Positions 1 through 43,195 of a stretch of DNA of 43,195 nucleotides are shown here, piece by piece. Within the stretch, counting starts at the first letter, position 1. Every line of letters begins with the position of its first letter. The translations under genes and the position numbers were made by a program. The notes under the pieces were generated by a model that did not search any database, had not been told where the DNA came from, and saw nothing but the letters and a program-made list of their open reading frames with translations. Source of the DNA: a virus. Where the stretch lies: IMG/VR virus record IMGVR_UViG_3300020438_000078, positions 1 through 43,195 of that record; one strand, written 5' to 3'.

Positions 1-519
1 ACTACTCCAACATTAACGATTGGAGATGCCGGTGCGGAAGATACAAAAATAGTTTTTGATGGAAATGCACAAGATTTCTATATTGGACTAGACGATTCAG
101 CAGATGACTTACTAATCGGACTCGGTTCCGCAGTAGGAACTACACCCGCTATAAGTATTGACGAGAATCTAGTTACTAAGGCAACAGCTTATGCTGATAC
201 TTATCTTGCACCTACAAGTTCATCTAATGCTACTACTATTAACTGTAGGGGAGGAAATTATTTCAAACATACACTAACAGAGAATACTACATTTACATTC
301 TCTAATCCTCCTGCAAGTGGAACTGGCTTTTCTTTTATCCTGCATTTGATACAGGATTCTACCGCAAGGACAGTCACGTGGCCTAACTCAGTAGACTGGG
401 CATCGGCAACAGCACCAACGATTTCAACAGGAAACGGAGATGATGATTTCTTCGTATTTGCAACTTCAGATGGCGGAACAATCTGGTACGGATTTACCGC
501 AGGGCAGGCAATGGCATAA
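1..519 (+). CDS. Phage tail-fibre/structural protein, C-terminal part
   Basis: The reading frame is open from the first base of the window and stops with TAA at 517-519, so only the last 172 residues are present and the start lies upstream. The protein is rich in Thr, Ser, Gly and Asn. It has short beta-strand-like stretches such as FVFATSDGGTIWYGF before the end GQAMA. This style is typical of the distal parts of marine phage tail fibres, often ending in a carbohydrate- or receptor-binding fold. The stop overlaps the next start as TAATG, so the two genes are translationally coupled. The structural role is inferred from composition and neighbours; no catalytic motif is visible. Confidence 0.75.
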   Translation, partial: TTPTLTIGDAGAEDTKIVFDGNAQDFYIGLDDSADDLLIGLGSAVGTTPAISIDENLVTKATAYADTYLAPTSSSNATTINCRGGNYFKHTLTENTTFTFSNPPASGTGFSFILHLIQDSTARTVTWPNSVDWASATAPTISTGNGDDDFFVFATSDGGTIWYGFTAGQAMA

Positions 520-2846
520 TGAGTAGAACCGCACACAAATTGATGGCAAGTTCAGGTGGTGGAGACGAGGACGTAATAAAACAGTCTTTGATGTTTGATC
601 GAGCCTCTTCCTCCAAACTAACTTGGAACCCCGGTGGTGGAGCTACTAGCTACAGAAAATGGACATTTAGTGCGTGGGTCAAAAGAACAAAGCTTGGTAC
701 TACTCAAATAATTTTTGGCAGCTATAGCGGGTCAGGAAACAGTGACCAAGATTATAATATTTTATATTTTGGTAGTGATGATACGTTACGTTTCGGGGCG
801 TACACTCAGGATTTTATAAAAACTAATCGTAAGTTCCGTGATGTTGGTGCTTGGTATCATATCGTGTTAGTTGCTAATACTTTGGATGTTACAACGGCAA
901 GTGAAAGACTTAGGATGTACATTAATGGAGTAGAAGAAACTTCTTTTGCAACTACTAACTACCCTGCTGAAGATTATAATTTAGGAGTACTACGAGGTAA
1001 TCCGCATTATTTAGGTTGGACAAACAGCACTCATTATTATGATGGCTACATGGCTGAAGTCTATCTTATTGACAGTCTTCCTCTTACACCAAGTTCATTT
1101 GGAGAAACAGATTCTGAGACAGGACAGTGGATTCCAAAAGAATATGAAGGGACTTTTCCTGGAGAGAGTACTTATGTGAAATTTGTATCAGGTGCTATTG
1201 GAACTGACAGTTCGGGCAATAGTAATACTTGGACAGCATCTAATCTAGCAAATTCAGATGTCATGCTTGATACGCCTAATAATAACCACTGTACCGTCAA
1301 TTCATTAGACGGCTCTGGAAATTTAACTACAAGTCAAGGAAACACAAAGTTTCATGCTAGTGACACAAATAGAGTGTGTATTAAAGGAACTTTTGGAGTA
1401 ACTTCTGGAAAATGGTATTACGAGTATACAGATGCAGCCTCTTCATCAGGGAGTGTTGGAGTAGTAAATGCTTATGCGACTTCGTTAGTATCAGACGGTA
1501 TGGTAGGTAATTCTTCGTTTGGTTGGGCAGTAAATAATGACGGTGCTAAAGAAAATGGCAACTCAGAAACTGCTAGTTATATGGCTTCTTTTACAACTGG
1601 GGATGTAATCGGTGTTGCTCTTAATATGGACGATGGAGAAATAACTTTTTACAAAAACGGTAGTAGTGCTGGTGTAGCATTTAACAACCTATCTGGCAAA
1701 GGTGCAATTTTTCCTGCTGTTTGTACAGGCTCACATTCAGGTGCGTTTGATACATTAAACTTTGGACAGATGTCCTTTGCACATACTCCACCTACTTCAT
1801 ATAAAGCTTGGAATACATCTAACCTACCTACTCCAGCCATCAAAAAACCTTCATTGCATTTTAACCCCCATATCTATACAGGTACAAACAACACTAACGC
1901 AATCACGGGGGTTGGGTTTCAGCCAGATTTAGTGTGGGTAAAGCAGAGAGATGTTGCTTACAACCATCAGTTACATGATGCGGTAAGAGGTGCGGCAGCG
2001 GGTCTTTTAATGTCCGACAATAATGCAGGGGAAAACTCTAGTTATCCAATCGCAAGTTTTGACTCAGACGGGTTTACTCCAGCGTCAGGAAATGTAACAG
2101 GGCTAAACACCGGATCAATGGTGGGATGGTTTTGGAAAGCAAATGGTTCTGGAAGTGCAAACACAGACGGATCAACAAATACTACTTCAACAAGTGCAAA
2201 CACAACTGCTGGTTTTAGTATTATTGACGTAGTGGGAACAGGGTCATCAACAACTTATGGACATGGGCTTGGGGTTGTGCCTAAAGTTTATATTGTAAAA
2301 CTTACAAGTGGTACAGGTTCTTGGTATGTACAAACGTCTGCTTTAGACGGTGGTTGGGATTACCTGGTGTTAGATACTGATGTACCATCAGCTTCAATGA
2401 CCGCTACAGCACCTACATCTAGTGTTATTACTGGAAATATAACAAATACCGCAACTGCTATTTATTACGCTTGGGCAGAAGTTGAGGGTTTTAGTAACTT
2501 TGGCACTTACACAGGAAACGGCTCTACTAATGGCCCATATGTTAACACAGGTTTTCGACCCAGTCTTGTTATGTATAAAGGAACAACTGATCTGCCGGGC
2601 AAAACAAATGAAGCAGGTAGATGGCAAGTATTAGATACTAAAAGAGATCCATCTAATGTAGCAGATAATGGATTAAGTTGGAACTATACTAATGTCGAAA
2701 ATTCAGGCAGTGGATATTGGGATATAGATATACTTAGTAATGGATTTAAGCTAAGAACAACAGAAGTAGAAACAAACGGTAGTGGAGGTATATTTTTCTA
2801 TATGGCCTTTGCCGAATCCCCCTTCAAATATGCTAATGCAAGATAA
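519..2846 (+). CDS. Tail-fibre-like protein with LamG/concanavalin-like and SPRY-like domains
   Basis: A 775-residue protein starting at the ATG inside TAATG. Residues about 25-195 read like a LamG/concanavalin A-like lectin domain (LMFDRASSSKLTW near 25, FSAWVKR, YHIVLVANT, RMYINGVEE, YDGYMAEVYLID). Residues about 285-420 look like a SPRY domain (GVTSGKWYYEY, GWAVNNDG, DVIGVALNMDDGEITFYKNG). The C-terminal third contains repeated phage-type modules (GFQPDLVWVKQ, GFRPSLVMYKG), ending in FYMAFAESPFKYANAR. Such lectin-like modules usually bind cell-surface glycans, so a role in host recognition is likely. The next gene follows after 12 bp with an AGGAG ribosome-binding site. Confidence 0.8.
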   Translation: MSRTAHKLMASSGGGDEDVIKQSLMFDRASSSKLTWNPGGGATSYRKWTFSAWVKRTKLGTTQIIFGSYSGSGNSDQDYNILYFGSDDTLRFGAYTQDFIKTNRKFRDVGAWYHIVLVANTLDVTTASERLRMYINGVEETSFATTNYPAEDYNLGVLRGNPHYLGWTNSTHYYDGYMAEVYLIDSLPLTPSSFGETDSETGQWIPKEYEGTFPGESTYVKFVSGAIGTDSSGNSNTWTASNLANSDVMLDTPNNNHCTVNSLDGSGNLTTSQGNTKFHASDTNRVCIKGTFGVTSGKWYYEYTDAASSSGSVGVVNAYATSLVSDGMVGNSSFGWAVNNDGAKENGNSETASYMASFTTGDVIGVALNMDDGEITFYKNGSSAGVAFNNLSGKGAIFPAVCTGSHSGAFDTLNFGQMSFAHTPPTSYKAWNTSNLPTPAIKKPSLHFNPHIYTGTNNTNAITGVGFQPDLVWVKQRDVAYNHQLHDAVRGAAAGLLMSDNNAGENSSYPIASFDSDGFTPASGNVTGLNTGSMVGWFWKANGSGSANTDGSTNTTSTSANTTAGFSIIDVVGTGSSTTYGHGLGVVPKVYIVKLTSGTGSWYVQTSALDGGWDYLVLDTDVPSASMTATAPTSSVITGNITNTATAIYYAWAEVEGFSNFGTYTGNGSTNGPYVNTGFRPSLVMYKGTTDLPGKTNEAGRWQVLDTKRDPSNVADNGLSWNYTNVENSGSGYWDIDILSNGFKLRTTEVETNGSGGIFFYMAFAESPFKYANAR

Positions 2847-2858
2847 TAGGAGAAAATA

Positions 2859-3368
2859 ATGTATGCAATAGTAAAAGACGGAGCAATTACTCAGACTGCT
2901 ACAACAGTTCAGAAATTGTTTCCAAACACATCGTTCCCTAGCAGACCTAATACTGAGTTTCTTAACGAAAATAATGTTAAAGATGTGGTTAATGCGGAAC
3001 AAAAAGATAGAGTATATTATTTTGTTAGTCCAGGAAATATAGAATTAGTAGACGGAGTACCGACTCAAAAGTACACTAATACTGCTAAAGTTCTAAATGA
3101 TGTTACGGAAGATGGTGTGACTACTCCTGGCTTAAAAACCGTTACAACTAATAAAGTAAAAATTAATGCTGGACAACTACTATCCCACACTGATTGGATG
3201 GTTATTAGAAAGTATGAAAGAGATGTAGCAATTCCTTCAGCTACCGTAACTTATCGAGCAGCAGTAATTACTGAATGTGCAAGACTAGAAAGCGCAATAG
3301 CAGGAGCCGGGGATGTGGATGCATTAGCAACAGTAATGAATGCACAGAATTGGCCAGAGGAGCCCTAA
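2859..3368 (+). CDS. Probable tail-fibre assembly chaperone-like protein
   Basis: A 169-residue protein preceded by AGGAGAAAATA. The C-terminal half (about 108-169) contains LSHTDWMVIRKYERDVAIPS and TVTYRAAVI, followed by a short helix and MNAQNWPEEP. This pattern (L.xTDW.vir..e....ips....YR..vi) resembles the tail-fibre assembly chaperone group (DUF4376/phage_tail_APC-like) normally encoded beside fibre genes. It sits between two fibre genes, which fits a role in folding or attaching them. The N-terminal half has no recognisable motif. The assignment rests on pattern similarity and location. Confidence 0.6.
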   Translation: MYAIVKDGAITQTATTVQKLFPNTSFPSRPNTEFLNENNVKDVVNAEQKDRVYYFVSPGNIELVDGVPTQKYTNTAKVLNDVTEDGVTTPGLKTVTTNKVKINAGQLLSHTDWMVIRKYERDVAIPSATVTYRAAVITECARLESAIAGAGDVDALATVMNAQNWPEEP

Positions 3369-5009
3369 GTGGCATATTCTAAAGCTAGGAGACTAGCTAA
3401 TCTAATGTCGACAGCTTCGGATGAAGTTCCTGCAGGGAAAAGAACCTTAGCAGATGATGCGGTCACTACAGCTAAAATAGCTGATGATGCTATTACTTCT
3501 GCACTTATAGCTGATGATGCTATTACTTCTGCACTTATAGCTGATGATGCTATTACTTCTGCACTTATAGCTGATGATGCAGTAACAAGTGCTTTAATAG
3601 CAGATGATGCAGTAGTTCAAGCAGCTGTGGCAGATGACGCAATAGATGAAGCTCGTCTACAGATTAGTAACTCTGGTACTAATGGGTACGCACTTACTTA
3701 TCAATCTGGAAATACGGGTAAGTTAACATGGGCTGAGATGACTGCAGGAGTAACTAAAGCTTCCTCTACGCCTAGCGTAGCGGCTGAAGGCACCTTGTTT
3801 TATAATACTAGTACAGATGAACTTTTTTATAGTAACGGCACTTCGTGGCTAAAACTAAGTGCCAATGCTCCTCCTACAGCTACTGGAGGCACAGTTACTA
3901 TACCTACTAAAGAATATGGAGCAAGTCAGAATTATGATTTAGGTACGAATTTCACTGACCTTGATCATACTGATGCAGAATTAGCTTATACGTTATCTTC
4001 TGGCAGTATGCCCACAGGCACTAGTCTTCCCAGTAGTGGAAATAGTGCTCTTACAGGTACTGTAGGTGGTAGTGCAGGTACATTTAACTTTGTTATAACC
4101 GCAACAGATCCTGAAGGAGAGGCCGTAACTCAAGCTTATACTCAAGTAATTACTCGACAGCCTACTGGAGGATCTATTACTACTTCCGGCAGTTATAGAA
4201 TTCATACTTTTACTTCTTCTGGAACCTTTACTACCTATGCGGCTAATATAGCGGTTGAATATCTCATTATAGCTGGTGGAGCTGGTGGAGGTGGTGGATG
4301 GCAAGCTGGAGGCGGCGGTGCAGGCGGTTATCGTACAAATGTATCTGGACAAACTTCTGGTGGTGGAGCAAGTGCTGAAGCTTCTATGACCCTCTCCTCT
4401 GCAGCAGGCTACACAGTAACTGTTGGTGGTGGAGGGGCTAATATGGCCGCCTCCAGCTACGGTACACATGCTGGTGGTAGTGGAACTAATAGTCAGTTTA
4501 ATAGTATTACTTCTCAAGGAGGCGGAGGCGGTTCGTCTTACTGGGATAGCGGTGGAAGCTATAATGGAAGATCAGGTGGCTGTGGAGGTGGAGGTGCTTC
4601 TACAAATAATGGAACAGGTTCTGGAGGATCTGGAACGTCTGGTCAAGGTTATGCTGGTGGTACTGAAGGGGGTTATTCTGCTCCTTACTCAGGAGGAGGC
4701 GGTGGAGGTACTGGAGCTGTTGGTGTTAGTGGTAATACCTCAGGTGGTAATGCCGGAGGTTCTGGAACGTCGTCTAATATTACAGGATCTGCTGTAACTC
4801 GTGGCGGAGGAGGAGGTGCTGGAAATTATAACGGAAGTAATAACATATCAGGAGGTTCTGGAGGCGGTGGATTAGGTCAAAGCTGGACGGGGGGCACTGG
4901 CGGAAATGGATCTTCAAACACTGGTGGCGGTGGTGGAGGTTCTGGTAATAATGGTGCCGCTAGTGGCTCAGGCGGTTCAGGTATAGTAATTGTAAGATAT
5001 ACAGTTTAA
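3369..5009 (+). CDS. Glycine-rich tail fibre/adhesin with ADDAITSALI repeats
   Basis: A 546-residue protein starting with GTG directly after the upstream TAA. Residues about 28-95 are tandem ten-residue repeats (IADDAITSAL type), likely a fibrous shaft. Residues about 165-265 resemble an Ig/cadherin-like domain (ATGGTVTIPTKEYG, NFVITATDPEGEAVTQAY). From about 300 to the end the chain is extremely glycine-rich (GGGG blocks) and closes with SGIVIVRYTV. Gly-rich C-terminal domains of this kind occur in phage adhesins such as the gp38 type and form the receptor-binding tip. The repeated DNA is a possible site of copy-number change and so of host-range variation. Confidence 0.75.
   Translation: MAYSKARRLANLMSTASDEVPAGKRTLADDAVTTAKIADDAITSALIADDAITSALIADDAITSALIADDAVTSALIADDAVVQAAVADDAIDEARLQISNSGTNGYALTYQSGNTGKLTWAEMTAGVTKASSTPSVAAEGTLFYNTSTDELFYSNGTSWLKLSANAPPTATGGTVTIPTKEYGASQNYDLGTNFTDLDHTDAELAYTLSSGSMPTGTSLPSSGNSALTGTVGGSAGTFNFVITATDPEGEAVTQAYTQVITRQPTGGSITTSGSYRIHTFTSSGTFTTYAANIAVEYLIIAGGAGGGGGWQAGGGGAGGYRTNVSGQTSGGGASAEASMTLSSAAGYTVTVGGGGANMAASSYGTHAGGSGTNSQFNSITSQGGGGGSSYWDSGGSYNGRSGGCGGGGASTNNGTGSGGSGTSGQGYAGGTEGGYSAPYSGGGGGGTGAVGVSGNTSGGNAGGSGTSSNITGSAVTRGGGGGAGNYNGSNNISGGSGGGGLGQSWTGGTGGNGSSNTGGGGGGSGNNGAASGSGGSGIVIVRYTV
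3481..3570 (+). repeat. Three perfect 30-bp tandem repeats in a tail-fibre gene
   Basis: The unit CTGATGATGCTATTACTTCT followed by GCACTTATAG occurs three times without mismatch at 3481-3510, 3511-3540 and 3541-3570. Degenerate copies lie on both sides (for example 3571-3600). Each unit encodes the ten-residue shaft repeat. Perfect identity among inner copies while outer copies have diverged suggests recent expansion. Confidence 0.95.
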
Positions 5010-5048
5010 TACAGGGCTTAGCCCAATATTCCAAGGAGGGAATTTAAT

Positions 5049-5876
5049 ATGAAAAAACTATTGGCTATAGGGCTTATTGCCTTAAGCCTTGGAGCTTGTG
5101 CAAGTACGTCCACTACCGAGTATTATGCGGCAATGGAAAGAGCAGCCTTAGCACAAGCAAAAGTCCAAGAGGCAAGATATAATGCTCTAGGTAGAATTGC
5201 AGGAGAAGGGGACGGGGCAGCAACTGCCGCGGTTATGGCTCTCGCCATGACAAACCAAACTCCTATTATTCCTCAAGCTCAGAAATCAGCAGCTTTACAG
5301 TGGGCTCAAACACTTGCAGGGCCGGTCTCATCTTTGGGGGCTATGTGGTTATCTAATGATGCCACCAAGACCATGGCAAGGTATAGTAGAGATACACAGC
5401 TACATCAGATATCTGCTGATCAGGCAAATACTGAGCAGTTATATGGCATGTTGGGTACTAATTCTACGAATATGACCAACCTAGGATTAGGCGGATTAGG
5501 AGCAGTTGCAAATGTTAGTAACAATGCATTTGATTCGATAAATACAGCAGGAGCACAAACTGTACAGTTAGGATTAGCGGGTTTAACCAATAATGCTAAT
5601 GGTGCAGGTTCTGGCGATATTCTAACAGCAATCAATAATATAAGCTTTCCAAGCTATACAGATAATTTCACTTCTTTAGAGAATTTGATTACTAGTCAAT
5701 TTACTAATACAAATACTCTAATAAATGAGGGATTTGATACTAGTGATCAAAATTTCCTTTATTTAACTAATGGAATAAATAATGGTGGTAAAATCTGGAT
5801 TCCTGGGGTGAATTGTGTAAATGCGGCTAATCCCAGTATTATTGGGTTTGGTACTGTAGTAACTTGTCCGCAATAA
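5049..5876 (+). CDS. Putative lipoprotein at the end of the structural block
   Basis: A 275-residue protein with a strong AAGGAGG ribosome-binding site. The N-terminus MKKLLAIGLIALSLGAC is a lipoprotein signal peptide with lipobox LGAC, so Cys17 would be lipid-modified. The rest is Ala/Asn/Thr-rich with repeated NTN/LTN motifs and no recognised domain. It ends just before a terminator shared with the converging minus-strand genes. A lipoprotein here could be a late virion-associated protein or a superinfection-exclusion factor. The sequence does not decide between these. Confidence 0.75.
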   Translation: MKKLLAIGLIALSLGACASTSTTEYYAAMERAALAQAKVQEARYNALGRIAGEGDGAATAAVMALAMTNQTPIIPQAQKSAALQWAQTLAGPVSSLGAMWLSNDATKTMARYSRDTQLHQISADQANTEQLYGMLGTNSTNMTNLGLGGLGAVANVSNNAFDSINTAGAQTVQLGLAGLTNNANGAGSGDILTAINNISFPSYTDNFTSLENLITSQFTNTNTLINEGFDTSDQNFLYLTNGINNGGKIWIPGVNCVNAANPSIIGFGTVVTCPQ

Positions 5877-5880
5877 AATA

Positions 5881-5898
5881 AAGGGGCTTTCGCCCCTT
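5881..5898. terminator. Bidirectional intrinsic terminator
   Basis: The inverted repeat AAGGGGCTTTCGCCCCTT forms a 7-bp stem with a short loop. It is followed by CTTTT on the plus strand and preceded by A-rich sequence (TAAAATA), which gives a U-run on the minus strand. It sits between converging genes ending at 5876 and 5903, so it can stop both transcripts. Confidence 0.85.
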
Positions 5899-5902
5899 CT
5901 TT

Positions 5903-6487
5903 TCAGAAATTATAAGAAATACCTATAACGGTTTCTTCTGTTCCTATTTGCCCCCCGAGAACATAATTTCCAACTTGTTTAGAAATATTTAAAGCCTGAT
6001 AGGAATCAAATCCTGTTGCTTTTCCATATTCTAATGATATTCCTACTTTTTCAATGAATGGAATTGTGTATATTGCGTTAATAAAGTCCAATTCAGAATT
6101 ATCCAAATCTTTGTAGTATGTTACATCTAAATCCCACATATTCATACCAACATATGCTTCATCGATGTCTTCATACACTTTATCCCACTTATACTTTATA
6201 TACCCCGCTTTGACCCCGATTTTGTCACTAAAATTATGAGATACGCCTGCGAACAGATCGTACTCAACATTAGCGTCATCATCGAAATCAACTTGCGAAG
6301 CCCATGCACCCATCGTAAAAATACCTAATGTTGCTCCAACACCTCCGCTAACAGCAACATTTCCACTGTTTTGAGAGTAACCTCTCCAGACATAGTCCGA
6401 TGAGACTCCTATAGTTCCGCTGAATATTTCACCAGCAAAAACTTGTGTTGGAAGAAACAATAGTAGTGCGACTAGTACTTTTTTCAT
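5903..6487 (-). CDS. Gcw_chp-family outer-membrane beta-barrel-like protein
   Basis: A 194-residue protein with a signal peptide (MKKVLVALLLFLPTQVFA, cleavage after AFA|GEI or near it). Alternating strand patterns follow, beginning GTIGVSSDYVWRGYSQ, and the chain ends with a C-terminal aromatic residue (GISYNF), as in outer-membrane barrels. The opening matches the TIGR02001/Gcw_chp family of proteobacterial proteins (SxDYVxRGxSQ). It is the last gene of the ribonucleotide reductase operon and overlaps the preceding small gene by ATGA. It could alter the host surface during infection; that is inference. Confidence 0.8.
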   Translation of the reverse strand: MKKVLVALLLFLPTQVFAGEIFSGTIGVSSDYVWRGYSQNSGNVAVSGGVGATLGIFTMGAWASQVDFDDDANVEYDLFAGVSHNFSDKIGVKAGYIKYKWDKVYEDIDEAYVGMNMWDLDVTYYKDLDNSELDFINAIYTIPFIEKVGISLEYGKATGFDSYQALNISKQVGNYVLGGQIGTEETVIGISYNF

Positions 6488-6639
6488 TTTTCTTCCTCTG
6501 CGGATTCCATTTCAGGCTGCATTTGTTCTGCAGCTTGTCCTTGGATGCTTTGAATAAGATTCATACTTAACTTGGCAGGAAGTTCCCCCAAGCCTTGAAG
6601 AATAATATTCACTTCTTCTACTTTAAATTCAAGCTTCAT
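6484..6639 (-). CDS. Small conserved-style phage protein, 51 aa
   Basis: A short gene between nrdB and the Gcw_chp gene, with ATGA overlaps at both ends (its ATG at 6639-6637 overlaps the nrdB stop; its TGA at 6486-6484 overlaps the next ATG). The product starts MKLEFKVEEVNIILQGLGEL and contains a helix with KLSMNLIQSIQGQAAEQ before an acidic tail. Such tight coupling argues that it is translated. No function is recognised. Confidence 0.75.
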   Translation of the reverse strand: MKLEFKVEEVNIILQGLGELPAKLSMNLIQSIQGQAAEQMQPEMESAEEEK

Positions 6640-7595
6640 TTAAAAATATCCTGCCAGTTCCCTGTCGTGCTAGCACGAGAGTATTCCGTGGCTCTGTTTT
6701 CAAAGAAATTAGTGTGCTCAACCCCGTTTAACATGTAATCTAACCATGGCAAGGGATTTTGCTCACTCCCAAATATCTTTTTCATACCAAGACCTAATAA
6801 ACGTCTATCTGCAATATATCGAATATATTCTTTTATTTGTTCTGGTGTTAGATCAGGTACTTCTGCACCCTCAAAACATAAGTCAATAAAAGCATCTTCT
6901 AGTTCCACAGTTCTTTCTGCAGCACAGTATATTTCATACTTTAGATCATCTGTCCATAGCTCTGGATTTTCTTTTATGAAAGTTCTGAATAACTGAGACA
7001 TTCCTTCAACGTGTAATGTTTCATCACGCACAGACCATGTGACAATTTGACCCATACCTTTCATAAGGTTATGTCGAGGAAAGTTAAGCAAGATAGCAAA
7101 ACTACTAAATAGCTGCACCCCCTCGGTAAATGCCGAATAAATTGCCATTGTTTTAGCAATATCTATCGGAGTTTCCATACCAAAATTACTAAGATGCTCA
7201 TGTTTTGCTAACATTTCTTTATGCTCGAAGAATTTTCGGTATTCATGATCCCCAAACCCTAATGTTTCTAAGAGTAGGGAATACGCTTCCTGGTGTACAG
7301 CTTCCATTGCTGCAAAAGCAGACAACATCATTCGTACTTCAGGTTGTTTAAATGTAGGCAAATAATGTGTTGCATACCCACAACAAACATCAACATCTGC
7401 TTGAGTAAAAAACCTAAATATTTGCGTAATTAATTTCTTATTCTCAGGTGTAAGTCTATCCCGATAATCTTTTAGATCATCTGCAAGATTAACTTCATCT
7501 GGAAGCCAATGCATATGTTGTTGCGTTTTGTAATGCTCAAACGCCCAAGGATATGCAAAAGGCTTATAATATTCTCTTTCTTCTAGTAAGCTCAT
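6636..7595 (-). CDS. nrdB: Ribonucleoside-diphosphate reductase class I, beta subunit
   Basis: A 319-residue beta subunit. The metal ligands and radical site are all visible: Asp67, Glu98 and His101 with Tyr105 (MEAVHQEAY, same spacing as E115/H118/Y122 of E. coli NrdB), Glu158, and Glu192/His195 (RDETLH). It builds the di-iron tyrosyl radical used by NrdA to make dNTPs in the cytoplasm. The length is shorter than E. coli NrdB (376) but normal for phage. It lies downstream of nrdA in the same transcript. The intact Tyr suggests an ordinary Fe-Tyr cofactor. Confidence 0.95.
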   Translation of the reverse strand: MSLLEEREYYKPFAYPWAFEHYKTQQHMHWLPDEVNLADDLKDYRDRLTPENKKLITQIFRFFTQADVDVCCGYATHYLPTFKQPEVRMMLSAFAAMEAVHQEAYSLLLETLGFGDHEYRKFFEHKEMLAKHEHLSNFGMETPIDIAKTMAIYSAFTEGVQLFSSFAILLNFPRHNLMKGMGQIVTWSVRDETLHVEGMSQLFRTFIKENPELWTDDLKYEIYCAAERTVELEDAFIDLCFEGAEVPDLTPEQIKEYIRYIADRRLLGLGMKKIFGSEQNPLPWLDYMLNGVEHTNFFENRATEYSRASTTGNWQDIFK

Positions 7596-7604
7596 TAAAT
7601 TCCT

Positions 7605-7736
7605 CTACCAGTGGTGTACCACTCCCGACATTATAAAAAAGCAAGTTATAAAATTAATTAGTACTACTACTGTTCTTATAACTGCTACTAAATCTGCTTC
7701 TTCGGAGTCTTCTGAGGCTTTTTCGCCCAAAGACAT
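7605..7736 (-). CDS. Possible small membrane protein between nrdA and nrdB, 43 aa
   Basis: Between nrdA and nrdB there is a short frame starting MSLGEKASEDSEEADL, followed by one hydrophobic segment (VAVIRTVVVLINFITCFFIM). An in-frame Met further upstream would overlap the nrdA end. Another short frame starting at the ATG near 7748 has a better-spaced AGGGG site but encodes a Ser/Arg-rich sequence of random appearance. I favour the membrane protein because of the clear transmembrane pattern. The start and even the reality of the gene are uncertain. Confidence 0.4.
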   Translation of the reverse strand: MSLGEKASEDSEEADLVAVIRTVVVLINFITCFFIMSGVVHHW

Positions 7737-7755
7737 TGCCCATAGTTTCCATAGT

Positions 7756-9525
7756 CTACCCCTCACAAGCCAAACACCCTTCCTCATCCATGCTTTCAAA
7801 TATATACTGTCTTAAAGCTTCATCTGAAACAGTTTCTGCTCTTTTAATAGCTTCACTACGTAAATAGTATAGAGTTTTTACTTTCTTTTTCCATGCCATC
7901 ATATGTATAGCATGAAGTTCTTGTTTTGATACATTTGCGGGAAAGAATACATTTAAGGATTGACTTTGACAAATTTGTTCTTGCCTATCAGCTGCCATGT
8001 CAATAATCCATCTCTGGTCTATCTCTACAGCGGTCTTAAAGACATCTTTAGTCCACTCATCTAAAAAGTCAAGATGTTGTACTGAGCCATTATTAGTAAT
8101 AATACTCTTCCATACCTCATCTGTATCCTGATCCATCTCTTGAAGAACATGCTCAAGATACTCATTTTTTAAGAGAGAAGATCCTGATTTAGTTTTTTGC
8201 GTAAATGCATTAGCCCGATAAGGCTCAATGCTGGGGGAAGTATTGCCACAAATAATAGAACTGCTAGCATTAGGAGCCACAGCCAAAAGATGAGCGTTGC
8301 GAATACCGTAACCCATTCCATCAGGACACTCGCCCCGTTCCTCAGCCAACTGTTTAGTTGCATTTTCTGCCTCCGTTTTTATACGCCTGAACATCTGCAT
8401 ATTTTTGCCTTTAGCCACCGCACTTTCAAAAGGAATATTCTGCCGTTGTAAGTAAGCATGAAATCCCATTGCTCCAAGCCCTAGGCTTCTTTCTTGTTCT
8501 GCACTATATACTGCTTTTGCTAGTTCTGCTGGTGCATTTTCTACAAAATAAGTAATTACATTGTCCAGCATCCTAATTAAATCAGGAATAAACTGAGGAT
8601 TAGTACTCCATTCATCATATTCTTCTAGATTTACACTTGATAGGCAACATACTGCTGTTCTGTTTTCATCAGTTGCTAGTGTAATCTCGGAGCATAAATT
8701 AGAGTGATTTACTTTTAAACCCTTGTCTGCTTGACAGTTTGGTAAAGCACTTTGAACTGTATCACCAAACATGATATACGGCTCACCAGTTTCTACTCGG
8801 TTTTGTATTAGTTTTACCCACAAAGTTTTTGCAGAAACGGTTTTAGTAACTTTTCCTGTGTGTGGGTCAATTAAATCCCACGAATCATCGAAACCTGCCG
8901 TTCTAGTAGCATTTTCAATTATTTCCATGAACCTGTTGCTAACCACAACACCATGATGCAGATTAACAGACTTTCTATTAACATCGCCCCCTGTGGGCTT
9001 TCTAACATCGAGAAACTCTTCCACCTCTGGGTGAGATATATCCAAATATGCAGCATAACTGCCTCTCCTAGTTACTCCTTGCGAAAATGCTAGCATTTCT
9101 GCATCTACCACTTTCATGAATGGTATGACTCCTGTACTTTCTGAGCCATTTGACGTTTTTGATCCTACAGAGCGAATAGCTGACCAAGCCCCACCAACGC
9201 CACCGCCCACACTAGAAAGAAAAGCGTTCTCTGTGTAGTGACTTGTGATTCCTTGTCTGCTGTCCTCAACATAATTAAGAAAACAGCTAATAGGCAGCCC
9301 ACGGGTTGTTCCACCATTAGAAAGTATAGGAGTAGAAAACATAAACCAAAGTTTACTAGCATAGTCGTATAGTCTCTGTGCATGTGCTTCATTATCTGAA
9401 AACGCTTTTGCTGCACGTGCAAACGCATCTTGAGGCGAAGTTTCGCCTTCAATTAAGTATCTATCTTGTAAAGTTTTATGACTAAACTCTGAAAGATAAT
9501 TATCTCTTTTATAGTCAATTAACAC
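7756..9525 (-). CDS. nrdA: Ribonucleoside-diphosphate reductase class I, alpha subunit (short form)
   Basis: A 589-residue alpha subunit starting with GTG (GAGAGGA four bases upstream). Active-site residues are present: Cys81 (LPISCF), Asn276-Cys278-Glu280 (NLCSE) and Cys293 (AVCCLSSVNL), plus C-terminal redox cysteines 584 and 587 (CLAC). It reduces ribonucleotides with the NrdB radical. The chain begins almost directly at the catalytic domain and lacks the roughly 90-residue N-terminal ATP-cone of host NrdA. It should therefore lack dATP feedback inhibition at that site, as in several phage enzymes. It overlaps the exonuclease gene by 7 bp. Confidence 0.95.
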   Translation of the reverse strand: MLIDYKRDNYLSEFSHKTLQDRYLIEGETSPQDAFARAAKAFSDNEAHAQRLYDYASKLWFMFSTPILSNGGTTRGLPISCFLNYVEDSRQGITSHYTENAFLSSVGGGVGGAWSAIRSVGSKTSNGSESTGVIPFMKVVDAEMLAFSQGVTRRGSYAAYLDISHPEVEEFLDVRKPTGGDVNRKSVNLHHGVVVSNRFMEIIENATRTAGFDDSWDLIDPHTGKVTKTVSAKTLWVKLIQNRVETGEPYIMFGDTVQSALPNCQADKGLKVNHSNLCSEITLATDENRTAVCCLSSVNLEEYDEWSTNPQFIPDLIRMLDNVITYFVENAPAELAKAVYSAEQERSLGLGAMGFHAYLQRQNIPFESAVAKGKNMQMFRRIKTEAENATKQLAEERGECPDGMGYGIRNAHLLAVAPNASSSIICGNTSPSIEPYRANAFTQKTKSGSSLLKNEYLEHVLQEMDQDTDEVWKSIITNNGSVQHLDFLDEWTKDVFKTAVEIDQRWIIDMAADRQEQICQSQSLNVFFPANVSKQELHAIHMMAWKKKVKTLYYLRSEAIKRAETVSDEALRQYIFESMDEEGCLACEG

Positions 9526-10337
9526 GCAATCCTCTCCTCAATCTGTGCTATGTTATTTCCTCCTATAGCATCATCACAATACGATATTAAATCCATTAAT
9601 TCATAATTTTGAAGTATTCGTTCTCCGCAAGCATTTAATTCTTGTATATGCTTATACTTACTAGGAATGGGAAGAGAGTCGTAAATATTCATTGCATCGC
9701 CGTATGCAATAATTAAATCTTTAGCTCTCTTAGGTCCAATACCTGTAATGCCAGGAACATTATCTCCTTTATCGCCTGTTAGACATTTTAAGGAAATATA
9801 CTGCTCTGGGCTAACCTCATAGTGTTCATACCAATTCTGAATCCGTATTTCTTTTCTATTAACATAAGAAAATCTATTTACTTTTTCTTGAATTAGTAAA
9901 TCCCAGTCTCGGTCGCTTGATATTAACCAAACTTCTTCAAACCCATACTCGTCTTTATTTTTTACTAGATGTGCAGCAATATCATCTGCTTCTACTCCGT
10001 CAAAACGAAGTATAGGCCATTTTAACATATCTAAAGTGGCTTGATATTCTTCAAAAAATTCTTCAAACGCAATTTTTTCTTCTTCCGTCTGCGTAGCATA
10101 CTTATCTTTTCTATTTTGCTTATAATCAGGAAGTATGTCTTTACGATATCGGGAAGATCCGCCGTCTGCTGTAATTATTATATTATCACATTTATACGAG
10201 TCTGCAAGACTTTGTACTGTCTTTTCGTACTCATATCTAAAATCTGTTCTGCCCTGATGTTTCCATCGAAACGCTAAGTTAAGGGCATCAACTATTAGTG
10301 TTCCTGCTTTTCTCTGTGAATTAAAACTAAGTGCCAT
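9519..10337 (-). CDS. 5'-3' exonuclease / flap endonuclease
   Basis: A 272-residue protein of the FEN/PIN-like 5' nuclease family. Acidic metal-binding motifs are seen at TLIVDALNLAFR (about 13-24), ITADGGSSRYRKDILPDYKQNRK in two halves (about 56-77), DGVEADDIAAHL and SSDRDWDLL. A helix-hairpin-helix follows (LTGDKGDNVPGI, GIGPKRAKDLI). It would remove RNA primers or 5' flaps during phage DNA replication, as T4 RNase H and the PolA 5' nuclease do. The family A polymerase here has no 5' nuclease domain, so this gene likely supplies the activity. Confidence 0.92.
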   Translation of the reverse strand: MALSFNSQRKAGTLIVDALNLAFRWKHQGRTDFRYEYEKTVQSLADSYKCDNIIITADGGSSRYRKDILPDYKQNRKDKYATQTEEEKIAFEEFFEEYQATLDMLKWPILRFDGVEADDIAAHLVKNKDEYGFEEVWLISSDRDWDLLIQEKVNRFSYVNRKEIRIQNWYEHYEVSPEQYISLKCLTGDKGDNVPGITGIGPKRAKDLIIAYGDAMNIYDSLPIPSKYKHIQELNACGERILQNYELMDLISYCDDAIGGNNIAQIEERIAC

Positions 10338-10770
10338 TTATAAACCTTATTTCCTCATTAGTTAACCATGCTTCCGCAAGGCAGACATAACAATCTAAAT
10401 CGCTGATGTAAATATAATCTGTTTTTATTGGTTTATTCCCCGTAGTTGCATAAACTTTGGATCGATTATATTTAAAAAACAAAAGCGGTAGCTGACTAGC
10501 GTTTTCGGCCTGGCTTTTAATTTTCCTCCACCAGCGACCTAGATTGTTCGTTTTCTTTTGTGTTAATATTTTATCTGTTAAAGGAGTATCAGCGTAATTC
10601 TTTACTTCAATACAATAAATATTCTTTTCATTTGGAACGTACAAGTCTCCTTTCAAGTACTCTAACGCACCTGACAATGGTACACGTTCAAATTGAAGAT
10701 TAGTATGGTCTCTAAGTAAATCTCTAACTAAATACTCGCCTCTTGCTCCTTTCGCTCGACTATCAACCAT
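10327..10770 (-). CDS. PD-(D/E)XK nuclease, Holliday-junction-resolvase-like
   Basis: A 147-residue protein with the restriction-fold order: SRAKGARGEYLVRDLL with Glu12, then KGDLYVP with Asp42, then YCIEVKNY with Glu and Lys (E-x-K). The basic N-terminus KGARGE followed by FERVPLSGAL matches Hjc/RecB-like small nucleases. It probably resolves or trims recombination or replication intermediates, together with the SbcCD-like pair next to it. It overlaps the exonuclease start by 11 bp. The exact substrate cannot be read from the sequence. Confidence 0.8.
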   Translation of the reverse strand: MVDSRAKGARGEYLVRDLLRDHTNLQFERVPLSGALEYLKGDLYVPNEKNIYCIEVKNYADTPLTDKILTQKKTNNLGRWWRKIKSQAENASQLPLLFFKYNRSKVYATTGNKPIKTDYIYISDLDCYVCLAEAWLTNEEIRFINGT

Positions 10771-11016
10771 TTACTCAATCCAATCATCATTGGAATCGTC
10801 TATTCCTCCAAAAGTTAAATCGTCTAATGCTTCAAGTTTATCTTTGTATTCAGAAATTTTTCCTAGTTCTTCTTCTATTGTGGCGACCGTGTCAGGGTGT
10901 TCTGCTACTCCAACAGGGTTCTTTAAAAAGACCTTTGCATTAATTTCATGCTTACTAATTTGTCCTATTAAATACTTTCTCATACCGTCAATATATATCT
11001 TTGATTTTTTACTCAT
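10771..11016 (-). CDS. Small acidic phage protein of unknown function, 81 aa
   Basis: An 81-residue product starting MSKKSKIYIDGMRKYL, with a middle helix (TVATIEEELGKISEYKDKL) and an acidic C-terminus (FGGIDDSNDDWIE). It lies between the SbcC-like and PD-(D/E)XK genes and overlaps the SbcC-like stop by 4 bp, so it belongs to the recombination operon. Proteins of this size and position often bridge recombination factors, but no motif is recognised. Confidence 0.75.
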   Translation of the reverse strand: MSKKSKIYIDGMRKYLIGQISKHEINAKVFLKNPVGVAEHPDTVATIEEELGKISEYKDKLEALDDLTFGGIDDSNDDWIE

Positions 11017-12806
11017 TCTAACCTACTTATGTTTTCTTCTTTTACTACTTCTTTTTTATCGAGTAGTGGGTGAGTCCAACCGTGGGAAACTATGTAAGTG
11101 TTCAAATCTTCATTAAGAAGAACTTCTACTAGTTTCTCACGTCCTGTGTCATCTAATACTGCTATTACTTCATCCAAAAATAAAATGTTAAGCTTAGACT
11201 TTGAAATACTACTCATTAGCTTTCTTATGGCAATAAGAGTAGCTGTATTTACTCTTGCTAGCTCTCCTGAAGAAAGTGCGAGAATATCTACTATTTTGCC
11301 ATCGTCTTCGACTTGGACATTTAATTTATCGTTTGATACTACGAATTCAAGAGTAAACCTACCATCAGAAAGCTCCGCTAGATAGGTGTTCGCCAATTCT
11401 TCTAACTCTTTTACAAGATTTTCAATCTTGTAAGCTAACAAACCATTTGTACTGAAAGCTTTTTTTAATATTTCCAGATTCGACAGCAGAGCTTCCTGTT
11501 TTACAAAAACATCTTTAAACTCTCCAGACTCCTTTAAGAAGTTGTCTGTTTGCTCTTGTATTACTTGGATTCTGGTGTTGTGTCTTGTTCTTTTTTCATT
11601 TTCCTTTGCTGTGCTTTCCAACTGCTCTTTTCGTTGAAGTAGCTCAGCTCGAACGCTTGCCAACCTTTTTTCAAGCTGGTTTTGATCCAAAAGGGTACTT
11701 GGTAGGCTTTGATTAATGCTGCGATACAAGTCTGTCCAATCGCTTTCAAGCTTTTGACAACGCTCAAATTCACGATTGTTATCCTTAATCCGTCTAATTT
11801 CATTCTCAGTTTCTGCAATTTCTTTCTCCGCTTTTGTAGCTTTGCGTATCTCTGCTGCTACTAATGACTGTTTAAAAGTCGGGTCTACTGGTTGTTCACA
11901 AGTAGGGCAAGTATCTCCCAATTTTTTTAGCTTTACTAAAAGGCGTTGAGACCCCGCTACGACTTGTGAGTGTGTTCCTATCTCAGCCTGTAAATCATCA
12001 TATGAGACTTTTTTAGTTATTTCACAATTTTGTGCTTCTTGTAAATTAATTTGACCAAGTAAGTCTTTCAGTTGGTTATTTTTTGAGATTTTTTTATTTT
12101 TTTCCGAAATATTTTCAATTTCTTTCGTAAGGTGATGGAATTCTTTCTCTTCTTCATCCGTCGAAATTTCTAAATTTAACATTGGAAGTATATTGGTATC
12201 CCCCAATTTGTTATCTTCCAACCATTTTTCAATGGTATCAAGCTTTGCTTGAATTCCATTAATTTCTAAAGAAGTCTTTCTTGCTTCTTCTTTAAAAATA
12301 TCAAATAACTCTACATAATTTTCTAAATGCAATAAATCAATTAAAAACTTTTTTCTATTTGTATCTGTTGCAGTAAGAAACTGTAAACTAGCATTTGTAC
12401 TTTGGTATACTAATTGAGAAAAAGTTTTAAAATCAACTCCAATAACTTCTTGAATTGTCTTATAAGTATTAGTAGCTGTATGACTGGAAATATCTTCTCC
12501 GTTCTTTTCTAGCTTAACTTTAATACTATTTTTTCTATCAACACTTACAGCATATGTATCATCATCTTTTGTAAAGGTTAAATTTATATTGTAACCTTTA
12601 CCAATATATCTATTTGGAATATCTGCTTTTTTGATTCCTTTGGAATTTTTATTATACAAAACCTCCTCTATAATTAAAGGTATAGAGGATTTTCCTGTAC
12701 CGTTTGTTCCAATGATTTGAGTTACAGTATTATTATCTAATATTAACTCATTGTCAGAACCATAACTAAAACAATTATTCCACTGTAGCTGTTTTAGAGT
12801 AATCAT
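11013..12806 (-). CDS. SbcC/Rad50-like recombination nuclease ATPase subunit (gp46-like)
   Basis: A 597-residue ABC-type ATPase. Walker A is GTNGTGKS (33-40). A long coiled-coil region follows, with a zinc-hook CPTCEQPV near the middle, then a second coil. The signature is ALSSGELARVN, and Walker B is LNILFLDEV. The order matches Rad50/SbcC and T4 gp46, which act with an SbcD/Mre11 subunit to resect DNA ends for recombination. It overlaps the nuclease gene by 32 bp, so the subunits are co-translated. It is shorter than bacterial SbcC (about 1000 aa) but like T4 gp46 (560 aa). Confidence 0.93.
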   Translation of the reverse strand: MITLKQLQWNNCFSYGSDNELILDNNTVTQIIGTNGTGKSSIPLIIEEVLYNKNSKGIKKADIPNRYIGKGYNINLTFTKDDDTYAVSVDRKNSIKVKLEKNGEDISSHTATNTYKTIQEVIGVDFKTFSQLVYQSTNASLQFLTATDTNRKKFLIDLLHLENYVELFDIFKEEARKTSLEINGIQAKLDTIEKWLEDNKLGDTNILPMLNLEISTDEEEKEFHHLTKEIENISEKNKKISKNNQLKDLLGQINLQEAQNCEITKKVSYDDLQAEIGTHSQVVAGSQRLLVKLKKLGDTCPTCEQPVDPTFKQSLVAAEIRKATKAEKEIAETENEIRRIKDNNREFERCQKLESDWTDLYRSINQSLPSTLLDQNQLEKRLASVRAELLQRKEQLESTAKENEKRTRHNTRIQVIQEQTDNFLKESGEFKDVFVKQEALLSNLEILKKAFSTNGLLAYKIENLVKELEELANTYLAELSDGRFTLEFVVSNDKLNVQVEDDGKIVDILALSSGELARVNTATLIAIRKLMSSISKSKLNILFLDEVIAVLDDTGREKLVEVLLNEDLNTYIVSHGWTHPLLDKKEVVKEENISRLE

Positions 12807-13725
12807 TAAAAGTTCCTATAATACTGGATATTTTTGATTTAGGAAGCTCTAGTATATATTCTAAATATTCTGCTAGTTCTTCACTTACTGTCATTTCTTT
12901 ATCTAAAACTAGAGTTGCTTCAGTACTTCGTTTTACAACTTTCTTGTCTAAAAGCTCTGAATTTTTTACTTGTGAAAGGTCTTGAATGTCTCCTTCCAGT
13001 TCATAAATAGTATGATGATAATCACTAGGTATCATCTTATCAGGATTATCAACTGTTTTTCGTAAAAGTTGGGGTAAGTCAAACTTATACCACTTCCAAT
13101 TAAAGTTTTCATCAATTAACAAGTATCCTGTTTCTACCTCGTTTCTATGAAAGGAGGTAGTCATTGGGCTACCTGGGTACACGATATTTTTTTGAGTATT
13201 ACTATGTGCGTGTAAATCCCCTGCTAATACTATTGGGAAATCTTTTAATAGCTCCAAGTCAATTTCTGGTTTTACATGAGGAGGGATTTCACCTCTAACG
13301 TGTGTAAATAGGGGGAGCTTTTTATTAATATTCTTAAATATGTTTTTCTTGTGAAGGTCACAATAAGGTAGAATAGTAAAGTCTTCATACTCTCCTAATT
13401 CGTCTACAATGAATACTAATTTGTTTATATCCCTTGTTACTTCTTTAAGCTGAGAGAAAAAAGTTTTATTCTTTTTTGTAGCTTCATGGTTCCCATCATA
13501 TATTATAGTAGGAATTTTCACATTAGATACAAATGAGAAGTATAGCTCTAATTCTTCCATAGTCGGAAGACGATCAAAAAGATCGCCTCCGATTATGTGG
13601 GTTGTGCAACGAGATTCTATTTCAGATATTTGGTGAAAAAATTCTTTATATCTTTTCTTTGCCCATTGAACTGGGACATTCTTCTGCCCCAGTTTTAAGT
13701 GCCAATCTGCTGTAAATAAAATCAC
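12775..13725 (-). CDS. SbcD/Mre11-like recombination nuclease subunit (gp47-like)
   Basis: A 316-residue metallophosphoesterase. Motifs in order: FTADWHL (D6, H8), GGDLFDR, YDGNHE, and ILPYCDLH followed by FTHVRGE and LAGDLHAHS, giving the Asp/His/Asn set of the Mre11 di-metal site. The C-terminal part would cap the ATPase subunit. It works with the adjacent SbcC-like protein in end processing. The small overlap with the SSB gene upstream keeps the module in one operon. Confidence 0.92.
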   Translation of the reverse strand: MILFTADWHLKLGQKNVPVQWAKKRYKEFFHQISEIESRCTTHIIGGDLFDRLPTMEELELYFSFVSNVKIPTIIYDGNHEATKKNKTFFSQLKEVTRDINKLVFIVDELGEYEDFTILPYCDLHKKNIFKNINKKLPLFTHVRGEIPPHVKPEIDLELLKDFPIVLAGDLHAHSNTQKNIVYPGSPMTTSFHRNEVETGYLLIDENFNWKWYKFDLPQLLRKTVDNPDKMIPSDYHHTIYELEGDIQDLSQVKNSELLDKKVVKRSTEATLVLDKEMTVSEELAEYLEYILELPKSKISSIIGTFNDYSKTATVE

Positions 13726-14348
13726 CCTACATTAAACTCCGCTTCAAGAGTTTCATCAACTTCATTAGTATCTGATTGACGAATTTCATCAAGAAGAGAC
13801 TTCTGTGCATCAGGGGTAGGACGGGGCATTACGTCGTCCATAGACTTGAGATCAGCTACAAGAGCTGCATCTGCGTCGCTGAGTGCACTAGGCTTGCACT
13901 TTAAAGGCTGAAGCTGGTACTCTACATTATAAGGAAGAGGGCCAGTCTTTACTCTTTTGAACTTAATATCCCAGCCAGTTTCGACATCAGTAGGATCACC
14001 CAAATCTTCTGCTGCAGTTATAATTTGCTCCCACAGCTTCTTCTTTAGATTTACAACTTTTACTTCACCGTTGTCTATACACTGAGTTGCATAGCTCCAA
14101 CCACACTTGAGGTCGGGGTAGTATTCACGAACCCAATCCTTCTCTTTGTTGTTGAACGCTTCTGCGTTGCGGTCAAAAGATAAACACTCTAAAGGAATGT
14201 TCTTATCGTTTTTGCCCTTTATCCAGTAAACATAGCGAGCAAGAATGTCGCCACACAGACGAAAAGAGTTATCTCCGTCTTTGTACTGAAAAGTGCTAAT
14301 TGAGGTTTTTTGAGCAGAACCTTTCTGCTGATTAAATGATATTGCCAT
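13722..14348 (-). CDS. Single-stranded DNA-binding protein-like
   Basis: A 208-residue protein with start ATGGCAATATCA at 14348. A GGAG site lies 9-12 bp upstream, and the ATG is only one base after the previous stop, so a longer start at 14378 is less likely. The middle contains an OB-like strand pattern (FRLCGDILARYVYWIKG, LKCGWSYATQCIDNGEVKVVNLKK). The tail is strongly acidic (ETLEAEF), the hallmark of phage and bacterial SSBs that recruit partners. Position between the recombination nuclease and helicase genes supports a replication/recombination SSB role. Confidence 0.75.
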   Translation of the reverse strand: MAISFNQQKGSAQKTSISTFQYKDGDNSFRLCGDILARYVYWIKGKNDKNIPLECLSFDRNAEAFNNKEKDWVREYYPDLKCGWSYATQCIDNGEVKVVNLKKKLWEQIITAAEDLGDPTDVETGWDIKFKRVKTGPLPYNVEYQLQPLKCKPSALSDADAALVADLKSMDDVMPRPTPDAQKSLLDEIRQSDTNEVDETLEAEFNVG

Positions 14349-14349
14349 T

Positions 14350-14751
14350 TTAATGTTTCTCCGTTGGGGCTTCTTCATATAAAAAGCAAAGTTGATCGCC
14401 TTTTACTTGAAGTAGACTATGATTGTTTAAAAATATAAAAGGATCTATTGGTAAATGCAATATATCCAATGTTGTTTTACCGTTGGCTTTATATTCTGCA
14501 TAGGAGCGTAGACTTGCCATCGCTACATATATACAAACATCTTTATAGCCGTATTGGTACGTATTATATAAAAGAACGTCAGGGTGAAGTAAAAAAGACC
14601 CCCCTCTAAAATCGGTGTTGGAATACTTATAAATTCGATCAAAACGATTATTAGGGATTTGCTTTTCCACTATCATTTTTAAGACTACCACCATCTCTGA
14701 TGCGTTGCCGTTGCATGTTTCAAAGATTTTTGTCCAATTATATAGAAGCAT
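14350..14751 (-). CDS. Unknown phage protein upstream of the SSB gene
   Basis: A 133-residue product starting MLLYNWTKIFETCNG, with a conserved-looking core (IVEKQIPNNRFDRIYKYS, DFRGGSFLLHPDVLLYN) and a second half with VAMASLRSYAEYKANG. No catalytic motif is seen. The ATG at 14751 directly abuts the -10 hexamer of the promoter at 14752-14780. A transcript from that promoter would begin inside the reading frame. Either the gene is translated from read-through RNA of the helicase gene, or translation uses a later start such as Met20. Confidence 0.75.
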   Translation of the reverse strand: MLLYNWTKIFETCNGNASEMVVVLKMIVEKQIPNNRFDRIYKYSNTDFRGGSFLLHPDVLLYNTYQYGYKDVCIYVAMASLRSYAEYKANGKTTLDILHLPIDPFIFLNNHSLLQVKGDQLCFLYEEAPTEKH

Positions 14752-14780
14752 ATTATATCAAAAAATGAAGCTCTTGTCAA
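14752..14780 (-). promoter_or_regulatory. Sigma70-type promoter, minus strand
   Basis: On the minus strand TTGACA (14780-14775), a 17-bp spacer and TATAAT (14757-14752). It is preceded by AAATAGTTC, part of the A-rich upstream block shared by the other promoters in this genome. It directs transcription toward the SSB and SbcCD-like genes. Confidence 0.85.
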
Positions 14781-14791
14781 GAACTATTTTT

Positions 14792-16075
14792 TTAAAGTTC
14801 CTGTATGTTGTAACCCTGTTTCATGTAGTATCCTACCCTATTACCAGCCTGCCTTCGAGCCGTGTTTCCTTTTAGTTGTATATCTACTACTACAGGATCT
14901 CGTTTACCTTCTTTCTTTCTTATAACTCTACCTATTAACTGTGTTAATAAGGGTTCGTTATTTACGGGGGTAGCTAAAATTAGACAGCTAAGATCATCTA
15001 AAGAGATACCTTCTGAGAATATTGCTTGAGTACCAAACAGAATATTTGCCTTTCCATCCGTAATTTTAGACATAAGGGTTTGTCTTTCTTCATGCGGTAC
15101 CTCACCCGTAACACAAATTGCTTTATCACCTGCCAGTTCGGCGCAGACCTGCAAAAAATGCACTCGATCACTTACTACTAACACCTTATGGCCTTTGGTA
15201 GCCAAACCAGCGGCTAAAAGTGCAACGGTATGAATATATTCCTCATTATAAGCTAACTGTGTTACTTTATTAGCCCACGGAATATTACTCCCATCCATAA
15301 ATCGTATTTCAGACCTATGAATTAGAATCTTTGGAGTCATATAGTTTTCTTTTGGGGGTTTTAGAACTTTTTGTCCAAAATAATCCCTAAATACTACATG
15401 CTTTCCATCTTTTCTTTCTATTGTGCCTGATAATCCTATCTTATATCTTGCATAGTTGGAATCAATTACTTTAGAAAACGTTGGAGACGAGACATGATGC
15501 ATTTCATCCAATATGCATGTTCCGAATTCTTTACGTATATCTGCAATGCGACGGTACAAACTTTGAGTGTTCCCAATAACCACAGGACTGCTAATATCAA
15601 ACCTACCGCTTCCAATAATGCCTGGTTCAAATCCATATACTTTTTTTACCTCTTTTGCCCACTGATTTCTTAGAGGGACCGTATGCACAATTATAAGAGT
15701 TTTTTGTTTTAGTTTACCAGCAATCGCAAGACCTGTAAAAGTCTTTCCCCAACTGACCCAAGCGTTTATTATACAGTTGTCTTCGATATCGTCAAAAACA
15801 TCCTGTTGGCTTTGTCGTAAAGGGAACTTAAATTCTGGAAATTCCACTGGTGACTCAATCCTTTTATCGACTATTTCATAATCTTTTGGGATTAAATCCG
15901 TACGCCCAATAGGTATACTAACTAAGTTACTACGAATGCGTGCCATATTCTTAATAACTACAGGAGGATCCTTTGGGTTGTACGAAGGAATAGTATAAGT
16001 TAGTTCTTTGCTTAAAACTTCCTTATATTTATCCGTTACTTCCAAATAAATGCGATTGCTAATAACTGCTTTCAT
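14792..16075 (-). CDS. Superfamily 2 DNA helicase, UvsW/XPB-like
   Basis: A 427-residue SF2 helicase. Motif I is NAWVSWGKTFTG (Lys111), motif II is LDEMHH (DEAH-like), and motif III is LSGTIERKDG. The second RecA domain has VVSDRVHFL, a GTQAIFSEGISLDDL stretch and motif VI QLIGRVIRKKEGKRDP. A Q-motif-like FPLRQSQQDVFDDI precedes motif I. The order matches T4 UvsW, which drives branch migration and replication-fork rescue. It overlaps the small upstream membrane gene by ATGA. Confidence 0.92.
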   Translation of the reverse strand: MKAVISNRIYLEVTDKYKEVLSKELTYTIPSYNPKDPPVVIKNMARIRSNLVSIPIGRTDLIPKDYEIVDKRIESPVEFPEFKFPLRQSQQDVFDDIEDNCIINAWVSWGKTFTGLAIAGKLKQKTLIIVHTVPLRNQWAKEVKKVYGFEPGIIGSGRFDISSPVVIGNTQSLYRRIADIRKEFGTCILDEMHHVSSPTFSKVIDSNYARYKIGLSGTIERKDGKHVVFRDYFGQKVLKPPKENYMTPKILIHRSEIRFMDGSNIPWANKVTQLAYNEEYIHTVALLAAGLATKGHKVLVVSDRVHFLQVCAELAGDKAICVTGEVPHEERQTLMSKITDGKANILFGTQAIFSEGISLDDLSCLILATPVNNEPLLTQLIGRVIRKKEGKRDPVVVDIQLKGNTARRQAGNRVGYYMKQGYNIQEL

Positions 16076-16155
16076 TTACGCCTACTAACTGCAAATAAAA
16101 ATAGTGCTGTTAGACCTATGGTAGTACCTATTACTACCCATCCTGTTACTGGCAT
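16072..16155 (-). CDS. Very small single-span membrane protein, 27 aa
   Basis: A 27-residue frame with an excellent GGAGG site six bases before its ATG. It overlaps the end of the PhoH-like gene by 10 bp and the helicase start by ATGA. The product MPVTGWVVIGTTIGLTALFL is one transmembrane helix with a basic C-terminus (SRRK). The strong ribosome-binding site and double overlap argue for real translation. Function is unknown. Confidence 0.7.
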   Translation of the reverse strand: MPVTGWVVIGTTIGLTALFLFAVSRRK

Positions 16156-16835
16156 GAATTACCTCCATATGTGCCCTCGATTTTTTGTTTAGCTAAAATA
16201 TATTCTTTTACAAAACCGCTTCGTACTATATCCGTTACATCAAACTCTATTGACTCGAATGAACCCATCTTTTCCAGTATTCTTAGGAAGGATTTTAATC
16301 CATTTTGCTTTAAGTCTGCTTGTTGAAAATCCCCACAGAATATAACTCTACAGTTCTCCCCTACTCGCGTTATAATAGAATCCAACTCATGAAAAGACAT
16401 ATTTTGGCACTCATCTATTAAAATAACTGCATCTCTTAATGTAACTCCTCTAATAAAAGATGTAGTCATAAAGTTTACTAAACCTTTAGTTGTTAGTACT
16501 TGGTATGCATCGCCTCGTGAAAATAATTCAATCGAAATATCTTTATAAGGTTCCTCATATACCGAAGTTTTTTCTTTTTCATTCCCAGGAAGAAACCCTA
16601 AGTCTCTCGTTGGGACTGCACTTCTTATTATTACTAGCTTCTCGAACATATTTTTAATCATATCATCAAAAGCTAAATAGCAGGATATGAAGGTTTTTCC
16701 TGTCCCTGCTACTCCATGCAGTACTAGGTGTTTCTCGCTATCAAAAGCTTTTACTTGATTTTGTGTTAAAGGTTCTATTTCCTCTAGGACTAAACTAGCC
16801 CCTTGTAGAGTTTTACTTCTTTTTCCCATAGGCAT
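16146..16835 (-). CDS. PhoH-like P-loop ATPase
   Basis: A 229-residue PhoH-like protein. Walker A is HGVAGTGKT (about 39-47). The PhoH hallmark RSAVPTRDLGFLPGNEKEK follows, then ILIDECQNMS (Walker B) and FCGDFQQADL. PhoH-like ATPases are common in marine phages. They were linked to phosphate starvation, but related proteins couple an ATPase to RNA metabolism, so the role is not settled. The start ATG directly follows the upstream stop (TAAATG). Confidence 0.92.
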   Translation of the reverse strand: MPMGKRSKTLQGASLVLEEIEPLTQNQVKAFDSEKHLVLHGVAGTGKTFISCYLAFDDMIKNMFEKLVIIRSAVPTRDLGFLPGNEKEKTSVYEEPYKDISIELFSRGDAYQVLTTKGLVNFMTTSFIRGVTLRDAVILIDECQNMSFHELDSIITRVGENCRVIFCGDFQQADLKQNGLKSFLRILEKMGSFESIEFDVTDIVRSGFVKEYILAKQKIEGTYGGNSCQ

Positions 16836-17330
16836 TTATATTTTTCTTCGAGTGTCTTTACGTTTTTCTTCAGAGTACTCGTACAACATCCAAGGTATAT
16901 TATTTAAATGCAATATACCTGCCCAAGTTCTTCCTTCTTCTGGAGGTCTTGGTATTGTGAACGGAAAATTAATTCCTTTCACCCATAAAAGGGAGGCGAT
17001 CTCTTTCCTATCAACCTTTCTGATCTTATAATATTTAAGTCTACACATTAAGGTTTTGTCATAGATGAAGGGGTCGCCTCTTGAGTCGATAAAAGTTTTT
17101 CCTGTTTGCTTCAATATACCAATGTGATTTATTAAAGCGTTTTTCAAGGGAAAAAGGTCATGGAAGGGGGTTTGTACCCTTCTTATTCCTAAAGTTTCCC
17201 CTGGCATATTCTTGTCGTCTAATAACTGATTATCCAAGAATAATAGCCCGTCAGAATAGCTCCAGTTGTCGTGCGGTATCCGGTACACCGGAAATATTAC
17301 GCGTGGAACGTCCTTGTATGTAATGATCAA
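16836..17330 (-). CDS. Unknown phage protein, 164 aa
   Basis: A 164-residue product. The earliest start is TTG at 17330, giving MIITYKDVPRVIFPVYRIPH; it has only a weak ribosome-binding site. The N-terminus, with FPVYRIPHDNWSYSDGLLFLDN, looks structured rather than random, which favours this early start. That start overlaps the previous gene by 80 bp. The second half is rich in Lys, Arg and Trp (FTIPRPPEEGRTWAGILHL). No family is recognised. Confidence 0.7.
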   Translation of the reverse strand: MIITYKDVPRVIFPVYRIPHDNWSYSDGLLFLDNQLLDDKNMPGETLGIRRVQTPFHDLFPLKNALINHIGILKQTGKTFIDSRGDPFIYDKTLMCRLKYYKIRKVDRKEIASLLWVKGINFPFTIPRPPEEGRTWAGILHLNNIPWMLYEYSEEKRKDTRRKI

Positions 17331-17478
17331 TTAAGTTACCATTGTAATAGATTTTTATATCTGTACATCCTTGCCCTTCCAACATTTTTGCATAGGTGTA
17401 AGGACCAACGCTATGCATATCACCCCTTCTGCGGTCTTCTCCGTTTTGATGTAACCACGTTAAACTATACCTGCCCAT
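17251..17478 (-). CDS. Unknown small phage protein, 75 aa
   Basis: A 75-residue product with a GGAGG site nine bases before ATG 17478. It starts MGRYSLTWLHQNGEDRRRGD and contains TYAKMLEGQGCTDIKIYYNG. It overlaps the next gene by 80 bp in another frame and the previous small membrane gene by 19 bp. The good ribosome-binding site supports it. Function unknown. Confidence 0.65.
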   Translation of the reverse strand: MGRYSLTWLHQNGEDRRRGDMHSVGPYTYAKMLEGQGCTDIKIYYNGNLIDHYIQGRSTRNISGVPDTARQLELF

Positions 17479-17600
17479 AATAATATTCCTCCAAAGATTC
17501 CTAAGTATTGATGTAAGTCAATAGCTATTTCTAGTAAATGAAGCCCAATATCGAAACAAAGCAGGTATAACAGTGCTTTAGGATATGCAATTTTTATCAT
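17460..17600 (-). CDS. Small membrane protein downstream of the Fe-S carrier gene, 46 aa
   Basis: A 46-residue frame whose ATG overlaps the stop of the A-type carrier gene (ATGA). The product MIKIAYPKALLYLLCFDIGL continues with a second hydrophobic segment ending LLWAGIV. It carries the ribosome-binding site of the following gene within its 3' end. Two short membrane segments are likely. No function is recognised; it may be co-translated with the Fe-S genes only for packing. Confidence 0.65.
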   Translation of the reverse strand: MIKIAYPKALLYLLCFDIGLHLLEIAIDLHQYLGIFGGILLWAGIV

Positions 17601-17905
17601 ATCGTAAAGCTAACTCCACACCCACATGCATCTTGTACATTAGGGTTTGTTACTGTAAGATAAGACCCTATTAATTCTTCGTTGTAGTCTATTGTACTGC
17701 CTGCTACAGCCATTGCAGCCTCATAACTAACTACTAGTATATCGTCTATGAGTCTATCTGTGATTTTTAAACCATCACAATAGTCCCAATCATACTCAAA
17801 CCCCGCACAGCCACTAGGCTTCAGATTTAAAAGTATGTACTTTTTTTCTTTCTCAATACGCTTATAATTAAGATACTTCTTCGCACTGGCAGTTATAGTC
17901 AGCAT
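17597..17905 (-). CDS. A-type Fe-S cluster carrier (IscA/ErpA/HesB-like)
   Basis: A 102-residue protein starting at ATG 17905, which has GAGGG five bases upstream; an in-frame ATG 12 bp earlier is less well placed. The three conserved cysteines of the A-type carrier family are present: Cys33 in KPSGCAGFEY, and Cys94 and Cys96 in ACGCGVSF. A-type carriers receive Fe-S clusters from the scaffold and deliver them to apoproteins. It overlaps the iscU-like gene by 38 bp, so the two form a minimal scaffold-plus-carrier unit. Divergent enough that IscA, ErpA and SufA cannot be told apart. Confidence 0.88.
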   Translation of the reverse strand: MLTITASAKKYLNYKRIEKEKKYILLNLKPSGCAGFEYDWDYCDGLKITDRLIDDILVVSYEAAMAVAGSTIDYNEELIGSYLTVTNPNVQDACGCGVSFTI

Positions 17906-18278
17906 TTTTTCCCTCATAATCGCTTATTGCGGCTTTTATAGCGTCCTCAGCAAGAACGCTACAATGTATTTTTACTGGGGGCAAGCTAAGTTCTGTAGCA
18001 AGCTCGGTATTCTTGATCTTACTAGCGTCTTCAAGTGTCTTTCCCTTAACCCACTCGGTAAGCAAAGAACTCGATGCAATGGCGGATCCACATCCGTAAG
18101 TTTTAAACTTAGCATCTTCAATGACTCCGTTTTCAGCGACTTTAATTTGTAATCGCATAACGTCTCCACAAGCAGGTGCTCCAACCATACCTGTACCCAC
18201 GGATCTATCACTTTCAGATAATCTTCCAACGTTTCTGGGTCTTTCATAATGTTCTAATACCTTATCAGAGTAAGCCAT
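17868..18278 (-). CDS. iscU: Fe-S cluster assembly scaffold IscU
   Basis: A 136-residue IscU starting MAYSDKVLEHYERPRNVG, which aligns from residue 1 with E. coli IscU. The in-frame start 33 bp upstream is therefore rejected. All functional residues are in register: Cys37, Asp39, Cys63, His105, Cys106 and the HscA-binding LPPVK (99-103). Segments such as GMVGAPACGDVM and YGCGSAIASSSL are nearly identical to the bacterial protein. It should build [2Fe-2S] clusters using the host cysteine desulfurase. It lies within the replication operon, its start inside the 3' end of the polymerase gene, so it is a true phage gene. Confidence 0.95.
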   Translation of the reverse strand: MAYSDKVLEHYERPRNVGRLSESDRSVGTGMVGAPACGDVMRLQIKVAENGVIEDAKFKTYGCGSAIASSSLLTEWVKGKTLEDASKIKNTELATELSLPPVKIHCSVLAEDAIKAAISDYEGKNADYNCQCEEVS

Positions 18279-20535
18279 ATTGTTTCTCAAATTTACCCAT
18301 TGAGTAGTCATCTCCTATATCGAAGTCACATCCAACAGGGGCTCCTGGAATAATTATTCCTCTATCTAATTGTATCCAATGTTTAAGTTTTTCACTATAT
18401 GTATCTATTTCTTCTTCTGGCACTTCTGCAAGAATTGAGTCGTGTACTAATGCAAATATACGGGCCTTCATCTTAGATGCTTGTATATCTGCGTGCATAT
18501 CTACAGCCCCAAGAAGGTTAATATCACTAGCAGCAGACTGCACCAAAAAGTTAAGACCAGACCTAATGCTATGGCTCTTGATACCTGCATCTGAAGATTT
18601 GACATTTGGTAATCTCCTTTTTCTTCCAAAGAAACTGTAGACGAATCCGTTTTGCTCAATAAACCTATGATTCGTGTCAATCCAGTTTTTAAGTGCATGA
18701 AAAGATTTAAAATAATCATCAATAACCTCTCTTGCTTCTTGTTGGCTGAAGTAGGTTCCAGAGTCTTTAGTAACTTGTTCACTAATCTTCTTTGGCCCTG
18801 CTCCATACATTATGCCAAAAGTAACAGCTTTGGCGGCTTGTCTCGAAGTAGTATAAAACTCTGCTACGTCTTCTACATCACAGTCTAATTTAAATACTGT
18901 TTTTGCAATACTACTATGAAAATTTCCTCCTGAACGAAATACATCCATAAGAGCTTTATCTTTTGCAAGAATTGCCGCAACATATACTTCTGCTGTGGTT
19001 AAATCCATTGCAACAATTTTATGTCCTTTTGCAGCTTTAATGCAACCTTTTACAGCTGGGTTATCCCGAGGAAGCTGTTGCATATTAAGCTTACCACTAG
19101 AGCTAAGCCTACCGCTAGTAGTGCCATGAAGGTTAAACGATGTGCGGAGTCGGCTATCTCTATCCAGTTGCGGTATGATTTTATCCAAATAAGTATTTTT
19201 AATTTTGGATCGTTGACGTATGTCAAGGATAAGTCCAGGAACTTCGGATTGACTCTTAAGCTCTCCGAGTACTTCTGCATCCGTAGAGTGCGCTCCCGTT
19301 CCTGTTTTCTTTCCAGTAGGTTGCAAGCCCAAGTGGTCAAAAAGAAGGGAACGAAGCTGCACAGTAGAATTAGGGTTAAAATCTTTATCATTAATACTCT
19401 CCCACTTTCCTATTGCTGGGTTTTTATATAGTTTAGAAACTGCTTCATCTATCTGATCCTGCATTAATTCTTGTGATTTATATAATCTTGTTTTATCAAA
19501 AGGAACGCCATTGTCTTGTGCGGCCATTAAAAATCTAGTACCAGGAATGAGGATATTATCGTATACCCACTTTAGTCTGGCATTCTCTTTGATTTTTTTA
19601 AATTTATCATAAATAAGATAAGTACATAGAGCATCCATAGCTGCGTATGTTTTCATTACATCAAAAGGAATAGACCCCCATTGGAAATCATTTTTTAGTA
19701 TGCCGTTCTCTTTACGATAATTGTCCATCCAATCATACATAGGCTTCTCGTAATCCCCATAAGGAGTGTACTTAATAGCTAATGTTTTTAACCCGTGATT
19801 GCCGGGGTTCTCATTAACAAGATACGATAGTAACATTGTATCTTCAAACTTTGGAAACTTAAAGTTGAAATGGTACTCAAAAAATGCCATATCAAACTTA
19901 GCGTTGTGAAATACTACTGTTTTTGCATTGAAAAGTTTTTGAAGTAGTTCTTCAGTTTCCTCGTCAAAGCAATCTGTAGAAATATACGCTCCTCTGTGGC
20001 CGTCATAACAAAGCGATATACCAAGTATATGCCCATCGCGAGGGTACAACCCAGTTGTTTCACTATCAAGCGCAATAAAAGCCCCATCGTGGTCAATGGC
20101 CGCTCGAATGAAATTGTTACAGTCTCTTGTGTCGTCAATACCGAATGCAATCTTTTCATCTATAATCACCTCCTTAATTTCACCACTAATATACTTAATG
20201 ATGCTCTCTTTAGATTCATCCCACGTCTTTCTAGCTTCCGGTTTAAATGTAAGCATAGCGGGATTGATTACTGGCAGAAACTTTTTTTGTACTTGCTTGC
20301 CAGAATATTCTGTAACTGAATTTATTTTTGTAAAGTATTTCAAAGACTCACTTCCAACTAATACGACCCAGTCGTAAAGACTTAGATCAATAGTTATGTC
20401 ACAGTCTCGCTTTAATACTTTCTTGATTGTAGGATCAGAACAAAGCTGGTATTGATCGAACTCAAATGCACCACCAAACTCTTTTCTGTAATCCGTCCTA
20501 CTCGGTTTCGTTTCTACTAAGGCAACTTTAGCCAT
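18265..20535 (-). CDS. Family A DNA polymerase with 3'-5' exonuclease domain
   Basis: A 756-residue PolA-type polymerase without a 5' nuclease domain. Exonuclease motifs are ALDSETTGL (D157, E159), FHNAKFDMAF (D215) and YAAMDALCTYL (D301). Polymerase motif B is RQAAKAVTFGIMYGAG. Motif A is unusual (MDLTTAEVYVAA instead of DYSQIELRVLA), and motif C is LVHDSIL with Ser in place of the usual Glu. Residues about 55-120 (LVGSESLKYF, LPVINPAMLTFKPEARKTWD) resemble the C-terminal half of uracil-DNA-glycosylase-like folds without a catalytic motif. It replicates the phage genome. Confidence 0.93.
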   Translation of the reverse strand: MAKVALVETKPSRTDYRKEFGGAFEFDQYQLCSDPTIKKVLKRDCDITIDLSLYDWVVLVGSESLKYFTKINSVTEYSGKQVQKKFLPVINPAMLTFKPEARKTWDESKESIIKYISGEIKEVIIDEKIAFGIDDTRDCNNFIRAAIDHDGAFIALDSETTGLYPRDGHILGISLCYDGHRGAYISTDCFDEETEELLQKLFNAKTVVFHNAKFDMAFFEYHFNFKFPKFEDTMLLSYLVNENPGNHGLKTLAIKYTPYGDYEKPMYDWMDNYRKENGILKNDFQWGSIPFDVMKTYAAMDALCTYLIYDKFKKIKENARLKWVYDNILIPGTRFLMAAQDNGVPFDKTRLYKSQELMQDQIDEAVSKLYKNPAIGKWESINDKDFNPNSTVQLRSLLFDHLGLQPTGKKTGTGAHSTDAEVLGELKSQSEVPGLILDIRQRSKIKNTYLDKIIPQLDRDSRLRTSFNLHGTTSGRLSSSGKLNMQQLPRDNPAVKGCIKAAKGHKIVAMDLTTAEVYVAAILAKDKALMDVFRSGGNFHSSIAKTVFKLDCDVEDVAEFYTTSRQAAKAVTFGIMYGAGPKKISEQVTKDSGTYFSQQEAREVIDDYFKSFHALKNWIDTNHRFIEQNGFVYSFFGRKRRLPNVKSSDAGIKSHSIRSGLNFLVQSAASDINLLGAVDMHADIQASKMKARIFALVHDSILAEVPEEEIDTYSEKLKHWIQLDRGIIIPGAPVGCDFDIGDDYSMGKFEKQYGLL

Positions 20536-21355
20536 ATAACTTCTTCCTTAATTTCTCTACTGAAGTTTGAGTTAATGCACCAGGGTCTGTCTCTTTCAAA
20601 TGGACATTCCTAGCTACGAGACCAACTTTCTCACATTCACTCACTAATTTTTCTGCGGCCTGTTGGCCAGGGTCATCACCATCAAAGAATACTTCTACAT
20701 ATTCTGCTCCTTGTACTCGGAGCATTGATAGTTTTGTTTCATTATAGTTATTTGTTCCAAAACAGCATACAGCATTTGTAAGCCCTTTATCATGAAGATT
20801 TATCATATCAAATATTCCTTCTACCAAGATTACTGAGCCTTTAATGAACTCAACAACTGGAAAGAAAGGAAGTCTTGCCCCAGGGGGTGTAAACTTGTAT
20901 TTAGGGGTTCCTTCTGCTGTATGACGCCCTTGAAATGCAACTATTTTTCCTGATATATCTCTTATAGGAAAAACTATTCTCCCTACATAATCAGGATTAG
21001 GGTGTTGAAATGCTTCAAATTTTTTATAAGTTTCTGGTTTAATATTTCTCCAGCTTCCTATAAAGGGCAATCTATTTTGGGGAAAGGACAAACCAACACT
21101 TTCAGAGCGCTTTTGTATAAGCTTCTTCTTAAAAAGTTCCCTTCTTTGTTGTAATTGGTTTGCCCTTTCGCCAAAATAATTAAATAAATTTCCTTTAAAC
21201 CCACAAGAAAAGCAGTTAAAAATTCCTGTAATTTGATCAATTCGCATACTAGGATTTTTATCTGCGTGTTCTGGGTTTAAACAACTCACTAAAAAATCTC
21301 CTCCTTTTGGAAGGAAATAAATATTTTTATCTGTAAGTAGAGTTTCTACATTCAC
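20528..21355 (-). CDS. DNA primase, CHC2 zinc finger plus TOPRIM
   Basis: A 275-residue primase. A zinc-binding set is seen at Cys25, His30, Cys48 and Cys51 (CLNPEHADKNPSM, FNCFSCGFKGN). A TOPRIM core follows with ILVEGIFD and VEVFFDGDDPGQQAA (DxD). It is about half the length of host DnaG and lacks a helicase-interaction domain; the DnaB-like helicase is encoded nearby. It makes RNA primers for lagging-strand synthesis. It overlaps the polymerase start by 8 bp. Confidence 0.9.
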   Translation of the reverse strand: MNVETLLTDKNIYFLPKGGDFLVSCLNPEHADKNPSMRIDQITGIFNCFSCGFKGNLFNYFGERANQLQQRRELFKKKLIQKRSESVGLSFPQNRLPFIGSWRNIKPETYKKFEAFQHPNPDYVGRIVFPIRDISGKIVAFQGRHTAEGTPKYKFTPPGARLPFFPVVEFIKGSVILVEGIFDMINLHDKGLTNAVCCFGTNNYNETKLSMLRVQGAEYVEVFFDGDDPGQQAAEKLVSECEKVGLVARNVHLKETDPGALTQTSVEKLRKKLYG

Positions 21356-21582
21356 CAGCTAGGGTTCTCATCAAATTGATCGGGACTGTCGTCTCCTCCG
21401 AATACAGCTTGGTATTCTTCATGTAGAGAAGGTTGACCATCATCTTCTTCCTCTTCTTTAAATATTGGAGGATCTTTGGGGGGAGCATTATCTTCCCCGT
21501 ACCTACCCCGCAAACGATTCCCATCGCCATTGAGTTCAGTTAAATCTTGTTGTGTAAACTTAAAGTCAGGTGCTAATCCCAA
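21352..21582 (-). CDS. Small acidic phage protein upstream of primase
   Basis: Ends with ATGA overlap to the primase start, a sign of translational coupling. I chose the TTG at 21582, which has GAGGGG eight bases upstream; a longer frame reaches TTG 21618. The product (LGLAPDFKFTQQDL at its start) is very acidic in the middle (EEEEDDGQ) and ends FDENPSW. No motif is recognised; the acidic character suggests a protein-protein partner or DNA mimic. Confidence 0.6.
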   Translation of the reverse strand: MGLAPDFKFTQQDLTELNGDGNRLRGRYGEDNAPPKDPPIFKEEEEDDGQPSLHEEYQAVFGGDDSPDQFDENPSW

Positions 21583-21785
21583 AATCGTGTCCCCTCTGGT
21601 ACCATCCGTGGCGTGCAATACGCCGTTACTAAGGCTTGTGTGCCTCTATATCTGCGGTTACTGTATCGACCCCGCTCAATTCTATCAGAAAAATAATTAC
21701 ATCTATTTATATTACGAAAATACATATTCGCAGTCGGCTCTCTGTCTCCATCTATAATTACTACTAATAAGAAAGCCATCATCAT
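21573..21785 (-). CDS. Small secreted-looking phage protein, 70 aa
   Basis: A 70-residue product starting MMMAFLLVVIIDGDREPTA (one of three consecutive ATGs). The N-terminus is a short hydrophobic stretch followed by NMYFRNINRCNYFSDRI and AYCTPRMVPEG, with two cysteines that could pair in the periplasm. It begins one base after the stop of the upstream gene. It resembles small proteins common in marine T4-like phages; function unknown. Confidence 0.7.
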   Translation of the reverse strand: MMMAFLLVVIIDGDREPTANMYFRNINRCNYFSDRIERGRYSNRRYRGTQALVTAYCTPRMVPEGTRFWD

Positions 21786-21786
21786 T

Positions 21787-22074
21787 CTATTTACCTATAT
21801 CCTCTATGTTATCTTTACTTATAACTTGATAAGCACCTTTATTATATGCAGGTGCAATAGTATACTCAGAAGAAGCCTCTACTTTCCAGTCTTGGCTAGG
21901 CTGGGGCTTATAAGGGGTAAGAGGAGCTGACGGATAGTCAGGCGTCTCTCGTATAACAGGCTTATCATTAGCATGAAGCTGCATATACTGTACCTTACGC
22001 TTATTTTGATATAATGATTGATTATTTTTCTTTCTACCACTAGCTGCGTATCTCATACTGCCGTTTATAATCAT
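21787..22074 (-). CDS. Unknown phage protein, 95 aa, first gene after a promoter
   Basis: A 95-residue product with a GGAGG site before its ATG; it is the first gene read from the promoter at 22098-22126. It starts MIINGSMRYAASGRKKNNQS, is Pro/Tyr-rich in the middle (TPDYPSAPLTPYKPQPSQDW) and has no hydrophobic segment. No family is recognised. It leads the operon of primase, polymerase and Fe-S genes. Confidence 0.7.
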   Translation of the reverse strand: MIINGSMRYAASGRKKNNQSLYQNKRKVQYMQLHANDKPVIRETPDYPSAPLTPYKPQPSQDWKVEASSEYTIAPAYNKGAYQVISKDNIEDIGK

Positions 22075-22097
22075 AAAGCCTCCACTTTTAAATATAT

Positions 22098-22126
22098 ATT
22101 ATACTAGAAATACATATAAATGTCAA
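22098..22126 (-). promoter_or_regulatory. Sigma70-type promoter, minus strand
   Basis: TTGACA (22126-22121), a 17-bp spacer ending CTAG and TATAAT (22103-22098). It is preceded by AAAAATAATTC, identical to the upstream block of several other promoters here. It would drive the primase-polymerase-IscU operon, with a normal leader carrying GGAGG. Confidence 0.9.
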
Positions 22127-22135
22127 GAATTATTT

Positions 22136-23488
22136 TTAGATGTCGTCTATTTCTTCGCCAGTTTTCTGGTCGTTATCAGCTTTTTGGCTTGGCGTAAGTG
22201 CAGTCTCTGGTCCTATCTTTAAGGTTTCCCAATCCATAGTAGAAGTAAAAGAACGCATAGCGGCGGAGCGCATTTTAACACAATTAAATGTCATACAGGC
22301 ATCTTCTTCTGTCCAAGGTTCCATAGCATATGCCGCATCAGCAGCATCTAGGATTCCTTTAGCAAAACGAGCTTCACCGCTAGCGTCAGTTTGGTACGGT
22401 GAGAATACTGGGGTTTTGTATTCTTGCGCCATACTCTTCAGTGCCTTGCTAACTTCTATCTGTTCCGTCCAGTCGTATTGACCTCCCCGAGAGGGTATAC
22501 TTGAACGTTTTACTTGATTAATGTAATCGACAATAACGACGCCTACATTCATGTCACTTTTGACTTTTTTATCAAGTTCAGCGCGTATCTTAGACAGAGT
22601 AAGAGAAGGATCATAAATTACGTCAAGTTGTTGAGTTGGGAGAAGCTCACAACTAGTAGTTAGTTTTTTATGAAACTTAGCGTAGTTTCGATGTTCTCGA
22701 TACTCTGCAAGTCTCTCTTGACTGTCTGTGAATCTTGCGGCCTGCCACTCGGCTACTTTTTCCCACTCTATAATACTTAGGTTTCTGGCCTTTAGTCGTG
22801 AGAAAGAAATACCCGTAGCAATAGAGCAACACCGTTGAAGTATTGCTATACTGTCCATCTCAATAGTGAAATAGAGGGCTGATTTACCCGAAGAATATAC
22901 GCTGTTAGCTATGTTGGCACAGGTGATGGATTTCCCTGCCCCGCGGCGACCACCAACAAGAATCAGGTCTCGGGGGGAGAACGTGATCTCATTATCGTGG
23001 TCAGTATTTAAGCCGAGGGGCAGGTACTTTCCAGTGTCTTCATCTGGCTCCCACAAGGGAATACGTTGCATACTCTCTTGCGGTTCTTGAAGGTCTACTT
23101 TGTCTTCGATATCAAGAACTATCTGGTGCAGATGTTTGACTGACTCTTCCGCATCTTCAAAAGATATAGAATTGTCAACATAATCCTCAAGGGAATTAAG
23201 AATCTCTTTTTGAGTAAACTCATTCTTGAGGTATTGTAGAAGCATGTAAGGATCTGCATCTACTTCGACCGAATCTACTGCAAAGAGTAACTCTTTAGTA
23301 GCTGTGTCGCGAATCTCATACTTGAGATCCTCAATCGTAGGGAGTCGGTGAAACTTTTCACAATGCGAATCAATCGCTTTAAAAAGCGTATGATATGCAG
23401 AGGGCAAATAATGCTTGCGAGTGTTAGACCAAGACTCGAAATCTTGCAGGTCTAAAACTTGCTTCAAATAAGCACTTGCTATATTCAA
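22136..23488 (-). CDS. DnaB-like replicative helicase
   Basis: A 450-residue RecA-fold helicase. Walker A is GGRRGAGKS, with LILVG before it. A catalytic Glu lies in LYFTIEMDS, and Walker B is VGVVIVDYINQVKR. Next come FSPYQTDASGEARFA (an H4-like loop) and KMRSAAMRSFTS near an arginine finger. The N-terminal ~150 residues form the helical domain used for ring assembly and primase contact. The length fits phage and bacterial DnaB (about 450-470). It lies next to the primase module but has no overlap with it; the gap holds a promoter. Confidence 0.92.
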   Translation of the reverse strand: MNIASAYLKQVLDLQDFESWSNTRKHYLPSAYHTLFKAIDSHCEKFHRLPTIEDLKYEIRDTATKELLFAVDSVEVDADPYMLLQYLKNEFTQKEILNSLEDYVDNSISFEDAEESVKHLHQIVLDIEDKVDLQEPQESMQRIPLWEPDEDTGKYLPLGLNTDHDNEITFSPRDLILVGGRRGAGKSITCANIANSVYSSGKSALYFTIEMDSIAILQRCCSIATGISFSRLKARNLSIIEWEKVAEWQAARFTDSQERLAEYREHRNYAKFHKKLTTSCELLPTQQLDVIYDPSLTLSKIRAELDKKVKSDMNVGVVIVDYINQVKRSSIPSRGGQYDWTEQIEVSKALKSMAQEYKTPVFSPYQTDASGEARFAKGILDAADAAYAMEPWTEEDACMTFNCVKMRSAAMRSFTSTMDWETLKIGPETALTPSQKADNDQKTGEEIDDI

Positions 23489-23507
23489 CGAATCCCCCGA
23501 AAAGAAT

Positions 23508-23537
23508 ACAGCCGCAATGACCCCTCACTACGGCTGT
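23508..23537 (-). terminator. Intergenic hairpin, probable terminator/attenuator
   Basis: A perfect 7-bp inverted repeat ACAGCCG/CGGCTGT with a 16-nt loop. Read on the minus strand it is followed by ATTCTTTTC. It lies between the HTH protein gene and the helicase start, so it could partly end transcription after the regulator. Confidence 0.6.
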
Positions 23538-23552
23538 AGAATTAACACTAAA

Positions 23553-24284
23553 TTAAGATGCTGCTGCTTTTTCCTTTTTGGCAGCTCCATCATAGTCAGA
23601 CGCTGTTAAACCTCTTCGGGTCAACATAGTCTTAACACCACGTGCAGTTTTACCGATTGACTCTGCAATCGCTTCAACTGTCATGCCAGATACATCTCCA
23701 AGCTCCTCGAGAGGATCGCTCTTGTTAGAGCCCTTGGTATGTTCCTGACGGGGTATCGCGTCAATATCACCAGAACGTAACAGGCTGAGAGCCTTGCCAC
23801 GTACACTGTTTACAGTTCGGTCTAATGCTTCAGCAATTCCTTCAACGAAGGCGCCGTCATTAACCATCTGTATGAAAGTAGCTTCCTCATCGGGAGAGTA
23901 CGTTCTAACAGTCTCCACTTTGGGAGCTGGCTTAACATGACCAGTAAGTTCCATAGATAGAATCTTACCTTGTATAGACTTAGCAGTAAATGCTCCGCCT
24001 TCAAAGTTATCTGCAATCTGAGCATAGGTATACTCACCGCTATTGTCAGAAACAAAAGCTGCGAGAGTAGATTCTTGAGTCTCAGAAAAAGCACGAGTGC
24101 TCTTTGCTGAAGCAAGTTCTACATCAAAACCCATCTTTCTCAGTTTGCTAGAAACTGATCGTGTAGTAGTCTCTAACTGCTCTGCAGCGTCTGCTACAGT
24201 AGCTTGAGATACTGGGGATTCATCACCGACAAAATTAGTGAGCTCGTCGGTACGCTCATCTGTCCACTTAGGCAACGTTGCCAT
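23553..24284 (-). CDS. Multi-repeat helix-turn-helix DNA-binding protein
   Basis: A 243-residue protein built from about four related HTH-like units: residues about 7-52 (WTDERTDELTNFVG, TTRSVSSKLRKMGF), 65-115 (FSETQESTLAAFVSD, KSIQGKILSMELTG), 128-173 (YSPDEEATFIQMV, VNSVRGKALSLLRSG) and 195-232 (MTVEAIAESIGKTARGVKTM). Each ends in a recognition-like helix with S/T-V-x-x-K. The tail is Lys/Ala-rich. The units resemble the small HTH proteins at 26754, 37401, 39059 and 42345. A role as a sequence-specific regulator or nucleoid-like protein is inferred. Confidence 0.75.
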   Translation of the reverse strand: MATLPKWTDERTDELTNFVGDESPVSQATVADAAEQLETTTRSVSSKLRKMGFDVELASAKSTRAFSETQESTLAAFVSDNSGEYTYAQIADNFEGGAFTAKSIQGKILSMELTGHVKPAPKVETVRTYSPDEEATFIQMVNDGAFVEGIAEALDRTVNSVRGKALSLLRSGDIDAIPRQEHTKGSNKSDPLEELGDVSGMTVEAIAESIGKTARGVKTMLTRRGLTASDYDGAAKKEKAAAS

Positions 24285-25035
24285 TCTCTTCTCCTAAAAA
24301 TTCTAATAGGTTGGTTACTATTGTTATGCCCTTATCTTGGGCGGTTTTTGTTTTTGCGGATTCTATTCCTGACTCGTTAACAAGAATAGTCACGTCTTTA
24401 GTAATTGAACTCTTTACTTCATATCCGTTTTTAGCTAAAACTTCTTGAGCTTGGGCTTTAGTTTTAAAACTTTTCAGTTTACCACTAATACAAACTACTC
24501 CTTTAGATACTTGCTGTTCTGACTTGGCAAAGGAGAAACCAAAAGGTAATCTCACTAAATCAAATAAGAACTCATCAAAGTACCAGTTCAATAAATTTTC
24601 TGTAGCCTTTGGTCCAAGACCTGCTGCTTTACACTTGTCCGCATTTAGTTCAGAGATGTTGTTTATCTTTGTGGACAATTTTTCAGCTGCTGTCTTTCCA
24701 ATTAACGGGATACTAAATGCTGGTAATAGCTCATTCATACTGCTTTTCTTAGAATGGGTTATCTCCTGCAAAAGTTTAACTGCTAGTTTTTCAGAGGAAA
24801 GAGCATCTCTAATCTCTAGGTAAGTCATATCATAGATAGACTGAAAAGAGGAGAGGCCTAGCTTCTCAATGCTCTTCGGGCCAAGCCCTTTTATCTTTAA
24901 GCTCTTTGCAAAATGCTCTATTCGTTTCTGAACTTGAGCAGGGCACAAGGAGTTTACGCAATATAGCAGATCATTTTTCCACTCAAGTGAGCTATCACAA
25001 GAGGGGCAAAATTCTGGAGCTTCTATCGCTTGCAT
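24268..25035 (-). CDS. NAD-dependent DNA ligase, C-terminal half (Zn finger, HhH, BRCT)
   Basis: A 255-residue protein equal to the C-terminal half of bacterial LigA. It has a zinc finger (CPSC at about 11-14, then C26 and C31 in YCVNSLCPAQ). Helix-hairpin-helix repeats follow (IKGLGPKSIEKLGL, FSIPLIGKTAAEKL, GLGPKATENLL), then a BRCT domain (GVVCISGKLKSF, LAKNGYEVKSSITKDVTILV). The nucleotidyltransferase half is a separate gene just upstream, with its own start and promoter between them. The two chains presumably assemble. A split LigA is also known in T5-like phages. Confidence 0.92.
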   Translation of the reverse strand: MQAIEAPEFCPSCDSSLEWKNDLLYCVNSLCPAQVQKRIEHFAKSLKIKGLGPKSIEKLGLSSFQSIYDMTYLEIRDALSSEKLAVKLLQEITHSKKSSMNELLPAFSIPLIGKTAAEKLSTKINNISELNADKCKAAGLGPKATENLLNWYFDEFLFDLVRLPFGFSFAKSEQQVSKGVVCISGKLKSFKTKAQAQEVLAKNGYEVKSSITKDVTILVNESGIESAKTKTAQDKGITIVTNLLEFLGEENGNVA

Positions 25036-25061
25036 AAAGATTCCTCTGAAATTGAAAAGAT

Positions 25062-25090
25062 ATTATATATAATTTTAGGTTCCATGTCAA
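25062..25090 (-). promoter_or_regulatory. Sigma70-type promoter between the two ligase genes
   Basis: TTGACA (25090-25085), a 17-bp spacer, TATAAT (25067-25062), preceded by AAAAATAATTC. The leader of about 20 nt carries AGAGGA before the ATG of the C-terminal ligase gene. Confidence 0.9.
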
Positions 25091-25093
25091 GAA

Positions 25094-26044
25094 TTATTTT
25101 TCCTCAACTCGTCGGACAATACGAGGGATAATTTCACCGCTTCGTATGACCTCGACTTGGCAACCAGTTTCAAGACCTAACTCCTCAATGTGAGCCATAT
25201 TGTGTAAGGTTGCTCTTGATATAAGAGCGTCCCCAATCATTACAGGTGATAGTATTGCTACTGGTGTAACAACACCTGACTTACCTGTTTGCCACTCAAC
25301 TCTCGATAGTGTGGTTACTACACCTTCTTTTTGAATTTTAAAGGCAAGTGACCCTTTAGGGTGATGAGCGGTAGTGCCTTGTTTACTCCAATACTCAATA
25401 TTATCTAATCTGTGTACTTCTCCATCAGTTGGGTACTGTGATGCATCAACTGAGTTAACAGTTGAAAACCCAAGCCCCTCTAACCAACTAAGAAGTACAG
25501 TCCAAGACTCTATAAATCCATGAGGCTTCATCTCATATGCAACAAAACGTAGTTCGTTGCATCTTGGTATAAAGTCTCGGACTAACTTTAGGTTAAGTGA
25601 CCCCGCTGCATAATTTCTCGCATTAGGTATAGAAATAGGAGCAACTACTTCACCATCAATTTGTACTTTCTTATGAAAGTTGATAGTCTCTGGAACTAGA
25701 AACTTCATTTTATTTGAAATATCTACTCCAATTTTTCCGTTTCCACGGGTGGTTGCTCTTACAAACTTCCCTTTATCGTATAGTATGGATACTGCCGAGC
25801 CGTCTAACTTCGGACTGCAAACTACCTCTTGTCCTTCATGAGAAGTAATCCAAGATAGTAATTCATCCTCGTCAAATGTCTTTTTTAAAGACATCATTGG
25901 AAATGAGTGACGAACTCCAGAATCTGGAGTGTATCCTACATTATTATCCTCATGCAAAGCGTCCCACTCAGCGTCAGTCAAAGGACTGTCACCACCTTCG
26001 TAGTACATTCTTGCTGCGGTTTTTTTGTTGGTATTCTCACTCAT
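25094..26044 (-). CDS. NAD-dependent DNA ligase, adenylation and OB domains
   Basis: A 316-residue protein equal to the N-terminal half of LigA. A partial Ia-like segment (YYEGGDSPLTDAEWDAL) precedes the KxDG motif in CSPKLDGSAVSILY, whose Lys is adenylated. Then come RGNGKIGVDIS, QIDGEVVAP, LAFKIQ and the OB fold (GDALISRATLHNMAHI, CQVEVIRSGEIIP). It transfers AMP from NAD to nicked DNA. The ATG lies 8 bases after the -10 of its promoter, with no ribosome-binding site, so a leaderless mRNA is likely. The Ia domain is shortened. Confidence 0.92.
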   Translation of the reverse strand: MSENTNKKTAARMYYEGGDSPLTDAEWDALHEDNNVGYTPDSGVRHSFPMMSLKKTFDEDELLSWITSHEGQEVVCSPKLDGSAVSILYDKGKFVRATTRGNGKIGVDISNKMKFLVPETINFHKKVQIDGEVVAPISIPNARNYAAGSLNLKLVRDFIPRCNELRFVAYEMKPHGFIESWTVLLSWLEGLGFSTVNSVDASQYPTDGEVHRLDNIEYWSKQGTTAHHPKGSLAFKIQKEGVVTTLSRVEWQTGKSGVVTPVAILSPVMIGDALISRATLHNMAHIEELGLETGCQVEVIRSGEIIPRIVRRVEEK

Positions 26045-26052
26045 ATGTATAT

Positions 26053-26081
26053 ATTATACTAGAAAATAGGGTTGGAGTCAA
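26053..26081 (-). promoter_or_regulatory. Sigma70-type promoter, probably giving a leaderless ligase mRNA
   Basis: TTGACT (26081-26076), a 17-bp spacer ending CTAG, TATAAT (26058-26053). The ATG of the ligase gene is at 26044, only 8 nt after the -10, so +1 falls at or next to the start codon. Confidence 0.88.
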
Positions 26082-26093
26082 GAAAAATTTAGA

Positions 26094-26402
26094 CTAATCA
26101 GGTAAATAAATTGATTTTATTAAGTCTTCAAAGTGCTCTTCAATTATTTCTTTAGCTTCTGCTAAGGATAATATCTCAATGAGGGCACGGAACAACTCTC
26201 TTGAGTTGTTAAAGTCGAGGGGCATTGCAACTCCATCAGGCGTAGGCTTCCATTCCTCATTGAAGTCCATGTAATACTTACGAATATGAATATACTCAGT
26301 ACCCCTAAAAGTATTGACAACCACTCGTACTTGAACTTCTTTTTCTTCGTCATAGTGAATCACATGCTCATAGACGGAAGGTGCTTCATGCAACTGTATC
26401 AT
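26094..26402 (-). CDS. PC4-like single-strand DNA-binding / transcription cofactor
   Basis: A 102-residue protein whose residues about 22-80 fit the PC4/p15 fold: VQVRVVVNTFRGTEYIHIRKYY, then DFNEEWKPTPDGVAMPLD, then a helix SRELFRALIEIL. The signature of a beta strand with aromatic/basic residues, KPT.xG and a final helix is typical. PC4-like proteins bind unwound DNA as dimers; phage T5 encodes one that acts in replication and recombination. It overlaps the next upstream gene by ATGA. Confidence 0.75.
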   Translation of the reverse strand: MIQLHEAPSVYEHVIHYDEEKEVQVRVVVNTFRGTEYIHIRKYYMDFNEEWKPTPDGVAMPLDFNNSRELFRALIEILSLAEAKEIIEEHFEDLIKSIYLPD

Positions 26403-26665
26403 TCTTCATTCTTCAATACAGAGGACAGCGGCACTACGCTAGTCACATTCTTAGGTTTTAATAAGCGATACGAATCCGTGTCCCAGCAAAACAGTAGCAG
26501 GGTTTCTTCGGATTCTTTCGCTCGGTTTTTCTTGCTTTGAATGTACTCGGTGCTAAAGTCCAGCGTACAAACATTGTACTTTAGCTTCTTTGAGTTCTCA
26601 CTACGATAAGTAATGATTGCATCACCACATTCATTTACAAGAGTGGCTAGTTCGTCCTTTTTCAC
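26399..26665 (-). CDS. Unknown phage protein, 88 aa
   Basis: An 88-residue product starting with GTG 26665, with an AAGGAG site three bases upstream of the spacer. It contains DAIITYRSENSKKLKYNVCT, KNRAKESEETLLLFCWDTDS and a conserved-looking end YRLLKPKNVTSVVPL. This style is found in small proteins of marine T4-like phages. No catalytic motif is visible. Confidence 0.75.
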   Translation of the reverse strand: MKKDELATLVNECGDAIITYRSENSKKLKYNVCTLDFSTEYIQSKKNRAKESEETLLLFCWDTDSYRLLKPKNVTSVVPLSSVLKNEE

Positions 26666-26719
26666 GACGCTCCTTAGTAGGTAGGTAAAAAATCTTTTAC
26701 TGTCCTTACCTTTAGAGCA

Positions 26720-26750
26720 AAAAGTACCTCGGGAATCTCACCCGAGGAAA
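26720..26750 (-). terminator. Intrinsic terminator after the HTH paralogue gene
   Basis: Inverted repeat CCTCGGG (26727-26733)/CCCGAGG (26741-26747) with a 7-nt loop, flanked by a second pair AGTAC/GTACT. Read on the minus strand it is followed by TACTTTTTG. It lies directly after the stop of the 26754-27101 gene. Confidence 0.8.
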
Positions 26751-26753
26751 GTA

Positions 26754-27101
26754 CTAGTCAGCCATTAGGCCCGCAAAGTATTGTGCGGCTTTACCAGTCA
26801 TCTTGGATATAATATCCATGTCTGGCTCTAAGCCCTTATCAGTTATAGCGGCTACTAACGTATCTTGTGCAGCTTGCTTAGATACGCGTGTACCACCTGA
26901 GGAAGTCCCACCACCATTCCCCGTAGCTTGGGCCTTTTTTACATAGACCCCTGCTTTTGTTAAAATCATTCGAACTCCGTTAGGGCTCTCTTCGAGTTCG
27001 TCTGCTATCATCTTTACAATCTCCATTGATGTTTCAGGAGTTGGTTGCTCTTGCTCGTACATTTCTACTGCTTGTGCTTTTTTCTCGTCATCCCACGCCA
27101 T
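26754..27101 (-). CDS. Small HTH-type DNA-binding paralogue
   Basis: A 115-residue product starting at ATG 27101 (MAWDDEKKAQAVEMYEQEQP), which has AGAGGA nine bases upstream; an upstream in-frame ATG at 27164 lacks a site. The N-terminal half has a helix-turn-helix pattern (SMEIVKMIADELEESPNGVRMILTK in two pieces), then AGVYVKK. A Gly-rich linker and a helical C-terminal domain follow. The layout matches the paralogues at 37401, 39059 and 42345. It has its own promoter and terminator. Confidence 0.75.
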   Translation of the reverse strand: MAWDDEKKAQAVEMYEQEQPTPETSMEIVKMIADELEESPNGVRMILTKAGVYVKKAQATGNGGGTSSGGTRVSKQAAQDTLVAAITDKGLEPDMDIISKMTGKAAQYFAGLMAD

Positions 27102-27177
27102 TTTGCGTTTTCCTCTTTTTTGTTGTTGCTGGAAATAAAATCGGTCGCCCATTGGTTCCCTCATTTTTATAAATATT

Positions 27178-27207
27178 ATTATACTACTATTTTAACCCTC
27201 ATGTCAA
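27178..27207 (-). promoter_or_regulatory. Sigma70-type promoter, minus strand
   Basis: TTGACA (27207-27202), an 18-bp spacer, TATAAT (27183-27178), preceded by AAAAATAATTC. The -35 overlaps the stop of the oxygenase gene. It drives the HTH gene, which has its own terminator, as a single-gene unit. Confidence 0.88.
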
Positions 27208-27755
27208 GAATTATTTTTCGCATCTGTCCAAATTGTTAGAGAATACTTTTCCCCGTCAATTAATTCTGTAGATAAGTGTGGATGGGTTATTTGGCTTGGC
27301 CATATAATTAAATCCCCAATTTCTATACTATCATTAGTAAAATCTTGCCTGAGAAATTTTAGTATTCCTCCTTCATAATTACTATTTAATTTTATACTTC
27401 CACTGATGAAACTCTGGTCTATATGCTCTCGTAGGCGTATCTGAGTATCATTACTATATTTAACTGCAAAAATACTATCTACTTCTACCTGTCCATTGAA
27501 AAACCATATATCATACATCTCTCTAAGAACTATATTATCAAACTGTTCTTTAATTAATTCATACAAATCAGGAAAATGCTTTTTTAATTGTATATCATGA
27601 GTTGAATAATTTCTATCATAAGACCCTTTTGTCCACAAATTACTTTCTTCTAATATATCTACTACTAGCGTTGCAAAATTAGAAGTTAGAAACTTAGTAT
27701 GAAATATGTCTGTACCAAGCTCTGTTAAGTTCTGCGGGTAAAATATATTATCCAT
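27204..27755 (-). CDS. 2OG-Fe(II) oxygenase (prolyl-hydroxylase-like)
   Basis: A 183-residue double-stranded beta-helix protein. The iron ligands are His111 and Asp113 (REHIDQS) and a distal His at 158 or 160 (ITHPHLS), with GEKYSLTIWT carrying the 2-oxoglutarate-binding basic residue near 170. The segment NSNYEGGILKF matches the family turn before the second ligand. The substrate is unknown; phage members may hydroxylate proteins or modified nucleotides. It shares TAATGG with the upstream gene. Confidence 0.85.
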   Translation of the reverse strand: MDNIFYPQNLTELGTDIFHTKFLTSNFATLVVDILEESNLWTKGSYDRNYSTHDIQLKKHFPDLYELIKEQFDNIVLREMYDIWFFNGQVEVDSIFAVKYSNDTQIRLREHIDQSFISGSIKLNSNYEGGILKFLRQDFTNDSIEIGDLIIWPSQITHPHLSTELIDGEKYSLTIWTDAKNNS

Positions 27756-28405
27756 TATATTTTTTCAAGATTAATGCCATACTCTTCCAGGTGAGTTAAT
27801 TTACCTAAGTCACAGGCTAATGAGGCAGCATAGTATCCTCCTCTTACAAGCTCTTCAGTGTTTTCCCATACGTATATATAATAACACTTACTTGAATACT
27901 TTTTTACATAATCTATTTCATGCGCTTCTTTTTCTACTACTGCGGGCGCATGATAAAAAGCAGACCAAACAGTCTCTCCAGAGTTAAACTCTTCAGATAC
28001 ACACTTATCAGGTAAAAAGGCATGCCCTTTTCTATCTTCTACTGCTGCAGGTCGTGTAGGTACTCCTACTCTATCAAGTATTCCTTTTATAAAACCTGAA
28101 GAACGATATAGTCCTTGAGCAATTTCAGATACAGACTCACCACGTAGGTAAGACTGTATTGCATCTTTAATTTCTTCTTTGGTTGCTCTTTTACCCCTTA
28201 ACTGAGATTTTCTAGTAGCTCTAAAACTTTCTCTATCCTCAAACTCTTGAATTATATTATTAAGTCTCGTAGTATTATACGAGATGTTCAGGATTCCACA
28301 CGCCTCCTTTTTGGTGATAGGTTTTTCCGTCGACAGTAACGCTATCACGTGTCGGATGTTCTCCTGAGTCAGCTTCTCGTGGTCTTTCTTTTTCACTCTT
28401 GCCAA
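27755..28405 (-). CDS. HTH-containing phage protein of unknown function
   Basis: A 216-residue product. Two HTH-like segments are visible: residues about 31-55 (ITKKEACGILNISYNTTRLN) and about 76-105 (TKEEIKDAIQSYLRGESVSEIAQGLYRSS in two pieces). A C-terminal domain follows (DYVKKYSSKCYYIYVWENTE). Its first 44 codons overlap the diphosphohydrolase-like gene in another frame (131 bp). There is no later Met before the first HTH, so the overlap seems real. Confidence 0.75.
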   Translation of the reverse strand: MARVKKKDHEKLTQENIRHVIALLSTEKPITKKEACGILNISYNTTRLNNIIQEFEDRESFRATRKSQLRGKRATKEEIKDAIQSYLRGESVSEIAQGLYRSSGFIKGILDRVGVPTRPAAVEDRKGHAFLPDKCVSEEFNSGETVWSAFYHAPAVVEKEAHEIDYVKKYSSKCYYIYVWENTEELVRGGYYAASLACDLGKLTHLEEYGINLEKI

Positions 28406-28733
28406 TTAATTCATCCTCCAATTTAAATAATAAACAACACATCGCGTGTGCTAAATGTGATAAACCTGTTTCTTCATCATTTTCTTCCCCGTCTATATGT
28501 GCAAAGATATGACGCAGAGCAGCACTTGCATACCTATTTTGTAGGTCTGGTACTTTTCTCCAGTTTTCTGCATCATACTTTTCTGCACCATAAGTAAGAA
28601 CTTTACCTATTTCTAGCATAGATTTGGGAGGGAGTAAATGTAATTTAGGTTTATCCCCGTCGTACTTTCTACCTTCGTCCACCCACTCTTTAGGTGGGCC
28701 ACTAGTGTACCCCCTGTCATAATCCACTATCAT
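28275..28733 (-). CDS. dATP/dGTP diphosphohydrolase-like protein (DUF5664/MazZ-type)
   Basis: A 152-residue protein with the core KYDGDKPKLHLLPPKSML, KVLTYGAEKYDAENWRKV, RYASAALRHIFAHIDGE, DEETGLSHLAHAMCCLLF. This is the all-alpha NTP pyrophosphohydrolase pattern of the dATP/dGTP diphosphohydrolase N-terminal family (PF18909), which includes MazZ of Z-genome phages. No PurZ-like gene is seen here, so a normal nucleotide-pool role is more likely. The C-terminal 44 codons overlap the next gene. Confidence 0.82.
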   Translation of the reverse strand: MIVDYDRGYTSGPPKEWVDEGRKYDGDKPKLHLLPPKSMLEIGKVLTYGAEKYDAENWRKVPDLQNRYASAALRHIFAHIDGEENDEETGLSHLAHAMCCLLFKLEDELIGKSEKERPREADSGEHPTRDSVTVDGKTYHQKGGVWNPEHLV

Positions 28734-29494
28734 TGTTCCTGTCGATTATTTAATATTTCTTCTTTTAGTTTGGCATTCTCACCTGTTGCTCTTTCCTTTT
28801 TAACTCGGTGATTATTCTCATACGGAGTAACCCATCTCAAATTATCAACATGAGGGTTGAGACCATTATCATCTATATGGTCTACTATATACACACTTTG
28901 TATCCACTTTTGTTGTTTTACATTAAGAGTGTGCCACAGCTCCGAGAAACATAAAGGTACCGGTTTAGGTAGAAAATGCTCTGCTACGAATATATGGGGT
29001 TTAACCCCCACCTTCACTTGTTTGCCATACTTATAGTCGTTATTAACACTAAGTCTAGTACTGGACTTAGGGATAAACGACCCTTTAAAATCGTCATAAC
29101 TTAAAGACAGCTGACAGCCTGCATATCCATTCATTGAGCTCCATTTTAGTTTTTTCCCTTTCTTACCCATAATATTCCCATACTGCGATATTTTGTAGGC
29201 GGAGGCATCATATTGATCTGTGACTATTGGTTTCCAAATCTCATCTTCTATTTCTCCGAGTATTTGGTTTCCTGTTACACTATCTCGTGGTCGAATAGGG
29301 TTAGTATATCCGAACTTTTGTCTCCATCGACGTATAGTTCCTATATTGGCAATATCATATCCCATACTCCTATAGGCATAGAACTTTTCTTTATCAGTCA
29401 TACCTTTTTCAATATACTCTTCCATTAATAACCTTAATACTGGCTCACTCTCTTTAGTGAGCATGTTTTTCTTTCCTCTGTTTCCACTCGGCAT
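28730..29494 (-). CDS. HNH homing-type endonuclease with NUMOD4-like motif
   Basis: A 254-residue protein. Residues about 85-125 carry a NUMOD4-like motif (EIWKPIVTDQYDASAYKISQYG in two pieces). An HNH core (YIVDHIDDNGLNPHVDNLRWVT with N later in ENNHR) spans about 204-232. Such free-standing nucleases move by cutting alleles that lack them. The N-terminal third has a small HTH (YDIANIGTIRRWRQ). It overlaps the next gene by 4 bp, so it is well settled in the operon. Confidence 0.88.
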   Translation of the reverse strand: MPSGNRGKKNMLTKESEPVLRLLMEEYIEKGMTDKEKFYAYRSMGYDIANIGTIRRWRQKFGYTNPIRPRDSVTGNQILGEIEDEIWKPIVTDQYDASAYKISQYGNIMGKKGKKLKWSSMNGYAGCQLSLSYDDFKGSFIPKSSTRLSVNNDYKYGKQVKVGVKPHIFVAEHFLPKPVPLCFSELWHTLNVKQQKWIQSVYIVDHIDDNGLNPHVDNLRWVTPYENNHRVKKERATGENAKLKEEILNNRQEQ

Positions 29495-29504
29495 CTTAGC
29501 CTCC

Positions 29505-29744
29505 TTATTTCCACGGTAACAGGGTCATACCGATCATATTCAGTATAACCTCAATTAAAATAAAAAATACTGAACCTACTCCTACTTGCCAAGCCCACCA
29601 CTTCCAGCCTTCTAAGTTAGAAGCCCAAGTAGCTAATTTACTTTTTCTGGCTTTATCGTAGGCTCCAGTATTTTCACCTATTTTTTCAGCCCAATAGTTT
29701 GGACTAACTACGTTTTTCAATCCTTTGAGTATTTTAACTATCAC
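29505..29744 (-). CDS. Small membrane protein, 79 aa
   Basis: A 79-residue product starting with GTG (GTGA overlap with the upstream stop). A basic N-terminus (MIVKILKGLKNVVSPNYWAE) is followed by one transmembrane helix (WQVGVGSVFFILIEVILNMI). Topology and size would suit a small inner-membrane factor; no holin features such as a second helix are clear. Confidence 0.7.
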   Translation of the reverse strand: MIVKILKGLKNVVSPNYWAEKIGENTGAYDKARKSKLATWASNLEGWKWWAWQVGVGSVFFILIEVILNMIGMTLLPWK

Positions 29745-29893
29745 CTTTTAGGCCGATACCAGTTTCTACATTGAACCATATTATCAAATTCACCTGTTGA
29801 GACCTCCTGTCTACAGGTTTCATTTAGTTCTTTATTGCCTGGCTCAAAAACTGCAACCATGGTTAAAACCCCAATAATTATTAGATAATCCAT
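29741..29893 (-). CDS. Small secreted or membrane-anchored protein, 50 aa
   Basis: A 50-residue frame starting at ATG 29893, with GGAG nearby. The product MDYLIIIGVLTMVAVFEPGN has a short signal-like helix and then a domain with two cysteines (ELNETCRQEV and MVQCRNWYRPKR) that could form a disulfide outside the cytoplasm. It overlaps the next gene as GTGA. Function unknown. Confidence 0.65.
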   Translation of the reverse strand: MDYLIIIGVLTMVAVFEPGNKELNETCRQEVSTGEFDNMVQCRNWYRPKR

Positions 29894-29908
29894 TTGTACT
29901 CCTTACTT

Positions 29909-30481
29909 TTACCGAGATATTCGTTGTTGGTAATCTGCTTCATCTTCACGCCACCAAGGTGGCTTGTCTCGGTACTTCCATGAAGCAAACGTTGCTTTAT
30001 CTTTGTGATAAAATTTTCGGTATGATACTACTGCATCAGTTCCTTTGAGGTCCTCAGGCATAGCTTGAGCGAAAGGTGTGAGTCCAATTCGTGGTATAGA
30101 TAAGGGCTCGGGTAGCTTGAGTATGACGTCATGCACTGATCTATGGCTTTTACCGTATCGGTATCCATACTCATCATTGAGTGCAGTTGCATAACAGTGT
30201 AACCACTCGAAATTATCCATGCTAGTACGACTCCAGATAGTGCAAGGATGGTTGTGCATTGTAGGTAAGTAAGGGAAGTCCCTTGGCTCATTTTGTTTTT
30301 TCTCTCTTAATAAAGCTAACTGTTCCTTGGTTAGCTTCTTGGGTACATACCCTAAGTATTTATCAACCCACATATTAGTACAAAGCATTTGAGCCGCCTC
30401 TAAAGGCATTTTGACAATATGTTTGTCAACATGATACTCTGCACATCTATCATGGTTTTGGTCTAATATAAAAATATTCAT
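29909..30481 (-). CDS. Conserved-style phage protein of unknown function, 190 aa
   Basis: A 190-residue product starting MNIFILDQNHDRCAEYHVDK, with HIVKMPLEAAQMLCTNMW, a His/Pro core (TMHNHPCTIWSRTS) and a second half with YRKFYHKDKATFASWKYRD and PPWWREDEAD. Proteins with the MNIFxxD...DKHxxKM...Q pattern are frequent in T4-like marine phages, but I know no proven function. Conserved His, Asp and Lys residues make an enzyme plausible. It overlaps thyX by ATGA. Confidence 0.75.
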   Translation of the reverse strand: MNIFILDQNHDRCAEYHVDKHIVKMPLEAAQMLCTNMWVDKYLGYVPKKLTKEQLALLREKKQNEPRDFPYLPTMHNHPCTIWSRTSMDNFEWLHCYATALNDEYGYRYGKSHRSVHDVILKLPEPLSIPRIGLTPFAQAMPEDLKGTDAVVSYRKFYHKDKATFASWKYRDKPPWWREDEADYQQRISR

Positions 30482-31146
30482 AGGCTATCTACTGCTTTTA
30501 CTACGCTGGGGAAATGAGTGCCAATTATTTCCCAGCATTTTTTCGCTATATTAGCGTGTTCTTGCTGTGTTCCGTTAGCCATTCTTAAGCCACAATAATG
30601 TATCCAACTACGCAATGTTCCCGCCATATAGAGGGTTGTTCCTGACATACCCTCTGGTAATAATGCTCTTGCTTGTTCTTTTGCAACACCTGATGCTAAT
30701 GCTAGTTCGTATGCGTCTCTAGCTGTTTGTAAAACTGCGTGTTGATTCATTGAAAAATTTTCGTTTATACGACGTTGGTCTTCATTTGCTTGGTCAAGGT
30801 CAACACTGTTTTGTCTATTCTTTGGATCTTGCAGGCGAGCTTCACGGATTTCAAATGTCTCCGTTTTAGCATACCTTTGGCTAAATTCTTGAAAAGAAAA
30901 ACTTCGGTGTCTTACTATTTGGTGAGAAATATCTCTTGTAGTTTCTATTTCCATAGCAAGAGATACCATTTCGAAGGGACTCCAATGTCCATGTTTGATT
31001 AGATAAGACAGCAACCCTGCTGCTGTCTTACTATTATTTTGATTTTCAGGATTACTTACTCTCGCACAGTAAGCTACAAACTCATCAGCCGAGTGGCATC
31101 CTGTAACCGCCGACGGCTTCGTTAAAGAAACTAATTGTACTTTCAC
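30478..31146 (-). CDS. thyX: Flavin-dependent thymidylate synthase
   Basis: A 222-residue ThyX with the family signature RHRSFSFQEFSQRY (residues 79-92; RHRx7S motif) and the C-terminal QARALLPEGM and LRSWIHYCGLR segments. It methylates dUMP to dTMP with FAD and methylene-THF. I chose GTG 31146, overlapping the lysozyme stop as TAGTG with GGAG upstream. It gives the usual opening MKVQLVSLTKPS; a longer start at 31209 is unlikely. It belongs with the nucleotide genes despite its lysis neighbours. Confidence 0.93.
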   Translation of the reverse strand: MKVQLVSLTKPSAVTGCHSADEFVAYCARVSNPENQNNSKTAAGLLSYLIKHGHWSPFEMVSLAMEIETTRDISHQIVRHRSFSFQEFSQRYAKTETFEIREARLQDPKNRQNSVDLDQANEDQRRINENFSMNQHAVLQTARDAYELALASGVAKEQARALLPEGMSGTTLYMAGTLRSWIHYCGLRMANGTQQEHANIAKKCWEIIGTHFPSVVKAVDSL

Positions 31147-31595
31147 TAACTGACATTCTCCATCCTTAACATTAATCTTTCTGCTCGCTTTCGTACTTGC
31201 TTGTACCATAAGGAATCTCTTCCCTCAGCGGCAGCCCTTTTCCACAGTCCCTCTTCGAGGGCTGAGTTCATTTTCATAAACTTACTTAATCTGGGTCTCC
31301 CCATATTAAACATCATATTGACCAAGATCTGCTGGACTTCGTCGGGGAATCCTCTAAAAGTCCCTTCTCCGTATAGAGTACAACATTCTCCTTCGGCAAT
31401 TTCAAGGTCTCTAGCAAAACACGTCCTGACTCGCTCTTCAGTAACTGGTGTTCCAGTTGGCCTTCCGAATTCCTCGTCACTTTCGAGGATAAGGTGACCG
31501 ACGCCAAAGGTTGGATAGCCGAGGTGGTCATTGTAGATTTCATATACTACTCCTTCATCATACTTGAGTTGTTCATATACTGCTTCTCTGTTCAT
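31146..31595 (-). CDS. Endolysin, T4-lysozyme-type (GH24) muramidase
   Basis: A 149-residue lysozyme. The catalytic triad Glu14, Asp23 and Thr29 (YDEGVVYEIYNDHLGYPTFG in part) has exactly the E-8-D-5-T spacing of T4 lysozyme, followed by GVGHLI. It cleaves peptidoglycan between MurNAc and GlcNAc. There is no signal peptide, so export would need a holin. It is the last lysis gene on the transcript. Confidence 0.92.
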   Translation of the reverse strand: MNREAVYEQLKYDEGVVYEIYNDHLGYPTFGVGHLILESDEEFGRPTGTPVTEERVRTCFARDLEIAEGECCTLYGEGTFRGFPDEVQQILVNMMFNMGRPRLSKFMKMNSALEEGLWKRAAAEGRDSLWYKQVRKRAERLMLRMENVS

Positions 31596-31759
31596 GTCAT
31601 TTTCCCACTAGGATCAAGCAAATGTCTTTTTATCCTGCGCTCGATCTGCTTTCTTTGTCGTTTTATTTCATCTGCCTGACTATTAGTACGTGCTTCTAAT
31701 ACATTTATTCTTCTTTCTTGAAACAGTACTTTTTCTTTTAAATGCTCTAATTCTGTCAT
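31592..31759 (-). CDS. Short coiled-coil protein, 55 aa
   Basis: A 55-residue frame starting at ATG 31759, which overlaps the upstream stop as TAATG. The sequence MTELEHLKEKVLFQERRINV followed by EARTNSQADEIKRQRKQI shows a strong heptad pattern. It ends with ATGA overlap to the lysozyme gene. A coiled coil of this size could oligomerise or bind another lysis protein; no known family. Confidence 0.65.
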   Translation of the reverse strand: MTELEHLKEKVLFQERRINVLEARTNSQADEIKRQRKQIERRIKRHLLDPSGKMT

Positions 31760-32049
31760 TAATATACCTTTACTAAGTCCCAATTCATGGGCTCTTCTGA
31801 TTTGATTTCTATTATTTGGTCTTCGTCATCTTTGAACTTAATAAACTTAGGTTTTAAACTATAAAACTTAGTGGCTTTATAATGCTTGGGAGTACGCGTA
31901 TATGTTTCACGACCGCGTTCGTCTACAGTTTTGTTGGCTACAAAGTAGATTGTTAACTTATATTCTTCATATATAAGTGTTTTCCACCAGCGCACTAGCC
32001 ATTTATCTTTTACTTCGTGTTCAATTTTCTCGTCTATTTCCTCAGTCAT
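31759..32049 (-). CDS. Unknown phage protein within the lysis cluster, 96 aa
   Basis: A 96-residue product starting MTEEIDEKIEHEVKDKWLVR, with WWKTLIYEEYKLTIYFVANK and a Lys/Phe-rich second half. It is predicted to be cytoplasmic, beta-rich and charged. It overlaps the spanin lipoprotein gene by 8 bp. No family is recognised. Confidence 0.65.
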   Translation of the reverse strand: MTEEIDEKIEHEVKDKWLVRWWKTLIYEEYKLTIYFVANKTVDERGRETYTRTPKHYKATKFYSLKPKFIKFKDDEDQIIEIKSEEPMNWDLVKVY

Positions 32050-32452
32050 TGTTCTTTTCTAACCACTCATCTGCTTCATCTGCTGCTTCTGTGGCTTTTC
32101 TATAATATAGTATAATTTCTTTCTGTTGTCTGATAAACCTACGAATCTCCTGTAGGTTGTAAGCCATTGCTTCATAGCCTGTGGGAGTGAGTGCAAATAC
32201 AACAAACTCTCCACCTAATAATTTTTCTACTTTCTCGACGGATTCTTGGTAGTTATTCTTAGTTATTACGAACCAATCGACGTTTTCCATTCTTATTTCT
32301 TCGGGCAGAGGGGGCTGGTAAATATCAATCTTTACTTCCTCTGTTATTACTTTGACTGGCTCTGGGGGTGTAAAATCTACTTTCGGAAGTACACTACACC
32401 CACTACTCAGTGCTATCGTAAGCACGCTCACTAGCGGTATCGTCGGCTTCAT
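32042..32452 (-). CDS. Probable outer-membrane spanin lipoprotein (Rz1-like, enlarged)
   Basis: A 136-residue protein with a lipoprotein signal (MKPTIPLVSVLTIALSSGC, lipobox LSSGC; Cys19 lipidated). Then comes a Pro-rich stretch (FTPPEPVKV, YQPPLPEEI) as in o-spanins. Its start overlaps the end of the Rz-like gene by 50 bp, the classic nested arrangement of spanins. At 136 aa it is longer than typical Rz1 (about 60 aa) and carries an extra helical C-terminus. Role: outer-membrane disruption together with the inner spanin. Confidence 0.75.
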   Translation of the reverse strand: MKPTIPLVSVLTIALSSGCSVLPKVDFTPPEPVKVITEEVKIDIYQPPLPEEIRMENVDWFVITKNNYQESVEKVEKLLGGEFVVFALTPTGYEAMAYNLQEIRRFIRQQKEIILYYRKATEAADEADEWLEKNND

Positions 32453-32855
32453 CTAATTCCCTACTATCTGCTTCTACTTGACGGAATACTCTATCCGTCC
32501 CTCTATTAATCTTTGGTTCTATTTTTTCTGGGTTAGAACGCGCAGATTGTGTTAAATTATGTTTTTTAACCATGCTCATATATCTACTTTTATCACTTTC
32601 TAATGCGTTATTTTTAGTAGTTAAATCAGCAAAGGCTTGCGCCTGTTTTTTCATTTGTTGCTCTAACTTACGAATAGTACCCTCGTTAGTTTGAGCAGCA
32701 GTTTGAAGTGCTACATTCTGCTGTGTCTTATCTGCAATCTCCATCTGTTGTTGAGTGATGCGGTTGTCCTTCTCATTTATTACTACTTTATGGTAGGCAA
32801 AACCAGCACCACCCACAACTAGGATGATTGGAAGCATTTTAATCATTCCAAGCAT
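32403..32855 (-). CDS. Inner-membrane spanin, Rz-like
   Basis: A 150-residue protein with an N-terminal transmembrane anchor (MLPIILVVGGAGFAYHKVV) and a long coiled coil (NRITQQQMEIADKTQQNVAL, KLEQQMKKQAQAFADLTTK), then a charged tail. This is the i-spanin architecture. It is followed by an overlapping lipoprotein gene. It would link the inner and outer membranes for fusion at lysis. Confidence 0.8.
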   Translation of the reverse strand: MLGMIKMLPIILVVGGAGFAYHKVVINEKDNRITQQQMEIADKTQQNVALQTAAQTNEGTIRKLEQQMKKQAQAFADLTTKNNALESDKSRYMSMVKKHNLTQSARSNPEKIEPKINRGTDRVFRQVEADSRELDEADDTASERAYDSTE

Positions 32856-32869
32856 ACTATATACCTGTT

Positions 32870-33148
32870 TTACAGAGCCGTTAGTTTCATACTACCTGAA
32901 TACTTATCCAGAGTGCACATAACTTTTTGTCTTCCTTCCTTAGATGAAACGACAAATTGGATTCTGTACTCGCCACGGCTATCTCTGATTTTATCCAGAC
33001 GATAACGTGTAGCTATATACTCACCTTTCACGTTGTTTTTGCATGCTGAAAACGCTTTATTCTTATCAATTACTTTTGCGTTGGCTGGCGTAGCAACTAG
33101 TAGGGCTAGGGTTCCTATTCCTATTAAGGATAGAACTCTTTTAATCAT
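32870..33148 (-). CDS. Secreted periplasmic-type protein, 92 aa
   Basis: A 92-residue product with a signal peptide (MIKRVLSLIGIGTLALLVAT, cleaved near PANA|K). The mature part has two cysteines (FSACKNNVKGEYI and KVMCTLDKYSGSM) and beta-strand pattern. AAGGAG precedes the ATG. It lies at the head of the lysis cluster after one small membrane gene. Function unknown. Confidence 0.7.
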   Translation of the reverse strand: MIKRVLSLIGIGTLALLVATPANAKVIDKNKAFSACKNNVKGEYIATRYRLDKIRDSRGEYRIQFVVSSKEGRQKVMCTLDKYSGSMKLTAL

Positions 33149-33229
33149 ACTACTTTCTCCTTAAGACTTGGCATATTTGCCAGTTTTGCTATTTTCATTT
33201 GCCCAATAAAAATAGCGGTTATGAGTCAG

Positions 33230-33379
33230 TTACTTGTCGTCTACGTCTAATTCCCCGTTTTCAACAAGATAGTCTACTGCATGCTCGATCCCGACTCGTC
33301 GACCGACATACCATGAATGAACTCCACACCCTATCAGGCATAAACAAAAAATTACAAAAACTGGTAATGATACTTCCAA
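33230..33379 (-). CDS. Small membrane protein with TTG start, 49 aa
   Basis: A 49-residue frame with AAGGAG seven bases before a TTG codon (33379-33377). The product (EVSLPVFVIFCLCLIGCGV) has one transmembrane helix followed by SWYVGRRVGIEHAVDYLVEN and an acidic end DVDDK. This one-helix plus short amphipathic domain is common among small genes of marine phages. It is the first gene of the promoter at 33420-33448. It could be a holin-type or accessory lysis protein. Confidence 0.65.
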   Translation of the reverse strand: MEVSLPVFVIFCLCLIGCGVHSWYVGRRVGIEHAVDYLVENGELDVDDK

Positions 33380-33419
33380 ATTACTCTCCTTATAGGTATG
33401 ATTTATTCCAGAATGTTAT

Positions 33420-33448
33420 ATTATATTCGAAATCACATAAAATGTCAA
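33420..33448 (-). promoter_or_regulatory. Sigma70-type promoter for the lysis cluster
   Basis: TTGACA (33448-33443), 17-bp spacer, TATAAT (33425-33420), with AAAAATTTTTC upstream. It is back to back with the plus-strand promoter at 33484-33512. Confidence 0.85.
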
Positions 33449-33483
33449 GAAAAATTTTTAGGATGTGCAGTAAAAAATAGTTC

Positions 33484-33512
33484 TTGACATGGAGTCCAAC
33501 TTTTAGTATAAT
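33484..33512 (+). promoter_or_regulatory. Divergent sigma70-type promoter giving a probable leaderless mRNA
   Basis: TTGACA (33484-33489), 17-bp spacer ending TTAG, TATAAT (33507-33512), preceded by AAAAAATAGTTC. The first ATG of the operon is at 33519, 6 nt after the -10, where +1 is expected. Confidence 0.9.
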
Positions 33513-33518
33513 ATACGA

Positions 33519-33701
33519 ATGAGAAAATATACTAAGAAACCTTGGACTATGGAAGAGCGTGGAGTATTATCAAAATATTACTACCTTACGCCCCTGGAGG
33601 AGCTAATACCCTTACTCCCTGGACGTACTCCAAATGCAATAAGGAAGCAAGTTTTATACTTGAGGAAAAGAGGATGGCCGTTTAAACGGGAAGGTAAATG
33701 A
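33519..33701 (+). CDS. Myb/SANT-like HTH protein, 60 aa
   Basis: A 60-residue protein: basic N-terminus, then WTMEERGVLSKYYYLTPLEELIP (helix 1-2), LLPGRTPNAIRKQVLYLRKRG (recognition helix). The W..EE..L.k.Y pattern with GRT.NAI..K/R is the SANT/Myb-like DNA-binding fold common in phage regulators. The start codon sits at the predicted transcription start with no ribosome-binding site. Its 3' end is duplicated 591 bp downstream. Confidence 0.75.
   Translation: MRKYTKKPWTMEERGVLSKYYYLTPLEELIPLLPGRTPNAIRKQVLYLRKRGWPFKREGK
33648..33688 (+). repeat. 41-bp direct repeat, copy 1
   Basis: Starts CAAGTTTTATACTTGAGGAA and ends TTTAAACG; identical to 34239-34279 except for one base (G at 33680, A at 34271). 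Here it encodes the C-terminal helix of the HTH protein (QVLYLRKRGWPFKR). Confidence 0.95.
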
Positions 33702-34276
33702 TGGAAACAACATATTTTTTTCCCACGCCAATATGGAGTAAGCAAGTCGATTTCGACAATAACCAATTAGCTAGAGAGGTATATGAATATAGGAACCATA
33801 AACCTAATCAGAGTCTTTCTAACGTAGGGGGCTATCAAGGCGACTTATTTCATAATCAAAAATGGTTAGATATGGTTGCCCGTAATATTCCTCAGAGAAA
33901 AGATAAGCCCTTAAAGGATTTGGTTATATATCCTTGGGCTAATATAAACTACCCAGGTGCTTATAATATGAGACATATGCACTACGACAGAAACTTACTT
34001 CTCTCTGGTGTATATTATGTAAAGGTACCAAAAAACTCTGGTACAATAAGGTTTTGGGACCCTCGAGGTCCACTAATTTATGCTCAAAGAGATAATGAGT
34101 ACTTTAATGAAGCTACTTCTTCTCAGCATATATTTCCAGAACCAGGGTTACTATTGTTCTTTCCCACATGGTTAGAACATGAGGTTACACCAAATGAAAG
34201 TGACGAAGATAGAATAAGCATAGCATTTAATGTAAAGACAAGTTTTATACTTGAGGAAAAGAGGATGGCCATTTAA
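33698..34276 (+). CDS. 2OG-Fe(II) oxygenase (TIGR02466/PF13759-like)
   Basis: A 192-residue protein. Iron ligands His95 and Asp97 (RHMHYDRN) and His161 (WLEHEV), with Arg172 (DRISIAFN) as the 2-oxoglutarate contact. The family hallmarks LSGVYYVKV, IRFWDPRG and LLLFFPTWLEHEV are present. The last ~14 residues (VKTSFILEEKRMAI) are encoded by the second copy of the 41-bp repeat, read in a different frame from the HTH gene. The original C-terminus was therefore replaced or extended. The substrate is unknown. The start overlaps the HTH stop by ATGA. Confidence 0.87.
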   Translation: MMETTYFFPTPIWSKQVDFDNNQLAREVYEYRNHKPNQSLSNVGGYQGDLFHNQKWLDMVARNIPQRKDKPLKDLVIYPWANINYPGAYNMRHMHYDRNLLLSGVYYVKVPKNSGTIRFWDPRGPLIYAQRDNEYFNEATSSQHIFPEPGLLLFFPTWLEHEVTPNESDEDRISIAFNVKTSFILEEKRMAI

Positions 34277-34279
34277 ACG
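34239..34279 (+). repeat. 41-bp direct repeat, copy 2
   Basis: 40 of 41 bases match copy 1 at 33648-33688. In the HTH frame this copy still reads QVLYLRKRGWPFKRES followed by a stop, so it is the remnant of a second HTH gene. The oxygenase uses it in another frame as its own tail. Confidence 0.95.
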
Positions 34280-34500
34280 TGAGAGTTAAGGTTAGAAATA
34301 ATAATGTAGAAAGTGCAGTACGCGTTTTCAAAAAGAAATGTAATGAGGTGATGTTTGAGTACAGAGAACGAGAATATTACGATAAGCCCAGTGCTAAAAG
34401 ACACAGGGCCAAGCAGTCAGCAAAAGCCAGAGAGCGAAGAAGACAACAAAAAGACGATATATTCCAAGGAAGAACAAAAAAGTTCAAACCGAATTTTTAA
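34279..34500 (+). CDS. rpsU: Ribosomal protein bS21 homologue
   Basis: A 73-residue basic protein starting with GTG: MRVKVRNNNVESAVRVFKKK, then CNEVMFEYREREYYDKPSAK, then RHRAKQSAKARERRRQQ. This matches bS21 through the core (V.....xxA.R.FKK.C.......R.REYY.KPs..R.RAK..A..R), with a short extra tail. bS21 sits near the 16S 3' end on the 30S subunit and influences initiation. Phage copies, known in several marine viruses, may exchange with the host protein and favour phage mRNAs. It overlaps the next gene by 146 bp. Confidence 0.88.
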   Translation: MRVKVRNNNVESAVRVFKKKCNEVMFEYREREYYDKPSAKRHRAKQSAKARERRRQQKDDIFQGRTKKFKPNF

Positions 34501-34744
34501 ATCTGCTACTCCTAAATATACAGTTGATTGGTACGTTAAATGGTTTTCATCAACGATTTTAATTTGTGCAATATCAATAAGATCAGCACAGATTAATCCG
34601 TTATTAGACTTAATACTTTCATTCACGGGAATGATAGGTTGGACATATGTGAGCATAGTATGGAAAGACAGAGCACTAATACTACTGAACGGAGTAGCAA
34701 CAGTACTACTGGCGACAGGTTTATTAAGCCACTTCGCACAGTAG
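34355..34744 (+). CDS. Multi-span membrane protein overlapping the bS21 gene
   Basis: A 129-residue product starting at TTG 34355 (STENENITISPVLKD after the first Met), with GAGGTG five bases upstream inside the bS21 gene. A hydrophilic N-terminal ~50 residues overlap bS21 in another frame. Then two or three membrane segments follow (WFSSTILICAISIRS, LLDLILSFTGMIGWTYVSIV, LILLNGVATVLLATGLLS). The membrane part is certain to be selected; the overlapping part may have evolved as a soluble extension. Confidence 0.65.
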   Translation: MSTENENITISPVLKDTGPSSQQKPESEEDNKKTIYSKEEQKSSNRIFKSATPKYTVDWYVKWFSSTILICAISIRSAQINPLLDLILSFTGMIGWTYVSIVWKDRALILLNGVATVLLATGLLSHFAQ

Positions 34745-34920
34745 GAAATTTATTTAAAGGAAGAAGGATACTCTGGGAAGACCCAGACCCTGACGAAATG
34801 TCCATTGATAACGCTTACAAAACGCGTTGGATATGGTATCACACAATCTTAGGATTAGAACTACTTATGGTTAATATACTACTTGTAGCCATCCTAATTG
34901 TATTAGCAGTAAAACTTTAG
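34660..34920 (+). CDS. Small membrane protein, about 86 aa
   Basis: Starts at ATG 34660 (MERQSTNTTERSSNSTTGDR) within the previous gene; a TTG at 34639 is an alternative. After a hydrophilic segment (RILWEDPDPDEMSIDNAYKT) comes one transmembrane helix (LELLMVNILLVAILIVLAV). It overlaps the upstream gene by 85 bp in another frame, and the MazG gene follows after 9 bp. Function unknown. Confidence 0.6.
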   Translation: MERQSTNTTERSSNSTTGDRFIKPLRTVGNLFKGRRILWEDPDPDEMSIDNAYKTRWIWYHTILGLELLMVNILLVAILIVLAVKL

Positions 34921-34929
34921 GAGTCAATT

Positions 34930-35310
34930 ATGGACGGAACCAATTTTGAATTAGTGGGCGATTTTATGGAATCAATGGATCAAGAAGTCCGTATAAAGCC
35001 TTCTTTTCCAGACGAGGACGTACAAAAATTAAGACTGGACTTGATAGAAGAAGAACTAGATGAGCTTCAATACGGCATCGACAATAAGGATATGGTCGAG
35101 ATAGCCGACGCACTTACAGATTTATTGTATGTGGTATACGGGGCAGGACACGCGTTTGGAATAGACTTAGATGACTGTTTCCACGAAGTGCATCGCAGTA
35201 ATATGAGTAAGCTAGGTCCGGATTTTAAGCCAATAAAAAGGGAAGATGGAAAGGTAATGAAACCTTCCACATACTCCCCACCAAATTTAAAAGCTGTACT
35301 AGCGATCTGA
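34930..35310 (+). CDS. MazG-like nucleotide pyrophosphohydrolase
   Basis: A 126-residue all-alpha NTP pyrophosphohydrolase. The EExxE metal motif is in LIEEELDELQYGI and the ExxD partner in VEIADALTDLLYVVYG, followed by AFGIDLDDCFHEVHRSNMSK. This family hydrolyses (d)NTPs or possibly alarmones. GGAG is nine bases upstream. It converges with the SleB-like gene and their ends overlap by 12 bp. A hairpin (AATAGG/CCTATT at 35315-35332) lies just beyond and may end transcription. Confidence 0.88.
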   Translation: MDGTNFELVGDFMESMDQEVRIKPSFPDEDVQKLRLDLIEEELDELQYGIDNKDMVEIADALTDLLYVVYGAGHAFGIDLDDCFHEVHRSNMSKLGPDFKPIKREDGKVMKPSTYSPPNLKAVLAI

Positions 35311-35751
35311 ATAGAATAGGTGATCGCCTATTGTCGTTTTATGACTATATGCGTCAGCCCAGTACGGATTTACTTTGTTATTATGATACCAATAAATATT
35401 ATTGGGCAGTACAGGTGAATCTTTATTTTTTATCCTCACGTATGCAATCATTTTTGATAGATTGAATACTGCTTTAGTGGTAGGTTCATCACTTAAACCA
35501 TCGCAGTACCAACTAAACTGACAGATCCACTTTCCTCTTCGTTGATCTCGTTGCTTCACTACTGCACACACTGTATTGGGCCACCGCGAATCCTTTACCC
35601 GATTTAAAGTTACATCCGCTACCGCGTACATACCTTGTATCGACTGATTTCTTGCTTCCCAATAAATATTCTCTGCTAGACATTCCACTTCGTCTGCCAT
35701 TACCCAAGTACTGCTCGCCATCAGTCCGATGGCTAGTATTACTCCTCTCAT
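35299..35751 (-). CDS. SleB-like cell-wall hydrolase, secreted
   Basis: A 150-residue protein with a signal peptide (MRGVILAIGLMASSTWVMA|DE). The hydrolase-2/SleB core includes CLAENIYWEARNQSIQGMYA, VADVTLNRVKDSRWP, CQFSWYCDG and YWYHNNKVNPYW. The catalytic Glu is in AENIYWEAR. It cleaves peptidoglycan and, having a signal peptide, could act from outside the inner membrane without the holin. Its 3' end overlaps the MazG-like gene on the other strand. Confidence 0.9.
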   Translation of the reverse strand: MRGVILAIGLMASSTWVMADEVECLAENIYWEARNQSIQGMYAVADVTLNRVKDSRWPNTVCAVVKQRDQRRGKWICQFSWYCDGLSDEPTTKAVFNLSKMIAYVRIKNKDSPVLPNNIYWYHNNKVNPYWADAYSHKTTIGDHLFYSDR

Positions 35752-35771
35752 TTAAAGACTCCATTACAAAT

Positions 35772-36032
35772 TTACCCCGCACTTGATTCATAGTACATAT
35801 CCTCTACAGCTTGTATATCTATAGGGGGACGTACTTCGTTGAGCTTCATCAAAGTTATTTCGGCTTTATACTTACCACCGTAGCCCATGTTAGCTCTACG
35901 GTGCTTTTCAAGTGCTCCTGCTATAACTGCCTTCCGCTCAGTTTCAAACAGTCCGACAACATATATTGCATCGCCTATACCACCATTTTCCATTAAGGAT
36001 CGCATTACAGTTAAATACATTATATCACTCAT
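35772..36032 (-). CDS. Unknown phage protein, 86 aa
   Basis: An 86-residue product starting MSDIMYLTVMRSLMENGGIG, with DAIYVVGLFETERKAVIAGA and a basic middle (KHRRANMGYGGKYKAEI). No transmembrane helix. It overlaps the end of the preceding basic protein gene by 8 bp. No family is recognised. Confidence 0.65.
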   Translation of the reverse strand: MSDIMYLTVMRSLMENGGIGDAIYVVGLFETERKAVIAGALEKHRRANMGYGGKYKAEITLMKLNEVRPPIDIQAVEDMYYESSAG

Positions 36033-36312
36033 GGTCTAACCTTTGGTAGCGGCGCGTCGGACGCGAGGTGAATTTGGCTTTCGCTTTGCACGAAAGCTTC
36101 CATGGGATACAATTTTCTTGCCGTCCCTTCGCATTTTGTTGATCTGATCTCGGTTCAGATCTCCCCGTATTAGTGTTTTCGACATGTTTTTTCCACTCCC
36201 GTTTGCCGTTTTCTAAAAGGGACTTTGCAGTAGCGATTTGTGCTTCTATAGTCTCCACCACATAGTCGTCATAGTTTTTCTTTTTAGGCTGTCGCCGCCT
36301 TATTAATGGCAC
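36025..36312 (-). CDS. Basic phage protein, 95 aa
   Basis: A 95-residue product starting with GTG 36312: PLIRRRQPKKKNYDDYVVET, then EAQIATAKSLLENGKREWKK. The N-terminal half has a helical, charged pattern that looks real. The C-terminal half is Lys/Arg/Ser-rich without hydrophobic rhythm and coincides with another frame (36185-36036) that also looks like a protein. The 3' half may therefore be a read-through of a second gene. Confidence 0.55.
   Translation of the reverse strand: MPLIRRRQPKKKNYDDYVVETIEAQIATAKSLLENGKREWKKHVENTNTGRSEPRSDQQNAKGRQENCIPWKLSCKAKAKFTSRPTRRYQRLDHE
36036..36185 (-). CDS. Alternative overlapping small basic protein, 49 aa
   Basis: Inside the previous gene, in another frame, ATG 36185 opens MSKTLIRGDLNRDQINKMRR, then DGKKIVSHGSFRAKRKPNSP. 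GGAG is about 11 bases upstream. Its composition is more protein-like than that of the overlapping frame, so one of the two C-termini may be the shadow, or both are used. Strongly basic; could bind nucleic acid. Confidence 0.4.
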   Translation of the reverse strand: MSKTLIRGDLNRDQINKMRRDGKKIVSHGSFRAKRKPNSPRVRRAATKG

Positions 36313-36440
36313 AAGCCTTTGTGTTTTTTATAACCACGTTTCGACCTTTTCTTTCGGTCAGTCTCTTTTCTACTGCGAAAGGGACTATCCCGATCGAAAA
36401 GGATAAAATGCGATCTTGTTTTGTTTCTATTCTTTTTCAT
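36303..36440 (-). CDS. Very basic small protein on a probable leaderless mRNA, 45 aa
   Basis: A 45-residue frame starting at ATG 36440: MKKNRNKTRSHFILFDRDSP, then RKKRSKRGYKKHKG. No ribosome-binding site is present, and the ATG lies 7 nt after the -10 of its promoter. It overlaps the GTG start of the next gene. The high Lys/Arg content suggests nucleic-acid or ribosome contact. Confidence 0.6.
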   Translation of the reverse strand: MKKNRNKTRSHFILFDRDSPFRSRKETDRKKRSKRGYKKHKGLCH

Positions 36441-36447
36441 ACTGCGT

Positions 36448-36476
36448 ATTATGTCACGAAATAGCTCATAAGTCAA
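36448..36476 (-). promoter_or_regulatory. Sigma70-type promoter, TCGTGA spacer class
   Basis: TTGACT (36476-36471), 17-bp spacer ending TTTCGTGA, CATAAT (36453-36448), with AAATAATCC upstream. It points at the leaderless gene at 36440. Confidence 0.82.
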
Positions 36477-36566
36477 GGATTATTTTTTTCTTGTCACTAG
36501 AAAAATGAAAAATATTTTTGTTAGATGCAGCCTGCCTATCCCATCATCCCAACTACATGGTCAAAA

Positions 36567-36839
36567 ATAATACTTGTATTATGCCAAAAAGTGTGATAAA
36601 ATAATACTCTAATTGTTGAGAGATAAAGTCAATCGACAACTTCTTATAACCTATGCTGGCGAGAAGAGTTTGAATATTTATGCACTTGGAGTGGAATCGG
36701 AATTAAGGGAGATTCCATCTCCAGCTCCATAATATTATGAAAAGTGCTCTTGAGTCAGCATAATCCCAAAACCTACCGATTCAATTCTAAGGAATCTCGA
36801 CAACTATTATGACCGTGTTAATTCGATACGGTCATAATA
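36567..36839. other. Structured non-coding block with nested hairpins (36441-36939 holds no gene)
   Basis: The 36477-36939 stretch has no gene but holds strong symmetry. A palindrome ATAATAC-TT-GTATTAT lies at 36567-36582. A nested stem pairs 36652-36658 (TATGCTG) with 36756-36762 (CAGCATA), 36682-36687 (GCACTT) with 36742-36747 (AAGTGC), and 36687-36698 with 36711-36723 (12 bp, one bulge). A 12-bp perfect hairpin follows at 36805-36839. TATTATG/CATAATA recurs at six or more places. It could be a structured RNA, an origin of replication or a regulatory region. Confidence 0.65.
36805..36839. repeat. Perfect 12-bp inverted repeat
   Basis: TATTATGACCGT (36805-36816) and ACGGTCATAATA (36828-36839) with an 11-nt loop. 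There is no U-run after it, which argues against a terminator. It may be a protein-binding site or part of a folded RNA. Confidence 0.9.
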
Positions 36840-36939
36840 CCCCGCCTTAAATTCCTCCTATTTATCTAAAAATTCGTCTTAATTTCGTACAATTCGCCGT
36901 GATTCAAAATTTTTTTACCCGTATTCCTTTCCCACAATT

Positions 36940-37038
36940 TTATACGATTGAGTTTAGGACTCCAAGTATGAAGAAGATTAGGAATACCAGTAACCACTTT
37001 GAAAGCGTACTTAGGAAAATGTATAGAAACTCATCCAC
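36940..37038 (-). CDS. Possible very small membrane peptide, 32 aa
   Basis: A frame starting with GTG 37038 encodes DEFLYIFLSTLSKWLLVFLI after the first Met, and ends FFILGVLNSIV. It is almost one transmembrane helix. It starts 17 bases after the stop of another small membrane gene. The ribosome-binding site is poor (AGGGG 13 nt upstream or CGGGG adjacent). Included as a candidate only. Confidence 0.4.
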   Translation of the reverse strand: MDEFLYIFLSTLSKWLLVFLIFFILGVLNSIV

Positions 37039-37055
37039 CCCGTTGAGACCCCTGT

Positions 37056-37136
37056 TTAAAGGTTTGTAAATGCGTGTAAGAATATAGCCCCCGCAAAAAT
37101 TACCAACCCCGCTGCGACTATTAACTGCTCATCCAT
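37056..37136 (-). CDS. Very small membrane protein, 26 aa
   Basis: ATG 37136 is preceded by AGGGAG at seven bases and overlaps the end of the MazG-like gene. The product MDEQLIVAAGLVIFAGAIFL ends HAFTNL, a single transmembrane helix. A longer in-frame start (37238) would lie inside the MazG gene and is not needed. Confidence 0.55.
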   Translation of the reverse strand: MDEQLIVAAGLVIFAGAIFLHAFTNL

Positions 37137-37404
37137 TTTGACACTCCCTATTTTGTACTGCATTATAACCTTTCTCATCATAGAAAAGTTTTCCGTATTT
37201 AGTAATAGTGCCCCACTTCTTTCGTGTAACCGCTTCACTATTTACAATACCTCTTTCCTGCATTAGGTGAATAAAAGCTAGTACGTCCCCGCACTCCTCT
37301 TCCAATCTACCCTGCCATTCTTCGTCTTCGTACTTTAAAACTTTCGCACAGGCTTGCACTAGCTCGCCACATTCTTCCATGAGCTTAATATAGACATTAT
37401 TCAA
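37129..37404 (-). CDS. Second MazG-like pyrophosphohydrolase, 91 aa
   Basis: A 91-residue protein with KLMEECGELVQACAKVLKYE (EExxE) and RLEEECGDVLAFIHLMQERG (ExxD): the MazG/PRA-PH helical metal site. It differs clearly from the plus-strand MazG-like gene at 34930, so it is not a recent duplicate. Probably degrades or sanitises nucleotides. It overlaps the upstream HTH gene by 4 bp. Confidence 0.85.
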   Translation of the reverse strand: MNNVYIKLMEECGELVQACAKVLKYEDEEWQGRLEEECGDVLAFIHLMQERGIVNSEAVTRKKWGTITKYGKLFYDEKGYNAVQNRECQNG

Positions 37405-37715
37405 TTTAGTTCCTTAAGAGCTGTCTCTAGTTTTTTGAGGGTTGCTTTTGGAGCTTTTTCCAAGCCCAGTAGAGAATCCACTTCGATTGCCAAAGAATCA
37501 GCAATATTTGAAACGATTTCTGTTTTTGTGACAGGTAATTCACCAGTTTTAGTTTTATAGATTTCACGTCTGTAAACTCCTTCTCTCGATAACTTACCAA
37601 TTATTGATTTTATACTCTTGTTGAGTTCTTTTGCTAAAGATTCAACCGTTTCTCGATTTGGATTGGTTTTGTACTCTTCAACAATGTACTGCGTTTGTTC
37701 TTCACTGTAGTTCAT
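37401..37715 (-). CDS. Small HTH-type DNA-binding paralogue
   Basis: A 104-residue protein: NYSEEQTQYIVEEYKTNPNR, then TVESLAKELNKSIKSIIGKL (HTH), then SREGVYRRE. A linker and a C-terminal domain follow (VTKTEIVSNIADSLAIEVDS, ATLKKLETALKEL). The same two-domain plan recurs at 39059 and 42345. A MarR/sigma-like HTH plus a SAP/HeH-like helical domain is my reading of it. Probable transcription or nucleoid factor. Confidence 0.75.
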   Translation of the reverse strand: MNYSEEQTQYIVEEYKTNPNRETVESLAKELNKSIKSIIGKLSREGVYRREIYKTKTGELPVTKTEIVSNIADSLAIEVDSLLGLEKAPKATLKKLETALKELN

Positions 37716-38106
37716 CCATTTGACCTTTTATAAATTTAGTTACTGATTCCATGAATTGTTGAATTTGATCCACTTGTGCCCCTTCCGTTTTCTTGATAGC
37801 AGGCTCAGGATTCCCTAGCTCTAGAGTGATCTGATCTGTATCGCCTTCGCACTTAGCAATTACTTGAGTACAGTATTCTAACACTCCAGCAGGAATGTTC
37901 TCAGGGCCGATAGCGGCAGCATACTCCATTACTAAGTCGTCGTAGCGGGTTTGTAGTAGTCCACACTCTTGCTCTAATTCTCTAGATGTAACAAATAACT
38001 GGGTCAATTTTTCAAATCGATCAGTTATTTCTACTTGTAGATTACCAATTTCGGCTGTAATAGTCTCAACTTTACGATCGATTGGAAACTTTATTACATT
38101 GCTCAT
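37702..38106 (-). CDS. Coiled-coil phage protein, 134 aa
   Basis: A 134-residue product starting MSNVIKFPIDRKVETITAEI, with a heptad-rich first half (NLQVEITDRFEKLTQLFVTS) and a second half containing TQVIAKCEGDTDQITLELGN. It overlaps the HTH gene by 14 bp. Function unknown; oligomerisation likely. Confidence 0.7.
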   Translation of the reverse strand: MSNVIKFPIDRKVETITAEIGNLQVEITDRFEKLTQLFVTSRELEQECGLLQTRYDDLVMEYAAAIGPENIPAGVLEYCTQVIAKCEGDTDQITLELGNPEPAIKKTEGAQVDQIQQFMESVTKFIKGQMDELQ

Positions 38107-38248
38107 TTACTTCTCCTGTTATATCTTTTACCCACATAGGTATAAATTCCCTGTCCAGCTCTTTATTCAAAAGCGGGTCGGGGATAAACTCTTCTTTCTT
38201 TCTACTAAGAAGAGGGTCAGGCACAAAAGGTGCATTGTTTTTAAACAT
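38072..38248 (-). CDS. Small protein with PDPLL repeats, about 58 aa
   Basis: Starting at ATG 38248 (MFKNNAPFVPDPLLSRKKEE); a GTG at 38260 is also possible. It carries the repeat F(V/I)PDPLL twice (FVPDPLLSRK, FIPDPLLNKE) and then EFIPMWVKDITGEVNE. It is the first gene of the promoter at 38280-38308. Short linear repeats may bind a partner protein. Confidence 0.6.
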   Translation of the reverse strand: MFKNNAPFVPDPLLSRKKEEFIPDPLLNKELDREFIPMWVKDITGEVNEQCNKVSNRS

Positions 38249-38279
38249 AAAATTTCTCACTTAAAATTTTCATCTGAGT

Positions 38280-38308
38280 ATTATCTCACGAATCGACACA
38301 TATGTCAA
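38280..38308 (-). promoter_or_regulatory. Sigma70-type promoter, TCGTGA spacer class
   Basis: TTGACA (38308-38303), 17-bp spacer ending ATTCGTGA, GATAAT (38285-38280), preceded by AAAATAATTC. It lies directly after the terminator of the ncRNA unit. Confidence 0.88.
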
Positions 38309-38334
38309 GAATTATTTTCACTTACCCATAAAAA

Positions 38335-38364
38335 AACCGCCACTCGATTGCTCAAATGGCGGTT
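38335..38364 (-). terminator. Strong intrinsic terminator of an RNA unit
   Basis: AACCGCCA (38335-38342)/TGGCGGTT (38357-38364), an 8-bp GC-rich stem. On the minus strand TTTTTTT follows at once. An outer pair ACCCATAAAAAA (38324-38335)/TTTTTTATGGGT (38377-38388) encloses it and could form an alternative fold. Confidence 0.92.
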
Positions 38365-38594
38365 CCAGCTTTCTGCTTTTTTATGGGTGTGCCTACATTA
38401 TGTCGCGGCAGAAGGATGAAACAGAACTCTAAAACTCAAAACCTTCTAGCTGTCCGAGCAAGCCAACTCCTAATCGCCTTTAATTCCGTCCGATTAGTGA
38501 CGTAATGAGGGCTTCAGACAAGAAAGTTATTTACTGATATCTTTACTGCCTTATCCTAAGGGGTGTATAGGTCTCTGGCTTCCCTCATTTATTA
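38335..38594 (-). ncRNA. Probable orphan small RNA of about 260 nt
   Basis: A consensus promoter (38601-38630) is followed about 260 nt later by a strong terminator (38335-38364), with no open frame longer than a few codons between them. The RNA would contain a closing helix AATGAGGG (38504-38511)/CCCTCATT (38582-38589), a hairpin CTAATCG (38470-38476)/CGATTAG (38491-38497) and a small hairpin CCTTA-tcc-TAAGG (38549-38561). No match to tRNA, tmRNA, 6S or another family is recognised by eye. Confidence 0.75.
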
Positions 38595-38600
38595 AAACAT

Positions 38601-38630
38601 ATTATCTCACGAAATTAGCACTTATGTCAA
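38601..38630 (-). promoter_or_regulatory. Sigma70-type promoter of the ncRNA unit
   Basis: TTGACA (38630-38625), 18-bp spacer ending TTTCGTGA, GATAAT (38606-38601), preceded by AAAATAATTC. Confidence 0.9.
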
Positions 38631-38650
38631 GAATTATTTTCGCTTAGGTA

Positions 38651-38995
38651 CTATATATTTTTATGCCACTTATCTATTATCCAGTAACTAACTCCCTCTC
38701 TGCTATGAGGGTTAGCTACTTCCATTCTTTTACGGCTCCAGCACCCACAACAGTCGAAATCGTGTGTACAATAGTTTCTCATGTCAAAGTGTAATCCTAG
38801 CTGTGCCACTATAGAGTCACGGGTTATGTTCAGTTTATTACTACTAACGTGAAGGTGGTACATATTATACATTTCTTCGCCTAGCTCATCCTGCATATCC
38901 ATAAAACCGATAGACACACGGGCATCTATTGCTTTAGCTAGATTTGCTACTTCCCACCCATACGTTTCTCTAATTTGACTAAATTCCCAAAGCAT
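38651..38995 (-). CDS. Unknown phage protein, 114 aa
   Basis: A 114-residue product starting MLWEFSQIRETYGWEVANLA, with MYNMYHLHVSSNKLNITRDS and a Cys/His cluster near the end (YCTHDFDCCGCWSRKR) that could bind a metal. No named family. It precedes the ncRNA unit and follows a hairpin at 39013-39047. Confidence 0.65.
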   Translation of the reverse strand: MLWEFSQIRETYGWEVANLAKAIDARVSIGFMDMQDELGEEMYNMYHLHVSSNKLNITRDSIVAQLGLHFDMRNYCTHDFDCCGCWSRKRMEVANPHSREGVSYWIIDKWHKNI

Positions 38996-39012
38996 ATTTT
39001 CTCCTGTTTTCT

Positions 39013-39047
39013 ACCACGAAAGGGGACATAAAGTCCCCTAAGGTGGT
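39013..39047 (-). terminator. Intergenic hairpin after an HTH gene
   Basis: Inner stem AGGGGAC (39021-39027)/GTCCCCT (39033-39039), outer ACCAC (39013-39017)/GTGGT (39043-39047). On the minus strand it is followed by AGAAAAC rather than a U-run, so it may be an attenuator or an RNA-stabilising hairpin. Confidence 0.55.
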
Positions 39048-39058
39048 CAATCTCTCGA

Positions 39059-39376
39059 CTAGGAAATAGCTTCTAAAAGAGTTTCCAAGTCACCAAAGCC
39101 AGCCTTGTTTAGGCTTACGAACTCAACCTTAAGCTCGGCTTCGATCTGTGCTACCAAATCAGCTTTTCTCACCTGAGGTGGACGCTTGGTAGGCTTAGCT
39201 TGGGCAATGTATACACCCAGAGCTGAGAGCTTAGCAATAACACTTCGCTCAGTTTTGCTGAACTCAGATGCTAACTCATTAACAGTAGCACGAGTAGGGG
39301 TGGCTTCGTAGCGTGAAACCATGTTGTCAATAACTTCCTGAGGATAGTTAGAGCTTTTGTTTGCAGTCATAGTCAT
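39059..39376 (-). CDS. Small HTH-type DNA-binding paralogue
   Basis: A 105-residue protein from ATG 39376 (GGGAGAG about nine bases upstream). Another in-frame ATG at 39427 lies 6 nt after the -10 and could start a leaderless message. The HTH is in VNELASEFSKTERSVIAKLS, then ALGVYIAQ. The C-terminal domain is RKADLVAQIEAELKVEFVSL, ending LETLLEAIS. It is closely similar in plan to 37401 and 42345. Confidence 0.75.
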   Translation of the reverse strand: MTMTANKSSNYPQEVIDNMVSRYEATPTRATVNELASEFSKTERSVIAKLSALGVYIAQAKPTKRPPQVRKADLVAQIEAELKVEFVSLNKAGFGDLETLLEAIS

Positions 39377-39433
39377 AGTGTTTTCTCTCCCGAAAAATAA
39401 TTTATTTAATGTTGCTCTCAATTTCATAATACT

Positions 39434-39462
39434 ATTATCTCACTAAAAAGCTGTTGTGTCAA
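39434..39462 (-). promoter_or_regulatory. Sigma70-type promoter, GTGA spacer class
   Basis: TTGACA (39462-39457), 17-bp spacer ending TTTAGTGA, GATAAT (39439-39434). It overlaps the end of the zincin gene and drives the HTH paralogue. Confidence 0.85.
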
Positions 39463-39862
39463 GATATTTTTTCCATTTCCTCCACATTTTTTTCTCAGCT
39501 TTTCGTGCTTCCACTTCCCAAGGGGCATCCCAATAGTCAACATCGAACGCTTTGCCTTTGAATGTAGAAGGTGTACCTAAATCCAATCCATCAAACTCAT
39601 ACTGCTTAACGTGAGTCATTTCGTGGAATACAGTCATGAGGGTTAGCCTATCGTTATATCTATCTGATAGACGAATTATATACTCATCCCCATCTTGATA
39701 AGCATCACCATACGCACTTTTGAATCGAGTGAGTACAATCCTAAGCCTATCACTGGTTATGGTTAGATCCCATAGTCCATAGTGGCTTACCGCCCAATGC
39801 ACACCTCTAGTAATTAGAGTACGTCTGTGCTGTGGCCAATAACCTTTTTTATACTTTATCAT
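39443..39862 (-). CDS. Zincin-type metallopeptidase-like protein
   Basis: A 139-residue product starting at ATG 39862 (ATGA overlap with the upstream gene). The zinc-binding motif is VFHEMTHVKQYE, residues 80-84 being HEMTH. The framework WAVSHYGLWDLTI, DGDEYIIRLSDRY before the motif and PWEVEARKAEKKMW after it recalls small SprT/ImmA-like phage zincins. It may process a host or phage protein; the substrate is unknown. Confidence 0.8.
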   Translation of the reverse strand: MIKYKKGYWPQHRRTLITRGVHWAVSHYGLWDLTITSDRLRIVLTRFKSAYGDAYQDGDEYIIRLSDRYNDRLTLMTVFHEMTHVKQYEFDGLDLGTPSTFKGKAFDVDYWDAPWEVEARKAEKKMWRKWKKYLDTTAF

Positions 39863-40035
39863 TTGTTTATCCTTTTCACTAACCATGCAAAATCATCCCA
39901 GTTAGCCTCGGCAGTACCTTTAGCAATATCATCTTGTATTACTATTTTTACTAAGGCCAACGCTTCCACAGATGTTAGTCCGTCTTGCATCATACCTCCG
40001 TGCATTAAAAGTAACTCAAATTGATTTTCTGTCAT
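39859..40035 (-). CDS. Small unknown phage protein, 58 aa
   Basis: A 58-residue frame with a very strong GGAGGGAT site three bases before ATG 40035. The product MTENQFELLLMHGGMMQDGL continues with SVEALALVKIVIQDDIAKG. It is helical and acidic. It is the first gene of the promoter at 40060-40088 and ends with ATGA overlap to the zincin. Function unknown. Confidence 0.7.
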   Translation of the reverse strand: MTENQFELLLMHGGMMQDGLTSVEALALVKIVIQDDIAKGTAEANWDDFAWLVKRINK

Positions 40036-40059
40036 GGTATCCCTCCGATTTATTTCATA

Positions 40060-40088
40060 ATTATACAGGCAATTACATCCGTTGTCAA
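40060..40088 (-). promoter_or_regulatory. Sigma70-type promoter, minus strand
   Basis: TTGACA (40088-40083), 17-bp spacer, TATAAT (40065-40060). It is followed by a normal leader with GGAGGGAT. Confidence 0.88.
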
Positions 40089-40260
40089 ATGTTTTTGCCC
40101 CTAATCGTGAAAAAAACGCAAGGGAATTCCGGGGGGCCGCGCGCGGGGTCGTGATGTCAAGAACTTTTTGCTCAATTTCCCCAAATTTTCGTTAATTTAC
40201 TACCCCGTTCCGCAGACTTCCGCAATTATAAACAATTTGCACCAAACGTGCAAAAAAGAC

Positions 40261-40289
40261 TTGACACGCGACCCCGTTGCGGGTATACT
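40261..40289 (+). promoter_or_regulatory. Plus-strand promoter 1 in the 40106-40504 gene-free stretch
   Basis: TTGACA (40261-40266), 17-bp spacer, TATACT (40284-40289). It is preceded by GTGCAAAAAAGAC and followed by GGCGC. The 40106-40504 stretch has no convincing gene; it holds this repeat pair and a GC-rich patch at 40130-40150 (GGGGGGCCGCGCGCGGGG). Confidence 0.75.
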
Positions 40290-40383
40290 GGCGCCGGGCC
40301 GCTTCTCGATTTTTCACTTAGCTTTTGCACTGGCGCAGACTTGCCACTTTGGAAAAAATTTGGTGCACACCCGCAAAAAAGAC

Positions 40384-40412
40384 TTGACATTGCTCGCTTT
40401 TGCACTTATACT
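40384..40412 (+). promoter_or_regulatory. Plus-strand promoter 2, repeat of promoter 1
   Basis: TTGACA (40384-40389), 17-bp spacer, TATACT (40407-40412), with the same GCAAAAAAGAC before and GGCGC after. The pair is 123 bp apart. Transcripts would run into the antisense strand of the polyphosphate kinase gene. Confidence 0.75.
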
Positions 40413-40504
40413 GGCGCAGGCAACACCAACGTTCGCTTCGTTACTCTACTACTGGCGCCCCCGCGCCGAAAATCCCGAAAAATCCAGAAATTTTTGGGCG
40501 GGCG

Positions 40505-40520
40505 TGTTTCACGTGGAACA
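40505..40520. other. Canonical chromosomal-type parS site
   Basis: TGTTTCACGTGGAACA at 40505-40520 reads TGTTCCACGTGAAACA on the other strand, the standard ParB-binding parS of bacterial chromosomes, with all 16 bases matching. It includes the TGA stop of the polyphosphate kinase gene. No ParA or ParB gene is seen in the window, so a host ParB would be the binder. Confidence 0.85.
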
Positions 40521-41120
40521 TTCCGCGAGTAGCACCTTGAGAAAATTTTCGATTCCGATTTTTTTGTCATTATAATCTATTGTGTTCCAGTCTGGCGAAA
40601 CCACGCGCTCTTTTAAAATGCTCATTCGGTCATAATGTGATAATGCGTTTTCATCATTCTCGGAAAATTTCCAATATGTTAGAGGTGAAATTTTTCTCGC
40701 CTCGATTCGCGTTCTCTGTTCCGATTCGGAAATTGAAAGCCAGAATTTAATGAATTGAACGCCACCAGCGATTTGGCCAGCTTCCCATTCAAGATGGTTA
40801 TTCAAAAAATTTTCGTATTGTTTATCAGTACACCAGCCGTTCATTTTTTGAACCATCGCCCGCGAATACCAAGAGCGGTCATAGAAAACGATTTGATTTT
40901 TTGCGGGCATTTTGGTTGCCCAAAATTTGAGCCAGCTTCGCATAACATTTTCGGATGGTTTAGTTGATGGGACAATGCTATACCATGCAGGATTTAAATA
41001 TTCAGTAATCGCCCGAATAGTCGAGGATTTTCCGGCAGTATCTCGCCCCTCTAAAATTACAGCAATGCGTTTTTCATTCGCGTCTGCAATTCGGTTAAGT
41101 TGTATTAGTAAATTTTTCAT
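40509..41120 (-). CDS. Polyphosphate kinase 2-like
   Basis: A 203-residue PPK2 starting at ATG 41120 (ATGA overlap with the upstream gene; a longer frame to 41222 is a shadow). Walker A is EGRDTAGKSSTIRAI (residues about 24-38), lid and substrate motifs include NPAWYSIVPSTKPSE, and Walker B is FYDRSWYSRA (79-86). KFWLSISESEQRTRIEAR also fits the family. PPK2 uses polyphosphate to phosphorylate nucleotides or the reverse. Its role would be energy or dNTP supply. The stop lies inside the parS site. Confidence 0.9.
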   Translation of the reverse strand: MKNLLIQLNRIADANEKRIAVILEGRDTAGKSSTIRAITEYLNPAWYSIVPSTKPSENVMRSWLKFWATKMPAKNQIVFYDRSWYSRAMVQKMNGWCTDKQYENFLNNHLEWEAGQIAGGVQFIKFWLSISESEQRTRIEARKISPLTYWKFSENDENALSHYDRMSILKERVVSPDWNTIDYNDKKIGIENFLKVLLAECST

Positions 41121-41683
41121 ATTGCGTATCCTTTTTCTTCTGGATTTTCTAGTGGAGTCGGGCAACCATGAATTCCAGTTTTCCGTTTCCAGTTTACAGT
41201 TTCTAAACCGATTTTTTTGCAATCTTGCCTTTGGGCATTTGCAAATTTCTTTTTAGCTAGTTTTTCATTCATGTTGAAAAATTCGCTGTGACCGCCAACA
41301 GGCTTTTTACCTTTCGCGGTTAAATCGCGGAATAATCCAGCTAGTCGAAAATTTTTGTTTTTCTTGTGGAAAAATTGTTCGCTGGAAAGCGTCTCGTCAA
41401 ATGTGCCAGTAGTCAAACCGATTAATTCGGCTTTTAATGAACCAGTGGGCAAATCGTGCGATTCTTCAATATTGCGTAGCGTTTCAATGATGCGAGATTC
41501 AACGCCATTAAATCCACCAGCTCGGCAATATTTTGCAAAGCCGTTTTTTATGATGCACATTCCAGCAAATGCGGGAACGAGTTTTCCTAGTCCCTTTAAT
41601 CGCCATAAATAATTGAATCCGAAATCATCAAATGGCGAACCATCTATTGAATTAGGGGACATTGTAGAGTTTAAAGTTTTCAT
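41117..41683 (-). CDS. Unknown protein upstream of PPK2, 188 aa
   Basis: A 188-residue product starting MKTLNSTMSPNSIDGSPFDD. Segments include FNYLWRLKGLGKLVPAFAGM, YCRAGGFNGVESRIIETLRN and GGHSEFFNMNEKLAKKKFAN, ending in a basic tail with a Cys/Pro motif (GIHGCPTPLENPEE). I recognise no family. It is translationally coupled to PPK2, which suggests a shared process. Base use (many CGA, TTCG, CCAG) differs from the rest of the window. Confidence 0.65.
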   Translation of the reverse strand: MKTLNSTMSPNSIDGSPFDDFGFNYLWRLKGLGKLVPAFAGMCIIKNGFAKYCRAGGFNGVESRIIETLRNIEESHDLPTGSLKAELIGLTTGTFDETLSSEQFFHKKNKNFRLAGLFRDLTAKGKKPVGGHSEFFNMNEKLAKKKFANAQRQDCKKIGLETVNWKRKTGIHGCPTPLENPEEKGYAI

Positions 41684-41684
41684 A

Positions 41685-42161
41685 TTAAATTACCTTTTTA
41701 GTTTCATTGTAAGAAGTAGGATTATAGCACCGAATACCTAAACCAGTCAAGCATTGTCGAACGCTATTATTATCATCAAACATATAAGCATTTGAGCGAA
41801 TCCATGCGAGCGATTTTCTCATATCCATAGCCATTTTATAAACCATGCGTTTTTTCAAAATGTCATCTGGAGTATTATCACCAAATGCTCGGCTGTAAAT
41901 ATAATCATAGCCAAGTCGGTTATCATCCAGAAATTTAAAATCAGCCTTACCAATAACGCGAGCGGTCATAATGACAATCTGGTTATTCTGGCGGTTGATG
42001 GTTTTCCATGATTCCGCCATTGGTAGCAGAGAATCAGCCGCGATTTTTTCGGGCGTGTTGTTCTCTATCCAATGTGCGAGGTTAAGTGAACCATTCGCTA
42101 GAGTATTCTGGCGGTGGCTTGAGTCGATGGTTGTACCATCCAGATCAAAAATAAAAAGCAT
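41685..42161 (-). CDS. HAD-superfamily phosphatase-like protein
   Basis: A 158-residue protein with HAD motif I FDLDGTTID (Asp6, Asp8), motif II VIMTARV (Thr/Ser), a Lys in DILKKRMVYKMA (motif III region) and motif IV YMFDDNN. It resembles the phosphatase domain of polynucleotide kinase/phosphatases or small nucleotide phosphatases. Substrate unknown. It overlaps the next gene by 17 bp and precedes the PPK2 pair. Confidence 0.82.
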   Translation of the reverse strand: MLFIFDLDGTTIDSSHRQNTLANGSLNLAHWIENNTPEKIAADSLLPMAESWKTINRQNNQIVIMTARVIGKADFKFLDDNRLGYDYIYSRAFGDNTPDDILKKRMVYKMAMDMRKSLAWIRSNAYMFDDNNSVRQCLTGLGIRCYNPTSYNETKKVI

Positions 42162-42345
42162 AAAAGTAACCTATAATTCCAGTGATATTAAGTATGATAA
42201 GATTGTAGCATTTCTTGTCATACGCTTGCAAGCATAGCAGAGTCAAGCCCGCCATTGCCATCAGCTTTCCTTGGTCTGTATCTATGACGAACGGAGCGAA
42301 CGCCATACATACAGTGCCAAGCCAAGCCGACCAGTTAATGAGCAT
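42145..42345 (-). CDS. Small multi-span membrane protein (holin-like), 66 aa
   Basis: A 66-residue frame from ATG 42345, overlapping the HTH stop as TGATG. Three hydrophobic segments (WSAWLGTVCMAFAPFVI, KLMAMAGLTLLCLQAY, LIILNITGIIGYFYAFYF) fit a holin or other small membrane factor. The start codon lies in one arm of a perfect 9-bp hairpin, so translation may need ribosomes ending the upstream gene. Holin function is a guess. Confidence 0.65.
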   Translation of the reverse strand: MLINWSAWLGTVCMAFAPFVIDTDQGKLMAMAGLTLLCLQAYDKKCYNLIILNITGIIGYFYAFYF

Positions 42346-42359
42346 CAAGAGATGCTCAT
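42338..42359 (-). promoter_or_regulatory. Hairpin at a stop/start overlap
   Basis: ATGAGCATC (42338-42346), loop AAGA, GATGCTCAT (42351-42359): a perfect 9-bp stem covering the TGA of the HTH gene and the ATG of the membrane gene. Confidence 0.7.
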
Positions 42360-42635
42360 CAGTAAGGCAGAGAGAGAAGCCATAGTAGCCCCTTCCAAAC
42401 CTGTAAGGCTTTCACCTTGCAAGGCAGTTTCAATGGCTTGCACCATTTCCACCTTAGTGGTACGAGAAGAAGAAACAGATGCTTCTGGCTTCTGGTAGAT
42501 GTTCAAAAGTACAGCTTTTGAAATGATAGAACGGACAGGCAATGCCCATTCCGAAGCGAGAGTATTAGCTACCTCGCGTGTGATGGGAGCCGAATCCATC
42601 ATTTGAGCGACCATTTTAGTTGTATATTTTGACAT
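42345..42635 (-). CDS. Small HTH-type DNA-binding paralogue
   Basis: A 96-residue protein: MSKYTTKMVAQMMDSAPITR, then EVANTLASEWALPVRSIISK (HTH), then AVLLNIYQKPEA. The C-terminal domain is TTKVEMVQAIETALQGESLT, ending SALLMSIS. It shares the two-domain plan of 37401 and 39059: aromatic start, E.A..LA.E....RSII.K, then TK.E.V..IE.AL, then L..L. Likely a transcription factor of a phage-specific family. Confidence 0.75.
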   Translation of the reverse strand: MSKYTTKMVAQMMDSAPITREVANTLASEWALPVRSIISKAVLLNIYQKPEASVSSSRTTKVEMVQAIETALQGESLTGLEGATMASLSALLMSIS

Positions 42636-42652
42636 AATATATGTCTCCTATT

Positions 42653-42769
42653 TTAGTTTAAGATTAGCCAAACGATTCCACCGAGTAGAATCAGATCAGC
42701 CGTGATTGAATATACCATATAAGCCCTTAAAGCCCAAGTGGTAATTTGTGTTTTATTTATCATTTTCAT
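42653..42769 (-). CDS. Small membrane protein on a probable leaderless mRNA, 38 aa
   Basis: A 38-residue frame from ATG 42769: MKMINKTQITTWALRAYMVY, then SITADLILLGGIVWLILN, one or two membrane helices. The ATG lies 7 nt after the -10 and has no real ribosome-binding site. An upstream in-frame start (42865) would cross the promoter and is rejected. Confidence 0.55.
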   Translation of the reverse strand: MKMINKTQITTWALRAYMVYSITADLILLGGIVWLILN

Positions 42770-42776
42770 AGTGCCT

Positions 42777-42805
42777 ATTTTACAGGGTTGTTTCGCAAAT
42801 GTCAA
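42777..42805 (-). promoter_or_regulatory. Sigma70-type promoter near the Fur box
   Basis: TTGACA (42805-42800), 17-bp spacer, TAAAAT (42782-42777). A Fur-type operator is centred about 52 bp upstream of the -35. Confidence 0.8.
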
Positions 42806-42846
42806 TGGTAATAATGCACATTCCATTATATTTCCATTATTCGCCC

Positions 42847-42867
42847 AAATGAGAATCATTCTCATTT
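42847..42867. promoter_or_regulatory. Fur-box-like operator
   Basis: The 25-bp region 42845-42869 has 12-bp arms (CCAAATGAGAAT/ATTCTCATTTGG) around one central C. Its core AATGAGAATCATTCTCATT (42848-42866) satisfies every fixed position of the Vibrio/Shewanella-type Fur consensus AATGAnAATnATTnTCATT. A 1-nt loop makes a terminator hairpin unlikely. Confidence 0.75.
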
Positions 42868-42996
42868 GGCTGCGCGGTTAGCAAAGTGTCGAGCGAGGGA
42901 ATTTTTTCTGTTCCTTTTTAGATCGCTAGTGATATTGGCCGCGCATAGTTTACGCTTAATTTGGGCGTGGTAGTCTTTAGTAGATATAGTTTTCAT
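42862..42996 (-). CDS. Small basic protein, 44 aa
   Basis: A 44-residue frame from ATG 42996: MKTISTKDYHAQIKRKLCAA, then NITSDLKRNRKNSLARHFAN. It is strongly basic. It is the only gene read directly from the promoter at 43025-43053. Its stop codon lies in the Fur-like palindrome. The ribosome-binding site is weak (AAGAAA). Function unknown; nucleic-acid binding is possible. Confidence 0.5.
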   Translation of the reverse strand: MKTISTKDYHAQIKRKLCAANITSDLKRNRKNSLARHFANRAAK

Positions 42997-43024
42997 GTTT
43001 TAATTTCTTATTTAATATGCGCAT

Positions 43025-43053
43025 ATTATCGCATAAATAAATGCAAATGTCAA
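43025..43053 (-). promoter_or_regulatory. Sigma70-type promoter, minus strand
   Basis: TTGACA (43053-43048), 17-bp spacer, GATAAT (43030-43025). Beyond it, 43060-43195 shows only AT-rich sequence, a poly-C patch and a weak plus-strand TTGACA...TAATAA; no gene is seen. Confidence 0.82.
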
Positions 43054-43195
43054 GCTTTTTTTTCATTTATTTTAAATTAATTTTCCCTTATAAATCAATA
43101 GGTTAGGGGCGCGGCAGACCCCCCCGCCTTGATAAATATATTTTTATTTTTTATTGACAGTCTAACATTAATCATGTAATAAGGGGGGCGGTAAT

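Follow-up and report, generated by a model that had tools for sequence, protein, structure and literature searches.

What does a phage make from a stretch of its genome that holds a promoter and a terminator with no gene between them? The question arises in a 43,195-base IMG/VR virus record of marine, uncultivated origin, analysed here at its full length (the window), in which an earlier note had described a probable phage sRNA without stating its strand. All elements of this unit, the promoter, the frame-free interior and the terminator, lie on the minus strand. The DNA polymerase of the window is 43% identical to Aeromonas and Vibrio phage polymerases, and those phages we take to be T5-like. 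Judged by comparison of related sequences, the unit is very probably a noncoding RNA gene that stands on its own in a group of T5-like marine phages. The unit and its neighbours are arranged as follows.

38651 to 39427, minus strand: upstream small genes (114 aa; 122 aa)
Upstream of the promoter of the putative RNA gene: AAAATAATTC, common to other promoters of the same phage
38601 to 38630, minus strand: promoter of the putative RNA gene, with TTGACA at 38630-38625, an 18-nt spacer, GATAAT at 38606-38601 and TG before the -10
38330 to 38594, minus strand: predicted transcript of about 265 nt, its start placed 7 nt past the -10 and its end at the U-tract
38330 to 38362, minus strand: intrinsic terminator, an 11-bp hairpin at 38362-38337 with a GCAA (GNRA) loop, then U7 at 38336-38330
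38280 to 38308, minus strand: promoter of the next genes, directly past the terminator and before the start codon
37702 to 38260, minus strand: downstream small genes (62 aa, 134 aa)

The consensus promoter claimed by the earlier note is present and matches at 11 of 12 consensus positions. A 17-mer that contains its -35, AAAATAATTCTTGACAT, occurs in 11 copies in the window (at most three mismatches) against 0.46 expected, so the promoter belongs to a real phage promoter family. Copies of the element lie at 14774, 22120, 25084, 27201, 33442, 33474, 36470, 38302, 38624, 40154 and 43047. The description of the interior as holding no plausible frame was also borne out, since the ORF list of the window contains no minus-strand ORF of at least 25 aa inside the unit and stops fall in all three frames. 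The textbook terminator is likewise where it had been seen; a simple scanner missed it, probably because the stem runs into the U-tract, and a hairpin search found the 11-bp stem, the 4-nt loop and the T-run. The promoter at 38308-38280 belongs to the two genes that follow (62 and 134 aa), which have one of their own in most relatives examined too; the RNA unit is therefore separate from them. A 104-aa protein weakly matches the PHROG D5-like transcriptional regulator, and the 122-aa protein the PHROG DNA-binding protein. The folding energy of the lone unit is just mildly low (z -1.93), so the case for an RNA is one of comparison.

Relatives of the flanking genes are present in IMG/VR. INPHARED phage records gave no match by DNA (queries: the window, L052 and L070) or by protein (134-aa and 122-aa genes); genome contigs gave no relatives by protein profile, and two matches to the RNA pattern, both read as chance. 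The first clue to a conserved structure came from the window and two relatives, L009 and L013, which have short stretches in common and helices that differ in sequence yet still pair. Two IMG/VR pattern scans built on these common stretches returned 35 and 30 DNA stretches. After repeats and one coding chance match (L076) were dropped, 28 distinct copies of a domain remained, the window included, and 22 of these were aligned, six near-duplicates (L045, L052, L061, L065, L073, L075) being left out. Because most relatives were fetched by exact patterns from the window, L009 and L013, the invariance of the pattern letters is imposed and the other positions alone count; the letters left free by the patterns are H1 (except its last base), H4 (except its G-rich end) and H5, in the labels used below.

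38504 to 38589, minus strand: 5' three-way-junction domain ("type I"), 86 nt, in 34 full-length loci including the window
38582 to 38589, minus strand: 5' strand of H1, AATGAGGG, pairing with 38511-38504; two-sided changes in 6 of 8 pairs
38577 to 38579, minus strand: 5' strand of H3, GCC (GYC in relatives), pairing with 38550-38548
38555 to 38571, minus strand: H5 hairpin (CCTA...TAGG), variable in length and sequence, paired in relatives
38548 to 38550, minus strand: 3' strand of H3, GGC (GRC in relatives)
38539 to 38555, minus strand: conserved stretch GATAAGGCAGTAAAGAT, containing the H3/H4 junction and partly within the retrieval patterns
38514 to 38537, minus strand: H4 hairpin (TCAG...CTGA), with two-sided changes in 3 of 4 pairs and 100% of cells paired
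38504 to 38511, minus strand: 3' strand of H1, CCCTCATT, closing the domain with AATGAGGG

Comparison shows a predicted domain in the order H1, AA, H3 (GYC:GRC), an internal loop ANGGA/AUAA, H5, the junction AGUAAAGAU, H4, AG and H1; the AGTAAAGAT junction is conserved and unpaired in the model. Among the 22 distinct sequences, 85.8% of cells are paired and 13 of the 18 pairs show two-sided changes, with G-U states among the paired changes. The covariation score of 0.488 compares with 0.165 in shuffles (0/500) and with at most 0.124 in slid-partner controls. RNAalifold recovered the same helices unaided, and an unguided scan over all column pairs put six of the proposed pairs at the top. The variable H3 pair is CG in 14 and UA in 8 of the 22 sequences, matched pairs exclusively, though the retrieval patterns allowed a mismatch. 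The closing helix AATGAGGG/CCCTCATT that the earlier note had drawn is backed by covariation in relatives; the covariation analysis in related phages that it had proposed found conserved structure and did not refute the RNA. An extra pairing of columns 15-17 with columns 109-111 (93.9% of cells paired, the window having A-U where 21 others have G-C) may exist and is suggestive only. The copy in the window is atypical, being without the GGG and GCC letters present in most copies. The lowest-energy fold of its core is slightly off the covariation fold, by 0.7 kcal/mol, and for the whole RNA the two folds stand at -72.7 and -70.7, a gap of 2.0 kcal/mol.

A covariance model was built from 17 sequences, with the window, L009, L013, L018 and also L070, which nearly duplicates L064, excluded. 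On the 43-kb window it gave one match, at 38589-38504 on the minus strand (70.8 bits, E 8.9e-15). The model was then given 65 of 81 loci, the 16 that overlapped, were cut off or were weakly related being excluded; 34 of the 65 scored at least 44 bits, among them L042, which is cut by a contig end, and the next best scored 19.9. There was no match in L003, L012 or L024-L027. By the IMG/VR searches the domain is present on 33 phage contigs besides the window, and all phages that carry it are uncultivated contigs. Whole records, 26 in number, hold exactly one copy in 21 cases and none in five; in G021, G022 and G024-G026 the locus or its neighbours are present and the domain is absent.

Comparison also shows a conserved locus, in counts made over the window and 33 full-length loci (34 in total). 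In 28 of the 34, H1 lies 8-31 nt past the end of a promoter -10 (8-11 nt in 19), which puts the domain at the extreme 5' terminus of most predicted RNAs; six copies have no promoter directly before the domain. A hairpin with a T-run follows downstream in 33 loci, L072 being the exception, and a homolog of the 134-aa gene lies downstream in 29. The loci without this homolog are L055, L067, L068 and L072, which have less than 1 kb of DNA past the domain, and L047, which has ample DNA. The T-run lies 167 nt past the core in the window, a short distance in a range of 166-756 nt among the others, and most relatives have hundreds of nucleotides between domain and terminator. A coding reading (DKxVKIxVK, in a GATAAG frame) was tried and rejected: the spacings that separate conserved segments include every one of the three frame classes, and 18 of 27 cores (L055 excluded) have an internal stop, from which we conclude that the domain is not coding and that comparison shows no conserved frame. 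The strongly Shine-Dalgarno-like AACTATAGGAGGA is conserved in the downstream part of the RNA in L031, L034, L036, L045, L051, L052 and L058.

The remainder of the predicted RNA holds three further features.

38330 to 38503, minus strand: 3' body, 96% identical to L003/L008 despite the unrelated 5' domain there
38470 to 38497, minus strand: covarying hairpin stem A, CTAATCG/CGATTAG, with loop GACGGAATTAAAGG
38324 to 38388, minus strand: enclosing pairing of the earlier note, ACCCATAAAAAA at 38388-38377 with TTTTTTATGGGT at 38335-38324, not conserved

All seven pairs of stem A are kept in four sequences, and five of the seven are changed on both sides. In five sequences 96.4% of cells in the terminator stem are paired, with four pairs changed on both sides. 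The earlier note had suggested that a 12-bp pairing enclosing the terminator (ACCCAT.../...ATGGGT) might allow switching. The pairing itself exists in the window; of four relatives, just the closest (L003) has the ACCCAT partner, which is absent in L009, L013 and L018. Because its 3' arm runs past the U-tract, a terminated RNA would miss most of that arm, and the alternative would form in read-through RNA alone. For want of conservation and because it needs read-through RNA, the terminator switch was rejected.

L003, which shares its contig with L008, is closely related to the window and has no copy of the domain. The two promoters are identical at 53 of 57 positions and the 3' bodies at 171 of 179 (96%), with flanking DNA at about 81%, while the 5' parts align with a score of 23.5, no better than shuffled sequence (19.8, sd 5.9). 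The 5' part of L003/L008 is related to that of L012 (80% over 55 nt, E 3e-7). Since promoter and 3' body are nearly identical while the 5' domains are unrelated, the comparison shows that the predicted 5' domain can be exchanged as a cassette, with promoter and 3' body held in common. L024-L027, which the model does not match, have at the same locus a gene-poor sequence that again lies between a promoter and an end resembling a terminator. A different RNA may lie between promoter and terminator-like end in L024 (1380-1720) and L026 (3600-3900). By eye, H-type pseudoknot-like units occur on the 5' side in L003/L008, L009, L012, L013 and L018. Those of L012 (3100-3240) are three in tandem with A-rich third loops and, again by eye, are reminiscent of type III antitoxin repeats.

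The proposal of a phage sRNA is thus well supported in the sense of a noncoding RNA gene: by its predicted features the unit is an independent one, with its own promoter and terminator, compensatory, covarying structure, no conserved ORF or frame, and the same locus in many phages. Rfam holds no family that matches at gathering or relaxed thresholds, and sub-gathering matches (nematode snoRNA, snR69, mir-142, Atu_C9, ncr1575, NsiR1, His_leader) were treated as chance. ARAGORN found no tRNA and no tmRNA in the window. What we take by eye to be a resemblance of GATAAGRCAGTAAAGAT..GGTAAAAG to conserved RNase P stretches was set aside, the window RNA having no match to an RNase P family even at relaxed thresholds; a group I intron, also suggested by eye, had no model support. 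A literature search over partial journal coverage yielded nothing recognised as describing this RNA. As far as searched, in Rfam and in that literature, these sequences appear to constitute an undescribed family of structured phage noncoding RNA with exchangeable 5' domains. Some published motifs have no Rfam number; one is Ocean-VI, listed only as "marine only" (PMC2864571).

We propose that a strong sigma-70-type promoter would drive transcription, from about 38594, of some 265 nt of RNA, which would be closed within a few bases of its 5' end by the three-way junction (H1, H3+H5, H4), followed by the hairpin body and the GNRA-capped terminator. As the next genes have their own promoter, the RNA would act in trans. 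Our preferred, though tentative, reading makes the folded 5' domain a decoy or ligand of some RNA-binding protein of the host, with cassettes swapped as hosts change. The target might be an RNA-cutting defence protein or a part of the translation machinery, and the role possibly counter-defence. Three things speak for it: the compactness of a conserved junction in which many unpaired letters are kept, the exchange of 5' domains as wholes, and the known RNA mimics of phages, namely the pseudo-ToxI of PhiTE (PMC3475682) and the RNA anti-CRISPRs (PMC10651486). The RNA anti-CRISPRs (Racr) are small phage noncoding RNAs that mimic host RNA (PMC10651486); they mimic CRISPR repeats, whereas nothing CRISPR-repeat-like was recognised in the window RNA.

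Other readings account for parts of the same evidence. GOLLD and ROOL are phage-borne, heavily structured noncoding RNAs found by covariation, of unknown function and often near tRNA islands (PMC12286853). An RNA of this kind, assembling with itself into an RNA-only particle instead of binding a host protein, would likewise be phage-encoded and highly structured with its own promoter. Relatives of several hundred nucleotides (with the T-run as far as 756 nt past the core) and the copy in L047, which adjoins a tRNA gene, would suit it. We nevertheless consider it unlikely, as no Rfam family matches and the window RNA, at about 265 nt, is far below the 659 nt of ROOL and the more than 800 nt of GOLLD (PMC12286853); it differs too in adjoining small DNA-binding protein genes and in its exchangeable 5' domain. 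Somewhat less probable still is an sRNA whose exposed junction would base-pair with phage or host mRNAs and silence them. The size and promoter-terminator layout of the unit are typical of sRNAs, and the AGTAAAGAT junction is both conserved and, in the model, unpaired. The conserved part is, however, a structured domain and not a seed, and no mRNA target of the sort the earlier note had asked for was found in the window, where the exact complement ATCTTTACT occurs on the plus strand only. Besides the RNA gene it is present at 21811 and 32328, two sites that lie between or antisense to minus-strand genes.

The pseudoknot-like units of L008/L003, L009, L012 (three tandem), L013 and L018 recall an RNA resembling a type III antitoxin, or a pseudo-antitoxin, which would neutralise a host endoribonuclease toxin. 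Phage PhiTE provides a precedent, escaping ToxIN via pseudo-ToxI repeats altered by expansion and recombination, and the likeness extends to a phage noncoding RNA of units that change by recombination (PMC3475682). The window RNA has a three-way junction instead; no such pseudoknot or tandem repeat was seen in it by eye, the unit shows no tandem pseudoknot repeats beside a toxin gene, and none of seven neighbouring proteins was recognised as a member of a toxin family. The window RNA has no known toxin partner, and we hold this reading improbable. A leader or riboswitch acting in cis on the small genes downstream would explain a conserved structure followed by a terminator right before genes in conserved order, but we regard it as very unlikely: those genes have their own promoter, in most relatives examined as in the window, the alternative pairing is absent in L009, L013 and L018, and hundreds of nucleotides separate domain and terminator in most relatives. 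Least credible of all is a DNA element, such as an origin or packaging site, that merely resembles an RNA. Inverted repeats and a single copy per phage record would fit one, yet the paired changes include G-U states, and the domain lies 8-31 nt past a -10 in 28 of 34 loci with terminators after it.

A further reading, which we think doubtful, is of these RNAs as an arsenal. A fixed promoter and 3' body would carry 5' domains of unrelated structure (a three-way junction, tandem pseudoknots or other kinds) swapped between phages, and each domain would block a defence protein of its own, one that binds or cuts RNA in the host, some of the phages having their own tmRNA nearby. The list of known phage noncoding RNAs is short, and shorter still for those whose structure is backed by covariation. 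This one has no Rfam entry and is found at a single locus on many phage contigs. Its 5' domain is replaceable as a whole, with promoter and 3' body still 93-96% identical, and the same body with different domains offers natural controls for finding the partner of the domain. If it serves counter-defence, the RNA would add a class of folded RNA inhibitor to the phage toolkit.

Other RNA genes occur in the related phages. The tRNA gene of L047 (11981-12049, minus strand) lies immediately past the domain. Permuted (alphaproteobacterial-type) tmRNA genes occur as separate genes in nine of 27 phage records of the group (G003, G004, G005, G007, G013, G014, G015, G018 and G020), several of them less than 1 kb from the RNA gene, with none in the window; examples are L031 13310-13736 (plus), L034 4516-4934 (minus), L037 6575-6927 (minus) and L070 10311-10687 (plus). 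In the window, positions 40020-40600 are gene-poor and bear two similar plus-strand promoters (40261, 40384) and a minus-strand promoter with 12 of 12 consensus positions (40088). The part from 40060 to 40420 is kept in L013 at 80%, and the region is possibly a further noncoding element or an origin.

Follow-up and report, generated by a model that had tools for sequence, protein, structure and literature searches.

In bacteriophage phi29, binding of Spo0A suspends the lytic cycle and Spo0J entraps the phage chromosome in the spore, according to PMC9437464, which cites Meijer 2005. The phi29 genome, as checked here, contains four exact copies of TGTTCCACGTGAAACA, and this precedent means that a parS in a phage without parAB is not unheard of. 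A single parS is enough for segregation or plasmid stabilisation when the Par proteins are supplied (PMC4368675, PMC7022226), and in non-RepA mycobacteriophages a non-coding RNA region adjoins the centromere (PMC7157519). Here we describe parS in a sizeable group of T5-like bacteriophages that are uncultured and, for the most part, marine. Our search of the parS/ParB literature, in which subscription journals were thinly covered, found no description of parS in T5-like or marine phages.

We analysed a linear IMG/VR record of 43,195 bp (the window), probably a fragment, whose relevant features are collected in Table 1. The 16-mer at 40505-40520 reads TGTTTCACGTGGAACA on the plus strand and TGTTCCACGTGAAACA on the minus strand, and as a 16-bp palindrome it falls within TGTTYCACGTGRAACA. 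Scanning the entire window recovered it with 0 mismatches on the minus strand and found no second parS-like site within 3 mismatches; a match to TGTTYCACGTGRAACA is expected ~4e-5 times per 43 kb if calculated as 4 sequences/4^16 with equal base use. An earlier note on this DNA had described a perfect 16/16 host-type parS with a chance expectation far below one, overlapping the stop codon of a PPK2 gene and adjoined by two plus-strand promoters, and all of this is borne out: the TGA of the PPK2 reading frame occupies 40511-40509, within parS, and the promoters lie at 40261-40289 and 40384-40412.

Table 1. Features of the parS locus and its surroundings in the 43,195-bp window.
Feature	Position	Strand	Details
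parS, putative host ParB-CTP loading site	40505..40520	-	exact match, single copy; minus strand TGTTCCACGTGAAACA
Spacer between parS and GC element	40468..40504	.	AT-rich inverted repeat in many relatives; weak in window
GC-rich element, fixed parS neighbour	40451..40467	+	minus strand GGCGCGGGGGCGCCAGT
Strong sigma70-type promoter aimed at parS	40384..40412	+	TTGACA-17-TATACT, upstream A-tract, GGCGC after -10
Second tandem promoter aimed at parS	40261..40289	+	TTGACA-17-TATACT
Consensus promoter aimed away from parS, for next early gene	40060..40088	-	TTGACA-17-TATAAT, 12/12
PPK2-family polyphosphate kinase gene	40509..41222	-	Pfam PF03976 E=4.3e-45; TGA stop inside parS
Fur-box-like 19-mer AATGAGAATCATTCTCATT	42848..42866	.	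perfect palindrome, consensus match only

The T5-like placement of the window rests on its DNA polymerase, a T5-type family A enzyme with ~43% identity, over the full length, to the polymerases of Vibrio and Aeromonas T5-like phages; a DnaB-type helicase and a ribonucleotide reductase are also encoded. Neither megablast nor a locus search returned a close cultured relative. The cultured T5-like phages Akh-2, pVp-1 and VEc33 have no parS within 2 mismatches, and parS is not a general trait of T5-like phages (Demerecviridae).

Relatives of the locus were picked by the pattern TTGGCGCGNGGGCGCCAGT, which describes the GC-rich element and contains no part of parS. The pattern is present in 77 viral contigs, 76 of which could be assessed, the remaining one ending too near the element to judge. 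The earlier note had proposed looking for conservation in related phages, and 66 of the 76 assessable contigs keep parS 20-250 bp upstream of the GC element, without exception on one and the same side. The match is exact in 51 of them and has one mismatch in the other 15; the 10 contigs without parS include several that are near-identical to each other. In bacterial genomes the pattern has 12 matches, 11 of them chance copies in GC-richer cellular DNA where parS is absent (best 5-7 mismatches) and the 12th in a phage-like contig of a metagenome-assembled genome (MAG), together with parS and the promoter motif. A contig of this phage group (L447, 5756 bp) was assigned to a proteobacterial MAG in which a different contig encodes ParB; this may be a host clue or a binning error.

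The extent of the conserved sequence was examined in 51 loci that carry parS at <=1 mismatch and share <70% identity over the 60 flanking bases. In these diverged loci 11 of the 16 columns are invariant and most parS columns hold 2.0 bits of information, compared with near-random flanks that mostly hold 0.02-0.3, so that conservation of the 16-mer exceeds that of its surroundings; this footprint supports but cannot replace the unbiased count given above, because the loci were preselected at <=1 mismatch. Variation is confined mainly to Y/R exchanges at positions 5 and 12, which pair with each other, and to the outermost base, with position 8 rarely affected. The commonest form is TGTTCCACGTGGAACA and the one-mismatch form is GGTTCCACGTGGAACA, both known from P. 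aeruginosa, as parS2/3 and parS1/4 (PMC4368675). We reject a chance match on the combined grounds of an exact single 16-mer, its presence in 66 of 76 element contigs and the conserved footprint. Since several inverted repeats crowd the locus, one might suspect a palindrome bound by some other host or phage protein, or an RNA or DNA hairpin, but the tolerated variants are known parS variants and the footprint stops at 16 bp, and we consider such a site very unlikely. Judged from sequence, the evidence supports a host-type parS under strong conservation, and the site very probably serves to load host ParB.

PPK2 relatives are encoded in 46 viral loci. In the four whose PPK2 is 68-100% identical to that of the window (L002-L005), parS lies over the stop codon as it does in the window; in most of the others it is found 9-685 bp past the PPK2 stop, in some with an intervening gene, and in L014 it is 4 kb away on the other side of PPK2. 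In the flanking DNA available for PPK2 relatives at 55-59% identity, and for a group at 66-67% identity (L007-L010), parS was not found. The earlier note had stated that it would give up its reading if relatives lost the 16-mer while keeping PPK2, and on this point the outcome is split: some PPK2-bearing relatives have no parS nearby and others have it hundreds to thousands of bases off, and the site is tied to the adjacent promoter array instead of to PPK2. Because the distance between parS and the PPK2 stop varies among relatives and the association with the array is kept, we reject the idea that parS is a by-product of the PPK2 coding end.

Read in the orientation of PPK2, the locus consists of the gene end, parS, the spacer, the GC element, one to four promoters aimed back at parS and the promoter of the next gene, the last of these being a single promoter aimed away from parS in most relatives. 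Common to the array promoters are CTTGACA and, after a 17-bp spacer, TATAAT or TATACT, preceded by an A-tract and followed by GC-rich sequence ahead of the start, and we take these GC-rich start regions to resemble those of rRNA promoters. Most of 54 related loci have tandem promoters, 1-3 by a strict pattern and up to 4 by a looser one. In the window (40261-40412) and in the 54 related loci the array promoters fire into a short non-coding interval and have no gene ahead of them. No meaningful match to a known RNA family was obtained at the locus, and a structured RNA made from the array is unsupported (z -0.65). Folding of 65 spacers gave a median z of -1.6, with long perfect stems in many, and z +0.4 for L360, a close relative whose spacer is the same as that of the window; the AT-rich inverted repeat is possibly a two-way terminator. 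A conserved, -35-like CTTGAC without a matching -10 is seen a few to ~15 bp before the GC element, on its parS side (for example in L353, L378 and L299). A replication origin was considered from GC skew and rejected, as the strand-normalised third-position skew carries no consistent signal; the skew minima near parS in G035, G040 and G027 (that in G029 is merely local) arise from gene orientation and thus give no support for an origin there.

The array provides the main rival to a centromere, namely a local transcriptional device in which ParB clamps at parS would form a roadblock or silencer, either shielding the PPK2 operon from the array or tuning the array itself. Promoters are aimed at parS in most of the 54 loci (75 units, compared with ~2 expected from background), and in P. 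aeruginosa ParB represses promoters adjoining the intergenic parS3 and parS4 (PMC5521831). In one relative, L373, two tandem Fur-like boxes stand at the expected parS position, as though a different host protein, bound there, might fill the role, but this is one case; moreover, many relatives already have a hairpin between the array and parS, and a generic roadblock needs no exact parS sequence. On balance we consider such a device rather unlikely as the main role of the site.

The number of sites per genome bears on the remaining proposals. Among 21 large records from this group, all of them fragments, 18 contain one parS each (<=1 mismatch). The window being a fragment, the earlier claim that ParA and ParB genes are missing was checked in these larger relatives, where it held: neither ParB_N (PF02195) nor AAA_31 ParA (PF13614) was found in the 21 records of up to 101 kb, and TIGR00180 ParB was absent from the 18 phage records searched. 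ParAB are thus likely to be missing from the whole genomes, to the extent that fragment sequences can speak for them. The same 21 records, up to 101 kb, contain no tyrosine integrase (PF00589). The group therefore shows neither the own ParA and ParB of a parABS phage-plasmid nor the tyrosine integrase of a temperate integrating phage; what these fragment records display is the phi29-like arrangement, parS without phage ParAB.

Several roles had been listed in the earlier note, and these counts narrow the list, the simple ParB decoy being the part that fares badly. Lytic replication would multiply the site, and its sequence is of the high-affinity type (PMC4368675), so replicated phage genomes could in principle titrate host ParB and disturb segregation of the host chromosome; yet there is mostly one site per genome, at a constant position and on a constant side of one element, where many sites anywhere would serve better, and we hold a decoy to be most unlikely. 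In a condensin-loader model, ParB at parS would recruit host SMC, which in turn would organise replicating phage DNA or disentangle it. One site per genome would suffice for this, and ParB-parS loads SMC in several bacteria (PMC7022226), but the model leaves the link to the promoter array unexplained and is in our judgement improbable.

We favour a centromere because the site is present in one copy, with exact sequence and in a fixed place, because no own ParAB accompanies it and because phi29 provides a precedent. In a scheme modelled on the reported phi29 use of host Spo0J, host ParB would bind the phage parS and load as sliding CTP clamps onto phage DNA beside the main promoter array; the result would be one partition complex per phage genome, by which the host ParA/nucleoid system would hold, position or segregate the phage DNA during a slow or deferred infection. 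That a functional host parS is kept by selection for such clamp loading and for a complex that is held, positioned or segregated in this way seems to us an evenly balanced proposition, and for use of the site specifically as a borrowed centromere we would go slightly less far. Virulence is the accepted lifestyle of T5-like phages, and segregation would therefore need a still hypothetical slow or carrier phase. Also against a centromere are the 10 element contigs without parS and the tight coupling to promoters, which fits a transcriptional role equally well. These phages probably borrow host machinery to hold, position or regulate their own DNA.

A second type of host site may belong to the same locus. 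The Fur-box-like AATGAGAATCATTCTCATT, which sits inside a 25-bp perfect inverted repeat, is conserved in many relatives, and in ~14 of 64 related loci Fur-like boxes lie upstream of parS at a distance of <=60 bp. As far as motif matches can, this suggests that the locus is a collecting point for binding sites of host proteins. From the presence of parS and Fur-like boxes at one locus we derive a more speculative and rather doubtful reading, that of a hold point sensing the state of the host, at which parS as a borrowed centromere, the Fur-like boxes and the rRNA-like promoters would together allow a virulent phage that has no lysogeny or partition genes to pause, remain bound to the host nucleoid and pass to daughter cells.

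Exact parS sites are also found on other viral contigs. Among the matches listed (L128-L207) the fully palindromic form accounts for 54 of 80, compared with ~1/7 expected by chance, and this excess suggests that further phages carry a real parS. These contigs are fragments, and among the matches listed only 2 of 50 encode ParB_N; a parS unaccompanied by ParB may be widespread among phages.

An entire group of phages, uncultured and mainly marine, appears to depend on the chromosome-segregation protein of the host and to have no partition system of its own. A mechanism known from a single phage, one linked to sporulation, would thereby extend to phages of other hosts. The combination of parS, GC element and promoter array offers a sequence marker for finding such phages, and the group makes persistence or pausing testable in phages commonly held to be strictly lytic.

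How the locus relates to described systems can be summarised as follows. P1 and mycobacteriophage RedRock likewise have a centromere on phage DNA, but these parABS phages or phage-plasmids encode their own ParA and ParB and use their own type of parS, none of which was found in the present group. Chromosomal parS sites of Pseudomonas and other bacteria have the same consensus and the same tolerated variants (PMC4368675); here, in contrast, a virus carries the site, which adjoins phage promoters and is not near any parAB operon. Phages with CtrA sites, associated with lytic deferment, resemble the group in that a host protein, a cell-cycle or regulatory one, has conserved sites on them (PMC9437464). 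The protein is a different one, and CtrA sites act at promoters; the parS described here lies downstream of an array aimed at it. The likeness to phi29 is closest, since this lytic phage, which uses host ParB, carries the identical host-type 16-mer TGTTCCACGTGAAACA and has sites for a host regulator, Spo0A, at its promoters (PMC9437464). Phi29 differs in having four exact sites and a sporulating host, while the present group usually has one site, fixed beside a promoter array, and consists of T5-like phages related by polymerase to phages of Gram-negative bacteria. What is new relative to phi29 is that T5-like phages have a single parS, placed in a conserved promoter locus and with Fur-like boxes in its vicinity.

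Follow-up and report, generated by a model that had tools for sequence, protein, structure and literature searches.

A perfect Fur-type palindrome beside a sigma-70-like promoter of a marine T5-like phage, and Fur-type sites in the injection stop zone of the T5 family

The window that we analyzed is a whole IMG/VR virus record of 43,195 bases. Its proteins make up a T5-like set: a split NAD-dependent DNA ligase, a D5-like regulator, an SbcC/D pair and a T5-type DNA polymerase, all four of which point to membership of the Demerecviridae, together with a primase, helicases, a ribonucleotide reductase and PhoH. The best relatives of the DNA polymerase (~43% identity) belong to T5-like phages of Aeromonas and Vibrio. 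The virus is a T5-like, marine one. The right half of the window had no match to named phages by megablast. Genes for 2OG-Fe(II) oxygenases accompany the ribonucleotide reductase gene, and three A2-like paralogues are encoded along with the D5-like regulator. The window is a fragment without end repeats, and no homologue of A1 or dmp was found among the proteins scanned. A phage-encoded polyphosphate kinase 2 (PPK2) is also present at 40509–41222 (Pfam E = 4e-45). Near it, at 40211–40420, two tandem promoter units form an imperfect 87-nt repeat with GGCGC after each −10 box; this stretch has no clear gene, and like arrays occur at five other loci.

The locus considered here lies close to the right end of the window and reads along the minus strand, from P1 through a 44-aa open reading frame (ORF), a palindrome, 39 bp of spacer, P2 and a 38-aa ORF to the gene of a 96-aa protein:

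43025–43053, minus strand: promoter P1, sigma-70-like (TTGACA-17-GATAAT), upstream of the 44-aa ORF
42862–42996, minus strand: 44-aa ORF, an open frame whose stop codon lies inside the palindrome
42845–42869, no strand assigned: 25-bp perfect odd palindrome CCAAATGAGAATCATTCTCATTTGG, with a Fur-type 7-1-7 core TGAGAATCATTCTCA at 42850–42864
42806–42844, minus strand: 39-bp spacer separating the palindrome from P2; the relative L237 has the identical sequence, and L238 and L241 have near-identical ones
42777–42805, minus strand: promoter P2, sigma-70-like (TTGACA-17-TAAAAT), 39 bp downstream of the palindrome
42653–42769, minus strand: small hydrophobic 38-aa ORF MKMINKTQITTWALRAYMVYSITADLILLGGIVWLILN, starting 7 nt past the P2 −10 box
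42345–42635, minus strand: 96-aa protein, a weak match to phrog_1725, the T5 A2 family (E = 0.0015; T5 A2 itself, E = 4e-52)
37401–37715, 39059–39427 and 42345–42635: the three A2-like paralogues, each weakly similar to the T5 A2 family (pre-early DNA-binding protein)

An initial annotation had described a near-perfect 25-bp palindrome at 42845–42869 that fits the Fur consensus and sits between two promoter units. The coordinates are exact, the promoters flank it as described (P1 at 43053–43025 and P2 at 42805–42777, minus strand), and the symmetry is better than claimed, as all 12 arm pairs match around a single center base. In the scan that we used, this is the longest inverted repeat of the window; 0.004 odd palindromes with 12-bp arms are expected from base composition. 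The palindrome agrees with the 7-1-7 inverted-repeat Fur consensus AATGANAATNATTNTCATT at 0 mismatches (expected number 0.0001), and it is the sole match in the window below three mismatches, the next best sites having three. Likewise, when the most frequent Fur half-sites, of which four were used (TGAGAAT, TGATAAT, TGCGAAT and TGCAAAT), served as the pattern, the palindrome was the one site in 43 kb at 0–1 deviations. A chance match was rejected on these expectations and on the absence of an equal-composition control palindrome from viral contigs. The weight-matrix scan proposed at the outset also ranks this site first in the window, with a score of 16.2 at 42845, on a matrix built from 11 E. 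coli Fur promoters. Note that this matrix is registered on GATAAT hexamers, and the 19-mer score of the palindrome reads in that frame. The suggested coincidence with an iron-linked gene set was not supported: the genes exist, but no other Fur-type site, near the iron-enzyme genes or anywhere else in the window, was found at 0–1 deviations. An intrinsic terminator, which requires a GC-rich stem and a U-tract, was also rejected, as no T-run follows the stem on either strand.

Relatives of the locus were retrieved through a neighboring phosphatase-like gene and then aligned. Two of them (L234 and L235) hardly differ from the window. In L237 and L238, the palindrome, spacer and promoter are retained but the upstream ORF is unrelated; L241 retains the palindrome, with one end mismatch and the opposite center base, and has no ORF aligned upstream. 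Because relatives keep the palindrome and P2 while the upstream ORF changes, the palindrome goes with P2 rather than with the 44-aa ORF. This weakens the alternative first raised for it, a hairpin at the 3′ end of the 44-aa gene; in a form specific to that gene, we rejected it. The start codon and N-terminus of the 38-aa ORF are conserved across the aligned relatives, and its transcript is probably leaderless, because the start lies so soon after the P2 −10 box. The linkage to P2 is also seen in the six contigs that share a 22-mer beside this promoter, all of which have a Fur-type core. Close relatives carry a second site 156 or ~350 bp further upstream, beyond the position of the window's end in L234 and L077, and at most two sites were seen in any of them, compared with one in the window. 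Three relatives (L236, L239 and L240) have this slot, upstream of their P2 homologue, filled by a different palindrome, TTTGGTAAT(A)ATTACCAAA. This is perhaps the operator of another regulator, in which case operator swapping between relatives is possible. Because three relatives have another palindrome in this slot, a structural role for the palindrome keeps some plausibility.

The phage site shares its form with bacterial Fur boxes. Among 274 bacterial genomes (the class of Polynucleobacter), 89 match the pattern AATGNNAATNATTNNCATT and 6 match the reversed pattern. The half-sites of 75 listed bacterial sites (n = 150) were TGATAAT (57), TGAGAAT (43), TGCAAAT (18) and TGCGAAT (7), so that these four account for 125 of 150 among the sites listed. 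Genes beside the bacterial sites, named by sequence reading, encode FbpA-like, FeoB, TonB-receptor, ExbD-like and ErpA-like proteins. Phage half-sites (TGAGAAT, 121; TGCGAAT, 36; TGATAAT, 11; other, 2) fall inside this bacterial alphabet. Gammaproteobacterial Fur boxes (fepA-fes, fhuA, FbpA, FeoB and TonB-receptor promoters) have the same 7-1-7 architecture, TG[A/C][G/T/A]AAT-N-ATT..CA, and the same half-site variants; however, phage copies are more often perfectly symmetric and favor TGAGAAT and TGCGAAT over TGATAAT. The placement also differs, as the window site stands upstream of P2, 39 bp from its −35 box, and not over the core promoter.

In marine phage contigs, the core often occurs ~10 bp after a promoter of the form TTGACA-N17-TAAAAT-GGCGCC, the GGCGC of which fits the single-chain-interruption (nick) motif noted in the T5 record. 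These marine promoters (TTGACA-N17-TAWAAT-GGCGC) resemble the window locus in linking a sigma-70 promoter to a palindrome, but the palindrome follows the −10 box, whereas that of the window precedes the −35 box. A promoter scan that did not require a palindrome yielded 148–150 distinct GGCGC promoters. Stems of at least seven pairs lie just downstream of 74 of 148, compared with 10 in control sequence ~150 bp further on; most are of unrelated sequence, many have 3- to 8-nt loops, and about one-tenth are Fur-type. Because half of the GGCGC promoters have stems, mostly of unrelated sequence, a hairpin role is a serious rival to Fur recognition. The palindrome would then be an RNA (or extruded DNA) hairpin serving to mark or protect the upstream transcript's end (in marine relatives, the 5′ end of transcripts), with its likeness to Fur boxes being one stem solution among many. 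In favor of this are a strong RNA fold on either strand (z = −3.3 and −3.0), the adjacency of the palindrome to the upstream ORF's stop codon, seen in L237 and L238 as well as in the window, and the different palindrome that fills the slot in L236, L239 and L240.

Hairpins and dimeric binding sites should differ in how their two arms vary, and we compared them by leaving one symmetric pair of the GGCGC-linked core free per search and counting the variants. At the G/C pair, which is a degenerate position in Fur boxes, the 59 sites comprised 49 G-C, 4 G-A, 3 T-C, 2 T-A and 1 A-C; 11 of 12 half-site changes were G to T, and 8 of the 10 variant sites were unpaired. The 73 sites at the A/T pair comprised 47 A-T, 11 C-G, 9 C-T, 5 A-G and 1 A-C; of the 37 half-site changes there, 36 were A to C, and 15 of the 26 variants were unpaired. 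Pairing was thus broken in 23 of 36 variant sites of both pairs together, and neither G-U pairs nor the remaining compensated pairs were seen among the variants. In viral contigs, half-sites thus change singly, with nearly all variants staying within TG[A/C][G/T]AAT, as a DNA-binding protein that acts as a dimer would lead one to expect. At the A/T pair, double changes exceeded the prediction under independence (11 compared with ~4), which indicates some pressure for symmetry. Because this test draws on GGCGC-linked sites in other contigs, and these sites are in part related to one another, simple binomial values overstate significance. Independent variation within the alphabet of bona fide Fur boxes is found among these related phage sites, while the window's own relatives are mostly invariant.

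A pure RNA-hairpin reading of the Fur-type subset was turned around by these counts, which follow half-site rules and not pairing rules. The missing U-tract, the absent control palindrome of equal composition and the retention of T5-family sites that are often asymmetric (TGCGAATCATTATCA, TGAGAATCATTATCA) also speak against it, and the comparative data favor half-site recognition by a Fur-type protein. Even with the excess of symmetric variants on its side, we consider the hairpin unlikely, although it fares best among the alternatives.

The marine promoters gave several observations of their own. The class TTGACA-N17-TAWAAT-YGGCGC (L122–L233) is common in marine phages, and the hairpins after it are very diverse. 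One recurring hairpin family, AAACAAAAGTATTCATTT, found in nine contigs, combines a constant inner part with outer arms that vary in concert, pair by pair. Another palindrome family that recurs, ATATTAGAATATT(AT)AATATTCTAATAT, occurs after or near GGCGC promoters at four loci. For 27 of 45 Fur-type GGCGC promoters, no ORF of at least 35 aa with a ribosome-binding-like motif was detected within 350 bp downstream; such promoters may serve non-coding RNAs or another purpose. Overall, clear genes were rare downstream of the Fur-type promoters.

Fur-type sites are widespread in the T5 family. In T5 itself (AY543070), all of them lie in the terminal repeats, and a run of Fur-like motifs at 9551–9711 falls inside the annotated injection stop signal (iss; 9140–10149). 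On the E. coli matrix, T5 sites score up to 19.0, inside the range of host sites (9.5–21.2). We found 158 Fur-type sites in 34 T5-like terminal-repeat loci, which include both terminal copies for some genomes, compared with 0 in the reversed control. Almost all of these sites (153 of 158) lie past the T5.015 homologue, in the iss zone, and homologous sites differ among themselves by Fur-compatible changes. Nine of 10 named Demerecviridae, with hosts in Escherichia, Klebsiella, Aeromonas and Vibrio, carry Fur-type sites: T5, chee24, HdH2, Klebsiella Sugarland, Aeromonas AhSzq-1 and Akh-2, and Vibrio SJ1, X1 and Thalassa. Vibrio pVp-1 has no Fur-type site at 0 mismatches, and none were found in five other large phages (T4, rV5, FelixO1, N4 and KVP40). 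Outside the iss zone, T5-family sites occur in dmp (at 233 in T5) and in gp8 of Thalassa.

T5 DNA halts after ~8% of its length has entered the cell, and the basis of this arrest is a long-standing question. The iss has been proposed to work through DNA structure and/or unidentified host components, with repeats, palindromes and DnaA boxes among the elements implicated (PMC13250531). Fur is a candidate for such a host factor at the T5 injection stop signal, and it is the strongest lead from our analysis. Applied to the window, Fur bound to a cluster near the genome end would help to hold the DNA at the stop signal until A1 and A2 bring release, and the site in the window would have been displaced from a cluster of this kind. 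The concentration of sites in the iss zone and their confinement to terminal repeats in T5 agree with this. Yet there is a single site in the window and no cluster, its region may or may not belong to a terminal repeat, sites also occur elsewhere (dmp and Thalassa gp8), and pVp-1 has none at 0 mismatches. We also know of no report that first-step transfer depends on iron or Fur. As an account of the window site, we consider a role in DNA entry about as unlikely as the hairpin. For the family at large, T5-like phages might use the host iron sensor as a docking factor: a conserved array of Fur boxes at the iss would let iron-loaded Fur hold the DNA as it enters, or control when pre-early and early genes are transcribed, and would couple two-step DNA entry via siderophore receptors (e.g., FhuA) to the iron state of the cell. 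We regard this broader proposal as doubtful.

The abundance of the site in viral DNA raises a further alternative. The 21-mer core occurs in 115 viral stretches, whereas an equal-composition palindrome, AAAGTAGAATCATTCTACTTT, occurs in none. The exact 23-mer is present in 45 of these stretches but in only 5 bacterial stretches in 257 Gb, and it is therefore not simply the average host Fur box. Two of the five bacterial matches are in Polynucleobacter, ahead of a gene set read from sequence as outer-membrane-protein, FMN-binding and ApbE-like. Copies of a perfect site on replicating phage DNA could act as a decoy that titrates host Fur, derepresses iron uptake and feeds iron to phage enzymes (the ribonucleotide reductase and 2OG-Fe(II) oxygenases). 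Besides the strong over-representation of perfect sites in viral relative to bacterial DNA, this would fit the several sites per T5-family genome, the iron enzymes encoded in the window and the Fur-type promoters with no detected downstream ORF. However, the window has one site and close relatives at most two, which is few relative to the Fur pool of a cell, and the position of the site is tied to a promoter. A decoy role thus appears improbable.

Where the palindrome occurs within viral contigs also follows some patterns. It often lies within a few hundred base pairs of a contig end (eight loci and others), as if assemblies break there because each genome has several copies. Contig 3300002143_000037 has it close to either end, suggesting a terminal repeat. 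At nine loci on low-GC (~0.32) contigs, the core stands beside TTGTCAAG-rich sequence, and in some of these contigs it occurs twice within ~50 bp.

Last, the palindrome might be the operator of a phage-encoded regulator with a Fur-box-like consensus, such as an A2- or D5-like protein, of which the window encodes several, and in some marine contigs several promoters do share a palindrome family of their own, but one half-site alphabet is common to bacterial Fur boxes and to phages whose hosts differ widely, and a coincidence over several half-site variants is improbable. We consider this reading very unlikely.

We return to recognition by Fur. In our reading, to which we give a probability of roughly 55%, the palindrome would be a binding site for the host ferric uptake regulator within a movable cassette (palindrome, 39-bp spacer and P2), and one case of a family-wide trait of T5-like phages, in which a few Fur-type sites are placed near genome ends and early promoters. 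Soon after DNA entry, iron-loaded host Fur would occupy the site, ~87 bp upstream of the inferred P2 start (measured from the palindrome center) and in the path of RNA polymerase arriving from P1. Bound there, it would brake transcription in response to iron, both of the genes that P2 drives and of read-through from P1. The early small genes, which encode the membrane-like 38-aa protein and the DNA-binding protein similar to A2, would be restrained until iron becomes scarce or Fur is titrated away. The position is not classical, as classical Fur repression would need overlap with the core promoter, which the site does not have. The Fur-box reading of the initial annotation thus stands in its form, and half-site recognition is favored by comparison, while its placement does not match that of an ordinary Fur operator.

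Phage-carried Fur boxes have a precedent, as one precedes sitABCD in lambda-like coliphages (PMC6969025). That box serves an acquired iron/manganese transporter in temperate phages, whereas the T5-family sites lie in non-coding and early DNA with no transporter nearby. No report linking Fur or Fur-type sites to T5 or T5-family phages was found in the literature searched, chiefly papers outside subscription journals, and the presence of these sites in the family is likely, if unproven, to be new.

The family-wide occurrence of Fur-type sites in the T5 injection stop zone is a more important outcome than the window site itself. It gives a concrete candidate for the stop of T5 DNA, and one that is testable in E. 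coli K-12. Iron limits growth across much of the ocean. If our reading is true, virulent phages would carry operators for host Fur in their core non-coding DNA, and the course of infection would be linked to the iron status of the cell.
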